Positions 1-64,000 of a stretch of DNA of 64,000 nucleotides are shown one piece after another. Under the pieces are notes generated by a model. The model was not told the DNA's origin. It saw nothing but the letters and a program-made list of their open reading frames with translations, and did not search any database. Every line of letters starts with the position of its first letter. Position 1 is the stretch's first letter. The stretch lies in assembly GCA_036275915.1 (NCBI GenBank), contig DASUCV010000010.1:62001-126000 (forward strand). The letters are read 5' to 3'. The position numbers and the translations under genes are program-made. Origin of the DNA: Candidatus Polarisedimenticolaceae bacterium (GTDB taxonomy: Bacteria > Acidobacteriota > Polarisedimenticolia > Polarisedimenticolales > DASRJG01).

Positions 1-2
1 TG

Positions 3-1064
3 GTGTACCAGCACCAGGACACGCTCATGGCCGTACGCTTCGATGCCGATGCGCTGAAGGCGACCGGCTCGGCGTTCGCGATCCAGGAGCACGTCGGCGG
101 CGAGACGAGTAGCGGCGCCGGCTTCTTTGCCGTGAGCGAGGCCGGCGTCGTCGCGCTCGCCCCGAAGGACGCGATCCCGAGCGAGCGCGCCCTCGTCCTC
201 GTCGATCGGCAGGGGCACGAAACCGAGCTGGCCGCGCCCCTGGCCGAATACAACCTTCCACGCGTCTCTCCTGACGGCAAGACCCTCGCCGTCGACATCG
301 GGAGCGGAGCCTCGGCGGACGACGACATCTACCTCATGGACTTCGCCACGCAGCACATGCAGCGTCTCACGTTCAATCAGGGGCACGGCCACCCGCTCTG
401 GACACCAGACGGCAAGTGGATCATCTACACGCGGGGGCGCAGCGGCAGCGTCGGGTTCGCGAAGAAGGCCGCCGACGGCACCGGCGCCGAGATCCTGCTC
501 AAGGCGTCGTCGACGCTCGGCTTCGCGGACGCATGGCTCGCCGGCGGCCAGCGGATGCTCTTGACCGACGCGTCCGAGAGCATCGACGTGAAGATCCTCG
601 AGCCCGATCTGAAGACGATCACGCCGCTCTTTGCGACGCCTACGGCCTCCGAGTACGCTCCCGCGATGTCGCCCGACGGGCGCTTCGTCGCCTACACCTC
701 GACCGAGAGCGGGTCCGACGAGGTGTACGTCGAGACGATCCCCACCGGCGGCGGTCGATGGCAGGTCTCGACCGGCGGGGGACTGGACCCGGTGTGGTCC
801 CACGACGGCCGAGAGATCTTCTTCCTCTCCGGCGTCGACGTGATGGCGGCCGCGGTCGACACGAAAGCGACTTTCCGCGCCGAGGCTCCGAAGAAGCTGT
901 TCGGCGGTCAATACGACCTTCGCACGCCCCCCGTTCGGAACTATGACATCACGGCCGACGGCCGCTTCCTCATGATCAAGCGGAAGTTCCTCCCGGGGGT
1001 TCCGCGGCAGCTCGTCGTTCTCGACGGCTGGCAGAGCCTCGATCCCGCCAAGGCCAAGCGGTGA
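3..1064 (+). CDS. PD40/TolB-type propeller protein, probably C-terminal part of a Ser/Thr kinase (5' truncated)
   Basis: The reading frame is open from the window edge, so the N-terminus is missing. The visible 353 residues are a TolB/PD40 beta-propeller, with repeated blades of the form SPDGRxxAY (for example residues about 95, 135, 225 and 260) and a final blade ending ITADGRFLMIKRK. The same C-terminal architecture occurs in the three kinases that follow, so this is most likely the sensor or binding half of a fourth paralogue whose kinase domain lies upstream. That is inference, because no kinase motif is inside the window. The stop TGA overlaps the GTG start of the next gene (GTGA), which indicates translational coupling. 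Confidence 0.8.
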   Translation: MYQHQDTLMAVRFDADALKATGSAFAIQEHVGGETSSGAGFFAVSEAGVVALAPKDAIPSERALVLVDRQGHETELAAPLAEYNLPRVSPDGKTLAVDIGSGASADDDIYLMDFATQHMQRLTFNQGHGHPLWTPDGKWIIYTRGRSGSVGFAKKAADGTGAEILLKASSTLGFADAWLAGGQRMLLTDASESIDVKILEPDLKTITPLFATPTASEYAPAMSPDGRFVAYTSTESGSDEVYVETIPTGGGRWQVSTGGGLDPVWSHDGREIFFLSGVDVMAAAVDTKATFRAEAPKKLFGGQYDLRTPPVRNYDITADGRFLMIKRKFLPGVPRQLVVLDGWQSLDPAKAKR

Positions 1065-3712
1065 GCCTTTCCCCCGGCACACGTCTCGGCCCGTACGAGG
1101 TCGCCGGCCCTCTCGGGGCCGGCGGCATGGGAGAGGTCTACCGGGCGAAGGACACGCGCCTCGGCCGCGACGTCGCGCTCAAGATCGTCCCCACGCATCT
1201 CTCTCAGAACCCCGAGGTGCGCGAGCGGTTCGAGCGCGAGGCGCGCGCGATCTCGTCGCTCAATCACCCGCACATCTGCACGCTCTACGACATCGGCCGC
1301 GACGGTGACGCCGACTACTTCGTCATGGAGCTGCTCGAGGGGGAGTCGCTCGCGACGAGACTCGAGCGTGGGCCGCTGAAGCTCGACGAAGCGCTCAAGA
1401 TCGCGGCGCAGATCGCCGACGGTCTCGCCGCGGCCCACAAGCAGGGGATCGTCCATCGCGACCTCAAGCCGGGGAACATCGTGCTCACGAGATCGGGGGC
1501 GAAGATCCTCGACTTCGGCGTCGCGAAGCTGCGCGAGGAACAGGTCGTCGAGATGGCGACACGGACGACGCCGCTCACGACCGCGGGCTCGATGGTCGGG
1601 ACGGTTCAGTACATGTCGCCCGAGCAGCTCGAGGGGAAGCCGGTCGATCACCGCTCGGACCTCTTCGCGTTCGGTGCGCTCCTCTACGAGATGGTCACCG
1701 GCAAGCGCGCGTTCGAGGGACAGAGCCAGGCAAGCGTGATCGCCGCGATTCTCGACCGCGAGCCGCGGCCGGTTTCCCAGATGATCCCGACGGCTCCCGA
1801 AGCCCTCGACCGTATCGTCACGCTCTGCCTTGCGAAGGATCCGGATCAGAGATGGCAGAGCGCCGGCGATCTCGCGCGCGAGCTGCGCTGGATCGCCGAC
1901 GGGAAAACGCCGTCCACGTCCAGTCCCGCTCCCACGATCGTCGCGAAGGGGATGAAGGGCCGCGAGCTGATCGCGTGGGGCGTCGTCGGGATTCTTCTCG
2001 CCGCGACTATCATCCTTCTCCTGCGGCCCGCCCCCGCGGTGGCCCCGACGATGCTGCGGCGGTTCGTCGTGGACTCGCCGGAATCCGCGATGATGGCGCC
2101 GGATGCCGTCTTCTCCCGCATCTCGCCGGACGGGCGCACGCTCGCGTTCTTCGCCTCGGATGCGAAGGGAGTCTCGTCCCTGTGGCTGCGCCCGCTCGAC
2201 TCCCTCGAGGCGCATGCCTTGCCGGGCACGCAGGACGGCTCGCTCCCGTTCTGGTCTCCCGACGGGCGCTACGTCGGCTACTTCGGGAGCGGGAAGCTCA
2301 AGAAGGTCGCGATCGACGGCGGGACGCCGGAGTCGATCTGCAACGTAGGGGACGGGCGCGGCGCGACGTGGAGCGAGAACGGCACGATCGTGTTCGCTCC
2401 GGAGTCGGCCGGCGCGATTTACCAGGTTCCGCAGGGGGGCGGTGACGTGCGTCCTGTGACGGCGCTCGATGCGTCGCGCAAGGAGACCGGGCACCGCTGG
2501 CCGTACTTCTTGCCGGACGGAAAGCACTTCCTCTTCGTGACCATGCCTGCCGATCAGGGCACCTTCGACGTGTTCATCGGCTCGACGAGCGGTCCGGAGC
2601 GCACGTTTCTCGTCAAGGCCTCGGGGGCGCCGGTCTATGCATCGCCCGGCTGGCTCATCTACCCTCGGGAAAACACGCTCATGGCCCAGCGCTTCGATGC
2701 GGCCAAGCGCACGCTCGTCGGCGAGCCGAAGAGCCTCGGCGCGGCCCCCGCGCCATCCGACTGGACCGGTGCCGCAGTGCTCTCCGCTTCGCGCGACGGT
2801 GTCCTCGCGCGATCGGCCTGGGTCTTCAAGGACACCCAGCTCTCCTGGTACGACCGAGCGGGCCACCTCGTGAGCGAGGTTCCGTTGCCGTCCGGCCGAT
2901 ACGGGATCGCCGCGATTTCACCCGACGGGAAGCGCATCGTGATCACACGCCGGACCGCGACGTCGAAGAGCGACCTCTGGCTGATGGACGTCGACCACCC
3001 GGTGCCCTCGCGGCTGACCTTCGGATCGGTCGATACCACCAACTACGTCGCCTGGTCACCCGACGGCCGGCACGTCGCGTTCGGGACGGATCGCAACGGA
3101 CCGGTCGACGCCTACGTCAAGCCGGTCGACGGCAGCTCCGACGAAGTCCCGATCCTCACCGGCGGGGCGCTCTTCAAGTCGCCGACGAGCTGGACGGCGG
3201 ACGGACGCTCGATCGTCTACGAGCAGCCCGACGCGACGACGGGTTGGGACATTCTCATGGTCCCCTCCGACGGCAAGGGCACGCCCACACCGATTCTCCA
3301 ATCGAAGAGTGCCGAGCGGGTCGGAGTGGTTTCCCCCGATGGACGGTGGATCGCGTACAGCTCGGACGAGTCGGGGCGCCTGGAGCTCTACGTCCAATCG
3401 TTTCCCACAGCGGGATCAAAGGCCCAGGTCACGAGCGCGGGAGAATTCGGGTCGATGAAACGCTGGACCAAGGGGGGCAAGGAGCTGATGTTCCTCGGAA
3501 TCGACGGCCGCACCGTCATGGCTGCCGACGTGAGCATCGGAGCCACGTTCCACGCCGGGGCACCGCACGAGCTGTTCAAGCTACGACCCGATTGGACCGG
3601 CTGGGACTTCACCCCCGACGGCGAGCGCGTGCTCGTCGTGGCGCCCGCCGGCCCGCCCCAAGCACCGGCAATCGCGATCGACCTGAACTGGAGCGCGGAG
3701 CTGGAACGATGA
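1061..3712 (+). CDS. Membrane Ser/Thr protein kinase with PD40 beta-propeller
   Basis: An 883-residue Hanks-type kinase. The glycine loop GAGGMGEVYRAKD lies near residue 20, followed by the VALK lysine, HRDLKPGN near residue 132, DFG near 151 and a SPE-type activation-loop end. A single membrane helix at about residues 300-322 separates the cytoplasmic kinase from a propeller of at least seven SPDGR blades, presumably extracytoplasmic. The family phosphorylates Ser/Thr on proteins; the ligand and target are unknown. The GTG start is fixed by the conserved MSLSPGTxLGPY N-terminus shared with the next two genes, and it overlaps the previous stop by 4 nt. The next gene starts inside its own stop (ATGA). 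It has exactly the same codon count as the following paralogue. Confidence 0.9.
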   Translation: MSLSPGTRLGPYEVAGPLGAGGMGEVYRAKDTRLGRDVALKIVPTHLSQNPEVRERFEREARAISSLNHPHICTLYDIGRDGDADYFVMELLEGESLATRLERGPLKLDEALKIAAQIADGLAAAHKQGIVHRDLKPGNIVLTRSGAKILDFGVAKLREEQVVEMATRTTPLTTAGSMVGTVQYMSPEQLEGKPVDHRSDLFAFGALLYEMVTGKRAFEGQSQASVIAAILDREPRPVSQMIPTAPEALDRIVTLCLAKDPDQRWQSAGDLARELRWIADGKTPSTSSPAPTIVAKGMKGRELIAWGVVGILLAATIILLLRPAPAVAPTMLRRFVVDSPESAMMAPDAVFSRISPDGRTLAFFASDAKGVSSLWLRPLDSLEAHALPGTQDGSLPFWSPDGRYVGYFGSGKLKKVAIDGGTPESICNVGDGRGATWSENGTIVFAPESAGAIYQVPQGGGDVRPVTALDASRKETGHRWPYFLPDGKHFLFVTMPADQGTFDVFIGSTSGPERTFLVKASGAPVYASPGWLIYPRENTLMAQRFDAAKRTLVGEPKSLGAAPAPSDWTGAAVLSASRDGVLARSAWVFKDTQLSWYDRAGHLVSEVPLPSGRYGIAAISPDGKRIVITRRTATSKSDLWLMDVDHPVPSRLTFGSVDTTNYVAWSPDGRHVAFGTDRNGPVDAYVKPVDGSSDEVPILTGGALFKSPTSWTADGRSIVYEQPDATTGWDILMVPSDGKGTPTPILQSKSAERVGVVSPDGRWIAYSSDESGRLELYVQSFPTAGSKAQVTSAGEFGSMKRWTKGGKELMFLGIDGRTVMAADVSIGATFHAGAPHELFKLRPDWTGWDFTPDGERVLVVAPAGPPQAPAIAIDLNWSAELER

Positions 3713-6360
3713 GCCTCTCCCCCGGAACGAAGCTCGGCCCGTACGAGATCGGCTCGCCGCTCGGCGCGGGCGGGATGGGCGAGGTCTACCGCGCGAAGGA
3801 CACGCGCCTCGGCCGCGACGTCGCGGTAAAGCTGATCCCCGCGCACCTCTCGCAAAACCCCGAGGTGCGCGAGCGGTTCGAGCGCGAGGCGCGCGTCGTC
3901 TCGTCGCTCAATCACCCGAACATCTGCACGCTGTTCGACGTCGGTCGCGACGGCGACGCCGAGTACTTCGTCATGGAGCTGCTCGAGGGCGAGTCGCTCG
4001 CGACGCGTCTCGAGCGCGGCGCGATGCGGCCGGAGGAGGCGCTGAAGTACGCGTCGCAGATCGCCGATGCGCTCGCGGCGGCGCACAAGCAGGGGATCGT
4101 CCACCGCGACCTCAAGCCGGCCAACGTCGCCCTGACGAAGACCGGTGCCAAGGTCCTCGACTTCGGCATCGCGAAGCTGCGCGAGGAGCAGGTCGTCGAC
4201 ATGGCGACGCGCACGACGCCGCTGACCACGGCGGGGACGATGGTCGGGACGATCCAGTACATGGCGCCGGAGCAGCTCGAGGGGAAGCCGGTCGACCACC
4301 GCTCGGACCTCTTCGCGTTCGGGGCGCTGCTCTACGAGATGCTGACGGGAAGGCGCGCGTTCGACGGCGGTAGCCAGGCGAGCATGATCGTCGCGATCCT
4401 CACGACCGAGCCGCGTGCGGTCTCCGAGCTGATCCCCGCGTCGCCGCCCGCCGTCGATCGCATCGTCAAGCTCTGCCTCGCGAAGGATCCGGAGGAGCGA
4501 TGGCAGAGCGCAGGTGACCTGGCGCGCGAGCTGCGCTTCATCGCCGACGGGCGCAGCACGTCCACGACGACGAGCGGAAGCGCGCCGGCGGTCGTCGTGA
4601 CGCGCAAGCCGCGTATACCGGTGTGGCTGGCCTCGGCGCTCGTCGTCGCGGGAGCTGCGATCGCGGCTGCGACGGGATGGACGCTGCACCGGCCGCCGGC
4701 CCAGCCGCTGATTCGATCGAGCATCGTCCTCCCCGCAAGCGCCCAGCTCGATAGTGACAACGCCTCGCTGAAGCTTGCGCCCGACGGGTCCGCGTTCGTC
4801 TACGCCGCGGCCGAAGAGGGGAAGCCGCTCCAGCTCTGGGTCCGATCGCTGTCGAGCCTCGTCGCGCAGCCGCTCGCCGGGACCGAGGGAGCGACGTATC
4901 CGTTCTGGTCGCCGGACGGGAAGTCGATCGGCTTCTTCGCCGACCGCAAGCTCAAGAAGGTGCCGGCGTCCGGCGGCGCCGTCGTGACGCTCTGTCCCGC
5001 CGAGGAAGGGCGCGGGGCCTCCTGGGGCGAAGGGGACGTCATCGTTTTCTCGCCGAACGTCTTCGCGGCCCTCTACCAAGTCCCGGCCGCGGGCGGTCAG
5101 CCGGTCGCGCTCACCGACATCGGCGATGTCGCGAAGGAGCAGGTCACCCACCGCAACCCGCACTTCCTGCCCGGCGGCAAGAAGCTCCTCTACTTCTCGG
5201 GGAAGCCGTCGGCAGACGAGACGAACGGTATCTACGCGCTCGACCTCGCGACGAAGAAGTCCACGAAGATCATGACGGTCGACAGCGAGGGCGTCTACGT
5301 CGCTCCCGGCTATCTCGCCTTCGTACGGGACGGCAACCTGATGGCGCAGCCGTTCGATCCGTCCTCGCTCAAATTGTCGGGCGAGGCGGTGCCGGTCGCC
5401 GAGAAGGTCCAGTTCAACTCGAACCGGCGAACGGGAACGTACGCGTTCTCGGAGACGGGGCTGCTCCTCTATTACAACGGGACGATCCTGAGCCCCAGGC
5501 AGCTCACCGTATACGACCTCGACGGCAAGGTCACGGCGACCCTCGGCGAGCCGGCGATGTTCTGGATGCAGCTCGCCGTCTCCCCCGACGACAAGACGGC
5601 CGCCCTCGCCATCCGGAAGCCGGAGACCGGAAGCGACCTGCTCGTCTACGATCTCTCTCGCGGCACGAGCAGCAAGCTGAATTCGGACCAGCGCGACAAC
5701 ATGGCGCCCGTCTTCTCACCCGACGGACGGCTGGTCGTCTATCGCGACACGCCGGGATACTTCTGGGTGCGTTCGGTGGACGGCGCGACGCCTCCCCGCA
5801 AGGTGAGCGCCCAAGCAGAGGCCGTGGGGATCGTCGTCGACTGGTCGCCCGACGGCTCGACGCTGCTCGTCTCGAGCCTCGTCCCCAAGACGGGGTTCGA
5901 CGTCTGCACGCTCTCGCTTCACGGGGACGGCAAGCTCGTCCCCTTCGCGGCCTCGCCGGCGAACGAGACGTTCGCGGCGTTCTCTCGCGACGGCCGCTGG
6001 ATCGCTTATCTCTCGGACGAGTCCGGGAAGACCGAGATGTACCTCGCGCCCTATCCCGGACCCGGCGGCAAGTCGCAGATCTCGACGGGTGGTGCCGCCG
6101 TCGGAGGATGGCTCGGCGCCGGCCGCGAGCTCTGGTACGCGAACGCCGACGGCAAGTTCTTCGCCGTTCCCGTGACCGTTCAAGGGGCCGGCGTCGAGTT
6201 CGGAACGCGCCGCCCGCTCTTCGGAGGGCAGCCGCTCCGGTTCGAGTTCGGCCAGTTCACACACGACGGCAAGCACTTCGTCGCCGCCGTCTCGCCTGTG
6301 ACCTCCACCGGCCCCATGATGACCCTCGTGAATCACTGGTCGGCGGACCTCACGCGATGA
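3709..6360 (+). CDS. Membrane Ser/Thr protein kinase with PD40 beta-propeller (paralogue 2)
   Basis: An 883-residue paralogue of the preceding kinase. The reading frame is open further upstream, but the ATG at 3709 is chosen because it gives the family N-terminus MSLSPGTKLGPYEIG and sits in an ATGA overlap with the previous stop. It shows GAGGMGEVYRAKD, VAVK, HRDLKPAN, DFG and APE, so the kinase core looks catalytically intact. A hydrophobic helix near residues 303-325 (starting IPVWLASALVV) is followed by a TolB-like propeller with SPDGK/SPDDK/SPDGR blades. The next kinase starts in an ATGA overlap. The role is probably transmembrane signalling; the substrate is not inferable. Confidence 0.9.
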   Translation: MSLSPGTKLGPYEIGSPLGAGGMGEVYRAKDTRLGRDVAVKLIPAHLSQNPEVRERFEREARVVSSLNHPNICTLFDVGRDGDAEYFVMELLEGESLATRLERGAMRPEEALKYASQIADALAAAHKQGIVHRDLKPANVALTKTGAKVLDFGIAKLREEQVVDMATRTTPLTTAGTMVGTIQYMAPEQLEGKPVDHRSDLFAFGALLYEMLTGRRAFDGGSQASMIVAILTTEPRAVSELIPASPPAVDRIVKLCLAKDPEERWQSAGDLARELRFIADGRSTSTTTSGSAPAVVVTRKPRIPVWLASALVVAGAAIAAATGWTLHRPPAQPLIRSSIVLPASAQLDSDNASLKLAPDGSAFVYAAAEEGKPLQLWVRSLSSLVAQPLAGTEGATYPFWSPDGKSIGFFADRKLKKVPASGGAVVTLCPAEEGRGASWGEGDVIVFSPNVFAALYQVPAAGGQPVALTDIGDVAKEQVTHRNPHFLPGGKKLLYFSGKPSADETNGIYALDLATKKSTKIMTVDSEGVYVAPGYLAFVRDGNLMAQPFDPSSLKLSGEAVPVAEKVQFNSNRRTGTYAFSETGLLLYYNGTILSPRQLTVYDLDGKVTATLGEPAMFWMQLAVSPDDKTAALAIRKPETGSDLLVYDLSRGTSSKLNSDQRDNMAPVFSPDGRLVVYRDTPGYFWVRSVDGATPPRKVSAQAEAVGIVVDWSPDGSTLLVSSLVPKTGFDVCTLSLHGDGKLVPFAASPANETFAAFSRDGRWIAYLSDESGKTEMYLAPYPGPGGKSQISTGGAAVGGWLGAGRELWYANADGKFFAVPVTVQGAGVEFGTRRPLFGGQPLRFEFGQFTHDGKHFVAAVSPVTSTGPMMTLVNHWSADLTR

Positions 6361-8993
6361 GCCTCTCCCCCGGAACGAAGCTCGGGCCCTACGTGATCGA
6401 GTCGCCGCTCGGCGCGGGCGGGATGGGCGAGGTCTACCGGGCGAAGGACACGCGCCTCGGGCGCGACGTCGCGGTGAAGATCCTCCCCGCGCACCTGTCG
6501 CAGAACCCCGAGGTGCGCGAGCGCTTCGAGCGCGAGGCGCGCGCGATCTCGTCCCTGAACCATCCGCACATCTGCACGCTCTACGACATCGGCCGGGAAG
6601 GCGATGCCGATTACTTCGTCATGGAGCTGCTCGACGGCGAGTCGCTCGCGACGCGTCTCGAGCGAGGGCCGGTCAAGCTCGACGAAGCACTGAAGATCGC
6701 GGGGCAGATCGCCGACGGCCTCGCCGCCGCGCACCGGCAGGGGATCGTCCACCGCGACCTCAAGCCCGGGAACATCGTGCTCACGAAGGCCGGAGCCAAG
6801 ATCCTTGACTTCGGCGTCGCGAAGCTCAAGGAAGAGCAGGTCGTCGACATGGCGACCCGCACCACGCCGCTCACGTCGATGGGCGCGATGGTCGGCACCG
6901 TGCAATACATGGCGCCGGAGCAGCTCGAGGGGAAGCCGGTCGATCAGCGTGCCGATCTCTTCGCCTTCGGCGCGCTCCTCTACGAGATGGTCACCGGCCA
7001 GCGCGCCTTCCCTGGCCAGAGCCAGGCGAGCGTCATCGCGTCGATCCTCACGACCGAGCCGCGACCCGTGTCGGAGGTCATCCCGACGTCCCCCGCCGCG
7101 CTCGACCGCGTCATCAAGACTTGCCTCGCGAAAGACCCGGAAGAGCGCTGGCACGGCGCCGGCGATCTCGCGCGCGAGCTGAAGTGGATCGCCGAAGGAA
7201 AGCCCGATCCCGTCGCGAAGGCGAAGCGCGGAAGCAGTCGCGAGAAGGTCGCATGGTCGGCCGCGATGGCCTTTCTTCTCGCGGCCGTCGTTCTCGCGTT
7301 CCGTTCGCCGACACGCGCCGAGAAGGCGATCCCGACGACGCGCTTCTCGGTCGTCCCGTCGCAGGGGACGCTCGAAGGGCCGCCGGTCGTGTCGCCGGAC
7401 GGGCGCTTCATCGCCTACGTGCTCAATCCAGAGGCCGGCAACCCAGGGCTCTGGCTACATTCCCTCGAGACGGGCGACGCCAAGCCGCTCAACGGAACGG
7501 AAGGCGCACGCCAGCCGTTCTGGTCGCCGGACGGCAAGTGGATCGCCTTCTTCGCTCAGGGCCGGCTCAAGAAGGTGGCGCTCACCGGCGAGCCGCCGGT
7601 CAAGATCTGCGACGCCGCCGACGCGCGCGGGGGGACCTGGGGATCCGGGGGCGACATCCTCTTCTCGCCGACCGCCGCCTCGGGTCTCTTTCGCGTGAGC
7701 GCGGCAGGCGGTACCCCAGCCGTTCTCACCAGGAACGACGCGTCGGCGGGAGAGCAGAGCCACCGCATGCCGACCTTCCTGCCGGACGGCAAGCACTACC
7801 TTTACACCGCGAGCGGATCGAGCGACCGCGGCGGCGTCTACTGGGCGACTCTCGGCGACGACAAACGAAAGCGCCTCCTCCCCGACATCACGGGGGCGAA
7901 GTACGACGAGCGCGGCTACCTCGTCTTCCGTCGCGGCGGCGCGCTCATGGCCCAGGGGTTCGATCCGGACCGCGGCGAGCTTCGCGGCGACGCCGCGGTC
8001 ATCGCAGCGGACGTGGGTACGGATCCGCAGATCACCGCCGCCGACCGGTTCTCGATCTCCCGCGACGGCACGCTCGCGCTCAGGAAGGGCGCGAGCGAGC
8101 AGATGCGGCTGACGTGGATGGATCGCACGGGGAAAGCGCTCGGCATGGTTGCTCCGGAACACTCCCTCTTCGAGCCGGCGTTCTCGCCCGATGAGACTCA
8201 CCTCGCGGCCGGCGGCACGCTCGCGGGCGCCACCGAAGGAGCCGTCTGGATCGTCGACCTCCGCCCCGGCGGACAGATCTCCCGCCTGACGTTCGGCAAG
8301 CGGGAGGCCGAAACGGCGAACTTCGCTCCCGATGGCCGCTCCGTCGTCTTCTCGGAACCGACCGAGAAAGGATTCTCGCTCGCGCGCAAGTCCACGGACG
8401 GCACCGGCGAGGAGGAAACGCTCGTCGTCGCGCAGCATCCGATCTGGGCGGACGGCGTGTCGCCCGACGGCAAGTTCGTCATCTGCGAGCAATACGAGCC
8501 CGAGACGGGAAGCGACCTCTACCTGCTGCGTCTCGACGGCTCGCACGAGATGGTCCCTTACAGGAAGACGGCCAACAACGAGACCCATGCGACGTTCTCG
8601 CCCGACGGCCGCTACGTCGCCTACGTGTCCGATGAACAGGGGATCGCCGACATCTTCGTCGAGACGGTGCCCGCGTCCGGTAGCCGCTGGCAAGTGTCCA
8701 CCGGCGGCGGCGACCAGCCGGCGTGGCGCGCCGACGGCAAGGCGCTCTACTACATGAACATCAATCGCATGCTGACCGAGGTCGAGATCAAGAGCACCTC
8801 GCCTCTCACGCTCGGCGCGCAGCATCCGCTCTTTCGCCTCGTGGTGCCCACGGTCTCGCTCACCGGCCCGCGCACCTTCTTCGCGGTCACGCGATCCGCC
8901 GATCGCTTCGTGGTCAACACGCTCGTCGGCGACCAGGGGAAACCGGGGTTCGACGTGGCCCTCAACTGGGAGCCCCCGGTGGCGGCGAAGTAG
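6357..8993 (+). CDS. Membrane Ser/Thr protein kinase with PD40 beta-propeller (paralogue 3)
   Basis: An 878-residue protein whose ATG start overlaps the previous stop by 4 nt, giving the family start MSLSPGTKLGPYVIE. The kinase motifs GAGGMGEVYRAKD, VAVKIL, HRDLKPGN, DFG and APE are all present. One membrane helix lies near residues 295-312 (KVAWSAAMAFLLAAVVLAF), followed by a PD40 propeller whose C-terminal blades resemble those of the truncated first gene (VETVPASGSRWQVSTGGG compared with VETIPTGGGRWQVSTGGG). That closeness suggests recent duplication or gene conversion between first and last members. The gene is followed after 26 nt by the acyl-CoA ligase, which may be cotranscribed. Confidence 0.9.
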   Translation: MSLSPGTKLGPYVIESPLGAGGMGEVYRAKDTRLGRDVAVKILPAHLSQNPEVRERFEREARAISSLNHPHICTLYDIGREGDADYFVMELLDGESLATRLERGPVKLDEALKIAGQIADGLAAAHRQGIVHRDLKPGNIVLTKAGAKILDFGVAKLKEEQVVDMATRTTPLTSMGAMVGTVQYMAPEQLEGKPVDQRADLFAFGALLYEMVTGQRAFPGQSQASVIASILTTEPRPVSEVIPTSPAALDRVIKTCLAKDPEERWHGAGDLARELKWIAEGKPDPVAKAKRGSSREKVAWSAAMAFLLAAVVLAFRSPTRAEKAIPTTRFSVVPSQGTLEGPPVVSPDGRFIAYVLNPEAGNPGLWLHSLETGDAKPLNGTEGARQPFWSPDGKWIAFFAQGRLKKVALTGEPPVKICDAADARGGTWGSGGDILFSPTAASGLFRVSAAGGTPAVLTRNDASAGEQSHRMPTFLPDGKHYLYTASGSSDRGGVYWATLGDDKRKRLLPDITGAKYDERGYLVFRRGGALMAQGFDPDRGELRGDAAVIAADVGTDPQITAADRFSISRDGTLALRKGASEQMRLTWMDRTGKALGMVAPEHSLFEPAFSPDETHLAAGGTLAGATEGAVWIVDLRPGGQISRLTFGKREAETANFAPDGRSVVFSEPTEKGFSLARKSTDGTGEEETLVVAQHPIWADGVSPDGKFVICEQYEPETGSDLYLLRLDGSHEMVPYRKTANNETHATFSPDGRYVAYVSDEQGIADIFVETVPASGSRWQVSTGGGDQPAWRADGKALYYMNINRMLTEVEIKSTSPLTLGAQHPLFRLVVPTVSLTGPRTFFAVTRSADRFVVNTLVGDQGKPGFDVALNWEPPVAAK

Positions 8994-9019
8994 AATCGGA
9001 CCTCTTTGGGGAGCGCTCG

Positions 9020-10912
9020 ATGGACAGACAGCAAGACGGAATCTGGACCCCGCCTCGATCGGTCGTCGATCAGGCCCACGTCAAGGACTACGACAAGCTC
9101 CGCGACGAGGCCGGTCGCGATCTCGAAAAATTCTGGGAGCAGCGTGCGAAGACGCTCGAGTGGTTCGCTCCCTGGAAGAAGGTGCTCGACGCGTCCAAGG
9201 CTCCCTTCTATCAGTGGTTCGTCGGCGGGAAGACGAACATCGTCCACAACGCGATCGACCGTCACCTCAAGACCGCCACGAGGAACAAGCTCGCCTTCAT
9301 CTGGGAGGGTGAGGACGGGACGGTCAAGACGTACTCGTACCACCGGCTGAACCGCGAAGTCTGCCAGTTCGCTGCCGTGCTGCGGAGCATGGGCGTCAAG
9401 AAGGGCGACCGGGTCACGATCTACCTGCCCCGTATCCCCGAGCTTCCGATCGCGATGCTCGCCTGCGCGAAGATCGGCGCGGTGCACTCGGTCGTCTACG
9501 GCGGGTTCTCGGTCGAGGCGCTCCACGGCCGCATCGAGGACTCGGAGTCGAAGGTCGTCGTCACGGCGGACGGCGGCTACATGCGCGGCAAGATCGTGCC
9601 GCTGAAGCAGATCGCCGACGAGGCGGCGAAGCGGACCGGCGTCGTCGAGCACATGATCGTGGTCAAGCGCACCGGCGAGAACGTCCCGATGGAGCCCGAG
9701 CGCGATTACTACTACCACGAGCTGGCCGCGCTCCCCGGAGCGCGCCGGTCCGGGAACGAGCCGACCGAGGTCATGGACGCGGAAGATCCGCTCTTCATGC
9801 TCTACACCTCGGGCACGACGGGAAAGCCGAAGGCGATCCTCCACACGCATGGCGGCTACCAGGTCGGCGTCTCGACGACGCTCGAGTACTGCCTCGACAT
9901 CAAGCCGGACGACCGTTACTGGTGCGCCGCCGATCCCGGTTGGATCACGGGGCACAGCTACATCGTCTACGGGCCGCTCATGCTCGGTGCCACGTCGATC
10001 ATCTACGAAGGCGCGCCGACGCACCCGTACCCCGACCGGTGGTGGAAGATCGTCGAGACGTACGGCGTCAACATCCTCTACACCGCGCCGACGGCGATCC
10101 GCGGCCTCATGCGCTTCGGCGACTCGTGGCCCAACCGGCGCGATCTCTCGTCGCTTCGCCTCCTGGGCTCGGTGGGCGAGCCGATCAACCCCGAAGCGTG
10201 GCGCTGGTATCACCGCGTCGTCGGAAAGGATCGGTGTCCCATCATCGACACGTGGTGGCAGACGGAAACCGGCATGTTCATGATCGCGCCGGTCCCGTCG
10301 TTCCCCTTGAAGCCGGGATCCGGAACCAAGCCGTTCCCCGGGATCAAGGCCGAAGTCCTCGACGAAGACGGCGAGCCGGTGAAGGCCGGCGAGGAAGGCA
10401 AGCTCGTCATCACGACGCCGTGGCCGGCCATGATGCGCACGATCTACAAGGACCCCGAACGCTACGTGAAGCAGTACTGGTCGACGTTTCCCGGCAAGTA
10501 CTTCACCGGCGACTCGGCGCGCATCGACGCCGACGGCTACTTCTGGATCATCGGCCGCGTCGACGACGTCATCAAGGTCTCCGGCTACCGCCTCGGCACC
10601 GCCGAGATCGAGTCGGCCCTCGTCAGCCACAGCGCCGTCTCGGAGGCCGCCGCCATCGGCATCCCGCACGACGTGAAAGGCAACGTCATCTACAGCTACG
10701 TCATGCTCAAGGCCGGCCAGCAGCCGTCGCCCGAGCTCGCGCAAGCGCTCGTCGAGCACGTCGGCCACGAGGTCGGCCCGATCGCGCGCCCCGAGAAGGT
10801 CGAGTTCGTCGCCGCGCTCCCGAAGACGCGCTCCGGCAAGATCATGCGACGCGTGCTCAAGGCACGGGCGCAGGGACTGCCGGAAGGCGATCTGTCCACG
10901 CTCGAGGAGTAG
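9020..10912 (+). CDS. acsA: Acetyl-CoA synthetase-type AMP-forming acyl-CoA ligase
   Basis: A 630-residue ANL-superfamily enzyme that activates acetate or a similar short acid with ATP and CoA through an acyl-adenylate. The ATP/AMP signature LYTSGTTGKPKAILHTHGG lies near residue 260. The acetate-ligase block WWQTETG is near residue 410, and TGDSARIDADGYFWIIGRVDDVIKVSGYRLGT near residue 500 contains the hinge. The C-terminus has PKTRSGKIMRR, whose lysine is the usual acetylation control site of Acs. The ATG at 9020 is preceded by GGGGAG and begins an ACS-type N-terminal cap. The frame extends upstream into the kinase gene, but that part has no homology-like content. Acetate is the most likely substrate; propionate cannot be excluded. 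Confidence 0.88.
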   Translation: MDRQQDGIWTPPRSVVDQAHVKDYDKLRDEAGRDLEKFWEQRAKTLEWFAPWKKVLDASKAPFYQWFVGGKTNIVHNAIDRHLKTATRNKLAFIWEGEDGTVKTYSYHRLNREVCQFAAVLRSMGVKKGDRVTIYLPRIPELPIAMLACAKIGAVHSVVYGGFSVEALHGRIEDSESKVVVTADGGYMRGKIVPLKQIADEAAKRTGVVEHMIVVKRTGENVPMEPERDYYYHELAALPGARRSGNEPTEVMDAEDPLFMLYTSGTTGKPKAILHTHGGYQVGVSTTLEYCLDIKPDDRYWCAADPGWITGHSYIVYGPLMLGATSIIYEGAPTHPYPDRWWKIVETYGVNILYTAPTAIRGLMRFGDSWPNRRDLSSLRLLGSVGEPINPEAWRWYHRVVGKDRCPIIDTWWQTETGMFMIAPVPSFPLKPGSGTKPFPGIKAEVLDEDGEPVKAGEEGKLVITTPWPAMMRTIYKDPERYVKQYWSTFPGKYFTGDSARIDADGYFWIIGRVDDVIKVSGYRLGTAEIESALVSHSAVSEAAAIGIPHDVKGNVIYSYVMLKAGQQPSPELAQALVEHVGHEVGPIARPEKVEFVAALPKTRSGKIMRRVLKARAQGLPEGDLSTLEE

Positions 10913-10998
10913 ACTCCGTAGCCCGCGTCAGGTCAGCCCGTTGATGGTAGCCTCGAGACGTCGCACTGGCCGTATCGAACCAACTCGAGGAGATCATC

Positions 10999-11310
10999 AT
11001 GAACACATCTGCCCTTCCGTGGTTGACCGTTCGCCGATACGAGGGCGTCACAGACCCGAAGGAAGCCGAGCGCGTGGTGAGGGATGGCTTCGTGCCCCTG
11101 ATCAGCAAGCTCCCCGGATTCATCTCCTACTACTGGACCGATGCCGGAAACAACGTGATGATTTCGGTGAGCGTCTACACGAACAAGGAAGCCGAGGAAG
11201 AGTCCAATCGCGTCGCCGCAGATTTCGTGAAGCAGCGTATGACGGCGCTGCTTCCGAATCCTCCTCGGATCACGGCCGGTCACGTCGTCGCGATGGGGAA
11301 GAAGGAATAA
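10999..11310 (+). CDS. Small dimeric alpha/beta-barrel (ABM-like) protein
   Basis: A 103-residue cytosolic protein preceded by a good ribosome site (GAGGAG, 8-9 nt before the ATG). The pattern of a beta strand with Arg-Tyr, a helix with a Val-Pro-Leu block, the strand GFISYYWTDAGNN, the strand MISVSVYTNKEAEEESN and a final helix fits the antibiotic-biosynthesis monooxygenase-like or stress-responsive A/B barrel fold. Such proteins act as dimers on small aromatic or polyketide-like substrates, or remain uncharacterised. No catalytic residue can be assigned. It lies between the ligase and a secreted NTF2-like protein and is probably an independent unit. Confidence 0.6.
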   Translation: MNTSALPWLTVRRYEGVTDPKEAERVVRDGFVPLISKLPGFISYYWTDAGNNVMISVSVYTNKEAEEESNRVAADFVKQRMTALLPNPPRITAGHVVAMGKKE

Positions 11311-11360
11311 TTCGGCAGCGCCACAAGACGCACCCTCGACACAAACCTTGGAGCCGGCCA

Positions 11361-11852
11361 ATGCGATCGTTGTGTAAGGCACTCCTGATTCTCTGCTTCA
11401 TCCCCTGGAGCGAGCACGACGCTTCGGCGAACCCGACCGCTGCGCAGTCGGCGATCGAATCCTTCAACAAGTCACTCGACTCGGCGACCAGACACATGGA
11501 CAACGCCGCCGTCTTGGCGCTTTGGGAAGACGACGGGGTCAGCCTTCTTCCCTCGACCCCACCAATCGTCGGCAAGACGGCCATCGGCAAGTTCCTGAAC
11601 GACGTCACCGCGCAATACCCGGGCGGTCGCATGGAGAAATTCGAGATGGAGTGCCACGACATCGTAGTCTCCGGCGACTGGGCGTCGGAGTGGTGCACCG
11701 AGCATCAGCGGGTGCTGTTCCCCGGCGGCAAACCACCGTTCGAAGGTTGGGGAAAGATGCTGTTCGTCCTCCATCGCAGCGCAGGCGTCCGGTGGCGAAT
11801 CAAAGAGGAAATGTGGAACGCGGCTGTAGCTCCACCGGCTGCTTCCCACTGA
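11361..11852 (+). CDS. Secreted SnoaL/NTF2-like (DUF4440-type) protein
   Basis: A 163-residue protein with an N-terminal export signal (hydrophobic ALLILCFIPW; likely cleavage after DASA near residue 24). The mature part has the cone-fold pattern of the SnoaL/DUF4440 family: the helix AIESFNKSLDSATRHMD, then AVLALWEDDGVSLLPSTPPIVGKTAIGKFL, followed by beta strands ending in WRIKEEMWNAA. Family members include isomerases and many uncharacterised proteins that bind small hydrophobic ligands. The ATG at 11361 follows GGAGCC. The frame is open farther upstream through the previous gene, but that part is not signal-like. Function is unknown. Confidence 0.7.
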   Translation: MRSLCKALLILCFIPWSEHDASANPTAAQSAIESFNKSLDSATRHMDNAAVLALWEDDGVSLLPSTPPIVGKTAIGKFLNDVTAQYPGGRMEKFEMECHDIVVSGDWASEWCTEHQRVLFPGGKPPFEGWGKMLFVLHRSAGVRWRIKEEMWNAAVAPPAASH

Positions 11853-11935
11853 GAGCGACAGTGCGGGGGATGCGCTCGCACGCGAGGCCACTCGGCATCG
11901 CGCCGGATCGAGAACAAAGCGGGCGAACGCCGGCG

Positions 11936-13516
11936 TCAGTTGCAGTCGTGGCCTGAGGCCGCGATTCCTGTGTCACGCGCGCTCGAGTCGTAGGTTCCCT
12001 TCCCGCCGCAGTTGACCGCGCGCACGAGATACCAGAATCCACTCCCAGGCGCTGGCACGCTCGCGTCGTCGATCGGCCCAACGGTGCCCGACCCGAGGCA
12101 GGTCGTGGTGGCGGCGGAGAAGTTTCCGTTCGACGACCTCAACGACGAAAGATCGCCGCGCACGGCGTCGAACGCCGTCGCATCGGTGCCGCCATACGTC
12201 CAGCCCAACCGCGCGGTCCCTGGAACGGGCTGGCTCTCCGTCAACGACGTCACGCCGGTCGGGGCGGCGAGGGTACACGCGCACACGTCGTCCTGAGCCG
12301 GTGTCGTCGACTGCAAGCACGACGCTCCGTTCGGGCAGGCGTTATTGGCCGACGTGCATTGTTCGCAGGCGCCGTACAGCACGTTGCCGGAATTGTTCTC
12401 GCAGACCGCGGCAGCGCCCGAGCAAGAGAGGCCGTTGTCACCGCACGAGCACTTCCGGCAACTGGTGACCGTGGTGCCGGAGCAAATAGCCGGCGCCGGG
12501 CCGGTGCTGGTGCACTTGGCCTGTTGGTTACTCCACACTTGCTGCACATACCAAGTCCGGCCGGAGACGGTGATCGTGTCGCCGACGGCGCCACTGTCGC
12601 AGATGTCGGCGATCTCCCCACAGTTGTTGAAATTGTCGCCCCAGCCGGCCGGGTACGCGTAGTTGGCGTCGGTGTCGAGACCGATGTCCGGGTCGGTCAC
12701 GGATTCGACGAGCTCATGCGAGGCAACGTCGGTCGATATCCCCAAAGGGGTGGGCTCGGACCCGCACCCCATGGCGCACGCTCCCGTGAAGTAGTCCATG
12801 ATCGCGGCATAGACGACAGGGACGTTGGTCGGGCCGTAAACCCCGGTGTTGTGGTACGCGCAGAAATCGACGCACGAGTTGAAGCCGGGGAAGAGGCTCA
12901 GGTGGACGTTGGGAGCGAAGTGGACCATGTAGATCGTGGTTGCGTTGCCCGTGCAGTCGAGCGTCGGCGCGGGCAGCGCGCCCAAGCCGATTTGCCGGAC
13001 CAGCTCGTTTTGCACGTCGACATCGGTGAGATTGCATGGGTTCCCACCCGGCGCGCACTTCAGCGGTGTGATCACGACGCCGGCGTGGCCGTTACCGGGC
13101 AAGATCGCCTGGCTCGTGCCGGGCGAGAGGCCGACGGAATCGTACTCGGAGAGCCACTGCCAATAGCTGCTGTTCGTGACGTCGGCGTAGAACTGCGGGA
13201 TGTTGGCCACGAGCGTGGCATTGACATCCGTCGACCAAAACACCGGGATGATCGTCGGGCTCTGAACGAGAGGCCCGCCGAAGTACGAGAGTTGGGGATT
13301 GGTGCAGGCCGGGAGCGTCAATGGGGCCGCGACTCCCTCGCCACGCCACGGAACCATCCCAGGCATCAGACCGTCGGCACGCCGCGGGACCGAAGCGGGA
13401 CCGGCCCACACCGCGACATCCGGCAACCCGAGCGCCAGGACGCCGAGGACAAAACACGACGCGGCACGCAGAACGGTCGATCGCGCTCCTTGGAGCGGCC
13501 TTCTTCCTATTTGCAT
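11936..13516 (-). CDS. Secreted HE-motif protein, EXORDIUM/peptidase-like, with Cys-rich and Fn3-like C-terminus
   Basis: A 526-residue exported protein with a signal peptide ending about residue 38. Residues 70-330 resemble the bacterial EXORDIUM/phosphate-induced-like secreted family. They include GPLVQSPTIIPVFW, an export-type Cys-rich body, and the block SHELVESVTDPD with His267, Glu268 and Glu271, which recalls a metal site but is not HExxH. Residues 345-415 hold about a dozen cysteines in short CxxC-like spacings. Residues 418-526 look like a fibronectin type III-like domain (LGWTYGGTDATAFDAVRG). It lies alone between convergent and co-directional neighbours. Enzymatic activity is not demonstrated by sequence; a wall- or polymer-associated protein is the alternative. 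Confidence 0.6.
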   Translation of the reverse strand: MQIGRRPLQGARSTVLRAASCFVLGVLALGLPDVAVWAGPASVPRRADGLMPGMVPWRGEGVAAPLTLPACTNPQLSYFGGPLVQSPTIIPVFWSTDVNATLVANIPQFYADVTNSSYWQWLSEYDSVGLSPGTSQAILPGNGHAGVVITPLKCAPGGNPCNLTDVDVQNELVRQIGLGALPAPTLDCTGNATTIYMVHFAPNVHLSLFPGFNSCVDFCAYHNTGVYGPTNVPVVYAAIMDYFTGACAMGCGSEPTPLGISTDVASHELVESVTDPDIGLDTDANYAYPAGWGDNFNNCGEIADICDSGAVGDTITVSGRTWYVQQVWSNQQAKCTSTGPAPAICSGTTVTSCRKCSCGDNGLSCSGAAAVCENNSGNVLYGACEQCTSANNACPNGASCLQSTTPAQDDVCACTLAAPTGVTSLTESQPVPGTARLGWTYGGTDATAFDAVRGDLSSLRSSNGNFSAATTTCLGSGTVGPIDDASVPAPGSGFWYLVRAVNCGGKGTYDSSARDTGIAASGHDCN

Positions 13517-13615
13517 GGCCCCACCCCCAACCGGTTGACGATACGGACGGATCGGACCTGCGGCAATGCGGAATACTCAGCCTAGATCCGCTCGTTTTGC
13601 TGCCGTTGGGCTTCG

Positions 13616-14440
13616 CTAGCCTGCCGGCGGTCGAGGGAGAGTGCAGTCCGACCAGACGACGACAGAGGCTGCGATGAGCGTGAAGGCGACCGCAACCCAG
13701 GCCTCGCGCACACCGAGCGCGCGGAGATTCGCTGGGGGTCGCGCAACACCGAGAGCGGACCGTCCCACGATCGGCAGCCACGAGAGCCACCAGAGCGGAA
13801 CGAGGCCGCCGAGCCGGGCGACGACGATGAGGCCGAGGACGATCGCCGCTTGCGCTGCGAGGCACCGCGCGATCGCCGGCCGCTCGTGCCGCTTCACGCC
13901 GTCGTAAGTGCGAACGAACGCCACCGACGAGAGGAAGTAGGAGAGCGCCAGGTAGGCCGGCGCGAAGATCGCGTCGGAGACGGGATGACCGGCGGCCGCC
14001 GCCATCATCGGCGCGACCAGCGCCATGCCGCCCATCCCCAGAATCTCGAAGAAGAGCATCCTGCCGGCGCCCACGATCGAGGCGGCGGCGTAGACGGCGG
14101 CGAGGCCGGCGGAGGTCGCGGCGATCGGCAGAACCGCGGACTGCGCTTGCGAGACGAGCAGAGCCGGCGCGAAGCACGCGACCGACCCGGCCAGGTAGAC
14201 GACGCCCCACGCGATTCGTCGCACCGCGTAGCCGGGAGGCGAGGGCTTCCCCACGCGCGTACGCGCGGCCCACGGCACGATCGCGTAGTGCGCAAGGAAG
14301 GCGAGGAACGTCGCCGCCCCCGTCGACCATGCGGGAAGGGACGCCGCGTGGGTGGCGCACAGGCCGAGCACGATCGGAATCGACACCATCGTCCAGGCGC
14401 CGTGCTCGTTCGGTAGGGGAGGCGGCGCTGGAATCGGCAT
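13616..14440 (-). CDS. YwiC-like multi-pass membrane protein
   Basis: A 274-residue polytopic protein with about eight hydrophobic segments. It opens with the conserved PNEHGAWTMVSIPIVLG block typical of the YwiC-like family, and the loop RTYDGVKRHERPA is also family-like. The molecular function of YwiC proteins is unknown; in several bacteria they sit near respiratory genes. It is divergent from the beta-lactamase gene with only 21 bp between the start codons, so promoters must overlap the coding ends. Confidence 0.7.
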   Translation of the reverse strand: MPIPAPPPLPNEHGAWTMVSIPIVLGLCATHAASLPAWSTGAATFLAFLAHYAIVPWAARTRVGKPSPPGYAVRRIAWGVVYLAGSVACFAPALLVSQAQSAVLPIAATSAGLAAVYAAASIVGAGRMLFFEILGMGGMALVAPMMAAAAGHPVSDAIFAPAYLALSYFLSSVAFVRTYDGVKRHERPAIARCLAAQAAIVLGLIVVARLGGLVPLWWLSWLPIVGRSALGVARPPANLRALGVREAWVAVAFTLIAASVVVWSDCTLPRPPAG

Positions 14441-14461
14441 TGGTCGGTTAGTCTAGCGGTC

Positions 14462-15268
14462 ATGTCGAAGGTGATCTGGACCGTTGTCGTTGTCTTGGCG
14501 GTGACGGCGGGGTCTCGAGCGGCCGCCGCGGAGCCGGAGTTCAAGGCGATCTTCGCGGGCCGCGACGGATGCTTCGAGTTGTACGACCTCGCCGCGAACA
14601 AAGTCATCGTGCGCTCCGACGCGGCGCAGTGCGCGCGGCGGACGACGCCGGCCTCGACCTTCAAGGTGCCGTTGGCGCTCATGGCATTCGATGCAGGCAT
14701 TCTCCAGGACGAAAATTCGTTCATGAAGTGGGACGGGACGCACTATCCCCGCGACCCCTGGAATCAAGACCAGACGGCGACGACCTGGATGCAGAACTCC
14801 GTGGTCTGGTACTCACAGCGCCTCACGCCGAAGCTCGGGATGGCCAAGGTCAAGGACTACCTCGCCCGCTTCGACTACGGGAACCGCGACATGTCGGGAG
14901 GACTGACGCGCGCCTGGCTCAGCTCGTCGCTCCAGATCTCGCCCGACGAGCAGGTTCGGTTCTGGGTGAAGTTCTGGCGCGAGGAGCTACCGGTCTCGAA
15001 GCACGCCTTCGCCATGACGAAGAAGATCACCTTCGTCGACACGTCGCCCGCTGGCTGGGTGTTGAACGGGAAGACCGGCTCGGGTGACGTCACGGGTAAG
15101 CCGACGCTCTGGATCGGCTGGTACGTCGGCCACGTGGAGCGCGAGGGCAAGCAGTACGTGTTCGTCACGCGCTACGTCGACGTGCGGCCATCGCCCGACG
15201 AGCGCCCGTCCGGCTTCATTGCGCGCGAGATGTCGAAGACGATCCTCGCGCAGCTCGGACTCTACTGA
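14462..15268 (+). CDS. Class D (OXA-type) serine beta-lactamase
   Basis: A 268-residue exported protein with a signal peptide (cleavage about residue 22, AAAA/EPE). All class D landmarks are present: the active-site STFK at residues 65-68 (Ser65 nucleophile, Lys68 carboxylation site), SxV as SVV at 113-115, YGN at 139-141, KTG at 204-206 and the following WxxG block (W220 to G223). The mature length of about 245 residues matches OXA enzymes, and no extra transmembrane BlaR-type sensor region exists, so a periplasmic hydrolase is likelier than a sensor. No integron, insertion sequence or resistance neighbours are visible, which fits a native chromosomal gene. Its last 7 nt overlap the end of the convergent TPR gene. 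Confidence 0.9.
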   Translation: MSKVIWTVVVVLAVTAGSRAAAAEPEFKAIFAGRDGCFELYDLAANKVIVRSDAAQCARRTTPASTFKVPLALMAFDAGILQDENSFMKWDGTHYPRDPWNQDQTATTWMQNSVVWYSQRLTPKLGMAKVKDYLARFDYGNRDMSGGLTRAWLSSSLQISPDEQVRFWVKFWREELPVSKHAFAMTKKITFVDTSPAGWVLNGKTGSGDVTGKPTLWIGWYVGHVEREGKQYVFVTRYVDVRPSPDERPSGFIAREMSKTILAQLGLY

Positions 15269-16314
15269 AGGCGCTTCAAAGCGGCCTTAGCATCCTTGAC
15301 GCGATCGTCGTTCGGGAACCGATTCAAGAACTCGGCGTAGTCCAGCCGCGCGGCCTCCTTCTGGCCGAGCTGGTCCTTGCAGACGGCGGCGCCCCAGCGC
15401 GAGCCCTTGGCGCCTTCGACCTTCGCCAAGACCTGGTCGTACTTCGGCACCGCGTCCGCGCACCGACCCTGCAGGCGCGCGAGCTCCGCGGTGAGAAATA
15501 AGGAGCTGATGTCGTCCGTCGGCGCGGCCTGCCTGTAGCGCTCGACGATCGGTGCCGCTGCCTCCGCGTCTTTCTTCTCAGTCAAGAGGAGGCTCGCCTC
15601 ACTCCGGAGCGCGACCATCGGGTCGGCGCCGTCGCCGCCCGCCGTCTCGGCGGCCCTGAGCTGCGTCAGCATCTCATCCCACTTCTTCGCGTCCCCCGCG
15701 AGACGCGCCAACACCATCCGGCCCTGGAATTCGCCGCGCTTGCCGGGAAGGGTCAAGAGCCCCTCGGCCTGCACTTTCGCCTTTTCCGGACTCCCTCCCG
15801 CGATCGACGGCGCTTCGATGTAGAACGTCGCCAAGCCGACGCGCGCGGCCACATGGCTCGGATCGAGCTCGATCGCCTTCTCGAACGCCTTCCGCCCCTT
15901 CGATGCCAGAGACATCTGCGAGAGCAAGTTGACGTCGTCGATGTGATCGAACGACGCCGAGCCGATCCAATATTGATAGTCCGCGTCGCCCGGCTTCAGC
16001 TCGGCCGCCTTCTCGAACTGCTCGAGCGCTTCCTTGCGCTTGGCCTTGCGTTCGTCGCCTTGCGCCCGGCCGCCTTCCACGTCCGCGATGCGACCCAGCG
16101 CATACACCCACTTCGCTTCCTTCGGCTCCGCTTTCGCCTGCGCCTCGATGACCTTGCGCGCGGCCGCGAGCTGGTCCGCTTCGGGAGGCGGGCCCTTCGT
16201 GAAGAGAGGCCGCGCCGCCAGGTCGTACGCCGCGTCGGGCGTAAGATCGGCGGCAAGCCCGACCGAGGGCGCCAGCAAGGCACAGAAGACGATCGCGGTG
16301 GATGTTCTGAGCAT
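15262..16314 (-). CDS. Exported tetratricopeptide-repeat protein
   Basis: A 350-residue protein with a signal peptide (IVFCALLAPSVGLAA, cleavage about residue 21). Several degenerate TPR helices-turn-helices follow: AKWVYALGRIADVEGG, ALEQFEKAAELKPGDADYQYWIG, AFEKAIELDPSHVAARVGLATFYI, and near the C-terminus CADAVPKYDQVLAKVEGAKGSRWGAAVC. TPRs mediate protein-protein contacts, so it is probably a periplasmic scaffold. The partner is unknown. It is convergent with the beta-lactamase gene, overlapping by 7 nt. Confidence 0.8.
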   Translation of the reverse strand: MLRTSTAIVFCALLAPSVGLAADLTPDAAYDLAARPLFTKGPPPEADQLAAARKVIEAQAKAEPKEAKWVYALGRIADVEGGRAQGDERKAKRKEALEQFEKAAELKPGDADYQYWIGSASFDHIDDVNLLSQMSLASKGRKAFEKAIELDPSHVAARVGLATFYIEAPSIAGGSPEKAKVQAEGLLTLPGKRGEFQGRMVLARLAGDAKKWDEMLTQLRAAETAGGDGADPMVALRSEASLLLTEKKDAEAAAPIVERYRQAAPTDDISSLFLTAELARLQGRCADAVPKYDQVLAKVEGAKGSRWGAAVCKDQLGQKEAARLDYAEFLNRFPNDDRVKDAKAALKRLQ

Positions 16315-16534
16315 CGTCAGAGACTACGAGCATACTCCGATGAAGTTCAAGAAATTCCAGCTCTGCCCATGATTACGGCTTGATCGCCCTGCCGGTTGCA
16401 GCGGCCGCCGGGTTCGTCCTGGGCGACAAGAAAGGGGCACGGGCCTGACGGCTGCTTTCTTGCAGCAAAGTTGACGTCACCACCAAGCGAAATCCCGTTT
16501 GCCAACGTATCAATCGGGTAAGCGGGAGGGAGCC
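16315..16534. other. Short non-coding stretch with possible gene remnant
   Basis: This is a 220-bp gap between the TPR gene start and the lipoprotein start. A 22-codon open stretch ending at 16448 would encode LIALPVAAAAGFVLGDKKGARA, which looks like the hydrophobic C-terminus of a membrane protein, but it has no credible start. It is followed by a weak hairpin (GCTGC, 6-nt loop, GCAGC) near 16450. Nothing else is recognisable. Confidence 0.3.
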
Positions 16535-16951
16535 ATGAAGCGGCTGGCGCTGTCCGTGATCCCCGTTGTCGTTCTTGCGCTCTCCTCGTGCTCGGACGGC
16601 GGCACGAATCTCGGGGCGCTCGGTCGTCCGGTTCAGGTTCCGTATCAGGACCAGGTCACACTTCCCCACGAAGAGCTCACGATCTTCTTCACGGCGCTGG
16701 ACGAAGATTCGCGATGCCCCGCACCGGCAACCTGCATGTCCTCCGGCCAGGCGACGATCAGCATCGCTCTGTCCAAGCCCGATGCGCCGGTCGCGCCGCG
16801 TGCGCTGACGTTCGGCGGCGCGGCGGGGACGAACGTCGTCAGTTACGAGCAGTACACGGTCACGCTCGTGAAGCTGGCGCCGTCTCCTACGGTAGGACAG
16901 CAACGGTTACCGTCGGACTATGTCGCGACGCTCGTGGTGTCTAAACTGTAG
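16535..16951 (+). CDS. Small lipoprotein of unknown function
   Basis: A 138-residue protein whose ATG follows a strong GGGAGGG ribosome site. A TTG 12 codons upstream is possible but would spoil the signal sequence. The N-terminus MKRLALSVIPVVVLALSSC is a lipoprotein signal with lipobox LSSC, so Cys19 should be lipidated. The mature part is predicted beta-rich (VPYQDQVTLPHEELTIFFTAL, then DSRCPAPATCMSSGQATISIAL, which resembles a small beta-sandwich) with a probable Cys pair. No family was recognised. The gluconokinase gene starts 3 nt after its stop. Confidence 0.7.
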   Translation: MKRLALSVIPVVVLALSSCSDGGTNLGALGRPVQVPYQDQVTLPHEELTIFFTALDEDSRCPAPATCMSSGQATISIALSKPDAPVAPRALTFGGAAGTNVVSYEQYTVTLVKLAPSPTVGQQRLPSDYVATLVVSKL

Positions 16952-16954
16952 AGC

Positions 16955-17473
16955 GTGACCTCTCGTCCCGTCATCGTCGTCATGGGCGTCTCCGGAAGTG
17001 GGAAGTCGTCCGTCGGCGCGTTGCTCGCGGAGCGGCTCGGCGTGCCGTTCGAGGAAGGGGACGCGCTCCATCCGGCGGCGAACGTCGCGAAGATGGCGGC
17101 GGGGCGCCCGCTCGACGATGACGACCGATGGCCGTGGCTGGACGCGATCGGCGCGTGGGTCGCGGCCCGGGTCGCCGACGGAACGGGAGGGGTGGTGTCA
17201 TGCTCGGCGCTCCGGCGCGTCTACCGTGAGCGGCTCGCTGCGGCGGGTGGGAGCGCGATTCGCTTCGTCTACCTGCGGGCGAGCGAGGCGACGATCGCGG
17301 CGCGCCTCTCGCATCGGGTCGGGCACTTCATGCCGGCGGCGCTCCTGCCGAGCCAGTTCGCGACGCTCGAGGAGCCGTCCCAAGATGAAGGCGTGACGAC
17401 CGTCAACACCGATGGGCTCACGATCGACGAGGTGGTCACCGAGGTTGTTGCGTCGCTCCGTGGACCGTCCTGA
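16955..17473 (+). CDS. gntK: Gluconokinase
   Basis: A 172-residue P-loop kinase of the GntK type, which phosphorylates D-gluconate to 6-phosphogluconate. The Walker A motif GVSGSGKSSVG lies at residues 11-21. The gluconokinase blocks FEEGDALHPAANVAKMAAGRPLDDDDRWPWL and CSALRRVYRERL follow, then RLSHRVGHFMPAALLPSQFATLEEP near residue 130. All are diagnostic of the family, and the length is normal. The GTG start at 16955 directly precedes the P-loop strand. It lies 3 nt after the lipoprotein stop and may be coupled to it. Confidence 0.92.
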   Translation: MTSRPVIVVMGVSGSGKSSVGALLAERLGVPFEEGDALHPAANVAKMAAGRPLDDDDRWPWLDAIGAWVAARVADGTGGVVSCSALRRVYRERLAAAGGSAIRFVYLRASEATIAARLSHRVGHFMPAALLPSQFATLEEPSQDEGVTTVNTDGLTIDEVVTEVVASLRGPS

Positions 17474-17528
17474 GCTCGCGGTGGGATGCTGCCTCGCCAC
17501 TGTGGGACAATCCGCGCGCGAGGATTCC

Positions 17529-17900
17529 ATGCCCTTCCAGGTTCGACACAGCATTCCGCTCATCCACGTCGAGGATGTCGGGCGCTCGATCACGTTCTAT
17601 GAGGAGTTCGGCTTCCGCGTCATGAACCTCCACCCGGGGCCGGGTGAGGGGCCGGTGACATGGGCGTGGATCGAGAGCGACGCAGCGCAGCTCATGCTCG
17701 CGAAGGCGTCGGGGCCCCTCGTCCGCGATTCGCAGGCGGTCCTCCTTTACCTCTACTGCGACGACGTGTCGGGGGCGAAGGCGGCCCTCGAGGAGGCGGG
17801 GATCAGGACCGGAGAGATCCGTTCTCCGTTTTACTCGCCGCAGGGCGAATTCCCGGTCGTCGATCCCGACGGCTACACGCTCATGGTGACGCACACATGA
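17529..17900 (+). CDS. Glyoxalase/bleomycin-resistance-fold (VOC) protein
   Basis: A 123-residue single VOC module with two beta-alpha-beta-beta-beta units: HSIPLIHVEDVGRSITFYEEFGFRV, then AVLLYLYCDDVSGAKAALEEAGI and VVDPDGYTLMVTHT. The expected first metal ligand (His in HSIPLIHVED) and the C-terminal DPDGY strand are present, although the class is functionally diverse, covering glyoxalase, dioxygenase and antibiotic-binding members. The ATG at 17529 gives a normal family N-terminus; the frame is open further upstream in gntK. The stop overlaps the start of the next small gene (ATGA). Confidence 0.8.
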   Translation: MPFQVRHSIPLIHVEDVGRSITFYEEFGFRVMNLHPGPGEGPVTWAWIESDAAQLMLAKASGPLVRDSQAVLLYLYCDDVSGAKAALEEAGIRTGEIRSPFYSPQGEFPVVDPDGYTLMVTHT

Positions 17901-18100
17901 GAATGCGCACGTACCTGATGATGTCGGCCTGCATCTTTTCGATCGTCTCGTTGTTCCATCTTCTCCGCCTCGTGTTTCACTGGCCGATCTCGGTCGCCGG
18001 ATGGGCGCCCCCGGTCTGGATGTCGTGGTTCGGCTTCATCCTCCCGGGATGGCTCGCCTCGCAGGGGTTCCGGCACGCCCGCAACGCCGGGCGAAGCTGA
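17897..18100 (+). CDS. Small two-helix membrane protein
   Basis: A 67-residue hydrophobic protein starting in an ATGA overlap with the VOC gene; a second ATG two codons on is also possible. Two membrane segments are visible (MMSACIFSIVSLFHLLRLVF and WMSWFGFILPGWLASQGF), with a basic C-terminal tail. No family name can be assigned. Tight coupling suggests it is cotranslated with the upstream gene, but no functional link is evident. Confidence 0.6.
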   Translation: MRMRTYLMMSACIFSIVSLFHLLRLVFHWPISVAGWAPPVWMSWFGFILPGWLASQGFRHARNAGRS

Positions 18101-18106
18101 TCCCGT

Positions 18107-19501
18107 CTAGCCGCCGACCGAGAGTCCGAACTCGGACGCGAGGACGGCGAGGTCGTCACCGTCGATCACTCCGTCCTGCGTGAAATCGAGGGTCGCGTCG
18201 TATCTCGGATCTCCGATCGCCGCGCCGAAAGCGCGTCCGAGGGCGGCGAGGTCGATGCCGTCGACGCGCCCCGACCCGTCCCAGTCCGCGACGATCGCGC
18301 CGGAGCAAGCGTTGTGCACGCCCTGGCCGGAGTTGTTGACCCAGGTCAGGCATCCCGCCGGCGACACGACGATGTCGACGACGCTGCTCGCGTCCGGCAT
18401 GAACATCTGGACGTCGGACAGGCCTCCGTTCGGCCCTACCGCGGCGCTACGGATCCAACCGGCAGCCCAATCACCGAAGAAGTACCGGTTGCGATACGCC
18501 GCGGGGAACGCGGCCGCGCGATAGACCGGGCCGCCGATGATCGTGTCGCCCGACACCGGCGGCGTCTGTGAGCCGTGACCGTAGTAGTAGATCGGCTTGA
18601 TGTCGGCGGTGGGCGGCGGCGTGCACGGTAGGTACGCCGCGTTCGCTTCGAAGCACGGCCATCCGAAATCGCCGCCCGAAACGCCGATGTCGACCTCTTC
18701 GTACGTGTCCTCGCCGACGTCCGCGATGTACAGCCGTCCCGACTGCGAATCGAACGACATCCGGAACGGGTTGCGGAGGCCCCACGCCCAGATCTCGCCG
18801 CGCTTGCCGGACTGACCGTAGTACGGGTTCGAGGCCGGGATCGAGCCGTCGCGGTTGATCCTCAGGATCTTGCCGCGAAGATCGTTCAGGTCGCGCGCCG
18901 CCGGCAGCGGCTGCGACGCGGTCGCGTTGTCGCCCATCGAGATGAACAGCGTCTTGTCCGCGGCGAAGCGCAGCGCCCCGCCGTCGTGGTTGTTCGCGCC
19001 GAGGTGAGGGCCGACGAGGAGCACCTGCTGGCCGGTCAGGGCTCCGCCGCTCTCCGTGTAACGCACGACGTTGTTGTAGCCGCCCGCCGGCAGGCCCTGG
19101 AAGGCGCACGCCCCTCCGGGATCGTCGACGTGGCGCGTGAAGTAGAGGTAGACGTACCGGTGCCCCGCCGTCGTGTAGTCAGGATCGACGGCGATGCCGA
19201 GGAGGCCCCGCTCGTTGACGCTGTCGACGCACGAGATCGTGACGGCGGTCGTGACGTTGCCGTTGACGTCGCGACGGCGCACGCGCGCGGTGCCGCTGGA
19301 CGTACCGTCACCTTGCTCGGTGACGAACAGCGCTCCCGTACCCGGCTCGTAGGCCACGGCGGTGGGCGTGTTCGCGCCGGTCGCGGAAGTCCCATCGACG
19401 ATCTGGGTGTCCTGGAAGCCGGCCGGCGGAGTGGCGGCGCGACCGGACGATGCCACCGTCATGACGGCTGCGATCCCGAGCCCCAGCCAGGAACGCGACA
19501 T
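18107..19501 (-). CDS. Secreted PQQ-dependent sugar dehydrogenase-like protein with type I dockerin
   Basis: A 464-residue exported protein with a signal peptide to about residue 22. Residues 25-395 are a glucose/sorbosone dehydrogenase (Gdh/Yli) propeller with the blocks PTAVAYEPGTGALFVTEQGDG, ERGLLGIAVDPDY, NNHDGGALRFAADKTLFISMGDN, DLRGKILRINRDGS and GLRNPFRMSFD. The family oxidises sugars with PQQ in the periplasm or outside the cell. The C-terminus carries two calcium-loop dockerin repeats (DWDGSGRVDGIDLAALGRAFG and DFTQDGVIDGDDLAVLASEFG). It is divergent from lexA; the LexA-like operator is 39 bp upstream of its start. Confidence 0.85.
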   Translation of the reverse strand: MSRSWLGLGIAAVMTVASSGRAATPPAGFQDTQIVDGTSATGANTPTAVAYEPGTGALFVTEQGDGTSSGTARVRRRDVNGNVTTAVTISCVDSVNERGLLGIAVDPDYTTAGHRYVYLYFTRHVDDPGGACAFQGLPAGGYNNVVRYTESGGALTGQQVLLVGPHLGANNHDGGALRFAADKTLFISMGDNATASQPLPAARDLNDLRGKILRINRDGSIPASNPYYGQSGKRGEIWAWGLRNPFRMSFDSQSGRLYIADVGEDTYEEVDIGVSGGDFGWPCFEANAAYLPCTPPPTADIKPIYYYGHGSQTPPVSGDTIIGGPVYRAAAFPAAYRNRYFFGDWAAGWIRSAAVGPNGGLSDVQMFMPDASSVVDIVVSPAGCLTWVNNSGQGVHNACSGAIVADWDGSGRVDGIDLAALGRAFGAAIGDPRYDATLDFTQDGVIDGDDLAVLASEFGLSVGG

Positions 19502-19534
19502 GAGTCGAGCTTAACGCATTTCGTCTTGTTTCCT

Positions 19535-19563
19535 TTGCGTACCATACAAATGTACGGTATATT
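19535..19563 (+). promoter_or_regulatory. Predicted sigma-70 promoter of the lexA-imuAB-dnaE2 operon
   Basis: A -35 hexamer TTGCGT at 19535-19540 and a -10 hexamer TATATT at 19558-19563 are separated by exactly 17 bp. The spacer is filled by the LexA-like palindrome, so repressor binding would block RNA polymerase directly. Transcription would start about 19570, leaving a leader of about 30 nt before the lexA ATG at 19601. Confidence 0.7.
19540..19559. promoter_or_regulatory. LexA operator candidate (palindrome)
   Basis: The core ACCATACAAATGTACGGT (19541-19558), extended by T and A on its ends, is a dyad with half-sites TACCRTACA/TGTAYGGTA around a 2-bp centre. One base pair per half deviates. 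It sits between the -35 and -10 elements of the lexA promoter, the standard place for autoregulation. It differs from the E. coli and Gram-positive SOS boxes but has the GTAC-type core reported for LexA proteins linked to imu cassettes. It lies in the only gap between the dehydrogenase and lexA genes and could affect both. Confidence 0.65.
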
Positions 19564-19600
19564 CAGGCAACGCACGGAATCGAAGAAGGAGTGGCAGGGC

Positions 19601-20206
19601 ATGGGACGCACGCCGGCCGGCCAGACACGCGAGAAGGTCTTCCGGTTCGTTCGCGACCGGTTGGCGGCGGGGCAGCCGCCGACGGTGCGTGAGGTCATGG
19701 AGGCCTTCGACTTCCGGTCGCCTCAGACCGCGCGCGAGCACCTGGACGCCCTCGTCGAAGAAGGAAGGCTCGGAAAAGAGCCGGGGGTCGCGCGCGGCTT
19801 CCGCCTTCCCGGGCGGGGTGAGCCGCCGACGGTCATGGTCCCCCTCCTGGGGCGCGTGCCCGCCGGTCCCCTCGACACCGCCGTGGAAGATCTCGAAGGG
19901 CATCTCCCCGTGCAGACGCGCCGGGCCCCGGGCGATCTCTTCAGCCTGCGCGTGCGCGGGGACAGCATGAAAGACGCCGGCATCTTCGACGGCGACGTCG
20001 TCGTCGTGCGCCGTCAGCCGCGCGCCGACTCCGGCGAGATCGTCGTCGCCCTCGTCGGCGACGAAGCCACGGTCAAGCGCCTCCGCATCAAGCGCGGCCG
20101 CATCGAGCTTCATCCCGAGAACGACGCCTACGCGCCGATCGTGCCGGAGCCGGGCGAAGTGAAGGTCCTCGGCAAGGTGGTGGAAGTGCGGAGAATCTTG
20201 GAGTGA
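19601..20206 (+). CDS. lexA: LexA-type SOS repressor
   Basis: A 201-residue repressor with an N-terminal winged helix (residues 1-70: REKVFRFVRDRLAAGQPPTVREVMEAFDFRSPQTAREHLDALVEEGRL). The autocleavage peptidase domain has the scissile Ala88-Gly89 in GRVPAG, Ser122 in RGDSM and Lys159 in EATVKRL. RecA filaments trigger self-cleavage in this family. The ATG at 19601 is chosen because of AAGGAG about 10 nt upstream and because the extra upstream residues (MYGIFRQRTE) would overlap the operator. Its stop overlaps the GTG of imuA (GTGA). This makes the operon a self-repressed damage-response unit. Confidence 0.92.
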   Translation: MGRTPAGQTREKVFRFVRDRLAAGQPPTVREVMEAFDFRSPQTAREHLDALVEEGRLGKEPGVARGFRLPGRGEPPTVMVPLLGRVPAGPLDTAVEDLEGHLPVQTRRAPGDLFSLRVRGDSMKDAGIFDGDVVVVRRQPRADSGEIVVALVGDEATVKRLRIKRGRIELHPENDAYAPIVPEPGEVKVLGKVVEVRRILE

Positions 20207-20850
20207 GCAGAAGTTCACAGTTCACAGTTAACAGTTCACAGGCGGCAGCTCAGAGTCCGGAGACTGTCAACTGTGAACTGTCGACTGTGAACCCTTCTTG
20301 GCGCTTCTCCACCTTCGCCTCGCGCCTCACCGAGCTGTCCGCGACCCCCGCGGGGGCGCCGCTCACGCTCGCGTTCCGTCTCGTGCTCGACGCGCAGCGG
20401 CAGGGTGAGCCGGCGGCATGGATCGGCCGGAAGGATGCGCCGTTCTATCCGCCCGATGCGGCCGATGCCGGGGTCGATCTCGCCGCGTTCGCGGTCGTGT
20501 GGGCCGGCCATGCGCTCGCGGCGGCGAAGGCGGCCGATCTCCTCGTGCGGTCGGGGGCGTTCGGCCTCGTCGTGCTCGATCTCGGCCGCGAGGCGCGCTT
20601 GCCGATGCACGCCTCCTCGCGCCTCGCGATGCTGGCGAAGCAGCACCGCGCCGCCGTCGTGTGCCTCACGGGGAAGGAGGCGACGCGGGCGTCTCTGGGC
20701 CCGCTCGTGTCGCTGCGCGCGCACGCCGCCGCGCGCCGGCGCGGCGAGGGCGGCCGCTTCCGGTGCGAGGCCGTGGCATTGAAAGACAAGCGGAAGGGGA
20801 CGACCTGGAACATCGCGGAGGTGTGTCGTGGACCGGACGGCTTGCATTGA
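20203..20850 (+). CDS. imuA: ImuA-like SOS mutagenesis protein with repeat-encoded N-terminus
   Basis: A 215-residue RecA/SulA-like protein in the place of ImuA in the lexA-imuA-imuB-dnaE2 cassette. The body from about residue 31 (PSWRFSTFASRLTEL) contains a degenerate RecA-fold core: GAPLTLAFRLVLDAQRQGEPAAWIG, then DLLVRSGAFGLVVLDLG and HRAAVVCLTGKE. There is no convincing Walker A, as in other ImuA proteins. ImuA aids the ImuB-DnaE2 translesion complex. The GTG at 20203 overlaps the lexA stop; starting there, residues 4-29 are encoded by a heptamer inverted repeat. The alternative start is GTG at 20287, which would give 187 residues and leave the repeat as leader. The 3' end overlaps imuB by 23 nt. 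Confidence 0.8.
   Translation: MSRSSQFTVNSSQAAAQSPETVNCELSTVNPSWRFSTFASRLTELSATPAGAPLTLAFRLVLDAQRQGEPAAWIGRKDAPFYPPDAADAGVDLAAFAVVWAGHALAAAKAADLLVRSGAFGLVVLDLGREARLPMHASSRLAMLAKQHRAAVVCLTGKEATRASLGPLVSLRAHAAARRRGEGGRFRCEAVALKDKRKGTTWNIAEVCRGPDGLH
20212..20292. repeat. Heptamer-based imperfect inverted repeat at the imuA start
   Basis: The left arm (20212-20241) is built of 7-bp units TTCACAG, TTCACAG, TTAACAG, TTCACAG. The right arm (20262-20292) has the complementary units ACTGTCA, ACTGTGA, ACTGTCG, ACTGTGA. The arms are separated by 20 bp and match at about 25 of 30 positions. The unit is the same as in the short array inside dnaE2. It lies across the 5' end of imuA and would be translated if imuA starts at 20203. 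Confidence 0.85.
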
Positions 20851-22387
20851 TCTTCCCGCTTTCCCGCTCCAGCTCCTGCTGCGCAAGCATCCGGAGTGGC
20901 GCGAGCACCCGGCCGCGGTCGTCGAGGCCGACACGCCTCAGGCGCCGATCCTGTGGATCAACGAGAAAGCCCGCGCCGCCTCGATCACGACCGGCATGCG
21001 CTACGCCGCGGGCCTCTCGCTCGCGGCGGGACTGCGCGCCGCCGTCGTCTCGAAGCGCGAGATCGAAGACGAGGTCGCTCGCATCGCCGAGCTGCTCCGT
21101 CGCTTCACGCCTCGGGTCGAGCCCGCGGAGGGGGAGCCCGGCGTCTTCTGGCTCGACGCGAAAGGGCTGGAAAGACTTTTCGGCTCAGTCGTGGAGTGGG
21201 CGTCGGGGTTGCACGCTGAGATCGTGCGTTCCGGGTTCGTCGCTTCGCTCACGGTGGGTTTCGATCGTTTCGCCACGTACGCTGTTTCCAAAGACAGGCG
21301 CAGTGGAAACGTTCCCCTTTTTCTTGCAAGGCTCCCCGGATACCGCCTTGCTGCGAAAAAGGGGAACGTTTCCTTCCCGATCGTCTTCAACACACCCGTC
21401 GAAGAACGCGAAGTTGCCCGGGAAGTGAGACTCGACAGGCTCTCACTCCCCACTGCAGCACGAGACACACTCGTCAAGCTGGGCGTCACAACCGTCGGTC
21501 AGTTCGTTGACCTCCCGCTCGACGGCGTCGGCGTGCGCTTCGGCCCCGAGGTGCGCCGCCTTCATCGCCTCGCCTCGGGGGCGTTGACGCAGCCGCTCAC
21601 CCCCGAGCACCCCGACGTGCCCGCGATGCGCCGCCTCATCCTCGACGATCCCGAGAGCGACGCCGAGCGGATCATCGCGCGCTTGGGCGAGGTCATCCCG
21701 CCGTTCCTCGACGAGATCGCCGCGAAGGGCCGCGCGCTCGCCGAGCTTCAGCTTGGCTTCCTCTTCGAGCGCCTGGGCGACCACCTCGAATCGATCCAGC
21801 CCGCCGCCCCCACGCTCGTCGCGAAGACGCTCATGGAGCTGATCCGCTTGCGCCTCCGGGCGGTGCGGCATCTTCCCGACGGCGTCATGGAGATCCGCCT
21901 CGTCGCCCGCGAGGTCGTCGCGGTCGAGAAACAGCGCGAGCTGTTCGGCGTCAAGAAACACCGCGATCTCGAAGCCGGATCGCGCGCCCTCGCCCGCGTG
22001 AAGGCGGCGCTCGGCGACGATGCCGTCGTGCGCGCCGAGCCGCGCGACGCGCATCTTCCCGAGGCGCGCTTCGCCTGGGTTCCGCTGACGTCGCTCACCG
22101 AAGCGAAGCCGCGTCCCGTCGACGAGCCTCGTCTCATTCGCCGCCTCTACGCCACGCCGGTTCCCTTGCCGCCGAGCGAGCGGCACGAGCCCGACGGCTG
22201 GCTGCTGCGCGGCCTCGAGCAGGGGCCCGTCGTGAAGGTGAACGGGCCTTACGCGCTGAGCGGCTTCTGGTGGAAGCAGCCGGCGTTCCGCGAGTACCAC
22301 TTCGCGGAGACGAAGTCGGGAGAGAACTTGTGGGTCTTCTACGACCGGGGGAAGAACAGATGGTTTCTCCAGGGGGAAGTGGAGTAG
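20828..22387 (+). CDS. imuB: ImuB, catalytically degenerate Y-family polymerase homologue
   Basis: A 519-residue ImuB, which bridges the DnaE2 polymerase and the sliding clamp in SOS mutagenesis. Asp8 of the first palm motif is kept (CIDLPAF), but the second motif reads FWLDAKGLERLFG, so the acidic pair DE needed for catalysis is DA, as expected for ImuB. QRELF at residues 369-373 fits a beta-clamp binding pentamer. The linker after LTVGFDRFATYAVSK carries an in-frame 23-residue insert (160-182) encoded by a perfect palindrome. The GTG start at 20828 overlaps imuA by 23 nt. The start of dnaE2 lies 9 nt after the stop. Confidence 0.88.
   Translation: MDRTACIDLPAFPLQLLLRKHPEWREHPAAVVEADTPQAPILWINEKARAASITTGMRYAAGLSLAAGLRAAVVSKREIEDEVARIAELLRRFTPRVEPAEGEPGVFWLDAKGLERLFGSVVEWASGLHAEIVRSGFVASLTVGFDRFATYAVSKDRRSGNVPLFLARLPGYRLAAKKGNVSFPIVFNTPVEEREVAREVRLDRLSLPTAARDTLVKLGVTTVGQFVDLPLDGVGVRFGPEVRRLHRLASGALTQPLTPEHPDVPAMRRLILDDPESDAERIIARLGEVIPPFLDEIAAKGRALAELQLGFLFERLGDHLESIQPAAPTLVAKTLMELIRLRLRAVRHLPDGVMEIRLVAREVVAVEKQRELFGVKKHRDLEAGSRALARVKAALGDDAVVRAEPRDAHLPEARFAWVPLTSLTEAKPRPVDEPRLIRRLYATPVPLPPSERHEPDGWLLRGLEQGPVVKVNGPYALSGFWWKQPAFREYHFAETKSGENLWVFYDRGKNRWFLQGEVE
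21305..21373. repeat. 69-bp palindromic element inserted in frame within imuB
   Basis: The left arm GGAAACGTTCCCCTTTTTC (21305-21323) and its exact reverse complement (21355-21373) form a perfect 19-bp outer stem. An inner 7-bp stem GCAAGGC/GCCTTGC (21326-21332 with 21345-21351) encloses a 12-nt loop. The length is 23 codons, starting exactly on a codon boundary, so it adds residues 160-182 (GNVPLFL to KKGNVS) without a stop or frameshift. It resembles REP/RAYT-type hairpins that are normally intergenic. Confidence 0.9.
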
Positions 22388-22396
22388 TGCGCGCTC

Positions 22397-25495
<3,099 letters not shown>

Positions 25496-25498
25496 AAT

Positions 25499-25603
25499 GG
25501 GGACATTCTGCTTTTTCTTCTACAGAGGGGACAGCTTCCGAAACTCAAGCACTTCGAGTTTCGGAAGCTGTCCCCTCTGTAGAAGAAAAAGCAGAATGTC
25601 CCC
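25499..25603. repeat. Perfect 48-bp nested palindrome after dnaE2
   Basis: Two 48-nt arms (25499-25546 and 25556-25603) are exact reverse complements around the 9-nt loop AAGCACTTC. Each arm contains two modules with the same head: an outer GGGGACATTCTGCTTTTTC and an inner GGGGACAGCTTCCGAAACTC, joined by TTCTACAGA. It begins 4 nt after the dnaE2 stop and ends 18 nt before the channel gene. It could also terminate transcription, but its composite structure points to one mobile palindrome inserted in the loop of another. Confidence 0.92.
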
Positions 25604-25621
25604 ACTTATACTCCGCCCATC

Positions 25622-26827
25622 TTGGAGCGTCCCATCCTCGTCTGCGGGCTCGATGCGCTCGGCGTCGCGGTCATTCGCCGGCTCATCGCACGAGGAATCG
25701 CCGCGCGCGCGCTCGCGGCACCAACGGAGGCCGCGAGCTACGCGCACGAGCTCGAGCGTCTCGGCGTCCCGGTGTGCGTCGGCGTCGCGAGATCCGCGGG
25801 GGCGCTTCAGGCCGCCGGGCTTCAGGATGCGGCGGCGTTGGTCCTGACCGCGGACGACGATGCGGAGAACGTCGACGCGGCCCTCACCGCGCGACGCTTG
25901 AGCCCCGAAGTTCCGATCGTCGCGCGCATCTTCGATCCGTCGCTCGGCGCGTATCTCGAGGAGTCGGGCGCCGGCCTGACGATCCTGAGCGTGTCCGGTC
26001 TCGCTTCCCCTCGATATGCGGAGCTGGCGGAGAAGGTTGCGTTGCCCGCGGGGACAGCGCGCCCGTCCGCCGAGGGCCGGTCGCACGCGCGCTCCTCTCT
26101 CCGCGTCGATCCCATCCTCGTGCGTCTCACGATCGTCACGACCCTCGTCGTCGTCTTCTCGGTCTGGTTCTTCGCACGGGCGCTCGGCCTCTCGCCGTTC
26201 GACGCGTTCTACTTCGTCGTCGAGTCGATCACGAACACGGGGTTCGGCGACGTTCCGATGGGCGCCGCCGGAATCCCTTCCCGGCTGCTCACGATCGCGC
26301 TCATGATCGGCGGCGCCGGACTGCTCGCGCTCGTCTACGCGCTCATCACCGGGTGGTTCGTCGCGCGGCGCTTCGACGTCCTGCAAGGTCGGGTGCCGGA
26401 GCGCGGGAGCGATCACGTCGTGATCGCGGGCGCCGGCAACGTCGGATTTCGCGTCGCACAGCTCCTGGCGGAGAAGGGCCGCAGCGTCGTCGTCATCGAG
26501 CGGGAAGGCAGCAGCGTCAACGCCGCCCAGCTCCGCGCGGAGGGCCGTCACGTCATCGTCGGCGACGCAGGGCTCGACGAATCGCTCGAGCTGGCGGCGG
26601 TCGGCCGCGCGTCCGTCGTCATGGCGCTCACCGACTCCGACGCCGTCAACCTGCGCATGGCCCTCGCCGTGCGGCGGCGGCACGAGGAGGTCCCGATCGT
26701 CCTGCGTCTGATCTCGCCCGAGCTGTCCGAGCACCTCCACGGGCGCCGTGGGATGACGATCGTCTCGCCGATCGCCGTCGCCAGCGAGCGGATCGCGGAC
26801 GCAGCGGTCGAAGCTATACTGCGATGA
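25622..26827 (+). CDS. RCK-pore-RCK potassium channel-like protein
   Basis: A 401-residue membrane protein. Residues 1-120 form an N-terminal RCK/TrkA-N-like Rossmann domain (ILVCGLDALGVAVIRRLIARG). Residues 165-255 form a two-helix pore, TM1 TIVTTLVVVFSVWFFARAL, selectivity-filter loop TNTGFGD, then TM2 LLTIALMIGGAGLLALVYAL. Residues 265-401 form a second TrkA-N domain with the intact nucleotide loop GAGNVG. RCK domains gate K+ channels by ligand. The start TTG at 25622 is used because no ATG or GTG would keep the first Rossmann strand; it is just downstream of the palindrome. The stop overlaps the next ATG. Confidence 0.85.
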   Translation: MERPILVCGLDALGVAVIRRLIARGIAARALAAPTEAASYAHELERLGVPVCVGVARSAGALQAAGLQDAAALVLTADDDAENVDAALTARRLSPEVPIVARIFDPSLGAYLEESGAGLTILSVSGLASPRYAELAEKVALPAGTARPSAEGRSHARSSLRVDPILVRLTIVTTLVVVFSVWFFARALGLSPFDAFYFVVESITNTGFGDVPMGAAGIPSRLLTIALMIGGAGLLALVYALITGWFVARRFDVLQGRVPERGSDHVVIAGAGNVGFRVAQLLAEKGRSVVVIEREGSSVNAAQLRAEGRHVIVGDAGLDESLELAAVGRASVVMALTDSDAVNLRMALAVRRRHEEVPIVLRLISPELSEHLHGRRGMTIVSPIAVASERIADAAVEAILR

Positions 26828-27378
26828 TGATCGAGGCCACGCTCGGCGAAGAAGCGATCCGCCGGATCGTTCGCGAAGAAATCGAAGCCGCGTTCAAGAA
26901 AGACACGGCGTCGCGCAAGGCCGCGATCATCGCCTCGAAGGGGACGCTCGACTGGGCGTATCCGCCGCTGATCCTCGGCACCGCCGCGGCGGCCGCCGGG
27001 ATGGACACCTCGATCTTCTTCACCTTCTACGGCCTGAATGTCGTGCACAAGGAGTTCGAATCGCGTCTCAAGGTGTCACCGGTCGCAAACCCGGGGATGC
27101 CGATGCCGGTGCCGATGCCCGACCTCGTGAACGCGCTTCCCGGCATGCAGGGGTTCGCGACGATGATGATGAAGTCGATGTTCAAGAAGAAGAACGTCGC
27201 GCCGATCCGCGAGCTGCTCGACGTCGCGCGCGAGTCCGGCGTGAAGCTGATCGCCTGCCAGATGACGATGGACGTCTTCGGCTTCACCGCGGACGACTTC
27301 GTCCCCGGCGTCACGTTCGGCGGCGCCGCAGCGTTCCTCTCGCACGCGCGGCGCTGCCATCTCACCCTGTTCGTCTGA
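26824..27378 (+). CDS. DsrE/DsrF-like sulfur-relay family protein (DsrE2 type)
   Basis: A 184-residue protein of the COG2210/DsrE2-like type: the strand KAAIIASKGTLDWAYPPLILGTAAAAAGMDTSIFFTFYGLNVV, an unstructured Met/Pro-rich insert (GMPMPVPMPD), then ESGVKLIACQMTMDVFGFTADDF with the conserved Cys that could carry persulfide. The family moves sulfane sulfur with TusA partners, and a TusA gene follows after 7 nt. The ATG at 26824 overlaps the channel stop (ATGA); the second ATG one codon later is equally possible. The N-terminal amphipathic segment (EEAIRRIVREEIEAAFKK) is not part of the core fold. Confidence 0.82.
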   Translation: MMIEATLGEEAIRRIVREEIEAAFKKDTASRKAAIIASKGTLDWAYPPLILGTAAAAAGMDTSIFFTFYGLNVVHKEFESRLKVSPVANPGMPMPVPMPDLVNALPGMQGFATMMMKSMFKKKNVAPIRELLDVARESGVKLIACQMTMDVFGFTADDFVPGVTFGGAAAFLSHARRCHLTLFV

Positions 27379-27385
27379 GGGAATC

Positions 27386-27628
27386 GTGAGCGACGTGAAG
27401 GAAGACCGCTTGCTCGACGCCTCCGGCCTCTCGTGCCCGATGCCGGTCGTGCGGGCCGCAAAGGAGATGAAGGCGCTCGCCGCGGGGCAGGTGCTCAAGA
27501 TCATCGCGACCGATCGTGGGTCCCTCGCCGACATCCCGGCGTGGGCCGACGACACCGGCAACGAGCTGCTCTCGTCGGCCACCGAAGGTGCGGCGTTCGT
27601 CTTCTTCGTCCGCAAAGGCGCGGATTAG
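27386..27628 (+). CDS. TusA/SirA-family sulfur carrier protein
   Basis: An 80-residue protein with the TusA signature LLDASGLSCPMPVVRAAKEMKAL. The CPxP cysteine (Cys17) binds persulfide in this family. The rest, GQVLKIIATDRGSLADIPAWADDTGNELLSS, is the normal two-layer fold, and the length is typical. It has a GTG start with GGAATC upstream. It follows the DsrE-like gene by 7 nt and probably forms a relay pair with it. A half-copy of the GGGGACAG palindrome begins right after its stop codon. Confidence 0.88.
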   Translation: MSDVKEDRLLDASGLSCPMPVVRAAKEMKALAAGQVLKIIATDRGSLADIPAWADDTGNELLSSATEGAAFVFFVRKGAD

Positions 27629-27648
27629 GGGGACAGCTTCCGAAACTC
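27629..27648 (+). repeat. Half-copy of the GGGGACAG palindrome
   Basis: The 20 bases GGGGACAGCTTCCGAAACTC match exactly one arm of the palindromes at 25499-25603 and 52848-52901, with no complementary arm nearby. It directly abuts the TusA stop and lies 12 nt before the PPTase ATG. The sequence following it, GGGAG, may serve as the ribosome site of the next gene. It may be a decayed or single-arm insertion. Confidence 0.85.
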
Positions 27649-27660
27649 TGGGAGCGCCGG

Positions 27661-28314
27661 ATGATGCCGCGCTGGGAGATCGTCGATCTCGACGCAGGCG
27701 CCGAGGATGTCGCGGCTGCGCGGACGGTCCTGGCGCCCGACGAGCTCGCTCGCGCAGCTCGATTCTTGCGTGAGGAGGATCGTCGCCGCTTCGCGATGGC
27801 GCGGTCGGCGCTCCGGCGCACGCTCGCGCGCGAGATGGGCGCCGACCCTCGAGCGATCGCCTTCCGGTACGGCCCCAACGGGAAGCCGTCGCTCGAGGGA
27901 AACGAGCTTCGTTTCAACTTGTCGCACGCGGGCGGGCGCGCGCTCATCGCGTGGACCGACGGCGGCGAGATCGGCGTCGACATCGAGAACGTGCGCCCGG
28001 TCCGCTTCGGCGAGAAGATCGCCCGCCGTTACTTCTCGGACGACGAGCGGCGCGCCTTCGGCGGCATCTCGGACGCGCGTTGGAACGAGACCTTCTTCCG
28101 CTGCTGGACTCGCAAGGAAGCCTTCATCAAGGCGATCGGCGACGGTCTGTCCTATCCGCTGCGCTCGTTCGACGTCCCGATGGGAGTCCGCGTTGCCGAC
28201 GGTTCCATAAGAGCCGACGGCGCACGCCGGTGGCGTCTCGACTCGATCGACGCGGGTCCGGGGTTCGTCGCCGCGATCGTCACCGAGCGGGAAGGCTCCC
28301 GAGGATCTTCCTGA
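27661..28314 (+). CDS. Sfp-type 4'-phosphopantetheinyl transferase
   Basis: A 217-residue enzyme that transfers the phosphopantetheine arm of CoA to carrier proteins. It contains FRYGPNGKPSLEGNELRFNLSHAGG, GVDIENVRPV with the Mg-binding acidic pair, and the signature WTRKEAFIKAIGDGLSYPL near residues 144-162. The size fits the Sfp/Gsp group, which serves polyketide, peptide or fatty acid carriers; no such synthase is in this window. The ATG follows GGGAGCGCCGG. The 3' end overlaps the convergent lipoprotein gene by 35 nt. Confidence 0.88.
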   Translation: MMPRWEIVDLDAGAEDVAAARTVLAPDELARAARFLREEDRRRFAMARSALRRTLAREMGADPRAIAFRYGPNGKPSLEGNELRFNLSHAGGRALIAWTDGGEIGVDIENVRPVRFGEKIARRYFSDDERRAFGGISDARWNETFFRCWTRKEAFIKAIGDGLSYPLRSFDVPMGVRVADGSIRADGARRWRLDSIDAGPGFVAAIVTEREGSRGSS

Positions 28315-29302
28315 CCTCTTCGGGCGGCTCGATCGCGCGGTCGCCTTCCTTGAACTCCTCGCGCTCGCCGTTGCGGAAGAGGACGACGTTGATCGTGTCG
28401 GTCGCAGGGTCGGCCATGAAGATCGCGTTGTCGAGGCCGCCCTCGTGCGCCCTGTTGCCGACGACGTAGTAAATTCCACCGTCCTTCATGAGCGGCGAGC
28501 GCACCGCGACGTGCTGCCGGAACGCCGCGGCCTTCGGGCCCAGGAGCACGTCGAGGCGGGCGCCGATCGGAGGGGTCGTCCACGTGGACGGGGCGGGGTA
28601 GGTTCCGAGCCAGCGCGCCAGCTCGTCGAGCGGGGCATCGCCGAAGCCACCCGTTGGAACTCCCGCGGCCGCGCAAGCCTCGAGCTTCGCGCCGTTCCGC
28701 GTGACGAGCGCTTTGTAGGCGAAGATCTCGCCCGACTTCGCATCGAGGCAGCGCCCCGGCTCGAGCACGACGTCGAGCGTGGACCCGTGAGCGCCCTCGA
28801 TTTTCGACGCGTACTCGCGCCGTCCGGTCGCGTTCGGGGTGACGCCGTACGGGTAGGTCACGCCCTTCGGCTCGTCGGGCGAGCGGTAGACGATGCCGGT
28901 GTCGCGGATGTCGATCGTGAAGGACGGCTCTTGCCCGCGCACCTCGAAGTCGCCGTCGAACACGGGAGTCTCGCAGCCGCTTCCCTCGTGCGCGCTCCGT
29001 GCACGCCCGACGCTCGACACCGTGAACGTGCTGCCGTCGACCGAGGCGGTTCCGCGAAGCTCGACGTAGGCCGGAAGATCGCCGGCGAGCTGACCGTGAG
29101 GGTCGGCGAGCCGGACGGTCCGCCCGGCGGGAGAGCCACACACCTGAAGCTCGACGCTCCCTCCCGAACGGACGAGGGTACCCCTCAGGGGCGGGCCTTC
29201 GTCCTCGGCCGCTTGCGGAGCCGGAGGCGGCGGTGCCGCTTCTCGGGCGCCGCCGCAGGCATACAAAGAGGTGACGAGGAGGATCGCGAGGACGACACGC
29301 AT
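28280..29302 (-). CDS. Lipoprotein of unknown function (COG3650-like region)
   Basis: A 340-residue protein starting MRVVLAILLVTSLYAC; lipobox LYAC at residues 13-16 predicts an N-terminal lipid anchor. The ATG at 29302 is chosen over one 20 codons upstream because the longer form would bury the signal and overlap the ubiD start. A Pro/Ala-rich linker follows. Residues 110-215 (FEVRGQEPSFTIDIRDTGIVY to LEPGRCLDAKSGEIFAYKA) resemble the beta-barrel COG3650/HslJ-neighbour type of envelope lipoproteins. The C-terminal domain, containing YYVVGNRAHEGGLDNAIFMADPATD, is unrecognised. It is divergent from ubiD with 22 bp between starts. Confidence 0.65.
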   Translation of the reverse strand: MRVVLAILLVTSLYACGGAREAAPPPPAPQAAEDEGPPLRGTLVRSGGSVELQVCGSPAGRTVRLADPHGQLAGDLPAYVELRGTASVDGSTFTVSSVGRARSAHEGSGCETPVFDGDFEVRGQEPSFTIDIRDTGIVYRSPDEPKGVTYPYGVTPNATGRREYASKIEGAHGSTLDVVLEPGRCLDAKSGEIFAYKALVTRNGAKLEACAAAGVPTGGFGDAPLDELARWLGTYPAPSTWTTPPIGARLDVLLGPKAAAFRQHVAVRSPLMKDGGIYYVVGNRAHEGGLDNAIFMADPATDTINVVLFRNGEREEFKEGDRAIEPPEEVRKILGSLPAR

Positions 29303-29324
29303 GGATCGATCATAATGCCGCTCC

Positions 29325-31133
29325 ATGTCCGAGCCGACCTTTCCGAGCCTGCGTCCGTTCATCGACCGTTTGAAGATGGACCGCGACCTCGCGGTCGTGA
29401 CCGCCCGGGTGTCGCCGAAGCTCGAGATCGCGGAGATTCACCGGCGGGTCATCGCGGCGGGAGGGCCGGCGCTCCTCTTCACGACCGTCGACGGATCCGA
29501 CGTCCCGGTCGCGACGAATCTCTTCGGCACGGAGAGGCGCGCGCGCCTCGCCTTCGGAGAGAGAGCTCCCAAGCTCGTCCGCCGCCTCGCCGGCCTCGTC
29601 GAGACGATCCTGCCGCCGACGCCCGCGAAGCTCTGGGGCGCTCGCGATCTCCTCTTCGAGGCGCGACGCATCGGCTTGAAGCAGCGCACGAGAGGACCCG
29701 TGGCGGAGATCGTCACCTCCGATGTCCGGCTCGACCGCCTCCCCGTGCTCACGACGTGGCCGGAGGACGGCGGGCCGTTCGTCACGCTTCCGCTCGTGCT
29801 CACGCGGCACCCCGACACCGGATCGACGAACCTCGGCATGTATCGCCTTCAGGTCCACGATCCGCGGACGCTCGGGATGCACTGGCAGATCGGGAAGGGA
29901 GGAGGCTTCCACTACGCCGTCGCCGAGACGCGCGGCGAAGCGTTGCCCGTCACCGTCTTTCTGGGCGGGCCGCCGGCGCTGATTCTCGCTGCGATCGCGC
30001 CGCTCCCCGAGAACGTTCCCGAGCTGATGCTGGCGTCGCTCATCGCCGGCGAGAAGCTCGCGACCTGCGCCGGCCCCGGACCTCATCCCCTGATCGCGGA
30101 GGCCGAGATCGCGCTCGTCGGCTCGGTGCCCCCGAAGGTTCGCCGTCCCGAGGGACCGTTCGGCGACCACTACGGCTATTACTCGCTGCGGCACGACTAC
30201 CCCGTCTTCGAGGTCTCCCACGTCGCGCGGCGCAAGGACGCGATCTACCCCGCGACCGTGGTCGGCAAGCCGCGGCAGGAGGACTTCTTCATCGGCGATC
30301 TCCTCCAGGACCTTCTCTCTCCGCTGTTCCCCCTCGTCATGCCGGGGGTGCGCGCGCTCTGGTCGTACGGCGAGACCGGGTACCACTCGCTCGCCGCCGC
30401 CGTCGTCCGCGAGCGCTACAAGCGCGAGGCGATGGCGTCGGCGTTCCGCATCCTCGGCGAGGGGCAGCTCTCGCTGACCAAGTTCCTCCTCGTCGTCGAT
30501 CGCGAGGTCGATCTCAAGGATTTCAAGACGGTCCTCATGCATCTGCTCGCGCGCACGCGGCCGGAGACCGATCTCTTCGTCTTCTCGAACGTCTCGATGG
30601 ACACGCTCGATTACACCGGCCCCGTCGTGAACGAAGGCTCGAAGGGCGTCTGGCTCGGTCTCGGCGATCCGGTGCGCGAGCTTCCCCGCGAGTACAAGCC
30701 GCAGGTATCGCCTCCCGCCGACGCGCGCGATCCGCGCGTCTTCTGTCCCGGATGCCTCGTCGTCGGCGCCCCTTCTTCCGCCGACGATCCCGGCGCGGCC
30801 GCGAGATTCGCCGCGCACCCTTCATTTGCCGGGTGGCCGCTCCTCGTCGTGACCGACGAGCCGGCGCGCGCCGTCGCCTCGACGATGAACTTCCTCTGGA
30901 CGACCTTCACGCGATTCGAGCCCGGCGCGGACGTTCACGCCGCCGCGACCCGGATCGTGCGCAACCACGTCACGTTCACGCCGCCGATCGCGATCGACGC
31001 GCGCCGCCACCCCGGCTTTCCGGACGAGCTGGCCGCCGACGAGGCGACCGCGCGCCTCGTGGACCGTCGCTGGAAGGAATACTTCCCAAAGGGTGTCGCG
31101 ATGGGCGACTCGGGAAAGGGCCATCTGAGCTGA
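29325..31133 (+). CDS. UbiD-family prenylated-FMN decarboxylase
   Basis: A 602-residue UbiD-type (de)carboxylase that uses prenylated FMN. The catalytic region EGPFGDHYGYYS near residues 276-287 carries the conserved Glu, and the block GMYRLQVHDPRTLGMHWQIGKGGGFHY near residue 180 binds cofactor and metal. The length exceeds the E. coli UbiD size of about 500 through a C-terminal extension, as in menaquinone-pathway (futalosine-type) UbiD proteins, so the substrate may be a quinone precursor. No UbiX-type flavin prenyltransferase is in the window. It is convergent with the kinase, with no gap between the stop codons. Confidence 0.85.
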   Translation: MSEPTFPSLRPFIDRLKMDRDLAVVTARVSPKLEIAEIHRRVIAAGGPALLFTTVDGSDVPVATNLFGTERRARLAFGERAPKLVRRLAGLVETILPPTPAKLWGARDLLFEARRIGLKQRTRGPVAEIVTSDVRLDRLPVLTTWPEDGGPFVTLPLVLTRHPDTGSTNLGMYRLQVHDPRTLGMHWQIGKGGGFHYAVAETRGEALPVTVFLGGPPALILAAIAPLPENVPELMLASLIAGEKLATCAGPGPHPLIAEAEIALVGSVPPKVRRPEGPFGDHYGYYSLRHDYPVFEVSHVARRKDAIYPATVVGKPRQEDFFIGDLLQDLLSPLFPLVMPGVRALWSYGETGYHSLAAAVVRERYKREAMASAFRILGEGQLSLTKFLLVVDREVDLKDFKTVLMHLLARTRPETDLFVFSNVSMDTLDYTGPVVNEGSKGVWLGLGDPVRELPREYKPQVSPPADARDPRVFCPGCLVVGAPSSADDPGAAARFAAHPSFAGWPLLVVTDEPARAVASTMNFLWTTFTRFEPGADVHAAATRIVRNHVTFTPPIAIDARRHPGFPDELAADEATARLVDRRWKEYFPKGVAMGDSGKGHLS

Positions 31134-32189
31134 TTAAGGCCGTCTCCGGAGAAGCCGGTCGAGCAGGGTCCGCCGGCGCGACCCCGCTCGGTCGAGATCG
31201 ACGATGAGAGCGTCGGCGCTCGGCGTGCGCCGCGCCGGATCCTTCTCGAGCAATCGGAGAACGACCGGCTTCAGGGCGCCGGCCTCCCGCGGCCAACGCG
31301 ACGCCGAGCCCGGCGGATCGTCGAGCGTGGCTGCGGCGATCGCATAGCTCGTCGCGCGCAGGAACGGGTGCACGCCCGTGAACATCTCCCACGCCACGAT
31401 GCCGAGGGCGAAGAGGTCGGCCCGCTCGTCGACCGCTTCCCCGCGAAGCTGCTCGGGCGCCATGTAGCGAATCGTTCCGACGCTGCGCCCCTCCCGGGTC
31501 AGGCGATCCAGGCTCTCCTCCATCTTCTCGGACGTCATCGTCTGGAGCGCCACGCCGAAATCCATGAGCTTGATCGCTCCGCCGGGGGTGAGCATGACGT
31601 TCCCCGGCTTGACGTCGCGATGGATGATGCGAGCCCGATGGACCGCGGCCAACGCCTCGGCGATTGACCGCACGAGCGCGGCCGCGCGATCCGGAGGGAC
31701 GGGGCCGCGCGCGAGGAGGGCGGACAGCGGCTCGCCGTCGATCCATTCCATCACGATGAGGATCTGCCCGTCGTGCTCGAGGACCTCGAGCGCCACCGCG
31801 ACGGACGGGTGGTCGACGCGCCGCGCGATCCGGGCTTCGCGGAGGAATCGCCTCCTCTCGTCGGGCCGGGCCGCGATCGCCGGATGGAGCACCTTGACCG
31901 CGACGGCGATGTCCCGGCTCTCGTCGAACGCACGGTAGACGTCGCCCATCCCGCCGCGATCGACCGCGGCCTCCAGCCGGTACGGACCGAGCGTGAGACC
32001 CGTCAGCGCATCGTCAGGCGCCGCCTCCGCGGCGCGAATGGCGGCGACGAGACGGTCGATCGAGGCGAGCTCCTCCACGAGGCGCAGCTCGTCGCCGCTC
32101 GAAGGCCTCGCACGCTCGAGGGCCCAGTCGATCGCCTCGCGGTCGGCGACCCGAACGGCCAGCTCGGAGAGCCGGTCGCGTTCAGGCAC
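31134..32189 (-). CDS. Soluble Ser/Thr protein kinase paired with ECF sigma factor
   Basis: A 351-residue kinase without a membrane segment. The N-terminal 70 residues are helical and unlike the tandem kinases. The kinase core begins LGPYRLEAAVDRGGMGDVYRAFD, with VAVKVL, HRDVKPGNVML, DFG and APE. The C-terminus is short and basic (RRRTLLDRLLRRRP). Its start overlaps the end of the sigma factor gene by 8 nt, so the two are one operon. In ECF sigma factors linked to kinases, phosphorylation of the sigma factor controls activity (established for a Vibrio EcfP/PknT pair); a similar role is inferred here. Confidence 0.87.
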   Translation of the reverse strand: MPERDRLSELAVRVADREAIDWALERARPSSGDELRLVEELASIDRLVAAIRAAEAAPDDALTGLTLGPYRLEAAVDRGGMGDVYRAFDESRDIAVAVKVLHPAIAARPDERRRFLREARIARRVDHPSVAVALEVLEHDGQILIVMEWIDGEPLSALLARGPVPPDRAAALVRSIAEALAAVHRARIIHRDVKPGNVMLTPGGAIKLMDFGVALQTMTSEKMEESLDRLTREGRSVGTIRYMAPEQLRGEAVDERADLFALGIVAWEMFTGVHPFLRATSYAIAAATLDDPPGSASRWPREAGALKPVVLRLLEKDPARRTPSADALIVDLDRAGSRRRTLLDRLLRRRP

Positions 32190-32745
32190 CGTTCACCATC
32201 GCGCCGGCGAGCGCGACGAGCGCCCGTCCCACCGCCATCCGCGCGGCGTCCGCCGACGGCTTGCCGAACTCCGCGGCAATCTCCGCGTAGCTCTTCCTCA
32301 GATCGAAGCGGGCGAAGACGAGGCCGCGGACCTCGTCGGTCAGGAGCGAGAGCGCGCGCTCGAAACTCTCGAACCTCTGCCGGTCGATCGCCTCGAGGAG
32401 CGGGGAGGGGCCGTCGTCCACCGGCTCATCCACACCGCTCTCCACGTGTCCGCCCAGGTTCAAGCGCGTCCGCCGGACCTCGTCCCGCACGCGGTTGTCC
32501 ACCGCCTGCCGCAGGTACGACTCGATCGCGCCCGGCCTCCGCTCGCGGAACCGTTCGAGGTTCCGGATCGTCCCGATCAGCACATCCTGAACGATGTCCT
32601 CGGTGTCGATGCGCTCGCGAGCCCACCTGGGGAGGCGCCCGCGCGCCCAGCGCGCGAGGGGCACGCGGTAGCGCTCGCAGAATCCGTTGCGCGCGCGGTC
32701 GTCCCCGTCGCGCGCCAGCACCAAGAGGTCGTGCGAAGTGTCCAT
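32182..32745 (-). CDS. ECF-type RNA polymerase sigma factor (kinase-associated)
   Basis: A 187-residue sigma-70 family protein with only regions 2 and 4. Region 2 spans about residues 20-90 with the core-binding helix RIDTEDIVQDVLIGTIRNLERFRER. A linker VDEPVDDGPSPL follows. Region 4 is SYAEIAAEFGKPSADAARMAVGRALVAL, a helix-turn-helix for -35 recognition. No anti-sigma factor gene is adjacent; instead the next gene is a Ser/Thr kinase overlapping by 8 nt. It is divergent from the giant secreted protein with 89 bp between starts, so that gene is a plausible target. Confidence 0.87.
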   Translation of the reverse strand: MDTSHDLLVLARDGDDRARNGFCERYRVPLARWARGRLPRWARERIDTEDIVQDVLIGTIRNLERFRERRPGAIESYLRQAVDNRVRDEVRRTRLNLGGHVESGVDEPVDDGPSPLLEAIDRQRFESFERALSLLTDEVRGLVFARFDLRKSYAEIAAEFGKPSADAARMAVGRALVALAGAMVNGA

Positions 32746-32834
32746 TTCCCCCCAAACTCCCGTGTTAGTTTCATCGTATCCCGAGGTGAGGACTTTCGCG
32801 CGCGCGCACGTTCCTCTCGGGTGTGGGGGCCGCC

Positions 32835-35800
32835 ATGCATCAGGGACGTGTTGTCGTCACGGTAGCGATCGTTCTCCTTTCCGCGCTCGCGGCCCGACCG
32901 GCCGGACGTGACGCGTCGCGCTTTCACGTGGCGACCGGGCCCGGCGGGGTGCCCTGGGTCGCGGGCGGCGTCCCGCGCGGCGACGACCCCGGCGACGTGG
33001 TGATCGCGACGTCGGATCCCGGCGGGCACACGCTCGGCGATCTCTTCTGGATCGGTGGGCCCGGGCGTGACGACGTGCGGGCGCTCGCGGTCGACGGCTC
33101 GGGCCAGGTGTGGATCGCGATCACGAACGACACGCCCTCGCCCCACGACGACGTCCTCAAAGTTTCGCCGCGGGGCGACGTGCTGGCGACATGGGCGGCG
33201 CCGAAGGGTGCGGAGGTCGATGCCCTCGCGGTCACGGCGGACGGCGGCGTCGTCGCGGCCGGGTCGTCCCTCAACTTCCTCGATCGCGACGCGGCGTTGG
33301 TGCGCGCGCTGCCGCTTCAGGCGGGAGACTTCGCGACCTCGGTCGCGATCGCGATCGACGGATCGGTCATCGTGGGAGGCTCGTCGACGAACGGTGGGTT
33401 CGTCGAAAGCTCCGGCAGCCCGTGGCGTGTCGCGACGTCGCCGTCTCGCCGGCTCGAGCGCGCGCCGGACGGCGGCGTTCAGAGCCTCGACGCCTTCCAG
33501 CGCGTGACGCGCGTCGATCCACTGACGGGGCTCGTGTCGCCGGTGGCCGACTCGGACATCGCGCCGGTGCTCCGCCTCCTCTCCGGCCGGTCGAGCGTTG
33601 CGCGCCTCCGAGGCGTTCCGATCGACGATGCCTCGGCGACCGGGGACGGCGCCTCATGGATCGTCGGCGAGAGCGCGGGCACGCTTCCCGAGAAATCCCT
33701 CGCCATCCCCGGGACGCAAGCGTTCCTCACGCGCGATCCCGTGGCGCCGACGGCGGTCTGCCCCGGCACGGTCAACTTCGACAACTCGGCCGGCACCGGA
33801 GTCTGGGAGACGCCGGCGAACTGGGACACGAACACCGTGCCGGGCCCCACCGACGACGTGTGCATCGACGGATTCACGGTGACGATGGCGGTCGGTGCGC
33901 AGTCGGTGCGCACGCTCTCCGCCGGAACGACCGGCGTGCTCAACGTCGGGGCGGGCTCGCTCGACATCGCGCAGGACGCTTCGCTCCGCGCGTTCAATCT
34001 CGGCGGCGGAGCGGTGACCGGCGCGGGGACGATCGTGATCAACGGCCTCTTCACGTGGTCGAACGGCCAGCTCAGCGGAACCGGAACGGTCACCGCCGCC
34101 GGTGGCACTGCCATCACCAACAGCCCCATGCTCGACGGGCGGCGCCTCATCAACCCGAGTGGGCAGACGATGACGTACGCGTCGGCCAACACCGGCTTCA
34201 ACTTCGCCAACGGGGCGGTCCTCCAGAACGACGGAACCTTCGATTCGCAGGCGGACAACCTTCTCCAGTGGACGGGCGCCGGCACCATCGGCGCGCTCCA
34301 GAACAACGGCACGTACAAGAAGTCGGGCGGCGGCGGCAGCTCGATCTTCTCGGTCGACGTGACGAACGCCGGGGCGATCCAGGCGCAGAGCGGGACGGTG
34401 CGGTTCTCGCGCGACCTCGCCTCCACGGGAACGGTCTCGGCATCGTCGGGCGCGACGCTCGAGTTCCTCACGGGGACGCACACGCTCAATCCGGCGCCGG
34501 CGGTACCGGCCGGCGCGACGCTCGTCGCCGACGGCGGAACCGTCACGTTCGGCGGCGCCTACAACCCGCTCGGCACGACGACGGTCAGCTCGAACAGCCT
34601 CACGCTGAACGGCTCGCCCAACGTGCTCGCCAGCCTTTCCCAGAGCGGCGGAACGCTGACCGGGCCGACCGATCTCTCCGTGAGCGGGTCGTGGACGTGG
34701 TCGGGAGGCGCGCTCAGCCAAACGGCCACCGGTACGAAGGCCACGGCCCTCGGCGGGATCGCGCTCTCCGGCAGCCAATCGCTCGATGGACGCCGCCTCG
34801 TCAATCCGGCCGGGCAGACGATCGCCTACCCGACTCTCAATTCCGCCTTGAGCCTCTCGAACGGTGCCGTCCTCCAGAACGACGGCACGTTCGACTCGCA
34901 GTCGGACAACACCATCCAGTGGACCGGCGTCGGAACGGTCGGCACGCTTCAGAACAACGGCACCTACAAGAAGTCGGGTGGAACCGGAACGTCCCAGCTC
35001 GCCGTCACGGTGACGAGCCCGGGAGCGATCCAGGCCCAGACCGGGACGGTGCGATTTCAGCGCGACTTCGCTTCGACCGGCGCCGTCTCGGCTTCCTCCG
35101 GTGCCACTCTCGAATTCATCACCGGTACACACACGTGCACTCCGGCGCCGACGGTGGCGGCCGGCGCGACGGTGCTCATCGACGGCGGCCTCGTCACCTT
35201 CGGCGGCGGCTACAACCCGCTCGGCGCGACCTCGATCAGCGCGTCCACTCTTACGTTGAACGGCTCTCCGAACGTGCTGGCGAGTCTCTCTCACAGCGGT
35301 GGGACGCTGACCGGTGCGACCGACCTTTCGGTGACCGGCTCATGGGCATGGTCGGGGGGCTCACTGTCGCAAACCGCTCCGGGCACCAAGGCGACGGCGC
35401 AGAGCGGCATCGCGCTCTCCGGCGGCCCATCGCTCGACGGACGCCGTCTCGTCAATCCTGCCGGACAGTCGATCACCTTCCCGTCGACCAGCGCCGCCTT
35501 CAACCTCTCGAACGGAGCCGTCTTCCAGAACGACGGGACGTTCGACTCGCAGTCGGACAACGCGATGCAGTGGACCGGCGCCGGCACCATCGGCGCCCTC
35601 CAGAACAACGGCACCTACAAGAAGTCCGCCGGCACCGGCACCTCGACGCTCTCGGTCGCCGTCACGAACCCGGGGACGATTCAAGCGCAGACCGGGACGG
35701 TCCGCTTCCAGCAGGATCTCGGCTCGACCGGAACGGTGACCGCATCTTCGGGGGCGACGCTCGAGTTCACGCAAGGCACGCACACGCTCAATCCGGCGCC

Positions 35801-38800
35801 GACGGTAACGGCGGGCGCGACGCTCCTCGCCGACGGCGGCGCGGTGACCTTCGGCGGAAATTACGATCCACTCGGCGCGACGATCCTCAGCTCCAACCTC
35901 CTGACGCTCAACGGCGCGACCAACGTACTCGCGAGCCTCTCCCAGAGCGGCGGCACGCTGACCGGGCCGGCCGACTTCTCGGTGGCCGGGGCGTGGACAT
36001 GGTCCGGCGGCACGCTCAGCCAGACCGCCGCGGGGACCAAGGCGACGGCGCAGAGCGGCATCGCGCTCTCCAGCGGCATGACCCTCGACGGCCGGCGGGT
36101 CGTCAACCCGGCCGGCCAGACGATCACCTTCCCGTCGCAGAACGCCGCCTTCAACCTCTCGAACGGCGCCGTCCTCCAGAACGACGGCACGTTCGACTCG
36201 CAGTCCGACAACCTGATCCAGTGGACCGGCGCCGGCACCATCGGCACCCTCCAGAACAACGGCACCTACAAGAAGTCCGCCGGCACCGGCACCTCGACGC
36301 TCTCGGTCGCCGTCACCAATCCCGGGACCATCCAGGCCCAGACCGGAACGGTCCGTTTCCAACAGGATCTCGGCTCGACCGGAACGGTGACCGCATCATC
36401 GGGGGCCAAGCTCGAGTTCGTCAACGGAACGCAAACGCTGAATCCGGCGCCCACGGTGCCCGCGGGTGCGACGCTCATCGCCGACGGCGGGGCGGTCACG
36501 TTCGGCGGCGCGTACAACCCGCTCGGCGCGACGGTGCTCAGCTCGAATCTCCTCACGATGAACGGCTCGCCGAACGTGCTCGCGAGCCTCGCCCAGAGTG
36601 GCGGCACGCTCACGGGATCGGCCGACTTCTCCGTGACCGGCTCGTGGACCTGGTCGGGCGGCGCGCTCGGCCAGGGCGCCTCCGCGGCCAAGTCCACGGC
36701 GCTCGGCGGCATCGCGCTCTCCGGCGGCATGACGCTCGACGGGCGCCGCCTCATCAACGCCGCCGGACAGACGATCACGTACCCGACGCCCAGCACCGCC
36801 CTCAGCCTCGGGGACGGCGCCGTCCTCCAGAACGACGGCACCTTCGACTGTCAGGCCGACAACTACCTGCAGTGGAGCGGCGCCGGCGCGATGGCCGTCC
36901 TCGAGAACAACGGAACGTTCCTGAAGTCGGCCGGCAGCGGTGTCACGACCCTCGCGCTGACGACGAACAACTCGGGCACGATCCAGCCCCAGACCGGCAC
37001 GATCCGCTTCCAGCAGAACCTGAGCTCGACCGGAACGCTGACCGCCTCGGCGGGCGCCACGCTCGAGTTCCTCCAGGGGACGCACATCTGCGACCCCGCG
37101 CCGACGGTGCCCGCCGGCGCGACCGTGCTCCTCGACGGAGGGAGCGTCACTTTCAACGGTGCCTACAACCCCCTCGGTGTGACCTCGCTCGTCACGAGCC
37201 AGCTCGTCCTCAACGGCTCGCCGAACGTGCTCGCGAGCTTCTCCCAGACCGGCGGCACGCTCACGGGCTCGGCGGACTTCACCGTCAGCGGCGCGTGGGG
37301 CTGGTCGAGCGGCGTGCTCAGCCAAACGGTGCCCGGCACCAAGGCGACGGGACTCTCGGGGATCGCGCTCTCGAATACGCCGCAGCTCGACGGGCGGCGC
37401 CTCGTCAACCCCGCGGGGCAATCGATGATCCTCGCCGGGACCAACAGCGGCTTCACGCTCTCGAACGGTGCCGTGCTCGAAAATGACGGCACACTCGACT
37501 CTCAGGCCGACAACTCGCTGCAGTGGAGCGGTGCAGGCGCCGTCGGCTTGATCGAGAACCACGGCCTCCTGACGAAGTCGCTGGGAGGGGGAACGAGCGC
37601 GCTCGCCGTCGACGTCCACAACCTGGGAACGATCGACGCGGTCAACGGGACGCTCCAATTCGGTCGCGACGTGACGCAGACGGCGGGCACGACGCGCCTC
37701 AACGGCGGAACGATCGGGTCGTCGTCGAGCTACACGCTCCAGGGCGGAACGATCGCCGGCACGGGAACTTTCAACGGCACGCTCACGAACGCCGGCGGTG
37801 CGATCGCACCCGGCTTCTCGCCGGGGACGATCACGATCGCCGGATCCCTCGTGCAAACGAGCGGCTCCTACGCGGTCGAGCTCGGCGGTCTGACCGCCGG
37901 CACACAGTACGACCGTCTCGACGTCACGTCGTTCACGGGCGATGCCTCTCTCGGGGGAACCCTCGACGTCACCGCAATCGGCGGTTTCACGCCGTCGCTC
38001 GGCGACGCGTTCACGGTCATGACGTACAAGTCGCACAACGGCACCTTTTCGGCGATCAATGCGCCCAACCTCGGCCCGACGCTCACCTGGAGCGTTGCGT
38101 ACAACCCGACCGCCGTGATCTTGTCCGTCGTCCCGGTCGCGAACCCGGATCTCGCGGTGACGATCGGCGACAGTCCGGATCCCGTCGTCGTCGGCCAGGA
38201 CCTGACCTACACGATCACGGTCACGAACAGCGGCACGGCGGTCGCGACGTCGGCGACGCTGAGCGATCCGCTGCCGGCGAGCGTCGCCTTCCAGTCGGTC
38301 CAGACGACCCTCGGGGCGTGCAACCAGTCGGCCGGCACCGTCGCTTGCAACTTCGGCGACATGGCGGTCGGCGCCTCGGCGACGGTGACGGTCGTCGTCA
38401 CGCCGAGCGCGGCGGCCGAGCCGTCGATCGACAACACGGCGACCGCCGCGACGACCGCGACCGATCCGGTGCCGGCAAACGACGCGGCAACCGCGACGAC
38501 GAACGTCGTCCCGCCGCCGACCGCCGACCTCTCGATCGCGCTCGCCGACAGCCCCGACCCGGTGAACGCTGGCTCGAACGTGACCTACACCGCGAGCGTG
38601 ACCAACGCCGGACCCGATCCGGCGACGACCGTCGTCGCGACCGTTGCGGTCCCGGCCGGCGCTGCGTTCGTCTCGGCGACGGGAACCGGGTGGGCTTGCA
38701 ACTTCGCATTGCCCACGGTGACCTGCACGCGCGCGACGCTCGCCGTGGGCGCCGCACCTGCGATCGCGGTCGTCGTCACCGCGCCCGCCTCGGGCCCGCT

Positions 38801-40655
38801 CGCGGGCGGCGCCGCGGTCAGCGCGGCGGAAGCCGATCCCACACTTCCCAATACCGCGACCGCCACGACCGCGGTCACGCCGGTCGCCGATCTCTCGATC
38901 ACGAACACCGACGCTCCCGATCCGGTCGGCGTTGGTGCTGCGCTCACCTACACGATCACCGTCACGAACCATGGGCCGAGCAACGCGACCGCCGTCGCGG
39001 TGACCGACGCCATCCCCGCGGGCACGACGTTCCAGTCGGCCGCGGGAAGCGGCTGGACCTGCGCCTTCGCGGCGCCGACCGTGACCTGCACACGTCCGAC
39101 GCTCGCCGTCGCAGCGGCGCCTGCGATCACGCTCACCGTCACCGCTCCGTCGAGCGGCGGCGCGATCTCGGACACCGCGTCCGTCAGCGCGGGGGAGACC
39201 GATCCGGTGCCGGCGAACAACAGCGCCACCGCCGGCACGAACGTCACCGCCTCCGCGGATCTCTCGATCACGAACGTCGACAGCCCCGACCCGGTGAATG
39301 CCGGATCGAACGTGACGTACACGATCACGGTGTCGAATGCGGGGCCGAGCGCCGCGACGAGTCTCATCGTCGACGGTGACATCCCGACCGGCTCGACGTT
39401 CCAGTCCGCCTCGGGCACGGGCTGGACTTGCGGATTCAATGCGGGAACCGTGACCTGCACGATGCCGACGCTCGCCGTCGCATCCGCCCCCGCGATCACC
39501 GTCGTGGTCACCGCGCCGGCGAGCGGGTCAGCGATGCAATTCCGTATCGAGGTCGGCTCGAGCACCGCCGACGCGAATCTGAGCAACAACGCCGCGACCG
39601 CCGACACGGCGGTCGCGATGGTTGACGATCTCTCGATCGTCAAGACCGCCTCCGCATCCTCGGTCGCTTCCGGAACCAACTTCACGTACACCCTCGCGGT
39701 GTCGAACGCCGGACCGTCGGCCGCATCGTCCGTCACCGTCACGGACCCGCTCCCCGCGGGCCTGACGTTCGTCAGCGCCAACGGCACCGGCTGGAGCTGC
39801 TCGCAAGCGGCAGGGACGGTGACGTGCACGCGATCGAGCCTTGCGGTCGGGGCCGCCCCCGCGATCGCGATCACGGTGAAGGCCCCGGCCAGCCCCGGTA
39901 CGATCGTGAACACCGCGACGGTTGCGGCCGCCGCCGATCCCAACGCCGCGAACAACAGCTCGTCGGCGAGTGTCGACGTCACCACCTCGGCCGACCTCCG
40001 CATCACGAAGACCGCGAGCGCCGCCACGATCACCGATGGATCGACGGTGACGTACCTCCTGAGCGTCCGCAACCTCGGTCCATCGACCGCGACGAACGTC
40101 GTCGTCACCGACCTTCTCCCGTTCGAGGCGACCTTCGTCTCGGCGAGCGGCAGCGGGTGGAGCTGCACGCCTTCGCGCCGCGGCGGTTTCGACGTCGTGT
40201 GTACGCGCGCCACGCTCGGGGTGACCACGGCACCCCCGATCACGATCGTCGTCACCGTCTCGACGGGTGGGAAGGGTGGCACGGTCTGCAACAGCGCAGA
40301 CGTGGCGAGCGACGCCGCGGATCCGGTGACGACCGACAACACCGACCAGGTCTGCATCAACGCCGTCCCCGCAGGGACGTGCAATAGCGTGCAAGACCTG
40401 ATCGAGCAGGTCGACGACAGCGGCATCCCCGCCGGCCGAAAGGCGGTGTGGGACAAGTTCCTCACGACGACGCTCGGGGCGTCGAATCTCGGCCAGCACA
40501 CCGTCGTCGCTCAGCGCCTCTCGCTCTTCACGAAGCAGGTCCGCGCCGCTCAGGCCACCGGCGCCGTCGATGCGGAGACCGCGGACTCGCTCGTCACGTG
40601 CGCCGATGCGCTGCGGCAGCAGGCCACCGGAGGGGCCGGGAAGGCGCGGCGCTGA
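32835..40655 (+). CDS. Giant secreted repeat protein (217-residue repeats plus DUF11 modules)
   Basis: A 2,606-residue exported protein with signal peptide MHQGRVVVTVAIVLLSALAARPAG; a GTG 4 codons upstream is possible. Residues 25-290 have propeller-like SBBP-type strands. Residues 390-1630 contain six tandem repeats of about 217 residues, with signatures LDGRRLVNPAGQ, LQNDGTFDSQSDN, GTLQNNGTYKKS, IQAQTGTVRFQ and GGTLTG, a beta-helix-like pattern. An autotransporter-associated-type strand region follows (GTFNGTLTNAGGAIAPGFSPG). Six DUF11 Ig-like repeats (ADLSITNxDSPDPV, residues about 1770-2510) come next, then a helical C-terminal module (CNSVQDLIEQVDD to ADALRQQ). No LPXTG or PEP-CTERM anchor is visible. 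It is probably a cell-surface or matrix protein. Confidence 0.88.
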   Translation: MHQGRVVVTVAIVLLSALAARPAGRDASRFHVATGPGGVPWVAGGVPRGDDPGDVVIATSDPGGHTLGDLFWIGGPGRDDVRALAVDGSGQVWIAITNDTPSPHDDVLKVSPRGDVLATWAAPKGAEVDALAVTADGGVVAAGSSLNFLDRDAALVRALPLQAGDFATSVAIAIDGSVIVGGSSTNGGFVESSGSPWRVATSPSRRLERAPDGGVQSLDAFQRVTRVDPLTGLVSPVADSDIAPVLRLLSGRSSVARLRGVPIDDASATGDGASWIVGESAGTLPEKSLAIPGTQAFLTRDPVAPTAVCPGTVNFDNSAGTGVWETPANWDTNTVPGPTDDVCIDGFTVTMAVGAQSVRTLSAGTTGVLNVGAGSLDIAQDASLRAFNLGGGAVTGAGTIVINGLFTWSNGQLSGTGTVTAAGGTAITNSPMLDGRRLINPSGQTMTYASANTGFNFANGAVLQNDGTFDSQADNLLQWTGAGTIGALQNNGTYKKSGGGGSSIFSVDVTNAGAIQAQSGTVRFSRDLASTGTVSASSGATLEFLTGTHTLNPAPAVPAGATLVADGGTVTFGGAYNPLGTTTVSSNSLTLNGSPNVLASLSQSGGTLTGPTDLSVSGSWTWSGGALSQTATGTKATALGGIALSGSQSLDGRRLVNPAGQTIAYPTLNSALSLSNGAVLQNDGTFDSQSDNTIQWTGVGTVGTLQNNGTYKKSGGTGTSQLAVTVTSPGAIQAQTGTVRFQRDFASTGAVSASSGATLEFITGTHTCTPAPTVAAGATVLIDGGLVTFGGGYNPLGATSISASTLTLNGSPNVLASLSHSGGTLTGATDLSVTGSWAWSGGSLSQTAPGTKATAQSGIALSGGPSLDGRRLVNPAGQSITFPSTSAAFNLSNGAVFQNDGTFDSQSDNAMQWTGAGTIGALQNNGTYKKSAGTGTSTLSVAVTNPGTIQAQTGTVRFQQDLGSTGTVTASSGATLEFTQGTHTLNPAPTVTAGATLLADGGAVTFGGNYDPLGATILSSNLLTLNGATNVLASLSQSGGTLTGPADFSVAGAWTWSGGTLSQTAAGTKATAQSGIALSSGMTLDGRRVVNPAGQTITFPSQNAAFNLSNGAVLQNDGTFDSQSDNLIQWTGAGTIGTLQNNGTYKKSAGTGTSTLSVAVTNPGTIQAQTGTVRFQQDLGSTGTVTASSGAKLEFVNGTQTLNPAPTVPAGATLIADGGAVTFGGAYNPLGATVLSSNLLTMNGSPNVLASLAQSGGTLTGSADFSVTGSWTWSGGALGQGASAAKSTALGGIALSGGMTLDGRRLINAAGQTITYPTPSTALSLGDGAVLQNDGTFDCQADNYLQWSGAGAMAVLENNGTFLKSAGSGVTTLALTTNNSGTIQPQTGTIRFQQNLSSTGTLTASAGATLEFLQGTHICDPAPTVPAGATVLLDGGSVTFNGAYNPLGVTSLVTSQLVLNGSPNVLASFSQTGGTLTGSADFTVSGAWGWSSGVLSQTVPGTKATGLSGIALSNTPQLDGRRLVNPAGQSMILAGTNSGFTLSNGAVLENDGTLDSQADNSLQWSGAGAVGLIENHGLLTKSLGGGTSALAVDVHNLGTIDAVNGTLQFGRDVTQTAGTTRLNGGTIGSSSSYTLQGGTIAGTGTFNGTLTNAGGAIAPGFSPGTITIAGSLVQTSGSYAVELGGLTAGTQYDRLDVTSFTGDASLGGTLDVTAIGGFTPSLGDAFTVMTYKSHNGTFSAINAPNLGPTLTWSVAYNPTAVILSVVPVANPDLAVTIGDSPDPVVVGQDLTYTITVTNSGTAVATSATLSDPLPASVAFQSVQTTLGACNQSAGTVACNFGDMAVGASATVTVVVTPSAAAEPSIDNTATAATTATDPVPANDAATATTNVVPPPTADLSIALADSPDPVNAGSNVTYTASVTNAGPDPATTVVATVAVPAGAAFVSATGTGWACNFALPTVTCTRATLAVGAAPAIAVVVTAPASGPLAGGAAVSAAEADPTLPNTATATTAVTPVADLSITNTDAPDPVGVGAALTYTITVTNHGPSNATAVAVTDAIPAGTTFQSAAGSGWTCAFAAPTVTCTRPTLAVAAAPAITLTVTAPSSGGAISDTASVSAGETDPVPANNSATAGTNVTASADLSITNVDSPDPVNAGSNVTYTITVSNAGPSAATSLIVDGDIPTGSTFQSASGTGWTCGFNAGTVTCTMPTLAVASAPAITVVVTAPASGSAMQFRIEVGSSTADANLSNNAATADTAVAMVDDLSIVKTASASSVASGTNFTYTLAVSNAGPSAASSVTVTDPLPAGLTFVSANGTGWSCSQAAGTVTCTRSSLAVGAAPAIAITVKAPASPGTIVNTATVAAAADPNAANNSSSASVDVTTSADLRITKTASAATITDGSTVTYLLSVRNLGPSTATNVVVTDLLPFEATFVSASGSGWSCTPSRRGGFDVVCTRATLGVTTAPPITIVVTVSTGGKGGTVCNSADVASDAADPVTTDNTDQVCINAVPAGTCNSVQDLIEQVDDSGIPAGRKAVWDKFLTTTLGASNLGQHTVVAQRLSLFTKQVRAAQATGAVDAETADSLVTCADALRQQATGGAGKARR
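34005..37710 (+). repeat. Six tandem 651-bp coding repeats
   Basis: The LDGRR codons begin at 34131, 34782, 35433, 36084, 36735 and 37386, all five intervals being exactly 651 bp. A second anchor, the LQNDGTFD-type motif, begins at 34221, 34872, 35523, 36174, 36825 and 37476 with the same exact intervals. Units differ at many positions, so the array is not freshly duplicated, except that units 3 and 4 are close to identical over long stretches. The last unit diverges in its second half. Confidence 0.93.
38143..40377 (+). repeat. Six DUF11-type tandem repeats in the giant protein
   Basis: Repeats of about 120 residues start at about 38143, 38522, 38885, 39253, 39625 and 39990. Each has the form DLSIxxxDxPDPV, then LTYTITVTNxGPS, VTDxxPAGxTFxSAxGxGWxC, TCTRxTLAVGxAPAI and a final NxAT. 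Unlike the 651-bp array upstream, their spacing varies (363-379 bp), so length is not fixed here. Confidence 0.85.
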
Positions 40656-40658
40656 CCT

Positions 40659-41939
40659 TTACGCCGGCCGCCCGGCGAACAAGCTCGCAACGTAGGGCAG
40701 CTCGACTTTGCCCTCGTGCTCGTGCGCGTCGAACAGACGATCGAGCGCCGCGACCATCTCGTCGTGCCGCGGCTGGCCGGCGCCGGGAACGTACGACGAC
40801 GACACGAGGCGCGCGCGCAGGCCGGCGCGGTCGAGCACTTGCACATTGTCGAAGTCGTGCTTCTCGTACGGCGCACCGAAGAACGCGCCGATCTCCTGAT
40901 CCGATACGTTCTCGTGCCGCACCTTGAGGTAGTCGGTCGCGAACTCGCGGATGAGCGCTTCGTACGCTGCTGCGAACGGCGTCACATCGGGCTGGCGGAT
41001 GTTCCAGATCAAGCCGGCAGCGCCGCCGGCCTTCAGGATGCGAAGGCACTCCGTGCGGAAGCGCGGCTTGTCGAACCAGTGAAACGCCTGGGCGGCGAAG
41101 ACGAGGTCGACACCGCGGTCGGGCAGCGTCGTTGCCTCGGCGGGTGCATCGACGATGCGGAAGCGAAGATTCGATCCCAGCCTCGAGGCCGCGGCCTCGC
41201 GCATCACCTTGTTCGGCTCGACGGCGATCACGGTGCAGCCGGCGTCGAGGAACATCGCCGTCGAGATGCCTGTGCCGGCGCCGATGTCGGCGACCGTCCA
41301 TGACGGCACGAGCCCGAAGCGCGATCGCAGGCTCTCGATGACACCCGGCGGGTAGCCGGGCCGCCCCTTGACGTAATCGTCGACGCGGTTCGTGAAGCGG
41401 TTCGCAGTCGTGATCATGTGGTCCTCGATCGCCTTGTAGAAGATGACCGTCGTCTGCATCGTGCGGTTCTCATCGTAGAAGTATCCGGGAATCCGGCCGA
41501 CGCGGGTCCAGCCGAGCTTCTCGTAGAAACGTTCCGCGTAACCGCCCTCGCGCGTGTCGAGGATCAACATCGATCGTCCGGCGCGGCGCGCTTCCGCCTC
41601 GACGCCGTCCATGAGCATCTTGCCGACGCCGCGGTTCCGGTAGTCGGGGAGGACCGACACCTTCTGCACCTCAGCGCGATGCCGGCCGTTCTGCTTCGTC
41701 GCCAGCTCGAGCTGTGCGCTGCCGACGACGCGCCGGTCGTCGAGCGCGACGAGGACGATCCGCTCGCCGCGGCCGAGCGAGGCCTGGATCTGCTCCCAGT
41801 ACTCGGTCGCGTCGCCGTCAGAAAGCGGATGAAGGAAGCCGAGCGGGGCGCCTTGTCCCACCGTCGCTTGAAGCAGCGACCTCAGGCCGAGGGCATGCTC
41901 CCGCACCGTCGCCGGATCGGCGGTGACCAGCCGGATCAT
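40659..41939 (-). CDS. GNAT acetyltransferase fused to SAM-dependent methyltransferase
   Basis: A 426-residue two-domain protein. Residues 1-172 form a GNAT N-acetyltransferase with the acetyl-CoA motif VSVLPDYRNRGVGKMLM and the C-terminal block AERFYEKLGWTRVG. Residues 175-426 form a class I methyltransferase with motif I VADIGAGTGISTAMFLDAG, the acidic ribose loop AVEPN, and FAAQAFHWFD. Met175 (ATG at 41415-41417) begins a typical free-standing methyltransferase N-terminus and has GAGG 5-8 nt before it, so a separate shorter product is possible. It ends 3 nt after the giant protein gene, convergent. The substrates are unknown. Confidence 0.83.
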   Translation of the reverse strand: MIRLVTADPATVREHALGLRSLLQATVGQGAPLGFLHPLSDGDATEYWEQIQASLGRGERIVLVALDDRRVVGSAQLELATKQNGRHRAEVQKVSVLPDYRNRGVGKMLMDGVEAEARRAGRSMLILDTREGGYAERFYEKLGWTRVGRIPGYFYDENRTMQTTVIFYKAIEDHMITTANRFTNRVDDYVKGRPGYPPGVIESLRSRFGLVPSWTVADIGAGTGISTAMFLDAGCTVIAVEPNKVMREAAASRLGSNLRFRIVDAPAEATTLPDRGVDLVFAAQAFHWFDKPRFRTECLRILKAGGAAGLIWNIRQPDVTPFAAAYEALIREFATDYLKVRHENVSDQEIGAFFGAPYEKHDFDNVQVLDRAGLRARLVSSSYVPGAGQPRHDEMVAALDRLFDAHEHEGKVELPYVASLFAGRPA

Positions 41940-41960
41940 CGAGGATCTCCCGTCGAAGCG

Positions 41961-42620
41961 TCACTCAGCGCAGGCGAGAAGGGCCAGGACGTGGCACGTC
42001 GTCCCCGCGACGACGAAAAGATGCCAGACGAAGTGCGCGTATTTCAAGTTGCGTGACGCGTAGAAGGCGACGCCGGCGGTGTACGCGATCCCGCCCGCGA
42101 AGAGCCACACGAGGCTCGCGTGCGGGAGGCTGCGGCAGAGCGGCTTGATCGCGATGAGAACGGTCCACCCCATGACGACGTAGAGCGGCGTGGAAAGCCC
42201 CGGCCGCCACAGCCGCCCGACGGACTTCAGGACGATGCCGATGACCGCGAGCCCCCAGATGACTCCGAACAGGGTCCACCCCCACGCCCCGTTGAGCGGC
42301 CCCAGCGAGAACGCGGTGTAGGTCCCGGCGATCAACAAGAAGATGCCGACGTGGTCGAGAACTTCGAACACCTTCTTCCAGCGCCCGTGCGGCAGGGCGT
42401 GATAGAGCGTCGACGAGAAGTACATGACCAGGATCGTCGCCGCGAAGATCGTCGAGCCGACGAGGAGGGCGAGGCCGCCGTGCCGCCCGCCCGTCGCGAT
42501 GAGAACCGGGGCCGCGCCGACCGCCGCGATGAGCCCGATTCCGTGGCTGATGCTGTTGGCGATCTCCTCGCCGAGCGACTGCAACCGCACTCTGACGTCG
42601 TTGGGCTTCACGGCGTTCAT
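41961..42620 (-). CDS. Hemolysin III/TrhA (PAQR-like) membrane protein
   Basis: A 219-residue seven-helix membrane protein. The family signatures are EEIANSISHGIGLIAAV at the N-terminus, SSTLYHALPHGRWKKVFEVLDHVGIFLLIAGTYT in the middle and YAHFVWHLFVVAGTTCHVLAL at the end, with the conserved His residues that bind metal in the PAQR superfamily. Bacterial members influence membrane lipid homeostasis; the hemolysin name is historical. Length is normal. It is co-oriented with the acetyltransferase fusion, 21 bp apart. Confidence 0.85.
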   Translation of the reverse strand: MNAVKPNDVRVRLQSLGEEIANSISHGIGLIAAVGAAPVLIATGGRHGGLALLVGSTIFAATILVMYFSSTLYHALPHGRWKKVFEVLDHVGIFLLIAGTYTAFSLGPLNGAWGWTLFGVIWGLAVIGIVLKSVGRLWRPGLSTPLYVVMGWTVLIAIKPLCRSLPHASLVWLFAGGIAYTAGVAFYASRNLKYAHFVWHLFVVAGTTCHVLALLACAE

Positions 42621-42735
42621 GAGGAATGTTACCCCGAGGCTTCTTTTCGCGCCGTGAGGTCAAACCCGCGAGGAGTGATAGGAGATTGCGTCGGGCGGTT
42701 ACCTAGGACGCTCCCGGCGGTGCGCCGCGACACCC

Positions 42736-44145
42736 TCAGCGACCCTCGTCATCCGCCCCGGAAGAGGCGCCCGTGCGCGCCTCATCCAGGAGCTGCCGGG
42801 CCTTCGCATAGTCGGGCCAGATCGCCACGGCCTGCTCGAGAAGCGGGATCGCCTCCTGAGCTCGTCCCTGCCGCAGCCGCGTTCTTGCGGCGTTGTAGAG
42901 CGCCTTGACCGATCGCGGAGACGCGGCGACGGTCGCCTCCGAGAGCGCCGCGGCGCCCTTGAAGTCGCCGCAGCGCACCGCGGTCCGAAAGCCGCCTGCG
43001 ACGAGCAACGCTGCGAGCGTGACGGCGCGCAACAGCGCCGCCGGCACCGCTGCGAGTGCCAAGCCGAGGAGCCCGCACGCCCCGATGAGCGGCGTGTACG
43101 CCAGGCGCTCTCCGAAGATCGTCCCAATCGGGAACGCCAGATTGCCCGTCACCGCGAACGCGCACGGCAGGAACGCGACCATGAACGCTGCAGACGTTCG
43201 GCCTCGGCGGAAGAGCGCCGCCACCGTCGCGATCGCTGCCGCGACGAGAACGACCGCGACCGCCCCGGCCCAAGGAAGGATCGGCTCGACCCGGATCTGG
43301 TCGAAGCCGTAGTCGACCGTCAGCGTGCCCGGCCAGACCATCTTCAAGAGATAGCGCCCGAAGAGCAGCACCGCGTTCGCCGCGCGGGTGATTGCGTCCG
43401 CGGCGACGAGCGGGTTGTCGACGAACGGAACGTCGTGGCGCGCCCATCCGACCACCGACGCGCGGAGCAGGAGAAAAGCGACGAGCGTGCCGGCGTAGCA
43501 CGCACCCCGCACGGCGACGACGCGCATCGACACAGCACCGGCCCGCGGCCGCACGACGAGCCATGCGGCTCCGATGGCGATCCACGCCGCGGCGCTCTCC
43601 TTGAAGCACAGCGCCGCGAAGAACGCCGCGACGGAGCCCGTGAGGCGAAGACCGCCCGGGCCGCGCTCCCCGTCGAGCTTCACGAAGAGCGTGAACGCGA
43701 TCATCCCGAGGATCGCGGCCGCGATCTCGGCGCGCCCGACGACCCAGAGCACCGACTCGCTCGCGAGGGGATGCACCGCGAAGATCGCGGCGCCGATCCA
43801 TGCGGCGCGACGCGAGACCAGCGATACGAGCATCCACGCCACGGCCAAGGTCGCCAGCGCGTGCAGGGCGATGTTGACGACGCGAAATCCTTCGCGCGAC
43901 GTCGCGATGCGGCCATTCGCCGCGAGCGAGAGCACCGTCAGCGGCCGATAGAGGTCCGAGCTCTCGTGCTTCGTGCCGTACCAGTAGTCGTGCTGGAACA
44001 CCGAGACCGGCCCGGCCTCCCGCACGAGCCATCGGTTGTCGAGTATCGTACGATCGTCATAGATCAACGGGTCGTGGAGCGAGGCCACGTAAGGGAGAAC
44101 GGCGAGGACCGCAAGGCCCAGCACCCACAATGCGGTTCGCTTCAC
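42736..44145 (-). CDS. Membrane glycosyltransferase-like protein with C-terminal TPR (TMTC/PMT type)
   Basis: A 469-residue polytopic protein. The extracytoplasmic motif DPLIYDDRTILDN after the first helix resembles the acidic catalytic loop of GT-C enzymes, and AIFAVHPLASESVLWVVGRAEI is the block typical of bacterial TMTC-like proteins. About ten membrane helices precede two TPR units (LSEATVAASPRSVKALYNAARTRLRQG and AIPLLEQAVAIWPDYAKARQLLDEA). GTG at 44145 is chosen as start because the frame upstream, from TTG at 44208, runs into a tRNA-derived fragment. A paralogue is at 62395. A role in protein or envelope glycosylation is inferred. Confidence 0.72.
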   Translation of the reverse strand: MKRTALWVLGLAVLAVLPYVASLHDPLIYDDRTILDNRWLVREAGPVSVFQHDYWYGTKHESSDLYRPLTVLSLAANGRIATSREGFRVVNIALHALATLAVAWMLVSLVSRRAAWIGAAIFAVHPLASESVLWVVGRAEIAAAILGMIAFTLFVKLDGERGPGGLRLTGSVAAFFAALCFKESAAAWIAIGAAWLVVRPRAGAVSMRVVAVRGACYAGTLVAFLLLRASVVGWARHDVPFVDNPLVAADAITRAANAVLLFGRYLLKMVWPGTLTVDYGFDQIRVEPILPWAGAVAVVLVAAAIATVAALFRRGRTSAAFMVAFLPCAFAVTGNLAFPIGTIFGERLAYTPLIGACGLLGLALAAVPAALLRAVTLAALLVAGGFRTAVRCGDFKGAAALSEATVAASPRSVKALYNAARTRLRQGRAQEAIPLLEQAVAIWPDYAKARQLLDEARTGASSGADDEGR

Positions 44146-44181
44146 GCCGCGCGCTCGAGGTCGAGGCGCCAGTGAGGCCGC

Positions 44182-44226
44182 GCTGTTAACCGCCGGGTCG
44201 GGGTTCAAATCCCTCCTCCGGAGCCA
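44182..44226 (+). pseudogene. Truncated tRNA-Asn(GUU) 3' half
   Basis: The sequence has the anticodon loop CTGTTAA (anticodon GUU), a 3' stem CCGCC, a T-arm GGGGTTCAAATCCC and an acceptor end CTCCGGAG followed by CCA. The matching 5' half (acceptor TCCGGAG, D-arm, 5' anticodon stem) is absent; the bases upstream do not pair. A 3' half of a tRNA gene is the usual attachment site of integrative elements, so this may be an att remnant. The T-stem has one mismatch, consistent with decay. Confidence 0.7.
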
Positions 44227-44231
44227 GCTCT

Positions 44232-44265
44232 CTCGAAATCAAAACGTGGCGCAGTGGTTAACAGC
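44232..44265 (+). repeat. Direct repeat copy 1 (CTCGAAATCA with D-arm-like block)
   Basis: It begins CTCGAAATCAAAACGTGGCG and ends TTAACAGC. It matches the copy at 44386-44419 at 30 of 34 positions; the four differences are A/T, T/C, T/C and A/G. The two copies are 154 bp apart. Confidence 0.75.
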
Positions 44266-44385
44266 CCTTCTTAGGAGATTGCGATCCGCTGCCAACATCC
44301 GCGGCTTCGGCGGCATGCACTCCGAGGACGTCGAGCAGTGGATGAAGGTAGGCCACCATTTCTAGCAAGAACGCGCGCCCACCCC

Positions 44386-44419
44386 CTCGAAATCATAACG
44401 CGGCGCAGCGGTTAGCAGC
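44386..44419 (+). repeat. Direct repeat copy 2
   Basis: It begins CTCGAAATCATAACGCGGCG and ends TTAGCAGC. It lies downstream of the possible gene remnant. With copy 1 it may mark the ends of a lost insertion, or duplicated tRNA-flanking DNA. Confidence 0.75.
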
Positions 44420-44656
44420 GACCCGCGACGGACATGGTGCAGCGTGACAAGCCGGATAACTACCCAGTCTTTTTGTCGCCGGATCGTGCGGACGACTTTG
44501 ATCTGCGGGCACCGACTCGAGGTTCTAAATTCGCTGCGCGTAGGTGCGCGTGATCACGAACTGTCACCAGAAACCCTCTCTGACCCGCCTCCAAGTGTGT
44601 ACCCTTGGGAAGCAATAGGCGTGGCGCGCACGGGCGCCAGAACAGGGAGGCAATTC

Positions 44657-45607
44657 ATGAAACGGTTCGCAGGAGTCTGGATCATGCTTGCCGGGTTGCT
44701 CGCAGCGTCCCCGGCGCTGGCTCACCACCTCAACGGATACGTACGCTGCGACTCCAACGGTAACGGGTCGCTCGACGGCGACGATCTTCCGATCGTCGGC
44801 GCGATCGTGAACGTGACGAATACCGCCGGCACGTTTACCGCTTCGGGCACCACGGACTCGAACGGCTTTTACGACATCGCCCTCCGTTCGGACGCCGCGG
44901 ACTACTACGTGGCGACTTTGGATCCGGCCAGCCTGCCCGCGGACGCGACCGTCGTGATCCCGTCGGGCGGAATCTTCTCGTTCGACTCGTTCTCGACCTC
45001 AGAAACGCGAGAGGACTGGCTCGTCAGCTCGGCCACGTGCCAAGCCGGCAACTGCTGGCTCACCGGCGGCGGCACGGTGTGGGACAAGCTCCTCAACCAG
45101 TTCGTGGCCACCAAGGATCCGAAGCTGAGCTTCGGCGGCAACGTGCACCCCGGCTGCTCGCCCACCTCGGGCGCCGGCGGCGACTGGAACGTCGTCGATC
45201 GAGGAAGGAGGCTGCACTTCCACGGCACCGATATCCCGACGGTCAGCTGCGGTAACGTGCCGGGAATTCCGCCGGGCTCCAACTCACCGAAGACCCCGTT
45301 CAATTACATCGAGTTCCAGGGAACGGGCTGGCTCCACGGCATCCAGGGGAACAAGACGAGCTACGATCTCGTTTACTTCTTCGCGCGTGCTGAGGATCGA
45401 AACGAGCCCGGCAGTCGCGGGGCCAACGATGGCGCGCTGATCGACCGGTTGTTCCTCCGCGTGTTCCTCGATCCGAACAACCCGATCGGCTCGACGGTCC
45501 TCCTCTTGGATACGGATGGGGACCCGTCCACCGTGGACCCGACACCGATCACCACCGGCAATCTTCAAATCCACATCAGCAGCTGCGACAACCCGCCTCT
45601 TCAGTGA
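44657..45607 (+). CDS. Secreted protein with SdrD-B-like domain
   Basis: A 316-residue exported protein (signal MKRFAGVWIMLAGLLAASPALA, cleavage about residue 22) with a strong AGGGAGG ribosome site; the frame extends upstream, but the export signal fixes the ATG. Residues 23-110 form an SdrD B/CNA-B-like Ig fold with a calcium-type loop CDSNGNGSLDGDD and the motif GTTDSNGFYDIAL. The remainder, with WLTGGGTVWDKLLNQFVATKDP, NVHPGCSPTSGAGGDWNVVDRGRRLHFHG and four or more Cys, resembles a secreted post-COAP-1-like beta-sandwich. Its function is probably surface or matrix related. A strong hairpin follows the stop. Confidence 0.72.
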   Translation: MKRFAGVWIMLAGLLAASPALAHHLNGYVRCDSNGNGSLDGDDLPIVGAIVNVTNTAGTFTASGTTDSNGFYDIALRSDAADYYVATLDPASLPADATVVIPSGGIFSFDSFSTSETREDWLVSSATCQAGNCWLTGGGTVWDKLLNQFVATKDPKLSFGGNVHPGCSPTSGAGGDWNVVDRGRRLHFHGTDIPTVSCGNVPGIPPGSNSPKTPFNYIEFQGTGWLHGIQGNKTSYDLVYFFARAEDRNEPGSRGANDGALIDRLFLRVFLDPNNPIGSTVLLLDTDGDPSTVDPTPITTGNLQIHISSCDNPPLQ

Positions 45608-45614
45608 CGATCTA

Positions 45615-45655
45615 ACCCGCTCGCGTCCGGCGTCCACCGCCGGGCGCGGGCGGGT
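45615..45655 (+). terminator. Intrinsic terminator-like hairpin
   Basis: An 18-bp stem (45615-45632 with 45638-45655) closes a 5-nt loop TCCAC. It begins 8 nt after the secreted protein's stop. All positions pair as RNA of the + strand, with two U-G wobbles (45621-45649 and 45626-45644) that would be A-C mismatches on the opposite strand. No long T-tract follows, only CTTCACCATCATTTCC. Confidence 0.7.
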
Positions 45656-45937
45656 CTTCACCATCATTTCCAAAAAAAATTCGTGGCACGGGGACCCTAG
45701 GGCCGCGCCGGGACCGTAATTCTCGGCCGCCCGAGACGCGCGAATACTTCTAGCTCCAAGGCCCGAAAACACGGTGCCGTAATTGCCCGGATTGCCGCCA
45801 TCCGGGGCTGTCGGCGAACGTTCGAGTGACATCCGTAGTCATACGCTTACGACTATGGCGTTCCGTTCTGGGAATCTCATCTTGAACATCGAGCCGCGCG
45901 GGATTCAGCGACAAGATGCGCGGCGCGGGAGACGGCG
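45656..45937. other. Intergenic stretch without recognisable gene
   Basis: About 280 bp between the terminator-like hairpin and the small Gly-Gln protein. It contains an A8 run at 45673-45680 and the short palindrome GGACCCTAGGGCC-like core near 45700. No conserved reading frame, RNA gene or promoter could be assigned. It probably holds the promoter of the next gene. Confidence 0.4.
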
Positions 45938-46216
45938 ATGAGAAGCAAGACGAACGGCAAGCGCAGCTCGATCATGATCGCGATCGCGGCGGGGGCCCTG
46001 TCGATGGCGCTCAGCGCCGCCCCGGTGTCCGCCGCAGGCCATGGTCAAGGCCAAGGCCAAGGCCAGGGCCAGGGCCAGGGTCAGAACAACGGCAAGAACC
46101 CCGGCCAGGGCAAAGGGAACAAACACCGGTTCGTGCTAGGGATCAGCTGGTTCCACGAGCTCTTGGGGTCGGTGGGCAGCGCGCTCAAGCACGAGACGGG
46201 CGCCGAAGGCAATTGA
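45938..46216 (+). CDS. Small exported Gly-Gln-repeat protein
   Basis: A 92-residue protein with an export signal (IMIAIAAGALSMALSAAPVSAA, cleavage about residue 33). A low-complexity HGQGQGQGQ segment comes next, encoded by tandem hexamers GGCCAA/GGCCAG. After it is KNPGQGKGNKHRFVLGISWFHELLGSVGSALKHETG. The C-terminal amphipathic region is conserved-looking rather than low-complexity. GGGAGA lies 8 nt before the ATG. No family was recognised. The hexamer count could vary by slippage without shifting the frame. Confidence 0.6.
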   Translation: MRSKTNGKRSSIMIAIAAGALSMALSAAPVSAAGHGQGQGQGQGQGQGQNNGKNPGQGKGNKHRFVLGISWFHELLGSVGSALKHETGAEGN

Positions 46217-46225
46217 GCGGAGCGG

Positions 46226-46244
46226 ACGGGGCGCTTCGCCCCGT
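46226..46244. terminator. Bidirectional hairpin between convergent genes
   Basis: ACGGGGCG (46226-46233) and CGCCCCGT (46237-46244) form a perfect 8-bp stem around a 3-nt loop. The hairpin lies between the stops of the Gly-Gln protein (46216) and sdhB (46254) and can serve both. No T-tract is obvious on either side. Confidence 0.6.
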
Positions 46245-46253
46245 CAATCTTCG

Positions 46254-47035
46254 CTAGCCGGCCCCGCCGCTTCCCGCCGTCTTCGGCCGCTTCACCATCG
46301 ACGCCGCGATGTAGTCGCGGTTCATGCGCGCGATGGTCTCGATCGAGATCGACTTGGGGCAGGCTGCCTCGCACTCTGCGTGGTTGGTGCAGGAGCCGAA
46401 TTGCTCGGCGTCCATCTGGGCGACCATGGCGAGGGCGCGGCGGTCGCGCTCGGCCTGGCCCTGGGGCAGAAGGCCGAGGTGGCTCACCTTCGCGGCGGTG
46501 AAGAGCATTGCGGACGCGTTGGGGCAGGCGGCGACGCAGGCGCCGCAGCCGATGCACGCGGCCGCGTCCATCGCGCGTTCGGCTGCGTCCTTGGCGATGG
46601 GGATCGTGTTCCCGTCGGGAGCGCTGCCGGTGCTCACGCCGACGAAGCCGCCGGCGGCGATGATGCGATCGAAGGCGCTGCGATCGACGACGAGATCGCG
46701 GACGACGGGGAAGGCGGCGGCGCGCCACGGCTCGATCGTGATCTCGTCGCCATCCTTGAACGTGCGCATGTGGAGCTGGCAGGTCGTCGTGGCTTTTCGC
46801 GGGCCGTGAGGCGTGCCGTTGATGACCATGCCGCACGTGCCGCAGATCCCTTCGCGGCAGTCGTGGTCGAAGGCAATCGGCTCTTCGCCCTTGTCGATGA
46901 GCCCTTCGTTGACGACATCGAGCATCTCGAGGAACGACATGTGCTCGCTGATGCCCTCGGCTCGATAGGTCACGAAGCGGCCGGGGTCGGCGGCGTTCTT
47001 CTGGCGCCAGACGTGGAGGGTGAGGTTCATCGTGC

Positions 47036-47039
<4 letters not shown>
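46254..47039 (-). CDS. sdhB: Succinate dehydrogenase/fumarate reductase iron-sulfur subunit
   Basis: A 261-residue SdhB/FrdB that passes electrons from the flavin subunit to the cytochrome b. The plant-type [2Fe-2S] domain has the ligands CREGICGTC with a further Cys in TTTC. The second domain has [12 protein letters not shown] and [15 protein letters not shown] for the [4Fe-4S] and [3Fe-4S] clusters. The ATG at 47039 overlaps the sdhA stop (ATGA); a Met three codons on is less likely. The frame extends much further upstream inside sdhA, but only this start yields the family N-terminus. It is last in sdhCAB. Confidence 0.92.
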
Positions 47040-48949
<1,910 letters not shown>

Positions 48950-48951
48950 GG

Positions 48952-49644
48952 CTATTTCACCACACCGGCGAGGACGGAGAGCGGCACCGCGACGAAGCCG
49001 ATCGTGACGACGACGGCGAAGACGATCGCAGCGGTCTGCCGCGCACGGTCCCACTTCGGGTGCGAGATGCCGAGGGTCTGCAGCATGCTCCACACGCCGT
49101 GCCGGAGGTGGAAGCCGAGCGCGATCATCGCGATGACGTAGAAGAGCGTGACGGGCCACACCTGGAACCCGGTGACGACGTTCCGGTAGACGTCGCCGGG
49201 GGCGAACGCAGGGTGCACCGTGCCGAGCGTCATGTGGAGGATGTGGTAGACGACGAAGAGAAGGATGATGACGCCGCCCCAACGCATCGTGCGCGAGGCG
49301 TAGGTCGAGGCGTCGGGCGCCGTCTTCCGGTAACCGATCGGGCGCGCCTTCTGGTTCGTGATCGTGAGCGACGTCGCCGACCAGATGTGGAGGACGACCG
49401 CGGCCAGGAGCGTTCCGCGTGCGATCCAGATCCCGGTGCCGTGGAGGATTTCCCGGAGGAACCGCCCGTAATGGTTAATCGCCTCGTGATCGGGCAAGAA
49501 GACCTGCAAGTTGCCGATCATGTGGACGAGGACGAATCCGAAAAGGATGACGCCCGTGACCGCCATGACGACCTTGCGGCCGATCGTCGATGCGACGAAG
49601 GGGACCGGATGTTCGAGCGCAACACTCGGGGAGCCGGCGCGCAT
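48952..49644 (-). CDS. sdhC: Type B succinate dehydrogenase cytochrome b subunit
   Basis: A 230-residue membrane anchor with five predicted helices. It belongs to the single-polypeptide di-haem class (cytochrome b558-type): candidate axial His residues lie in [35 protein letters not shown] and GFHLRHGVW. It links sdhA and sdhB electrons to menaquinone or ubiquinone. The class B arrangement with sdhCAB order matches the SdhA style. It is first in the operon; the upstream gap of about 60 bp to the peptidase gene must hold the promoter. Confidence 0.88.
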
Positions 49645-49703
49645 TGGGGGCGGAGGATAGCACTTCGGGCTCCTCCTCGTCGTCGCGCCGCCGTCGCGAA
49701 CGC

Positions 49704-51359
49704 CTATCGTCCGGACGTTGCCCCGGTAGCCGCCGCGAGCGCCTTCTTTCGCGCGGCCTCGAACTCGTCGCCGGGGAACCAGGCGGGCAGTCCCGCGCCG
49801 GTCGCGACGTCGAGGCCGACGCGGTAGGCGAGGACGTCGTCGTCGACCATGCCGTCGAGGTTCCAGTCGGGCGTCACCTCATCGCTCGGCTGGTGGTAGC
49901 GGTGCGTCCGGTAGTCGGCTTCCTTCGCCTTGCCCCAGCCTTCGGGCCGTCCAACGTAGGTCTGGCCTGACTTGAAGTAGAGGGCCGGCACGCCGATCCG
50001 CGCGAAGTTGAGCTGGTCGGAGCGGTAGTAGTAACCCTTGTCGGGCTCCGGCTCGTCGACCACCGTGCGCTTCTGAGCGGATGCCGCGGCGGCGAGGCGG
50101 AGCTCCATGTCCGATTTGCCGCGGCCGACGATCGCCACGTCCGACGTGCGGCCGAAGATGTTGCCGCCGTCGATGTTGAGGTTCGCGGCGATCTTTGCGA
50201 CCGGGATCGTCGGGTGCGCCGCGTACCACTCCGAGCCGAGGAGGCCCTGCTCCTCGCCGCCGACGAAGAGCGCCATCACGCTCCGCTTGGGCTTGGGCGA
50301 CGTCCCGGCGAACGCCTCGGCGATCGCGAGGACCTGCGCGCATCCCGACGCGTTGTCGAGGGCGCCGTTGTAGATCTTGTCGCCTTTCGCGTCCGGCTCG
50401 CCGATGCCGAGGTGGTCGTGGTGGGCGGAGTAGATCATCGTCTCGTCGGCGACGGACGGCTCCGACCCCCTGAGCACGCCGACGACGTTCGCGGTCTCGG
50501 TCTTCTTGATGGCGACGTCGAAAGCGATCGACGTCGTGATGCCGAGGGGCACCGGTGCGAACGCGGCGCTCTTCGCGGATTTGACGAGCGCGTCGAGATC
50601 CTTCCCCGCGAGCTTGACGAGGCGGCGTGCGGCGTCCTCCGTCATCCAGCTCTTGAGGCGCACGCACGGCTCGCCGGCGTCGGGCAATTCGAACCCCGTC
50701 CCCGACCACGAGGATTGAACGACGTTCCACCGGTAGCCCGCCGACGGCTCGGTGTGGATGATGATCGCCCCGGCGGCACCGGCGCGCGCGGCGCTCTCGT
50801 ACTTGTAGTCCCAGCGGCCGTAGTAGAGCCGCTTCACGCCGGCGAAGAGCGCGGGATCCCAGTCGGGATCGTTGTTCATGATGAGGAGGATCTTGCCCTT
50901 GAGGTCGGCGCCCTTGTAGTCGTCCCACTTGAACTCGGGCGCCTGGATCGCGTAGCCGACGAAGACGACCTCGGCGTTCTCGATCGCGACGTGCGGCTGT
51001 TGCACGCCGGAGGCGCCGATGAAGTCGTCCCACCACTTGAATTCCGCGGCGCCCTTCGCGGTCTTGAAGCTCCAGGTCTTCGGATGCTGCATCGTGAGAC
51101 CGACGATCGGGAACGGCTGTTCCCAGCTTCCGTTCGCGCCGCCAGGCGCGAATCCGATCGCCTTCAGCCGCTCTGCGAGGTACGCCCGCGCCTTCCGATC
51201 GCCGTCGGTACCGGGGCCACGCCCCGCCATCGCGTCGTCGGAGAGCGCCTTGACGTCGCGGAGGATCCCGGCCGAAGTGATCCGCTGCGCGGGATCGGCC
51301 GTCGCCTGGGCGAGGAGAACGGTCGAGGCGAGGGCGGCGAAGGCGATCGTGCGACGCAT
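49704..51359 (-). CDS. Exported M28-family zinc aminopeptidase
   Basis: A 551-residue secreted peptidase (signal to about residue 21). A PA insert domain (residues about 120-260, with GAIIIHTEPSAGYRWN) interrupts the catalytic fold. The two-zinc M28 site has HHDHLG (His and general environment), NGALDNASG (bridging Asp), GGEEQGLLGS (catalytic and metal Glu), NLNIDGGN (Asp) and YHQPSDE (His). All ligands appear intact. The enzyme should remove N-terminal residues from peptides outside the cytoplasm. It ends 59 bp before the sdhC start and begins 1 nt after the flavin reductase-like stop on the same strand. Confidence 0.9.
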   Translation of the reverse strand: MRRTIAFAALASTVLLAQATADPAQRITSAGILRDVKALSDDAMAGRGPGTDGDRKARAYLAERLKAIGFAPGGANGSWEQPFPIVGLTMQHPKTWSFKTAKGAAEFKWWDDFIGASGVQQPHVAIENAEVVFVGYAIQAPEFKWDDYKGADLKGKILLIMNNDPDWDPALFAGVKRLYYGRWDYKYESAARAGAAGAIIIHTEPSAGYRWNVVQSSWSGTGFELPDAGEPCVRLKSWMTEDAARRLVKLAGKDLDALVKSAKSAAFAPVPLGITTSIAFDVAIKKTETANVVGVLRGSEPSVADETMIYSAHHDHLGIGEPDAKGDKIYNGALDNASGCAQVLAIAEAFAGTSPKPKRSVMALFVGGEEQGLLGSEWYAAHPTIPVAKIAANLNIDGGNIFGRTSDVAIVGRGKSDMELRLAAAASAQKRTVVDEPEPDKGYYYRSDQLNFARIGVPALYFKSGQTYVGRPEGWGKAKEADYRTHRYHQPSDEVTPDWNLDGMVDDDVLAYRVGLDVATGAGLPAWFPGDEFEAARKKALAAATGATSGR

Positions 51360-51360
51360 G

Positions 51361-51924
51361 TCAGCGCTCCTTCTTGACCCTGTCGCCGCTCGCGAGGAAG
51401 ACGCCGCCCGACAGGTGGTGGATCGTCCGCTTGTCGTCGCTCACGAACTGCCAGACCCCGTCGACGAACGAGTCGGGATCGGCCCACGCCGCGACGACGT
51501 CGCCGACGAAGAGGTCGTACTTCTCCTGCATGTACGGCTCGGGCACGACCTTGCACTCGAGCCACGCTGCGCATCCTTCGATGAACGGCGCCTGCACGAT
51601 CGACGCGGGCGACGTCTCGAGCGCGTACTTCTCGAACTTGTTCTCGTCCTCACCGGACGCGGTGCCGGCGGCGTAGACCGCTTCCGCCATCGCGGCGGTC
51701 GGGACGTTGACGACGAACTCGCCGGACTTCTCGATGAGCGGGCGCGTGAAGGTGTCCGCCGCGATGACCGCGGCGACCTTCGCCGGGTCGTAGTCGAGGC
51801 CCATGACCCAGGCGGCCGCCATGACGTTCTGTTTCCCGTCGGCCGCCGAGGTGATGAGCGTGGTCGGCCCGTGGTTGATGAGCTTGTACGCCCGGCGCAA
51901 GGGAACGGAGACGCGCCGGCTCAT
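51361..51924 (-). CDS. Flavin reductase-like FMN-binding split-barrel protein
   Basis: A 187-residue protein with a flavin reductase-like split barrel: TTLITSAADGKQNVMAAAWVMGLDYDPAKVAAVI, then FVVNVPTAAMAEAVYAAGT and CAAWLECKVVPEP. Such proteins bind FMN and often reduce free flavin or act as nitroreductase-like enzymes; the substrate is unknown. The ATG at 51924 overlaps the stop of the upstream metallo-hydrolase (ATGA). The frame is open further upstream, but that region is antisense-like. With the M28 gene 1 nt beyond its stop, it is in a three-gene run. Confidence 0.83.
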   Translation of the reverse strand: MSRRVSVPLRRAYKLINHGPTTLITSAADGKQNVMAAAWVMGLDYDPAKVAAVIAADTFTRPLIEKSGEFVVNVPTAAMAEAVYAAGTASGEDENKFEKYALETSPASIVQAPFIEGCAAWLECKVVPEPYMQEKYDLFVGDVVAAWADPDSFVDGVWQFVSDDKRTIHHLSGGVFLASGDRVKKER

Positions 51925-52814
51925 CGCTTCTTCTGGCCCTCGTAGACGGTCTCGACCCACTTCTCGATCGGGATGAAACTCGACGCGTAGCTCTTGAACT
52001 CGTCGGGAAGCCCGGCCTTCTTCGCGTCCTCGAGCGACATCCCCTTCGCGATCTCGGCCTTCACGATGTCCACCGACTTCACGAGCGTCGCGTGGAACTT
52101 CTTGAGATCGTCGAGCGTCGCCAGGGCGCCGTGCCCGGGGATGATGGAAGCGCCCGGCGGGATCCTCGCGATCATGTCGGCGACGTTTTTGATGTAGCCG
52201 TTGACGTCGCCTCCCGAGTCGACGTCGATGAACGGGAACATCCCGTTGAAGAACTGATCGCCCATGTGCACGACGTTCGATCCCTTGAAGAAGATGATCG
52301 AGTCGCCGTCGGTGTGGCCGTGCGGCACGTGGACGACCTGGATCTCCTCGTTGTCGAACCAGACGGTCACGCCGTCTTCGTAGGTGACGACCGGCAACGC
52401 CTCCTTGGGCGAGGCCTCCGTCGTCCGCCCTGGCAGCTCCTGCTTCGCCCCGAGGCGCTTGCGCACGTTCTCCTGCGCGATGATCGTCGCCTCCTTGCCG
52501 AAGATCGCGTTGCCGCCGGTGTGATCGCCGTGCCAGTGCGTATTGAGGAGGAACGCGAGCTTCCCCTCCGGCGCGAACCCCTTGATCGCCGCGCGGATCT
52601 TGTCGGCGAGCGGCGCGAACTCGTCGTCGACGACGAGCACGCCGTCGGGCCCGGCAAGCACGCCGATGTTCCCGCCGGCGCCGGTGAGCATCCACACGTT
52701 GCCCGCGACCTTCGCCGCCTTGACCTCGACCTTCGAGAAGTCGTTGCCCTGCGCCGCCGCCGGGAGCGCCGCCAGCGCGGCCAACCCGAGCACGATTCCG
52801 AGTCTCATCCGCAT
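51921..52814 (-). CDS. Exported metallo-beta-lactamase-fold hydrolase
   Basis: A 297-residue periplasmic protein with signal MRMRLGIVLGLAALAALPAAAQG (cleavage about residue 22) and an AGGAG ribosome site 7-11 nt upstream of ATG 52814. The frame continues upstream, but those residues are encoded by the palindrome at 52848 and are unlikely to be translated. The MBL core shows LLNTHWHGDHTGGN (HxHxDH), HVPHGHTDGDSI, HMGDQFFNG and GHGALATLDD, so the zinc ligands are intact. It lacks the subclass B1 zinc Cys, so a lactonase, glyoxalase or quinoprotein-relay hydrolase is likelier than a true beta-lactamase. Confidence 0.83.
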   Translation of the reverse strand: MRMRLGIVLGLAALAALPAAAQGNDFSKVEVKAAKVAGNVWMLTGAGGNIGVLAGPDGVLVVDDEFAPLADKIRAAIKGFAPEGKLAFLLNTHWHGDHTGGNAIFGKEATIIAQENVRKRLGAKQELPGRTTEASPKEALPVVTYEDGVTVWFDNEEIQVVHVPHGHTDGDSIIFFKGSNVVHMGDQFFNGMFPFIDVDSGGDVNGYIKNVADMIARIPPGASIIPGHGALATLDDLKKFHATLVKSVDIVKAEIAKGMSLEDAKKAGLPDEFKSYASSFIPIEKWVETVYEGQKKR

Positions 52815-52847
52815 CGCTGTTCTCCTGATCCGGCGATCATACCCTCC

Positions 52848-52901
52848 AGAGGGGACAGCTTCCGAAACTCCGCACATCGAGTTTCGGAAGCTGTCCCCTC
52901 T
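52848..52901. repeat. 23-bp GGGGACAG palindrome
   Basis: The 23-nt arms (52848-52870 and 52879-52901) are exact reverse complements around the 8-nt loop CGCACATC. The arm is the 20-base module GGGGACAGCTTCCGAAACTC preceded by AGA, the same module as the inner part of 25499-25603 and the half-copy at 27629. It lies between two divergent genes, 33 bp before the hydrolase start and 17 bp before the antiporter start. Confidence 0.92.
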
Positions 52902-52918
52902 TCCTCTATGATGCGCCG

Positions 52919-54136
52919 ATGATCGCACCCGTCGTCGCGATGCTCGCGGTCATTCTCGTCGCCGCGAAGATCGGAGGCGAGGCCGCGACACGGTTGGGAC
53001 AGCCTTCCGTCCTCGGTGAGCTTCTGGCCGGCGTGGTGCTCGGCAATCTCGGGCTCGCCGGCGTGACGCTCCTCGAGCCGATCAAGGACAGCGCGGCGAT
53101 CGAGCTGCTCTCCGATCTCGGTGTGCTCATCCTGCTCTTCGAGGTCGGCCTCGAGTCGACCGTCGGGCAGATGATGAAGGTCGGCGCTTCGGCGCTGCTC
53201 GTCGCGACGCTCGGCGTCGTGGCACCTTTCGCGCTCGGCTGGGCGGTCTCGGTCTGGCTCGAGCCTCACGGCTCGCTCTACCTTCACGCTTTTCACGGCG
53301 CCACGCTCTGCGCGACGAGCGTCGGCATCACCGCGCGCGTCTTCCAGGATCTCGGGCGCGGCAAGAGCGACGAGGCCCGTATCATCCTCGGCGCGGCGGT
53401 GATCGACGACGTGATGGGGCTCGTCATCCTCTCCGCGGTGACCGGGATGATCGTCGCGGCCGATGCGGGGCGCGCCTTCTCGATCGGGGCCGTCGGCTGG
53501 CCGTTCCTGAAGGCGAGCGTGTTTCTCGCGGCGGCGCTCACGATCGGCTCCGTCGTCACACCCCGGTTGCTCGATCTCGCGTCGCGCCTCAAGACCCGTG
53601 GGACGCTCCTCGCTACCGGGCTCGTGTTGTGTTTCGTCCTGGCTTGGGTCGCGAGCCGGATCGGTCTCGCGCCGATCGTGGGCGCCTTCGCCGCCGGTCT
53701 CATCCTCGAGCCGGGGCAGTACCGGGCCTTCGAGCAGCGCGGGGAAGACGGGCTCGAAAAGCAGGTCCATCCGATCGGGTCGTTCCTCGTGCCGGTCTTC
53801 TTCGTCCTCATGGGGATGCGCACCGACGTTCGCGCCTTCGTTCAGCCTGGCGTCCTGGGCCTGGCGGCGGGCCTGACGGCGGCGGCGATCGTCGGAAAGC
53901 AGCTCTGCTCGCTCGGCGTGCTCCAGCGCGGTGTCGATCGCCTCACGGTCGGCATCGGCATGATCCCCCGAGGTGAGGTCGGCCTGATCTTCGCGAGCAT
54001 CGGCGTCTCCCTGACGGTCCGGGGCGAGCGGATCGTCGACGACGCGGTGTTCTCCGCGATCGTCGTCATGGTTGTCGTGACCACCTTGATCACGCCGCCG
54101 CTCCTGAAGTGGAGCCTCGGACGCACGAGGGCCTGA
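52919..54136 (+). CDS. CPA2-type cation/proton antiporter (Kef/NhaP-like)
   Basis: A 405-residue protein of 12-13 membrane helices. The CPA2 landmarks are PSVLGELLAGVVLGNLGL near residue 32, ELLSDLGVLILLFEVGLE near residue 62 and the ion-binding pair AAVIDDVMGLVIL near residue 160, where the double Asp suggests electrogenic exchange. No C-terminal TrkA domain is attached. Na+ or K+ specificity cannot be told from sequence. The ATG at 52919 lies 17 bp after the palindrome. The CPBP gene start overlaps its stop by 1 nt (TGATG). Confidence 0.88.
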   Translation: MIAPVVAMLAVILVAAKIGGEAATRLGQPSVLGELLAGVVLGNLGLAGVTLLEPIKDSAAIELLSDLGVLILLFEVGLESTVGQMMKVGASALLVATLGVVAPFALGWAVSVWLEPHGSLYLHAFHGATLCATSVGITARVFQDLGRGKSDEARIILGAAVIDDVMGLVILSAVTGMIVAADAGRAFSIGAVGWPFLKASVFLAAALTIGSVVTPRLLDLASRLKTRGTLLATGLVLCFVLAWVASRIGLAPIVGAFAAGLILEPGQYRAFEQRGEDGLEKQVHPIGSFLVPVFFVLMGMRTDVRAFVQPGVLGLAAGLTAAAIVGKQLCSLGVLQRGVDRLTVGIGMIPRGEVGLIFASIGVSLTVRGERIVDDAVFSAIVVMVVVTTLITPPLLKWSLGRTRA

Positions 54137-54834
54137 TGCCGATCGGCTTCGCCGGGATCTACCACTTGGCGCTCTTCGGGCTGTTGATCCCGTTCGCGGC
54201 GGTGCGTTCGGCGCGCCGCATCGACTCCCGGCGGCTCCCACCGAAGGCTGCCCACTTCATCTCCACGGTCGTCACGCTCCTCGTCTTCTTCGGCCTCTCG
54301 CTCCTCGTGTCGGTCAGGGAGCGGATCGTCCTCTTCCCTCGAGCGGCCCCGCCGCTCTGGACGATCACCGCCGGCGGTGCGGTGCTCGTGGCGCTCGTCG
54401 GGCTCATGCGCCCCATCTGGAAGAGCCGTGTGGCCGCGCGGGCTCGGAAAATCTGGCTCTTCATGCCGCGGACGCCGCGCGAACGGGCGCTCTGGGTCGC
54501 GTGCTCGCTCGCGGCGGGGCTCGCGGAAGAGGTGACCTACCGCGGTGTCATGTACGTGCTCCTCTGGCGCCTCACCGGCCATCCGTTGCCTGCGGTCCTC
54601 ATCGCGTCGATCGTGTTCGGCGTCTCGCACTGGCTCCAGGGATGGAAGGGGATGTCGATCATCACGTCGATCGCGCTCGCGATGCACGGGCTCGTTTGGA
54701 TCTCCGGCTCGCTCTACGTCGCGATCGCCGTCCATGCGCTCTACGATGTCGCCGCCGGTCTCTTCTACGCCAAGTACGGCGACGAGCTGGGCTACCCGCT
54801 GGAGCCTCTGCCGCCCCCGGCGCCTGCCTCCTGA
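54136..54834 (+). CDS. CPBP (CAAX/Abi) family intramembrane protease-like protein
   Basis: A 232-residue polytopic protein. The catalytic blocks of the CPBP family are present: AEEVTYRGVMYVLLW (EExxxR, near residue 132), FGVSHWLQG (His) and AIAVHALYDVAAG (His plus Asp). Eukaryotic relatives trim CAAX proteins; bacterial ones are often linked to bacteriocin immunity or regulated proteolysis. Here the job is unknown. ATG 54136 shares its A with the previous stop TGA. A start 9 codons upstream inside the antiporter gene is less likely. Confidence 0.82.
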   Translation: MPIGFAGIYHLALFGLLIPFAAVRSARRIDSRRLPPKAAHFISTVVTLLVFFGLSLLVSVRERIVLFPRAAPPLWTITAGGAVLVALVGLMRPIWKSRVAARARKIWLFMPRTPRERALWVACSLAAGLAEEVTYRGVMYVLLWRLTGHPLPAVLIASIVFGVSHWLQGWKGMSIITSIALAMHGLVWISGSLYVAIAVHALYDVAAGLFYAKYGDELGYPLEPLPPPAPAS

Positions 54835-54855
54835 ACTGCTAGAGTGCGCCGCGCG

Positions 54856-55677
54856 ATGACGCGCTGGCTCGACTACGACGAGGTCTACGAAGGCGGCGCC
54901 ACGCGCGTCGCCGGGACGGTCAAGGTCCTGAAGGGTGTCGAGAGCCGCGAGCTCGGGAACACGCGCGATCTCCTCGTCTACCTCCCGCCGTCGCACGGCA
55001 CCGCGAATCGCACCTACCCGACCCTCTACATGCATGACGGTCAGAACCTGTTCGACGCCGCGACGAGCTACGCCGGGGAGTGGCGCGCCGACGAGACGCT
55101 CGAAGCGCTCGCGGGGGAGGGCATCGAGGCCATCGTCGTCGGGATCCCCAACTCGGGGACCGCGCGTCTCGCCGAGTACAGCCCGTTCGAGGACAAGCTC
55201 TCGGGCGCGGGGCGCGCGAGGGACTACGTCCGTTTCGTCGTCGAGACGGTGAAGCCGCTCGTCGACGACGCGTTCAGGACGACCGGTCTCCCCGAAGCGA
55301 CGGCGACGATCGGATCGTCGATGGGCGGGCTCGTCAGCCTCTACGCCTTCTTCGAACGCCCGGACGTCTTCGGGCTCGTCGGCGCCGTGTCGCCGTCGCT
55401 CGGCTTCGCGCGGCAGGCGCCGCTCGCCTGGCTCGAGAGCGCGCCGTTCGTCGGCGGACGGATCTACATGGACGTCGGCACGCTCGAGGGGCCGCCGCGG
55501 GCCGGAGACGAGCCGAGCCCCTACGTGCGTCTCGTGCGTCGTGCCTACGACGCGCTCGTTTCCAAGGGATACGCGCCCGATCGCGACATCCTCTATCGCG
55601 AGGATGAGGGCGGCCGGCACAACGAGGCCGCGTGGGCGGCACGCTTGCCCGAGGCGCTGCGCTTCCTCTTGAAATAA
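54856..55677 (+). CDS. Esterase of the enterochelin esterase-like alpha/beta-hydrolase family
   Basis: A 273-residue protein with a nucleophile elbow GSSMGG (Ser near residue 155) and the family block YPTLYMHDGQNLFDAATSYAGEWRADETL. A late Asp region YMDVGTLEG and catalytic His in GGRHNEAAW complete a probable triad. The group includes ferric-enterobactin esterases and carbohydrate esterases; no siderophore genes are adjacent. ATG 54856 is preferred over GTG 54844, whose extra residues add nothing. No signal peptide is seen. The stop lies inside the left end of a long palindrome shared with the convergent GST gene. Confidence 0.82.
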   Translation: MTRWLDYDEVYEGGATRVAGTVKVLKGVESRELGNTRDLLVYLPPSHGTANRTYPTLYMHDGQNLFDAATSYAGEWRADETLEALAGEGIEAIVVGIPNSGTARLAEYSPFEDKLSGAGRARDYVRFVVETVKPLVDDAFRTTGLPEATATIGSSMGGLVSLYAFFERPDVFGLVGAVSPSLGFARQAPLAWLESAPFVGGRIYMDVGTLEGPPRAGDEPSPYVRLVRRAYDALVSKGYAPDRDILYREDEGGRHNEAAWAARLPEALRFLLK

Positions 55678-55804
55678 GGGGACAGCTACCGAATTCTCAC
55701 CCAAAGTTGGGGGGTGGTTTCCTCACACACAACTCGGTGCTTATTGTGTGTGAGGAAGCCACCCTCCAACTTTGGGTGAGAATTCGGTAGCTGTCCCCTT
55801 ATTT
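55672..55804. repeat. 61-bp palindrome spanning two convergent stop codons
   Basis: The 61-nt arms (55672-55732 and 55744-55804) enclose an 11-nt loop and match at 59 of 61 positions. The two mismatches become G-U wobbles in + strand RNA but A-C mismatches on the other strand. The arm opens AAATAAGGGGACAGCTACCG and so carries a variant of the GGGGACAG module, followed by unrelated sequence ending TCACACACAA. It overlaps the stops of both the esterase and the GST gene and would terminate both. Confidence 0.92.
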
Positions 55805-56430
55805 CAGACGCGTGGGCGTGTGTCCATGCGCCGGATCCATGCCGAGAGCTTGGGGTAGCCGCCCTTGAGCGGCATGTGCTCGACGAGGATGTCGTGGAAG
55901 AGGTGCGTGTCGTCGTCCTCGCACGTCAGGGCGTAGCGCAGGAACGGAAAGGCGCAGACGTCGGAGGCGGAGAGCTCGGCGCCCATGAGGTAGTCGCGGC
56001 CGGAGAGCAAGCCCTCGAACCACGGCAGCCACCCGGCCATCTCGGCGCCCCACGCTTCGATCTTCGCGCGATCGGGATCGGGCTTCTGTAGCTCGTCGTA
56101 GATGAGGTTCGGCGGACGCTTCCACACGCGGTTGAACCACTCGATGAAGATGTCCGTCTCGGCCCGGCGCGCCGGATCGGCCGGCCAGAGCGCACGCTCC
56201 GGATAACTCTCCTCGAGGTACTTGACGATGACCATCGAGTCGTACACGACCTTCCGCCCGCGATCGACGTCGACGATCGTCGGGACGAGGTCTTGCCCGC
56301 TTACGGCGCGGACCGTCGCGCGGTCGTCGGGATCGACCCAGACCGATTCGGTCGGAATCTTTTTGTGCGCGAGGGCGAGCGCGACGCGCTCGACGTTCGT
56401 GGAGTACTTGAACCGGTAGAGCTGGATCAC
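55804..56430 (-). CDS. Glutathione S-transferase-like protein
   Basis: A 208-residue cytosolic protein. The N-terminal thioredoxin-like domain starts YRFKYSTNVERVALALAHKKI, a GST-type active-site region in which Ser or Tyr would be the catalytic residue. It contains the cis-Pro motif LVPTIVD (cis-Pro near residue 50) and YDSMVIVKYLEESYPE, the glutathione-binding ES-like block. The helical C-terminal domain has the GST capping motif MGAELSASDVCAFPFLRYAL. Thiol substrates are unknown. It is followed on the same strand, 7 bp upstream of its start, by the aminotransferase stop. Confidence 0.85.
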   Translation of the reverse strand: MIQLYRFKYSTNVERVALALAHKKIPTESVWVDPDDRATVRAVSGQDLVPTIVDVDRGRKVVYDSMVIVKYLEESYPERALWPADPARRAETDIFIEWFNRVWKRPPNLIYDELQKPDPDRAKIEAWGAEMAGWLPWFEGLLSGRDYLMGAELSASDVCAFPFLRYALTCEDDDTHLFHDILVEHMPLKGGYPKLSAWIRRMDTRPRV

Positions 56431-56437
56431 GCGCGCA

Positions 56438-57541
56438 CTATACCGCGGCTTCGATCGTGCCGATCACCGTCCGCAAGCCCGCGGCGAACGACGAGGGCGG
56501 TGGCAGCAGGCTGACGACGAGGTAGCCGTCGGCCGGGAAATCGAAGAAGTAGCCGGGATGGACGGCGACCCCCTGGGAGAGGAGCTCGAGGACGAGCGCC
56601 TCCTCGGCGACGACACGGGGGAAGCGCACGACGGCGGTCCAGCCGCCCTCGGGCGGGAGCAGCTCGACGGCGCCGCCCGGAGGGAGGAGCGCGCGCGCGG
56701 CGGCGAGATTGGCCAGGCACCGGGCGCGGATGGCCTCCCGCACCGGCGCCGCACGGCGCAGGATCTCCGGAAGCGCTTCCTGAACCGGTGTCGCGACCGA
56801 GAGATAGTTGTCGCCGACGAACTCGAGCTTCTCGAGCGCGGCCTCGCGCCTCTGCTCCGGCCCCGACGCGACGATCCACGAGAGCTTGAGCTGGGGGAGG
56901 CCGCAGCTCTTCGAGAGCCCGCCGAGCGTGAACGTGAGCCCTTGGTCCCGCGTCGCGAAGCTCGTCGGGCTCGATCCCCACGCGTAGTCGAGGAAGACCT
57001 CGTCGACGATGAGCGGGAGGCCGGGCGCCAGCGTGTCGGCGGTCTCGCGATCGACGAACGAGCCGGTCGGATTGTTCGGGTGCACGACGATCGCCGCCTT
57101 GGCCCGCGAAGGATCCTGCGGCACCGGCTGCCAGCGGTGCGAGCCGTCGAGCGGATACGGCAACGCCGCGACACCGTCGAGCGCGGCGAGGTGCTCGAAG
57201 AGCGGGTACGAAGGCGACGGAACGTAGACGGCATCGCCGGGATCGCAGAGCAGCTTGAAGAGGAAGCCGTACGCCTCGCTCGACGACGCGGTGAGCACGA
57301 TCCGGTCCGGATCGGCGCCGTAGAGCGCCCCGACCGCCTCGCGCGCCTTGCGGAGTCCCTTCGGATCGGGGCGGTAGGCGAGTCCGGCCGGGGAGGCGAG
57401 CGCGGCGAGGAGATCCCGCGGATACTCGATCTCCGCGGCGGTCGGGTTGCTGATCGTGAGATCGTGCGCGATCGCCGCCTTCGCCTTCGCGGCGGCGTAG
57501 GTGTTCGGGGAGAGGTCGTGGGGAATGCGGCGGGAGAACAC
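56438..57541 (-). CDS. Class I/II PLP-dependent aminotransferase
   Basis: A 367-residue fold-type I aminotransferase. Key points are the AYRPDPKGLRKAREAVGALYG start of the large domain, ASSSEAYGFLFKLL (PLP phosphate), VVHPNNPTGSF (Asn), LPLIVDEVFLDYAWG (Asp and Tyr) and LGGLSKSCGLPQLKLSW with the Schiff-base Lys near residue 222. The form resembles alanine- or histidinol-phosphate-type enzymes, but the substrate is not resolvable. GTG at 57541 is chosen because the N-terminus there fits the family; the longer frame upstream is antisense to the next gene. It is divergent from the lipoprotein gene with 27 bp between starts. Confidence 0.83.
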   Translation of the reverse strand: MFSRRIPHDLSPNTYAAAKAKAAIAHDLTISNPTAAEIEYPRDLLAALASPAGLAYRPDPKGLRKAREAVGALYGADPDRIVLTASSSEAYGFLFKLLCDPGDAVYVPSPSYPLFEHLAALDGVAALPYPLDGSHRWQPVPQDPSRAKAAIVVHPNNPTGSFVDRETADTLAPGLPLIVDEVFLDYAWGSSPTSFATRDQGLTFTLGGLSKSCGLPQLKLSWIVASGPEQRREAALEKLEFVGDNYLSVATPVQEALPEILRRAAPVREAIRARCLANLAAARALLPPGGAVELLPPEGGWTAVVRFPRVVAEEALVLELLSQGVAVHPGYFFDFPADGYLVVSLLPPPSSFAAGLRTVIGTIEAAV

Positions 57542-57568
57542 GGCCCGATTATCCACGGAGGAGCGTCC

Positions 57569-58720
57569 ATGAGGCGCATGCGTAAGGCGACGGCGATCCT
57601 GCTCGCCGTCCCGCTGTGCGGTTGTCTCGAGGCGCCGCTCACCGAGCGCCTGGATATCCGTATGCTCGCGGGCGGGGCTTCCGTCGTCTCCCTGCGGGTG
57701 AGCCTTCGCGACCCTTCCGATTTCGCCGAGAGCCCGAAGCTGCGCGAGCGCCTGGAGAGCGAGACCCGGGCGCTCGAGGAGGGCACCGACCCGTGGTCGG
57801 CGCGGTTCGCCGCGGCGTCGCCGGCGCGGGAGCGGGACGTCCGCGACACCGCCGACGGCAAGTTGATCCGCCTGACGCGGCACGGACGTCTCGCGACTCC
57901 CGACGACCTCCGCGCCTTCCTGCGCGACGCGGGCGTCGGCGTCTCTTACGACCACGGCGAGGGCTGGGAGGAGCTGACCCTCCTTCCCGGCCATCCGCTG
58001 CGCGTCACGAGCGCCGAGCGCGAGCGGGTGAAGACGGAGCTGGCGTCCTGGAGCACGAAGCTCTCCGCGTACTTCGCGTCCCTCGAGCGCCTCTACGACT
58101 ACCTCGACCGGCGTCCCGAGCGCGCCCGCGTCTGCCTCGCGTCGATCGTCTCCAAGGTTCCGGAGGGCGAGTCGCTGACCGGTGAGGAGTCGCGTCTGAC
58201 CGATGCGGTCGAGGACGCGATGGGCGCGTGCGGCGCCATCCTCACGGCGGCCAAGGACGACGCCTACACGCTCGACGAGCTGTCACGGCGTGTCTACGAT
58301 CCGTTCCCCGCTGCGATCCGGATCGCAGTTCCCGGCGCGGTCGTCGAGCGCGAAGGGTTCGCCGGCGCGGGCGACGCGCCGCTCGAGATCCCCGAGGCCT
58401 CCCTGTGGTCGGCGTTCACGCGCCTGCAGGGACGATTCGCCTCTCCGGACCTCGCGGTCCTGATGTGGCGCCAGGACGTCGGCGGGAAGGACGCCGCGAT
58501 CGACGTTGACGCGCTGGCCGCGGCGCGGCGCCGCGCCGGAAAGCCGAGCGCCGACGAGATCCGCGCGGCGATCGAGGATCAGCTCCGCACCGCTCCGGTC
58601 TACCGGGTCCGGTGGGCTCCCGAAGCGGGACGCGAGGCGCCGCTCCCCTTCGACGACGAAGCTTCGCCGGAGACCGGCACGAGCGCGCGCAGCGCCGGAA
58701 GCGGTGGGTCGCCCGCGTAG
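57569..58720 (+). CDS. Lipoprotein of unknown function
   Basis: A 383-residue protein beginning MRRMRKATAILLAVPLCGC with a lipobox (PLCGC), so Cys19 is probably lipidated. A GGAGGAG ribosome site precedes the ATG. The mature part is charged and mostly helical (DPSDFAESPKLRERLESETRALEEG, AERERVKTELASWSTKLSAYFASLERLYDYLDRR) and has no recognised domain. The C-terminal 40 residues are low-complexity and encoded in the 121-nt overlap with the convergent truA gene. The start is unambiguous although the frame is open farther upstream. Confidence 0.72.
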   Translation: MRRMRKATAILLAVPLCGCLEAPLTERLDIRMLAGGASVVSLRVSLRDPSDFAESPKLRERLESETRALEEGTDPWSARFAAASPARERDVRDTADGKLIRLTRHGRLATPDDLRAFLRDAGVGVSYDHGEGWEELTLLPGHPLRVTSAERERVKTELASWSTKLSAYFASLERLYDYLDRRPERARVCLASIVSKVPEGESLTGEESRLTDAVEDAMGACGAILTAAKDDAYTLDELSRRVYDPFPAAIRIAVPGAVVEREGFAGAGDAPLEIPEASLWSAFTRLQGRFASPDLAVLMWRQDVGGKDAAIDVDALAAARRRAGKPSADEIRAAIEDQLRTAPVYRVRWAPEAGREAPLPFDDEASPETGTSARSAGSGGSPA

Positions 58721-59445
58721 AGCACGCGCTCGAGGAAGAGGCCGGACGGCGGCGCCGTCCACTCGGCGGTGCCGGTCCGTGAAGGATTCTTCAGCAGAGC
58801 CTTGAACTCAGGAACGGGGAGATCCTCGGCACCGACCTTGACGAGCGCGCCGACGACGCGCCTGACCATCTTCCACAGGAAGTGCGACGCGACGAGGCGG
58901 ACGAGGATCAAGGCGCCGTCCTCCACGACCTCGGCACCGTCGACGAGTACGCGCGTCGACGTCTGGTCCTGCGGCCGCTCGCAGAAAGCCGCGAAGTCGT
59001 GCATGCCGGGGACGGCCGCCACCGCTTCGGCCATGAGCGCCGGATCGATCGAGCGCTTGATCCACCAGACGCTGCGCTTGGCGAGCGCCGTGCGCCGCCG
59101 CGAGATCTGGTAGACGTACGATCGCAGGACCGCGTCGTGGCGGGCGTGGAAGCGGTCGGAGGCCGACGAGAGCGCCAGCACGTGGATGTCGTGCGGCAGC
59201 GCGTCGTTGACCGCCAGGCGGAACTTCTTCGGATCGATCCGCTCTCGCAGGCGCAAATGCGCCACCTGATGCGCCGCATGCACGCCCGCGTCGGTGCGGC
59301 CCGCACCGCCGAGCTCGACGACGGCGCCGCCGGCCTCACCGATCGCGCTTCGTAGCTCGCCGGCGACGGAGCGCGCGTTCTGCTGCTCCTGCCATCCGCG
59401 GTAGCGCGTTCCCTCGTATTCGAGGTCGAGGCGGTAGGTCGGCAT
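58600..59445 (-). CDS. truA: tRNA pseudouridine(38-40) synthase TruA
   Basis: A 281-residue enzyme that makes pseudouridine at positions 38-40 of the tRNA anticodon arm. The catalytic motif GRTDAGVHA (Asp near residue 52) and the substrate blocks LEYEGTRYRGWQEQQ, FHARHDAVLRSYVYQI and LVASHFLWKMVRRVVGALV are intact. The body ends about residue 255 (PSGLFLERVLYAGD). The remaining 25-30 residues are a Ser/Ala/Gly-rich tail read in the overlap with the convergent lipoprotein gene. The DUF547 stop lies 3 nt upstream of its start on the same strand. Confidence 0.92.
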   Translation of the reverse strand: MPTYRLDLEYEGTRYRGWQEQQNARSVAGELRSAIGEAGGAVVELGGAGRTDAGVHAAHQVAHLRLRERIDPKKFRLAVNDALPHDIHVLALSSASDRFHARHDAVLRSYVYQISRRRTALAKRSVWWIKRSIDPALMAEAVAAVPGMHDFAAFCERPQDQTSTRVLVDGAEVVEDGALILVRLVASHFLWKMVRRVVGALVKVGAEDLPVPEFKALLKNPSRTGTAEWTAPPSGLFLERVLYAGDPPLPALRALVPVSGEASSSKGSGASRPASGAHRTR

Positions 59446-59448
59446 CGG

Positions 59449-60207
59449 TCAGGGGGCGACGTTGAGCGACCAGTCCCACGGCTGGTACTCGACCTTCACG
59501 TCCTTGGCCGACGCCGCCTCGGCGACCGCCTCGGAGCCGAACTTCTTGAGGACGCCGAGCGTCCCGCCGAGCGGCTTGAAGTCGTCCTTGTACCAGTCGA
59601 AGAGCGTGCTCGTCTTGATGACCGTGGTGTGATGGGACGTATCGATCGTGACGACGCCGGGTGTCGCGAGGAACGCGCGCGTCGCGTCGTCGAGCTGGTC
59701 GTCGATCTTGTTGCCGTAATAGGGCTCGGCCCGGAGAGGCGCGCACGAGCGCGCGGAGCTGTTGAGCGCGAAATGGATGCGCGGGTCCTTGTACTCCTTG
59801 ACGAGGCGCCTCTCCAGCTCGTCGAGGCTCACCGGCTTCCCGTCGACCAAGAGCGCGTTGCGGTGGAAGATCTCGTTCGGCCGCAGGGCCTTCGAGAGCG
59901 CGCGGATCGATCCCGACGGGTTCAGGAGGAGGATGGTCTCGAGGATCTTCGTGTTGTAGAGGTTGATGAGCACCGCCTCGCGCTCGTGCGGCTCGAGCGT
60001 CTTGAGGTCGGCGCTGCGGTAGATCATGACGACTTCCGAGATGCGCTTGAGGTCGTCGCCGTTCGTCCGCCACGTCGCGTAACGGACGCCGTGGCCGGTC
60101 ACGTAGGTCGTCAGCAGCTTCGCGTGCCCCGCCTGCGCCGCCTTGAGATCGGCGTGCGCGGGGACCGCCGCGACGAGCATGCCGAGAATCGCGATCTTGC
60201 GGATCAC
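59449..60207 (-). CDS. Exported DUF547-family protein
   Basis: A 252-residue protein with a signal peptide (MIRKIAILGMLVAAVPAHADL) from GTG 60207. That start overlaps the map stop by 4 nt (GTGA) and is preferred over an in-frame GTG or ATG upstream. The DUF547 core is recognisable by KEYKDPRIHFALNSSARSCAPLRAEPYYGNKIDDQLDDATRAFL and by EREAVLINLYNTKILETI. DUF547 proteins are widespread and of unknown function; a transglutaminase-like fold has been suggested for relatives. Tightly coupled to map and truA, so it is probably expressed constitutively. Confidence 0.82.
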   Translation of the reverse strand: MIRKIAILGMLVAAVPAHADLKAAQAGHAKLLTTYVTGHGVRYATWRTNGDDLKRISEVVMIYRSADLKTLEPHEREAVLINLYNTKILETILLLNPSGSIRALSKALRPNEIFHRNALLVDGKPVSLDELERRLVKEYKDPRIHFALNSSARSCAPLRAEPYYGNKIDDQLDDATRAFLATPGVVTIDTSHHTTVIKTSTLFDWYKDDFKPLGGTLGVLKKFGSEAVAEAASAKDVKVEYQPWDWSLNVAP

Positions 60208-60947
60208 GCGGCGGTCAGCAGGATCGGCGCGCCGTCCATGACGACGATCGTCTGCTCGTAGTGGGCGGCGGGGGCGGCATCGGCGGTCCGCACCGTCCAG
60301 CCGTCCCGGTCCTCGACGATCGCGCCCGAGCCGCTCGTGAGCATCGGCTCGACGGCGATCACGAGGCCGCGCTTCAGCCGCTGCCGGGCGCGCGGGTCGT
60401 AGACGTTCGGCACGCTCGGGGCCTCGTGGATCGTCCGGCCGATCCCGTGGCCCGAGAGATCCTTGATGACCGAGAACCCGTCGTGCCTGATCGAGCGCGA
60501 GACCGCGCGTCCGATGTCGCTCACGCGGCCGCCGGCCCGCGCGGCTTCCATCGCGCGATCGAACGCCCGCCGCGCGGCGGCGACGAGCGCGCGCGACGTC
60601 TCGGACGCGACGCCCACGACGACGGTCACGGCGGCATCGGTCATGTAGCCGTCCTTCTCGGCGGTGACGTCGAGCTTCAGCAGGTCGCCGTCTTCGAGGA
60701 CGCGCGTTCCGGGGATGCCGTGCACGATCTCGTCGTTGACGCTGATGCAGGTCGCGCCGGGGAAGCCGTAGACGAGCTTCGGAGCCGAGCGGGCGCCCGC
60801 CGCCGCGAGCACGGCCGCGCCGATCGCATCCAACTCGGCGGTCGAGACACCCGCACGTACCGCCGCCGCCATCGCGTCGAGCGCCGCGCGCACGACGCGG
60901 CCGCTCGCGAGGAGGCCGTCGAGATCGGCTTGGGCTTCGACGCACAT
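60204..60947 (-). CDS. map: Methionine aminopeptidase type I
   Basis: A 247-residue cytosolic metallopeptidase that removes the initiator Met. The two-metal site is complete: KLDVTAEKDGYMTDAAVT (two Asp), SGHGIGRTIHEAPSVPN (His) and VIAVEPM (Glu), with a final Glu near HYEQTIVV. The substrate loop has YGFPGATCISVNDEIVHGIPG. The length is normal for type Ia. Note that the ATG encodes MCVEAQADLDGL, somewhat longer than usual. Stop overlaps the DUF547 start. Confidence 0.93.
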   Translation of the reverse strand: MCVEAQADLDGLLASGRVVRAALDAMAAAVRAGVSTAELDAIGAAVLAAAGARSAPKLVYGFPGATCISVNDEIVHGIPGTRVLEDGDLLKLDVTAEKDGYMTDAAVTVVVGVASETSRALVAAARRAFDRAMEAARAGGRVSDIGRAVSRSIRHDGFSVIKDLSGHGIGRTIHEAPSVPNVYDPRARQRLKRGLVIAVEPMLTSGSGAIVEDRDGWTVRTADAAPAAHYEQTIVVMDGAPILLTAA

Positions 60948-60956
60948 GGCGGGCTC

Positions 60957-61292
60957 CTACTCCTCGGCGTCGGTCTCGAGATGAAACCGATGGAGGAACC
61001 GATGGAAGACCGGACCGAAGATGATACCGGCGATCAGGATCACGGCAAGGCCGGAGTAGAGGGCGTAGATGCCCGCGAAGAGCTTGCCGCCGGACGATGC
61101 CGGGTTGTGCAGCGGCCCCATCCCCGAGAGAATCATCGACGCGTTCAGGAACGAGTCGAGCCAGCCGAGCCCTTCGAGCCGGTGGTAGCCGATCATGCCG
61201 ACGGCGAGGGAGCCGCTGATGACGAGCGTGCCCAGGGCCGCGCCTTCGACGAGGCGTCGGTAGAACACGGAGACCGGTGCCAGCGGCTTCAC
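60957..61292 (-). CDS. Small membrane protein with pore-like loop
   Basis: A 111-residue protein with two hydrophobic segments (GAALGTLVISGSLAVGMIGY and LFAGIYALYSGLAVILIAGIIFGPVFHRF). Between them is the short re-entrant-like stretch FLNASMILSGMGPLH. The TM-loop-TM layout recalls a minimal ion-channel pore, but there is no TVGYG-type filter. Conserved small proteins of this kind are found in several bacterial phyla without known role. The GTG start at 61292 fits the first segment. It lies 9 nt before map in the direction of transcription. Confidence 0.65.
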   Translation of the reverse strand: MKPLAPVSVFYRRLVEGAALGTLVISGSLAVGMIGYHRLEGLGWLDSFLNASMILSGMGPLHNPASSGGKLFAGIYALYSGLAVILIAGIIFGPVFHRFLHRFHLETDAEE

Positions 61293-61326
61293 ACTCCGAC
61301 CTTAACCCGAAAACGGGGAAACGGCG

Positions 61327-61764
61327 TCAATGCAGGTCGGGGGCCGGCGTCGCCCACGCCTGGAGTACGGCGCGATCGGCGTCGGTGAGCTTCGCGGCCG
61401 GGTGGAGCGGCCGGTAGAACCAGAGCGGCATCTGGTCGTGCGACACCTGCTCCCAGATCGACTGGATCTTCGCGTCCTGCTTGTCGGAGGTGTACTGGCC
61501 CCACTCGGAGAAGTTCATGTGGCGGCGGCCCATCGAGACGTCGCGCGCGAGGAGCCACGAGACCGGGGCGACGTGGCTGTACCACGGCCAGCGCGTCTCG
61601 TTCGAATGGCAGTCGTAGCACGCGCGCCTGAGGATCGCGTGCACCTCGCCCGAAGTCGCGATGTCGGAGGTCACCGGCGGATTCGTGCGATGGACCGGCA
61701 CGAGCTGGATCAGGGCGGCGACCGCGGCGATCGCGATCAGGCTGCGCTTGACGGGCGGCTTCAC
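61327..61764 (-). CDS. Exported haem-binding (Haem_bd-type) protein
   Basis: A 145-residue protein anchored by one N-terminal helix (SLIAIAAVAALIQLVPVH). The haem-attachment motif CYDCH (CxxCH) lies near residue 50, followed by the family block TRWPWYSHVAPVSWLLARDVSMGRRHMNFSEW and MPLWFYRPLHPAAKLTDADRAVLQAW. It is like the small haem-binding domain proteins of Acidobacteriota and Bacteroidetes (PF14376). GTG at 61764 gives the best start; the longer frame adds 31 unlikely residues. Its role is probably redox chemistry in the periplasm. It is divergent from the GNAT gene. Confidence 0.85.
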   Translation of the reverse strand: MKPPVKRSLIAIAAVAALIQLVPVHRTNPPVTSDIATSGEVHAILRRACYDCHSNETRWPWYSHVAPVSWLLARDVSMGRRHMNFSEWGQYTSDKQDAKIQSIWEQVSHDQMPLWFYRPLHPAAKLTDADRAVLQAWATPAPDLH

Positions 61765-61801
61765 GGACCCTCCAGAATTCTTATACCTTAGAATCCGGCG
61801 A

Positions 61802-62398
61802 ATGCCGGTCCCTCCGTTCGATCCGCGACCGATCGTTCTTCGCGGACGCCACGTCACGCTCGAGCCGCTCGCCGCGCATCACGCCGAGGCTCTCTTCGCC
61901 GCGGCCGGCGACGACGCGGTCTGGGCGTTTCTCCCTCGGCCCCGCCCGCGATCGCTCGAGGAGGTCCGCGCGATGATCCGCGAGGCGGCGCGCGAAGACG
62001 GCTCGATCGCTTTCGCGATCGTGCCCGTCGCGACGGGAGCGGCGGCCGGCTCGACGCGGTACCTCGACATCGACCGCTCCCACCGCACGCTCGAGATCGG
62101 ATGGACGTGGATCGGACCGGCTTGGCAGCGCACCGCGGTCAACACCGAGTGCAAGCTGCTCCTCCTCGCCCACGCCTTCGACGATCTCGGCGCGCACCGG
62201 GTGACGTTGAAGACCGACGGCCGGAACGAGCGGTCGCAGCGCGCCATCGAGCGGATCGGCGCGACCCGGGAAGGGGTTCTGCGCCGCCACCGCGTGTGCT
62301 GGGACGGATACGTGCGCGACACCGTGTACTTCGGTGTCACCGATCTCGACTGGCCCCGCGTCCGCGAGGGCCTCGTCGCCAGGCTGGGCGCGCCGTGA
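61802..62398 (+). CDS. RimJ/RimL-type GNAT N-acetyltransferase
   Basis: A 198-residue acetyl-CoA transferase. The N-terminal LEPLAAHHAEALFAA block, the central EIGWTWIGPAWQRTAVNTECKLLLLAHAFDDLGAHRV (with the RimJ/L-type helix) and NERSQRAIERIGATREGVLRRH are all characteristic. Targets include protein N-termini and small amines, unresolved here. ATG at 61802 is chosen because the family begins at about IVLRGRHVTLEPL; the longer frame upstream is antisense to the haem protein. Its stop overlaps the next gene start (GTGA). Confidence 0.85.
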   Translation: MPVPPFDPRPIVLRGRHVTLEPLAAHHAEALFAAAGDDAVWAFLPRPRPRSLEEVRAMIREAAREDGSIAFAIVPVATGAAAGSTRYLDIDRSHRTLEIGWTWIGPAWQRTAVNTECKLLLLAHAFDDLGAHRVTLKTDGRNERSQRAIERIGATREGVLRRHRVCWDGYVRDTVYFGVTDLDWPRVREGLVARLGAP

Positions 62399-64000
62399 CG
62401 GCCGGCCGGCGGGTCGCGCTCATCGCGTGCGGCCTCGCGCTCGCGGTCGCGCTCGTCTTCGGGCGTGCCGTGCGCTACGACTTCGTCGAGCTCGACGACC
62501 GCTCGTACGTCGTCGAGAACCCGCAGGTGCTCTCCGGCCCGACGCCGGCGAACGTCGCCTGGGCGTTCACGACGTTCCGTCAGGCGAACTGGCACCCGCT
62601 GACCTGGCTTTCGCTCCAGCTCGACGCGGCGATCGGCGGGCCGTCGCCGGCGATGTTCCATGCGACGAGCATCGCGCTCCACGCCCTGGCCGCGATCCTG
62701 CTCTTCCTCGCCTTCCGCGCGATGACCGGCTGCGCGGGGCGCAGCGCCGCCGCCGCTCTCCTCTTCGCGCTCCATCCGCTGCGCGCCGAATCGGTCGTCT
62801 GGATCTCGGAGCGGAAGGACGTGCTCTCGCAGGCGCTCGGCTTCGCGGCGATCCTCGCGTATGCGTCGTGGGTGCGTAGCGGGAAGCGCTCCCGTTACGC
62901 GTGGGCGCTCGCGCTCTTTGCCCTGGCGCTCCTCGCGAAGCCGATGATGATCACCCTCCCGGTGGTCCTCCTTCTCCTCGACCGCTGGCCGCTCGACCGG
63001 TTCGCGCTCGTTCCGAGGCTCAAGGAGAAGGCGCCGTTCTTCGCTCTCTCGGCGATCTCCGCGGTGCTCACCGTCGTCGCACAGGCGCGCGAGGGCGCGG
63101 TCGTCGGGCTCACGGCGCTTCCGCTCGGCACGCGCCTCGCGAACGCCGCGGTGAGCGCGGTCCACTACCTGGTTGCGACCGTCTGGCCGGTAGGGCTCGG
63201 CAATCCGTACCCGTTCGACTACGCGGCGCTGACGCCGGGGCGGGTCGTGGGCTGCACGCTCGTCCTCGCCGCGCTCACCGCGGCCGCCGTATTCTGCTGG
63301 CGGAGCCGACCTCACCTCGCCGTCGGCTGGCTCTGGTATCTCGTCACGCTTCTCCCCGTGGTGGGGATCATCCAGGTCGGCGCGCAGGCGATGGCCGATC
63401 GCTACACGTACCTCCCTCTCGTCGGCCCCGTCGTCGCGCTCGTCTGGGAGGTCGGAGACCGGCTCTCGTCGCGTACCGCGGCGTGGGCGCTTCTCGGCAT
63501 CGTCCTGGTCCCGGAGGCCGTCGCCGGGACGAGGCAGGTCGGGCTCTGGCGCGACACGGAGACGCTCGTACGTCACACGCTTGCCGTGACGCCTCCGAAT
63601 GCCGCCGCGCACCTCAGCCTCGGCCTCACCCTGCTCCGCCACGACCGCTATCCCGAGGCGATCGACGAGCTCCACAAGGCGCTCGCGATCTCCGATCGGA
63701 TCACCGAGGCCTGGGTCGCGCTCGCCGAGGGTCTCGTCGCCGAGAAGCGCGGCGCCGAGGCGCTCGACATCTTCCGCAAGGCCCGCACGCTCGACCCCGC
63801 GAACGACGTCGTCCAGAAGAAGCTCGTCGCACTCCTGAACTCCGAAGCGATCCGGCTGATGCGAGACGGCGGCGATCTCGCCGGCGCCGAGCGGCTCGCG
63901 CGCGAAGCGGTCGAGCGCGCGCCCGGCGACGCGACCTCGCACGGAACGCTCGGCGTCCTCCTCGCGCGGAGTGGCCGCGCCGGCGAGGCCGCGCACGAGT
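62395..64000 (+). CDS. Membrane glycosyltransferase-like protein with TPR (TMTC/PMT type), 3' truncated
   Basis: It starts at GTG 62395 in a GTGA overlap with the GNAT stop and stays open to the window end (535 codons visible). First comes a short cytoplasmic start and a helix, then the extracytoplasmic acidic loop FVELDDRSYVVENPQV and the TMTC-like block LLFALHPLRAESVVWISERKDVLS. About ten helices end near residue 380. TPR units follow (AHLSLGLTLLRHDRYPEAIDELHKALAISD, then EAWVALAEGLVAEKRGAEALDIFRKARTLDP). It is a paralogue of 42736-44145, but longer. An O-glycosyltransferase role is inferred. Confidence 0.8.
   Translation, partial: MTAGRRVALIACGLALAVALVFGRAVRYDFVELDDRSYVVENPQVLSGPTPANVAWAFTTFRQANWHPLTWLSLQLDAAIGGPSPAMFHATSIALHALAAILLFLAFRAMTGCAGRSAAAALLFALHPLRAESVVWISERKDVLSQALGFAAILAYASWVRSGKRSRYAWALALFALALLAKPMMITLPVVLLLLDRWPLDRFALVPRLKEKAPFFALSAISAVLTVVAQAREGAVVGLTALPLGTRLANAAVSAVHYLVATVWPVGLGNPYPFDYAALTPGRVVGCTLVLAALTAAAVFCWRSRPHLAVGWLWYLVTLLPVVGIIQVGAQAMADRYTYLPLVGPVVALVWEVGDRLSSRTAAWALLGIVLVPEAVAGTRQVGLWRDTETLVRHTLAVTPPNAAAHLSLGLTLLRHDRYPEAIDELHKALAISDRITEAWVALAEGLVAEKRGAEALDIFRKARTLDPANDVVQKKLVALLNSEAIRLMRDGGDLAGAERLAREAVERAPGDATSHGTLGVLLARSGRAGEAAHE

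Follow-up and report, generated by a model that had tools for sequence, protein, structure and literature searches.

Why should the copies of a diverged repeat, inside a single giant predicted protein, recur at exactly the same interval? The gene in question lies in a 64,000-nucleotide window of contig DASUCV010000010.1 from a Candidatus Polarisedimenticolaceae bacterium. A first-pass annotation of this window had placed length-locked 651-bp repeats at 34005-37710 and took the equal intervals to mean that insertions and deletions are strictly excluded, either by a rigid stacked fold in which each turn must have the same length or by frequent gene conversion. It further held the constraint to be specific to this array, since the adjacent DUF11 repeats of the same protein vary in length.

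Chance falls far short of explaining the repeat itself. Six in-register copies are marked by direct repeats at 34104, 34755, 35406, 36057, 36708, and 37359, with all five spacings equal to 651 bp. An ungapped diagonal scan of the protein against itself matched residues 424 to 1414 at an offset of 217 aa in one unbroken segment (71% identity). With the unit cut placed at residue 416, the limits of the array fall at approximately 34068-37694, slightly inside those annotated earlier, and five full units fill 217 columns of a MAFFT alignment with zero gaps; the partial sixth unit (124 aa) is also gap-free. A one-residue gap in U1, seen in some alignments, falls where the unit was cut and leaves its net length unchanged. 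The copies vary at 305 of 651 positions, and pairwise amino acid identity is 0.59 to 0.86 between full units and 0.48 to 0.59 between full units and the sixth. Six stretches of the protein downstream match DUF11 (PF01345 / TIGR01451; E = 9.8e-124 and 3.2e-68). Both the five exact intervals between diverged units and the uneven spacing of the DUF11 repeats are therefore as first described (Table 1). Near the giant gene lie an open reading frame joining GNAT acetyltransferase and methyltransferase domains in one protein (40659-41939, minus strand), another encoding a surface-protein type domain that is SdrD B-like (44444-45607, plus strand), and a short tandem repeat of AGGCCA in about eight copies (46036-46084).

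Table 1. Layout of the giant protein gene, in window positions.
Feature	Positions	Strand	Basis or remarks
Giant protein ORF	32823..40655	+	2610 aa; ATG at 32835 is the likelier start
Probable Sec signal peptide (MHQGRVVVTVAIVLLSALAARPA...)	32835..32905	+	Read from translation
N-terminal region, perhaps a short beta-propeller	32906..33758	+	Sub-threshold Pfam matches only
Helix entry cap, motif CPGTxNFDN..NWD....DDVCI	33759..34067	+	Kept in homologues
U1, 217 aa	34068..34718	+	Repeat detection, MAFFT
U2, 217 aa	34719..35369	+	Repeat detection, MAFFT
U3, 217 aa	35370..36020	+	Repeat detection, MAFFT
U4, 217 aa	36021..36671	+	Repeat detection, MAFFT
U5, 217 aa	36672..37322	+	Repeat detection, MAFFT
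U6, partial sixth unit, 124 aa	37323..37694	+	
Conversion-like tract in U3 (36 successive variable columns equal to U4)	35596..35665	+	Permutation p = 0.0005, 10 pairs
U4 counterpart of the U3 conversion-like tract	36247..36316	+	
Helix closing cap (..APGFSPGTITIAGS..GGTLDVTAIGGFTPSLGDAFTVMTY..)	37695..38141	+	Alignment, AF2 model, Foldseek
Six DUF11 domains, spacing 126, 121, 123, 123, 122 aa	38145..40355	+	
C-terminal tail, without recognised family or sorting signal	40356..40652	+	

The array is confidently predicted to be a parallel beta-helix or beta-solenoid. AlphaFold2, run on residues 313 to 1066 with an input alignment of seven rows, returned a continuous run of short strands forming one beta-solenoid (pLDDT 91). 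AlphaFold2 is known to over-predict beta-solenoids for perfect repeats but was found reliable for diverged natural repeats (PMC11795689), and the units of this array, unlike the perfect repeats that mislead it, are diverged. Each unit of the model contains 28 strand segments, whose positions recur from unit to unit with 92 to 96% DSSP agreement; at three strands per coil, a unit would comprise about nine coils. The solved structures nearest to the array model are the beta-helical adhesins or passengers EtpA, Ag43, HMW1, and Hbp, with VIA-align Z scores of 12 to 15 against solved beta-helices, while the best Foldseek row was EtpA at a weak E value of 0.026. Weak Foldseek E values are usual for long solenoids. 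A model of the end of the array with the closing cap reached a pLDDT of 84.7, and the cap together with U5-U6 matched Ag43, Ssp, SepA, and pertactin at a Foldseek E value of about 1e-4; a sequence search of the PDB gave weak matches only. The proposed stacked fold thus agrees with the prediction, but the idea of equal-length turns is wrong in scale, since the unit corresponds to about nine turns rather than one. Moreover, strands and loops within one unit of the model are unequal, so a rule of equal-length turns leaves the 217-aa period unexplained.

Profile searches recovered relatives in 7 other genomes, placing the gene in 8 of 41 genomes of the class, its own included, with weaker matches elsewhere in the phylum. 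The family is patchily distributed in Polarisedimenticolia, and the nearest relative genome, from the same family, contains no homologue detectable by profile search. When named genomes were scanned, the unit profile detected no relative and the entry cap then picked up 28 loci; tblastn against phages produced no match. Homologues include proteins of Acidobacteria bacterium Mor1 (CP011806, L051) and of "Ca. Polarisedimenticola svalbardensis" (L048), the type of the class "Ca. Polarisedimenticolia" (PMC8528874). The entry cap (CPGTxNFDN..NWD..DDVCI) is common to homologues with a complete start, repeated units and the closing cap are common to all class homologues examined, and a partial last unit likewise closes each homologous array that was followed to its end. 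In the N-terminal region, DUF7948 and SBBP propeller repeats are significant in L048 and L051, and DUF7948 is significant in L049. Outside Acidobacteriota, an actinobacterial MAG (Microthrixaceae, JAOSKI010000004.1) encodes a protein with a related entry cap and a 221-aa repeat (L050).

The homologous arrays have other unit lengths. Intervals between anchor motifs are 214/214, 233/235, 214/199, 243/243, 216/216/216, 231/231/231, and 241/230 aa, the Mor1 units being 216 aa and those of G028 243 aa. The difference between 214 and 199 is a 15-aa tandem duplication within one unit, the first unit of L038 (G031) carrying DVQSGTLSLGANGSS twice, so that a change of about the size of a coil is visible within one array; units 1 and 2 of the G027 array differ by 2 aa; and unit length in the more distant protein L077 drifts over 174 to 181 aa. 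Indels of 12 to 26 aa between proteins, or about one coil, cluster at unit positions 154 to 173, beside small loop indels. Homologues thus use other lengths, some of them mixed in one array. Varied unit length among homologous proteins was the outcome that the first-pass annotation had itself named as refuting its idea, so the claim of a strict ban on indels fails.

A maximum-likelihood tree built from 29 units of eight proteins places the units of each protein together, the partial last one included, and a topology constrained to unite every protein's last unit in one clade is rejected (AU p = 9e-5). This clustering indicates that each lineage amplified or homogenised its own block. Furthermore, all units of the giant protein lack a coil near position 173 and have inter-unit junctions of one length, which is what copying of a single block would produce. 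It is likely, in our judgment, that the array consists of in-register copies of a single beta-helix block of about nine coils and that its equal unit length is mainly inherited.

The units are not young. Among the five full units, dS ranges from 0.39 to 0.84 and dN/dS from 0.19 to 0.56 (Nei-Gojobori, pairwise), and pairs including the partial sixth unit reach a dS of 1.04. Codon identity at positions with the same residue is 55 to 75% across unit pairs, compared with a saturation expectation of 52 to 54% from codon usage (GC3, 0.90). Given this proximity to saturation together with dS and dN/dS, we take the units to be old and under purifying selection, with U3 and U4 closer to each other; wholesale homogenisation is not recent, since synonymous sites are close to saturated. 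Simple recent duplication, for which dS near zero had been named as the sign, is ruled out by the dS values among full units.

Alternatively, the copies could be kept similar, and length variants removed, by gene conversion or unequal crossing-over that is still going on. The grouping of units by protein would fit such a process, as would a tract at unit nucleotides 227 to 296 in which U3 and U4 are identical at 36 consecutive variable columns (permutation p = 0.0005, uncorrected for the ten pairs compared). This tract is consistent with gene conversion, and codon identity at conserved residues in the same pair is 0.75, versus 0.54 at saturation. However, none of the other unit pairs has a significant conversion tract after correction (ten pairs tested), and U1 and U2 stand at synonymous saturation (0.55 versus 0.52), so that over most of the array conversion has been weak or dates from long ago. 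Frequent conversion, as originally put forward, therefore retains one conversion-like tract in its favor, and we regard ongoing exchange as an unlikely cause of the equal lengths.

Whether a lack of indels is surprising varies with the rate taken as reference. About 296 substitutions and 0 indels are inferred in the 217-aa array, versus 7 to 8 indels in 324 substitutions in the adjoining DUF11 array. The DUF11 rate predicts 6.4 indels in the beta-helix array (P of none, 0.0017), that of six sister beta-helix arrays 1.3 (P = 0.28), and that obtained by adding the divergent L041, a seventh array, 3.8 (P = 0.02), these P values being rough because events are taken as independent and counts are alignment based. 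DUF11 pairs at 40% difference have 0 to 2 indels per 122 aa, whereas beta-helix units have none up to 45%; the 217-aa array, the 216-aa Mor1 array, and the 243-aa G028 array are all indel-free at up to 45% divergence. Unit pairs between proteins, at divergence of 49% and above, show 3 to 13 gap events. A tree-based rate between arrays (FastTree) is much higher, with 9.3 indels expected in the 217-aa array, but we do not rely on this contrast, because the tree's long branches are probably too short and too many gaps are counted from the MAFFT alignment. Indels are rare in the beta-helix scaffold, yet they are not excluded there. The contrast with DUF11 is real at face value, but sister beta-helix arrays are also low in indels at other unit lengths, so for the most part equality comes by descent from an ancestral unit common to the copies.

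These counts also bear on a strict structural constraint, in which units stack or pack in register, all must be 217 aa, and selection removes indels. Although the DUF11-based expectation and the indel-free Mor1 array speak for it, homologues of the same plan have other or mixed lengths (233/235, 214/199, 241/230, and the 2-aa indel of G027), the distant array drifts, and the unit is predicted to be about nine unequal coils rather than one turn; we find such a constraint quite improbable. Given that zero indels are found elsewhere too and that P falls to 0.02 with L041, some extra constraint or recombination-driven equality may still contribute. In particular, it is conceivable but doubtful that units within an array are kept at an equal, lineage-specific length by recombination or inter-unit packing, in which case same-domain comparisons would show indels suppressed inside arrays relative to those between arrays, and an array would change length only as a whole. 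In the literature, our search turned up no paper that deals directly with length-locked repeats. An assembly artefact, with the repeat collapsed or expanded, is a very remote explanation: repeats are known to cause assembly errors, but the variation among copies lies far above read-level ambiguity and the plan recurs in independent assemblies, including the single-contig Mor1 genome of about 6 Mb.

Under inheritance from one copied block, the reading that we prefer, the array would be the rod-like part of a large protein that is secreted and probably associated with the cell surface, with each unit a parallel beta-helix block and the conserved entry and closing domains capping the array. We infer that one ancestral block was tandemly duplicated in register within the lineage of the giant protein, and that the copies then changed by substitution under purifying selection, with occasional conversion between them (U3/U4). 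Different lineages would have begun from blocks of different length, often about one coil apart. The one shared length would then reflect descent from one block and the rarity of indels in the scaffold, rather than a fold that dictates 217 aa. Rod length would be set by copy number, and the rod probably holds the DUF11 domains out at a distance from the cell; the signal-like N terminus, the fold, and the DUF11 tail suggest a surface location and a role as spacer or adhesin. Since relatives use other lengths, the array looks like routine duplication of a helix segment and does not point to a new structural rule. The array documents a Polarisedimenticolia family of giant beta-helix proteins in which the length of a multi-coil block is fixed in some arrays and differs between lineages, a usable set for measuring duplication and homogenisation of tandem beta-helix blocks.

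Such an array reveals no new fold or rule, and EtpA is the published precedent. This two-partner secretion adhesin (TpsA) of enterotoxigenic Escherichia coli has four 228-residue repeats of nine beta-helical turns each, ascribed to internal duplication and recombination (PMC10284417), compared with 217 aa and about nine predicted coils here. The giant protein differs in having no TPS domain, no recognisable sequence relationship to EtpA, other caps, and a DUF11 C terminus; no match to the TPS (haemagglutination activity) domain was found in the whole protein or its N-terminal 312 aa, and no TpsB transporter gene was found among the ten neighboring open reading frames scanned. Autotransporter passengers (antigen 43, Ssp, SepA, and pertactin) likewise form a right-handed parallel beta-helix, resembling the predicted array plus closing cap. 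The C-terminal outer-membrane beta-barrel of type Va autotransporters was not found, the C terminus consisting of DUF11 repeats and a short tail. The closing cap (37695-38141) is similar to the C-terminal portion of autotransporter passengers, yet no beta-barrel follows it. With neither a TPS domain nor an autotransporter barrel, the giant protein is therefore like such adhesin rods and not a member of those families: it may work like EtpA-type rods, a likeness in large multi-turn repeats that need not mean kinship with TpsA exoproteins (EtpA, HMW1, and FHA). The Mor1 and "Ca. Polarisedimenticola svalbardensis" proteins have the same entry cap, multi-coil units, partial last unit, and closing cap as the giant protein, but differ in having fewer units, of 216 and 241/230 aa, respectively, and MopE-type metal-binding motifs rather than DUF11 at the C terminus.
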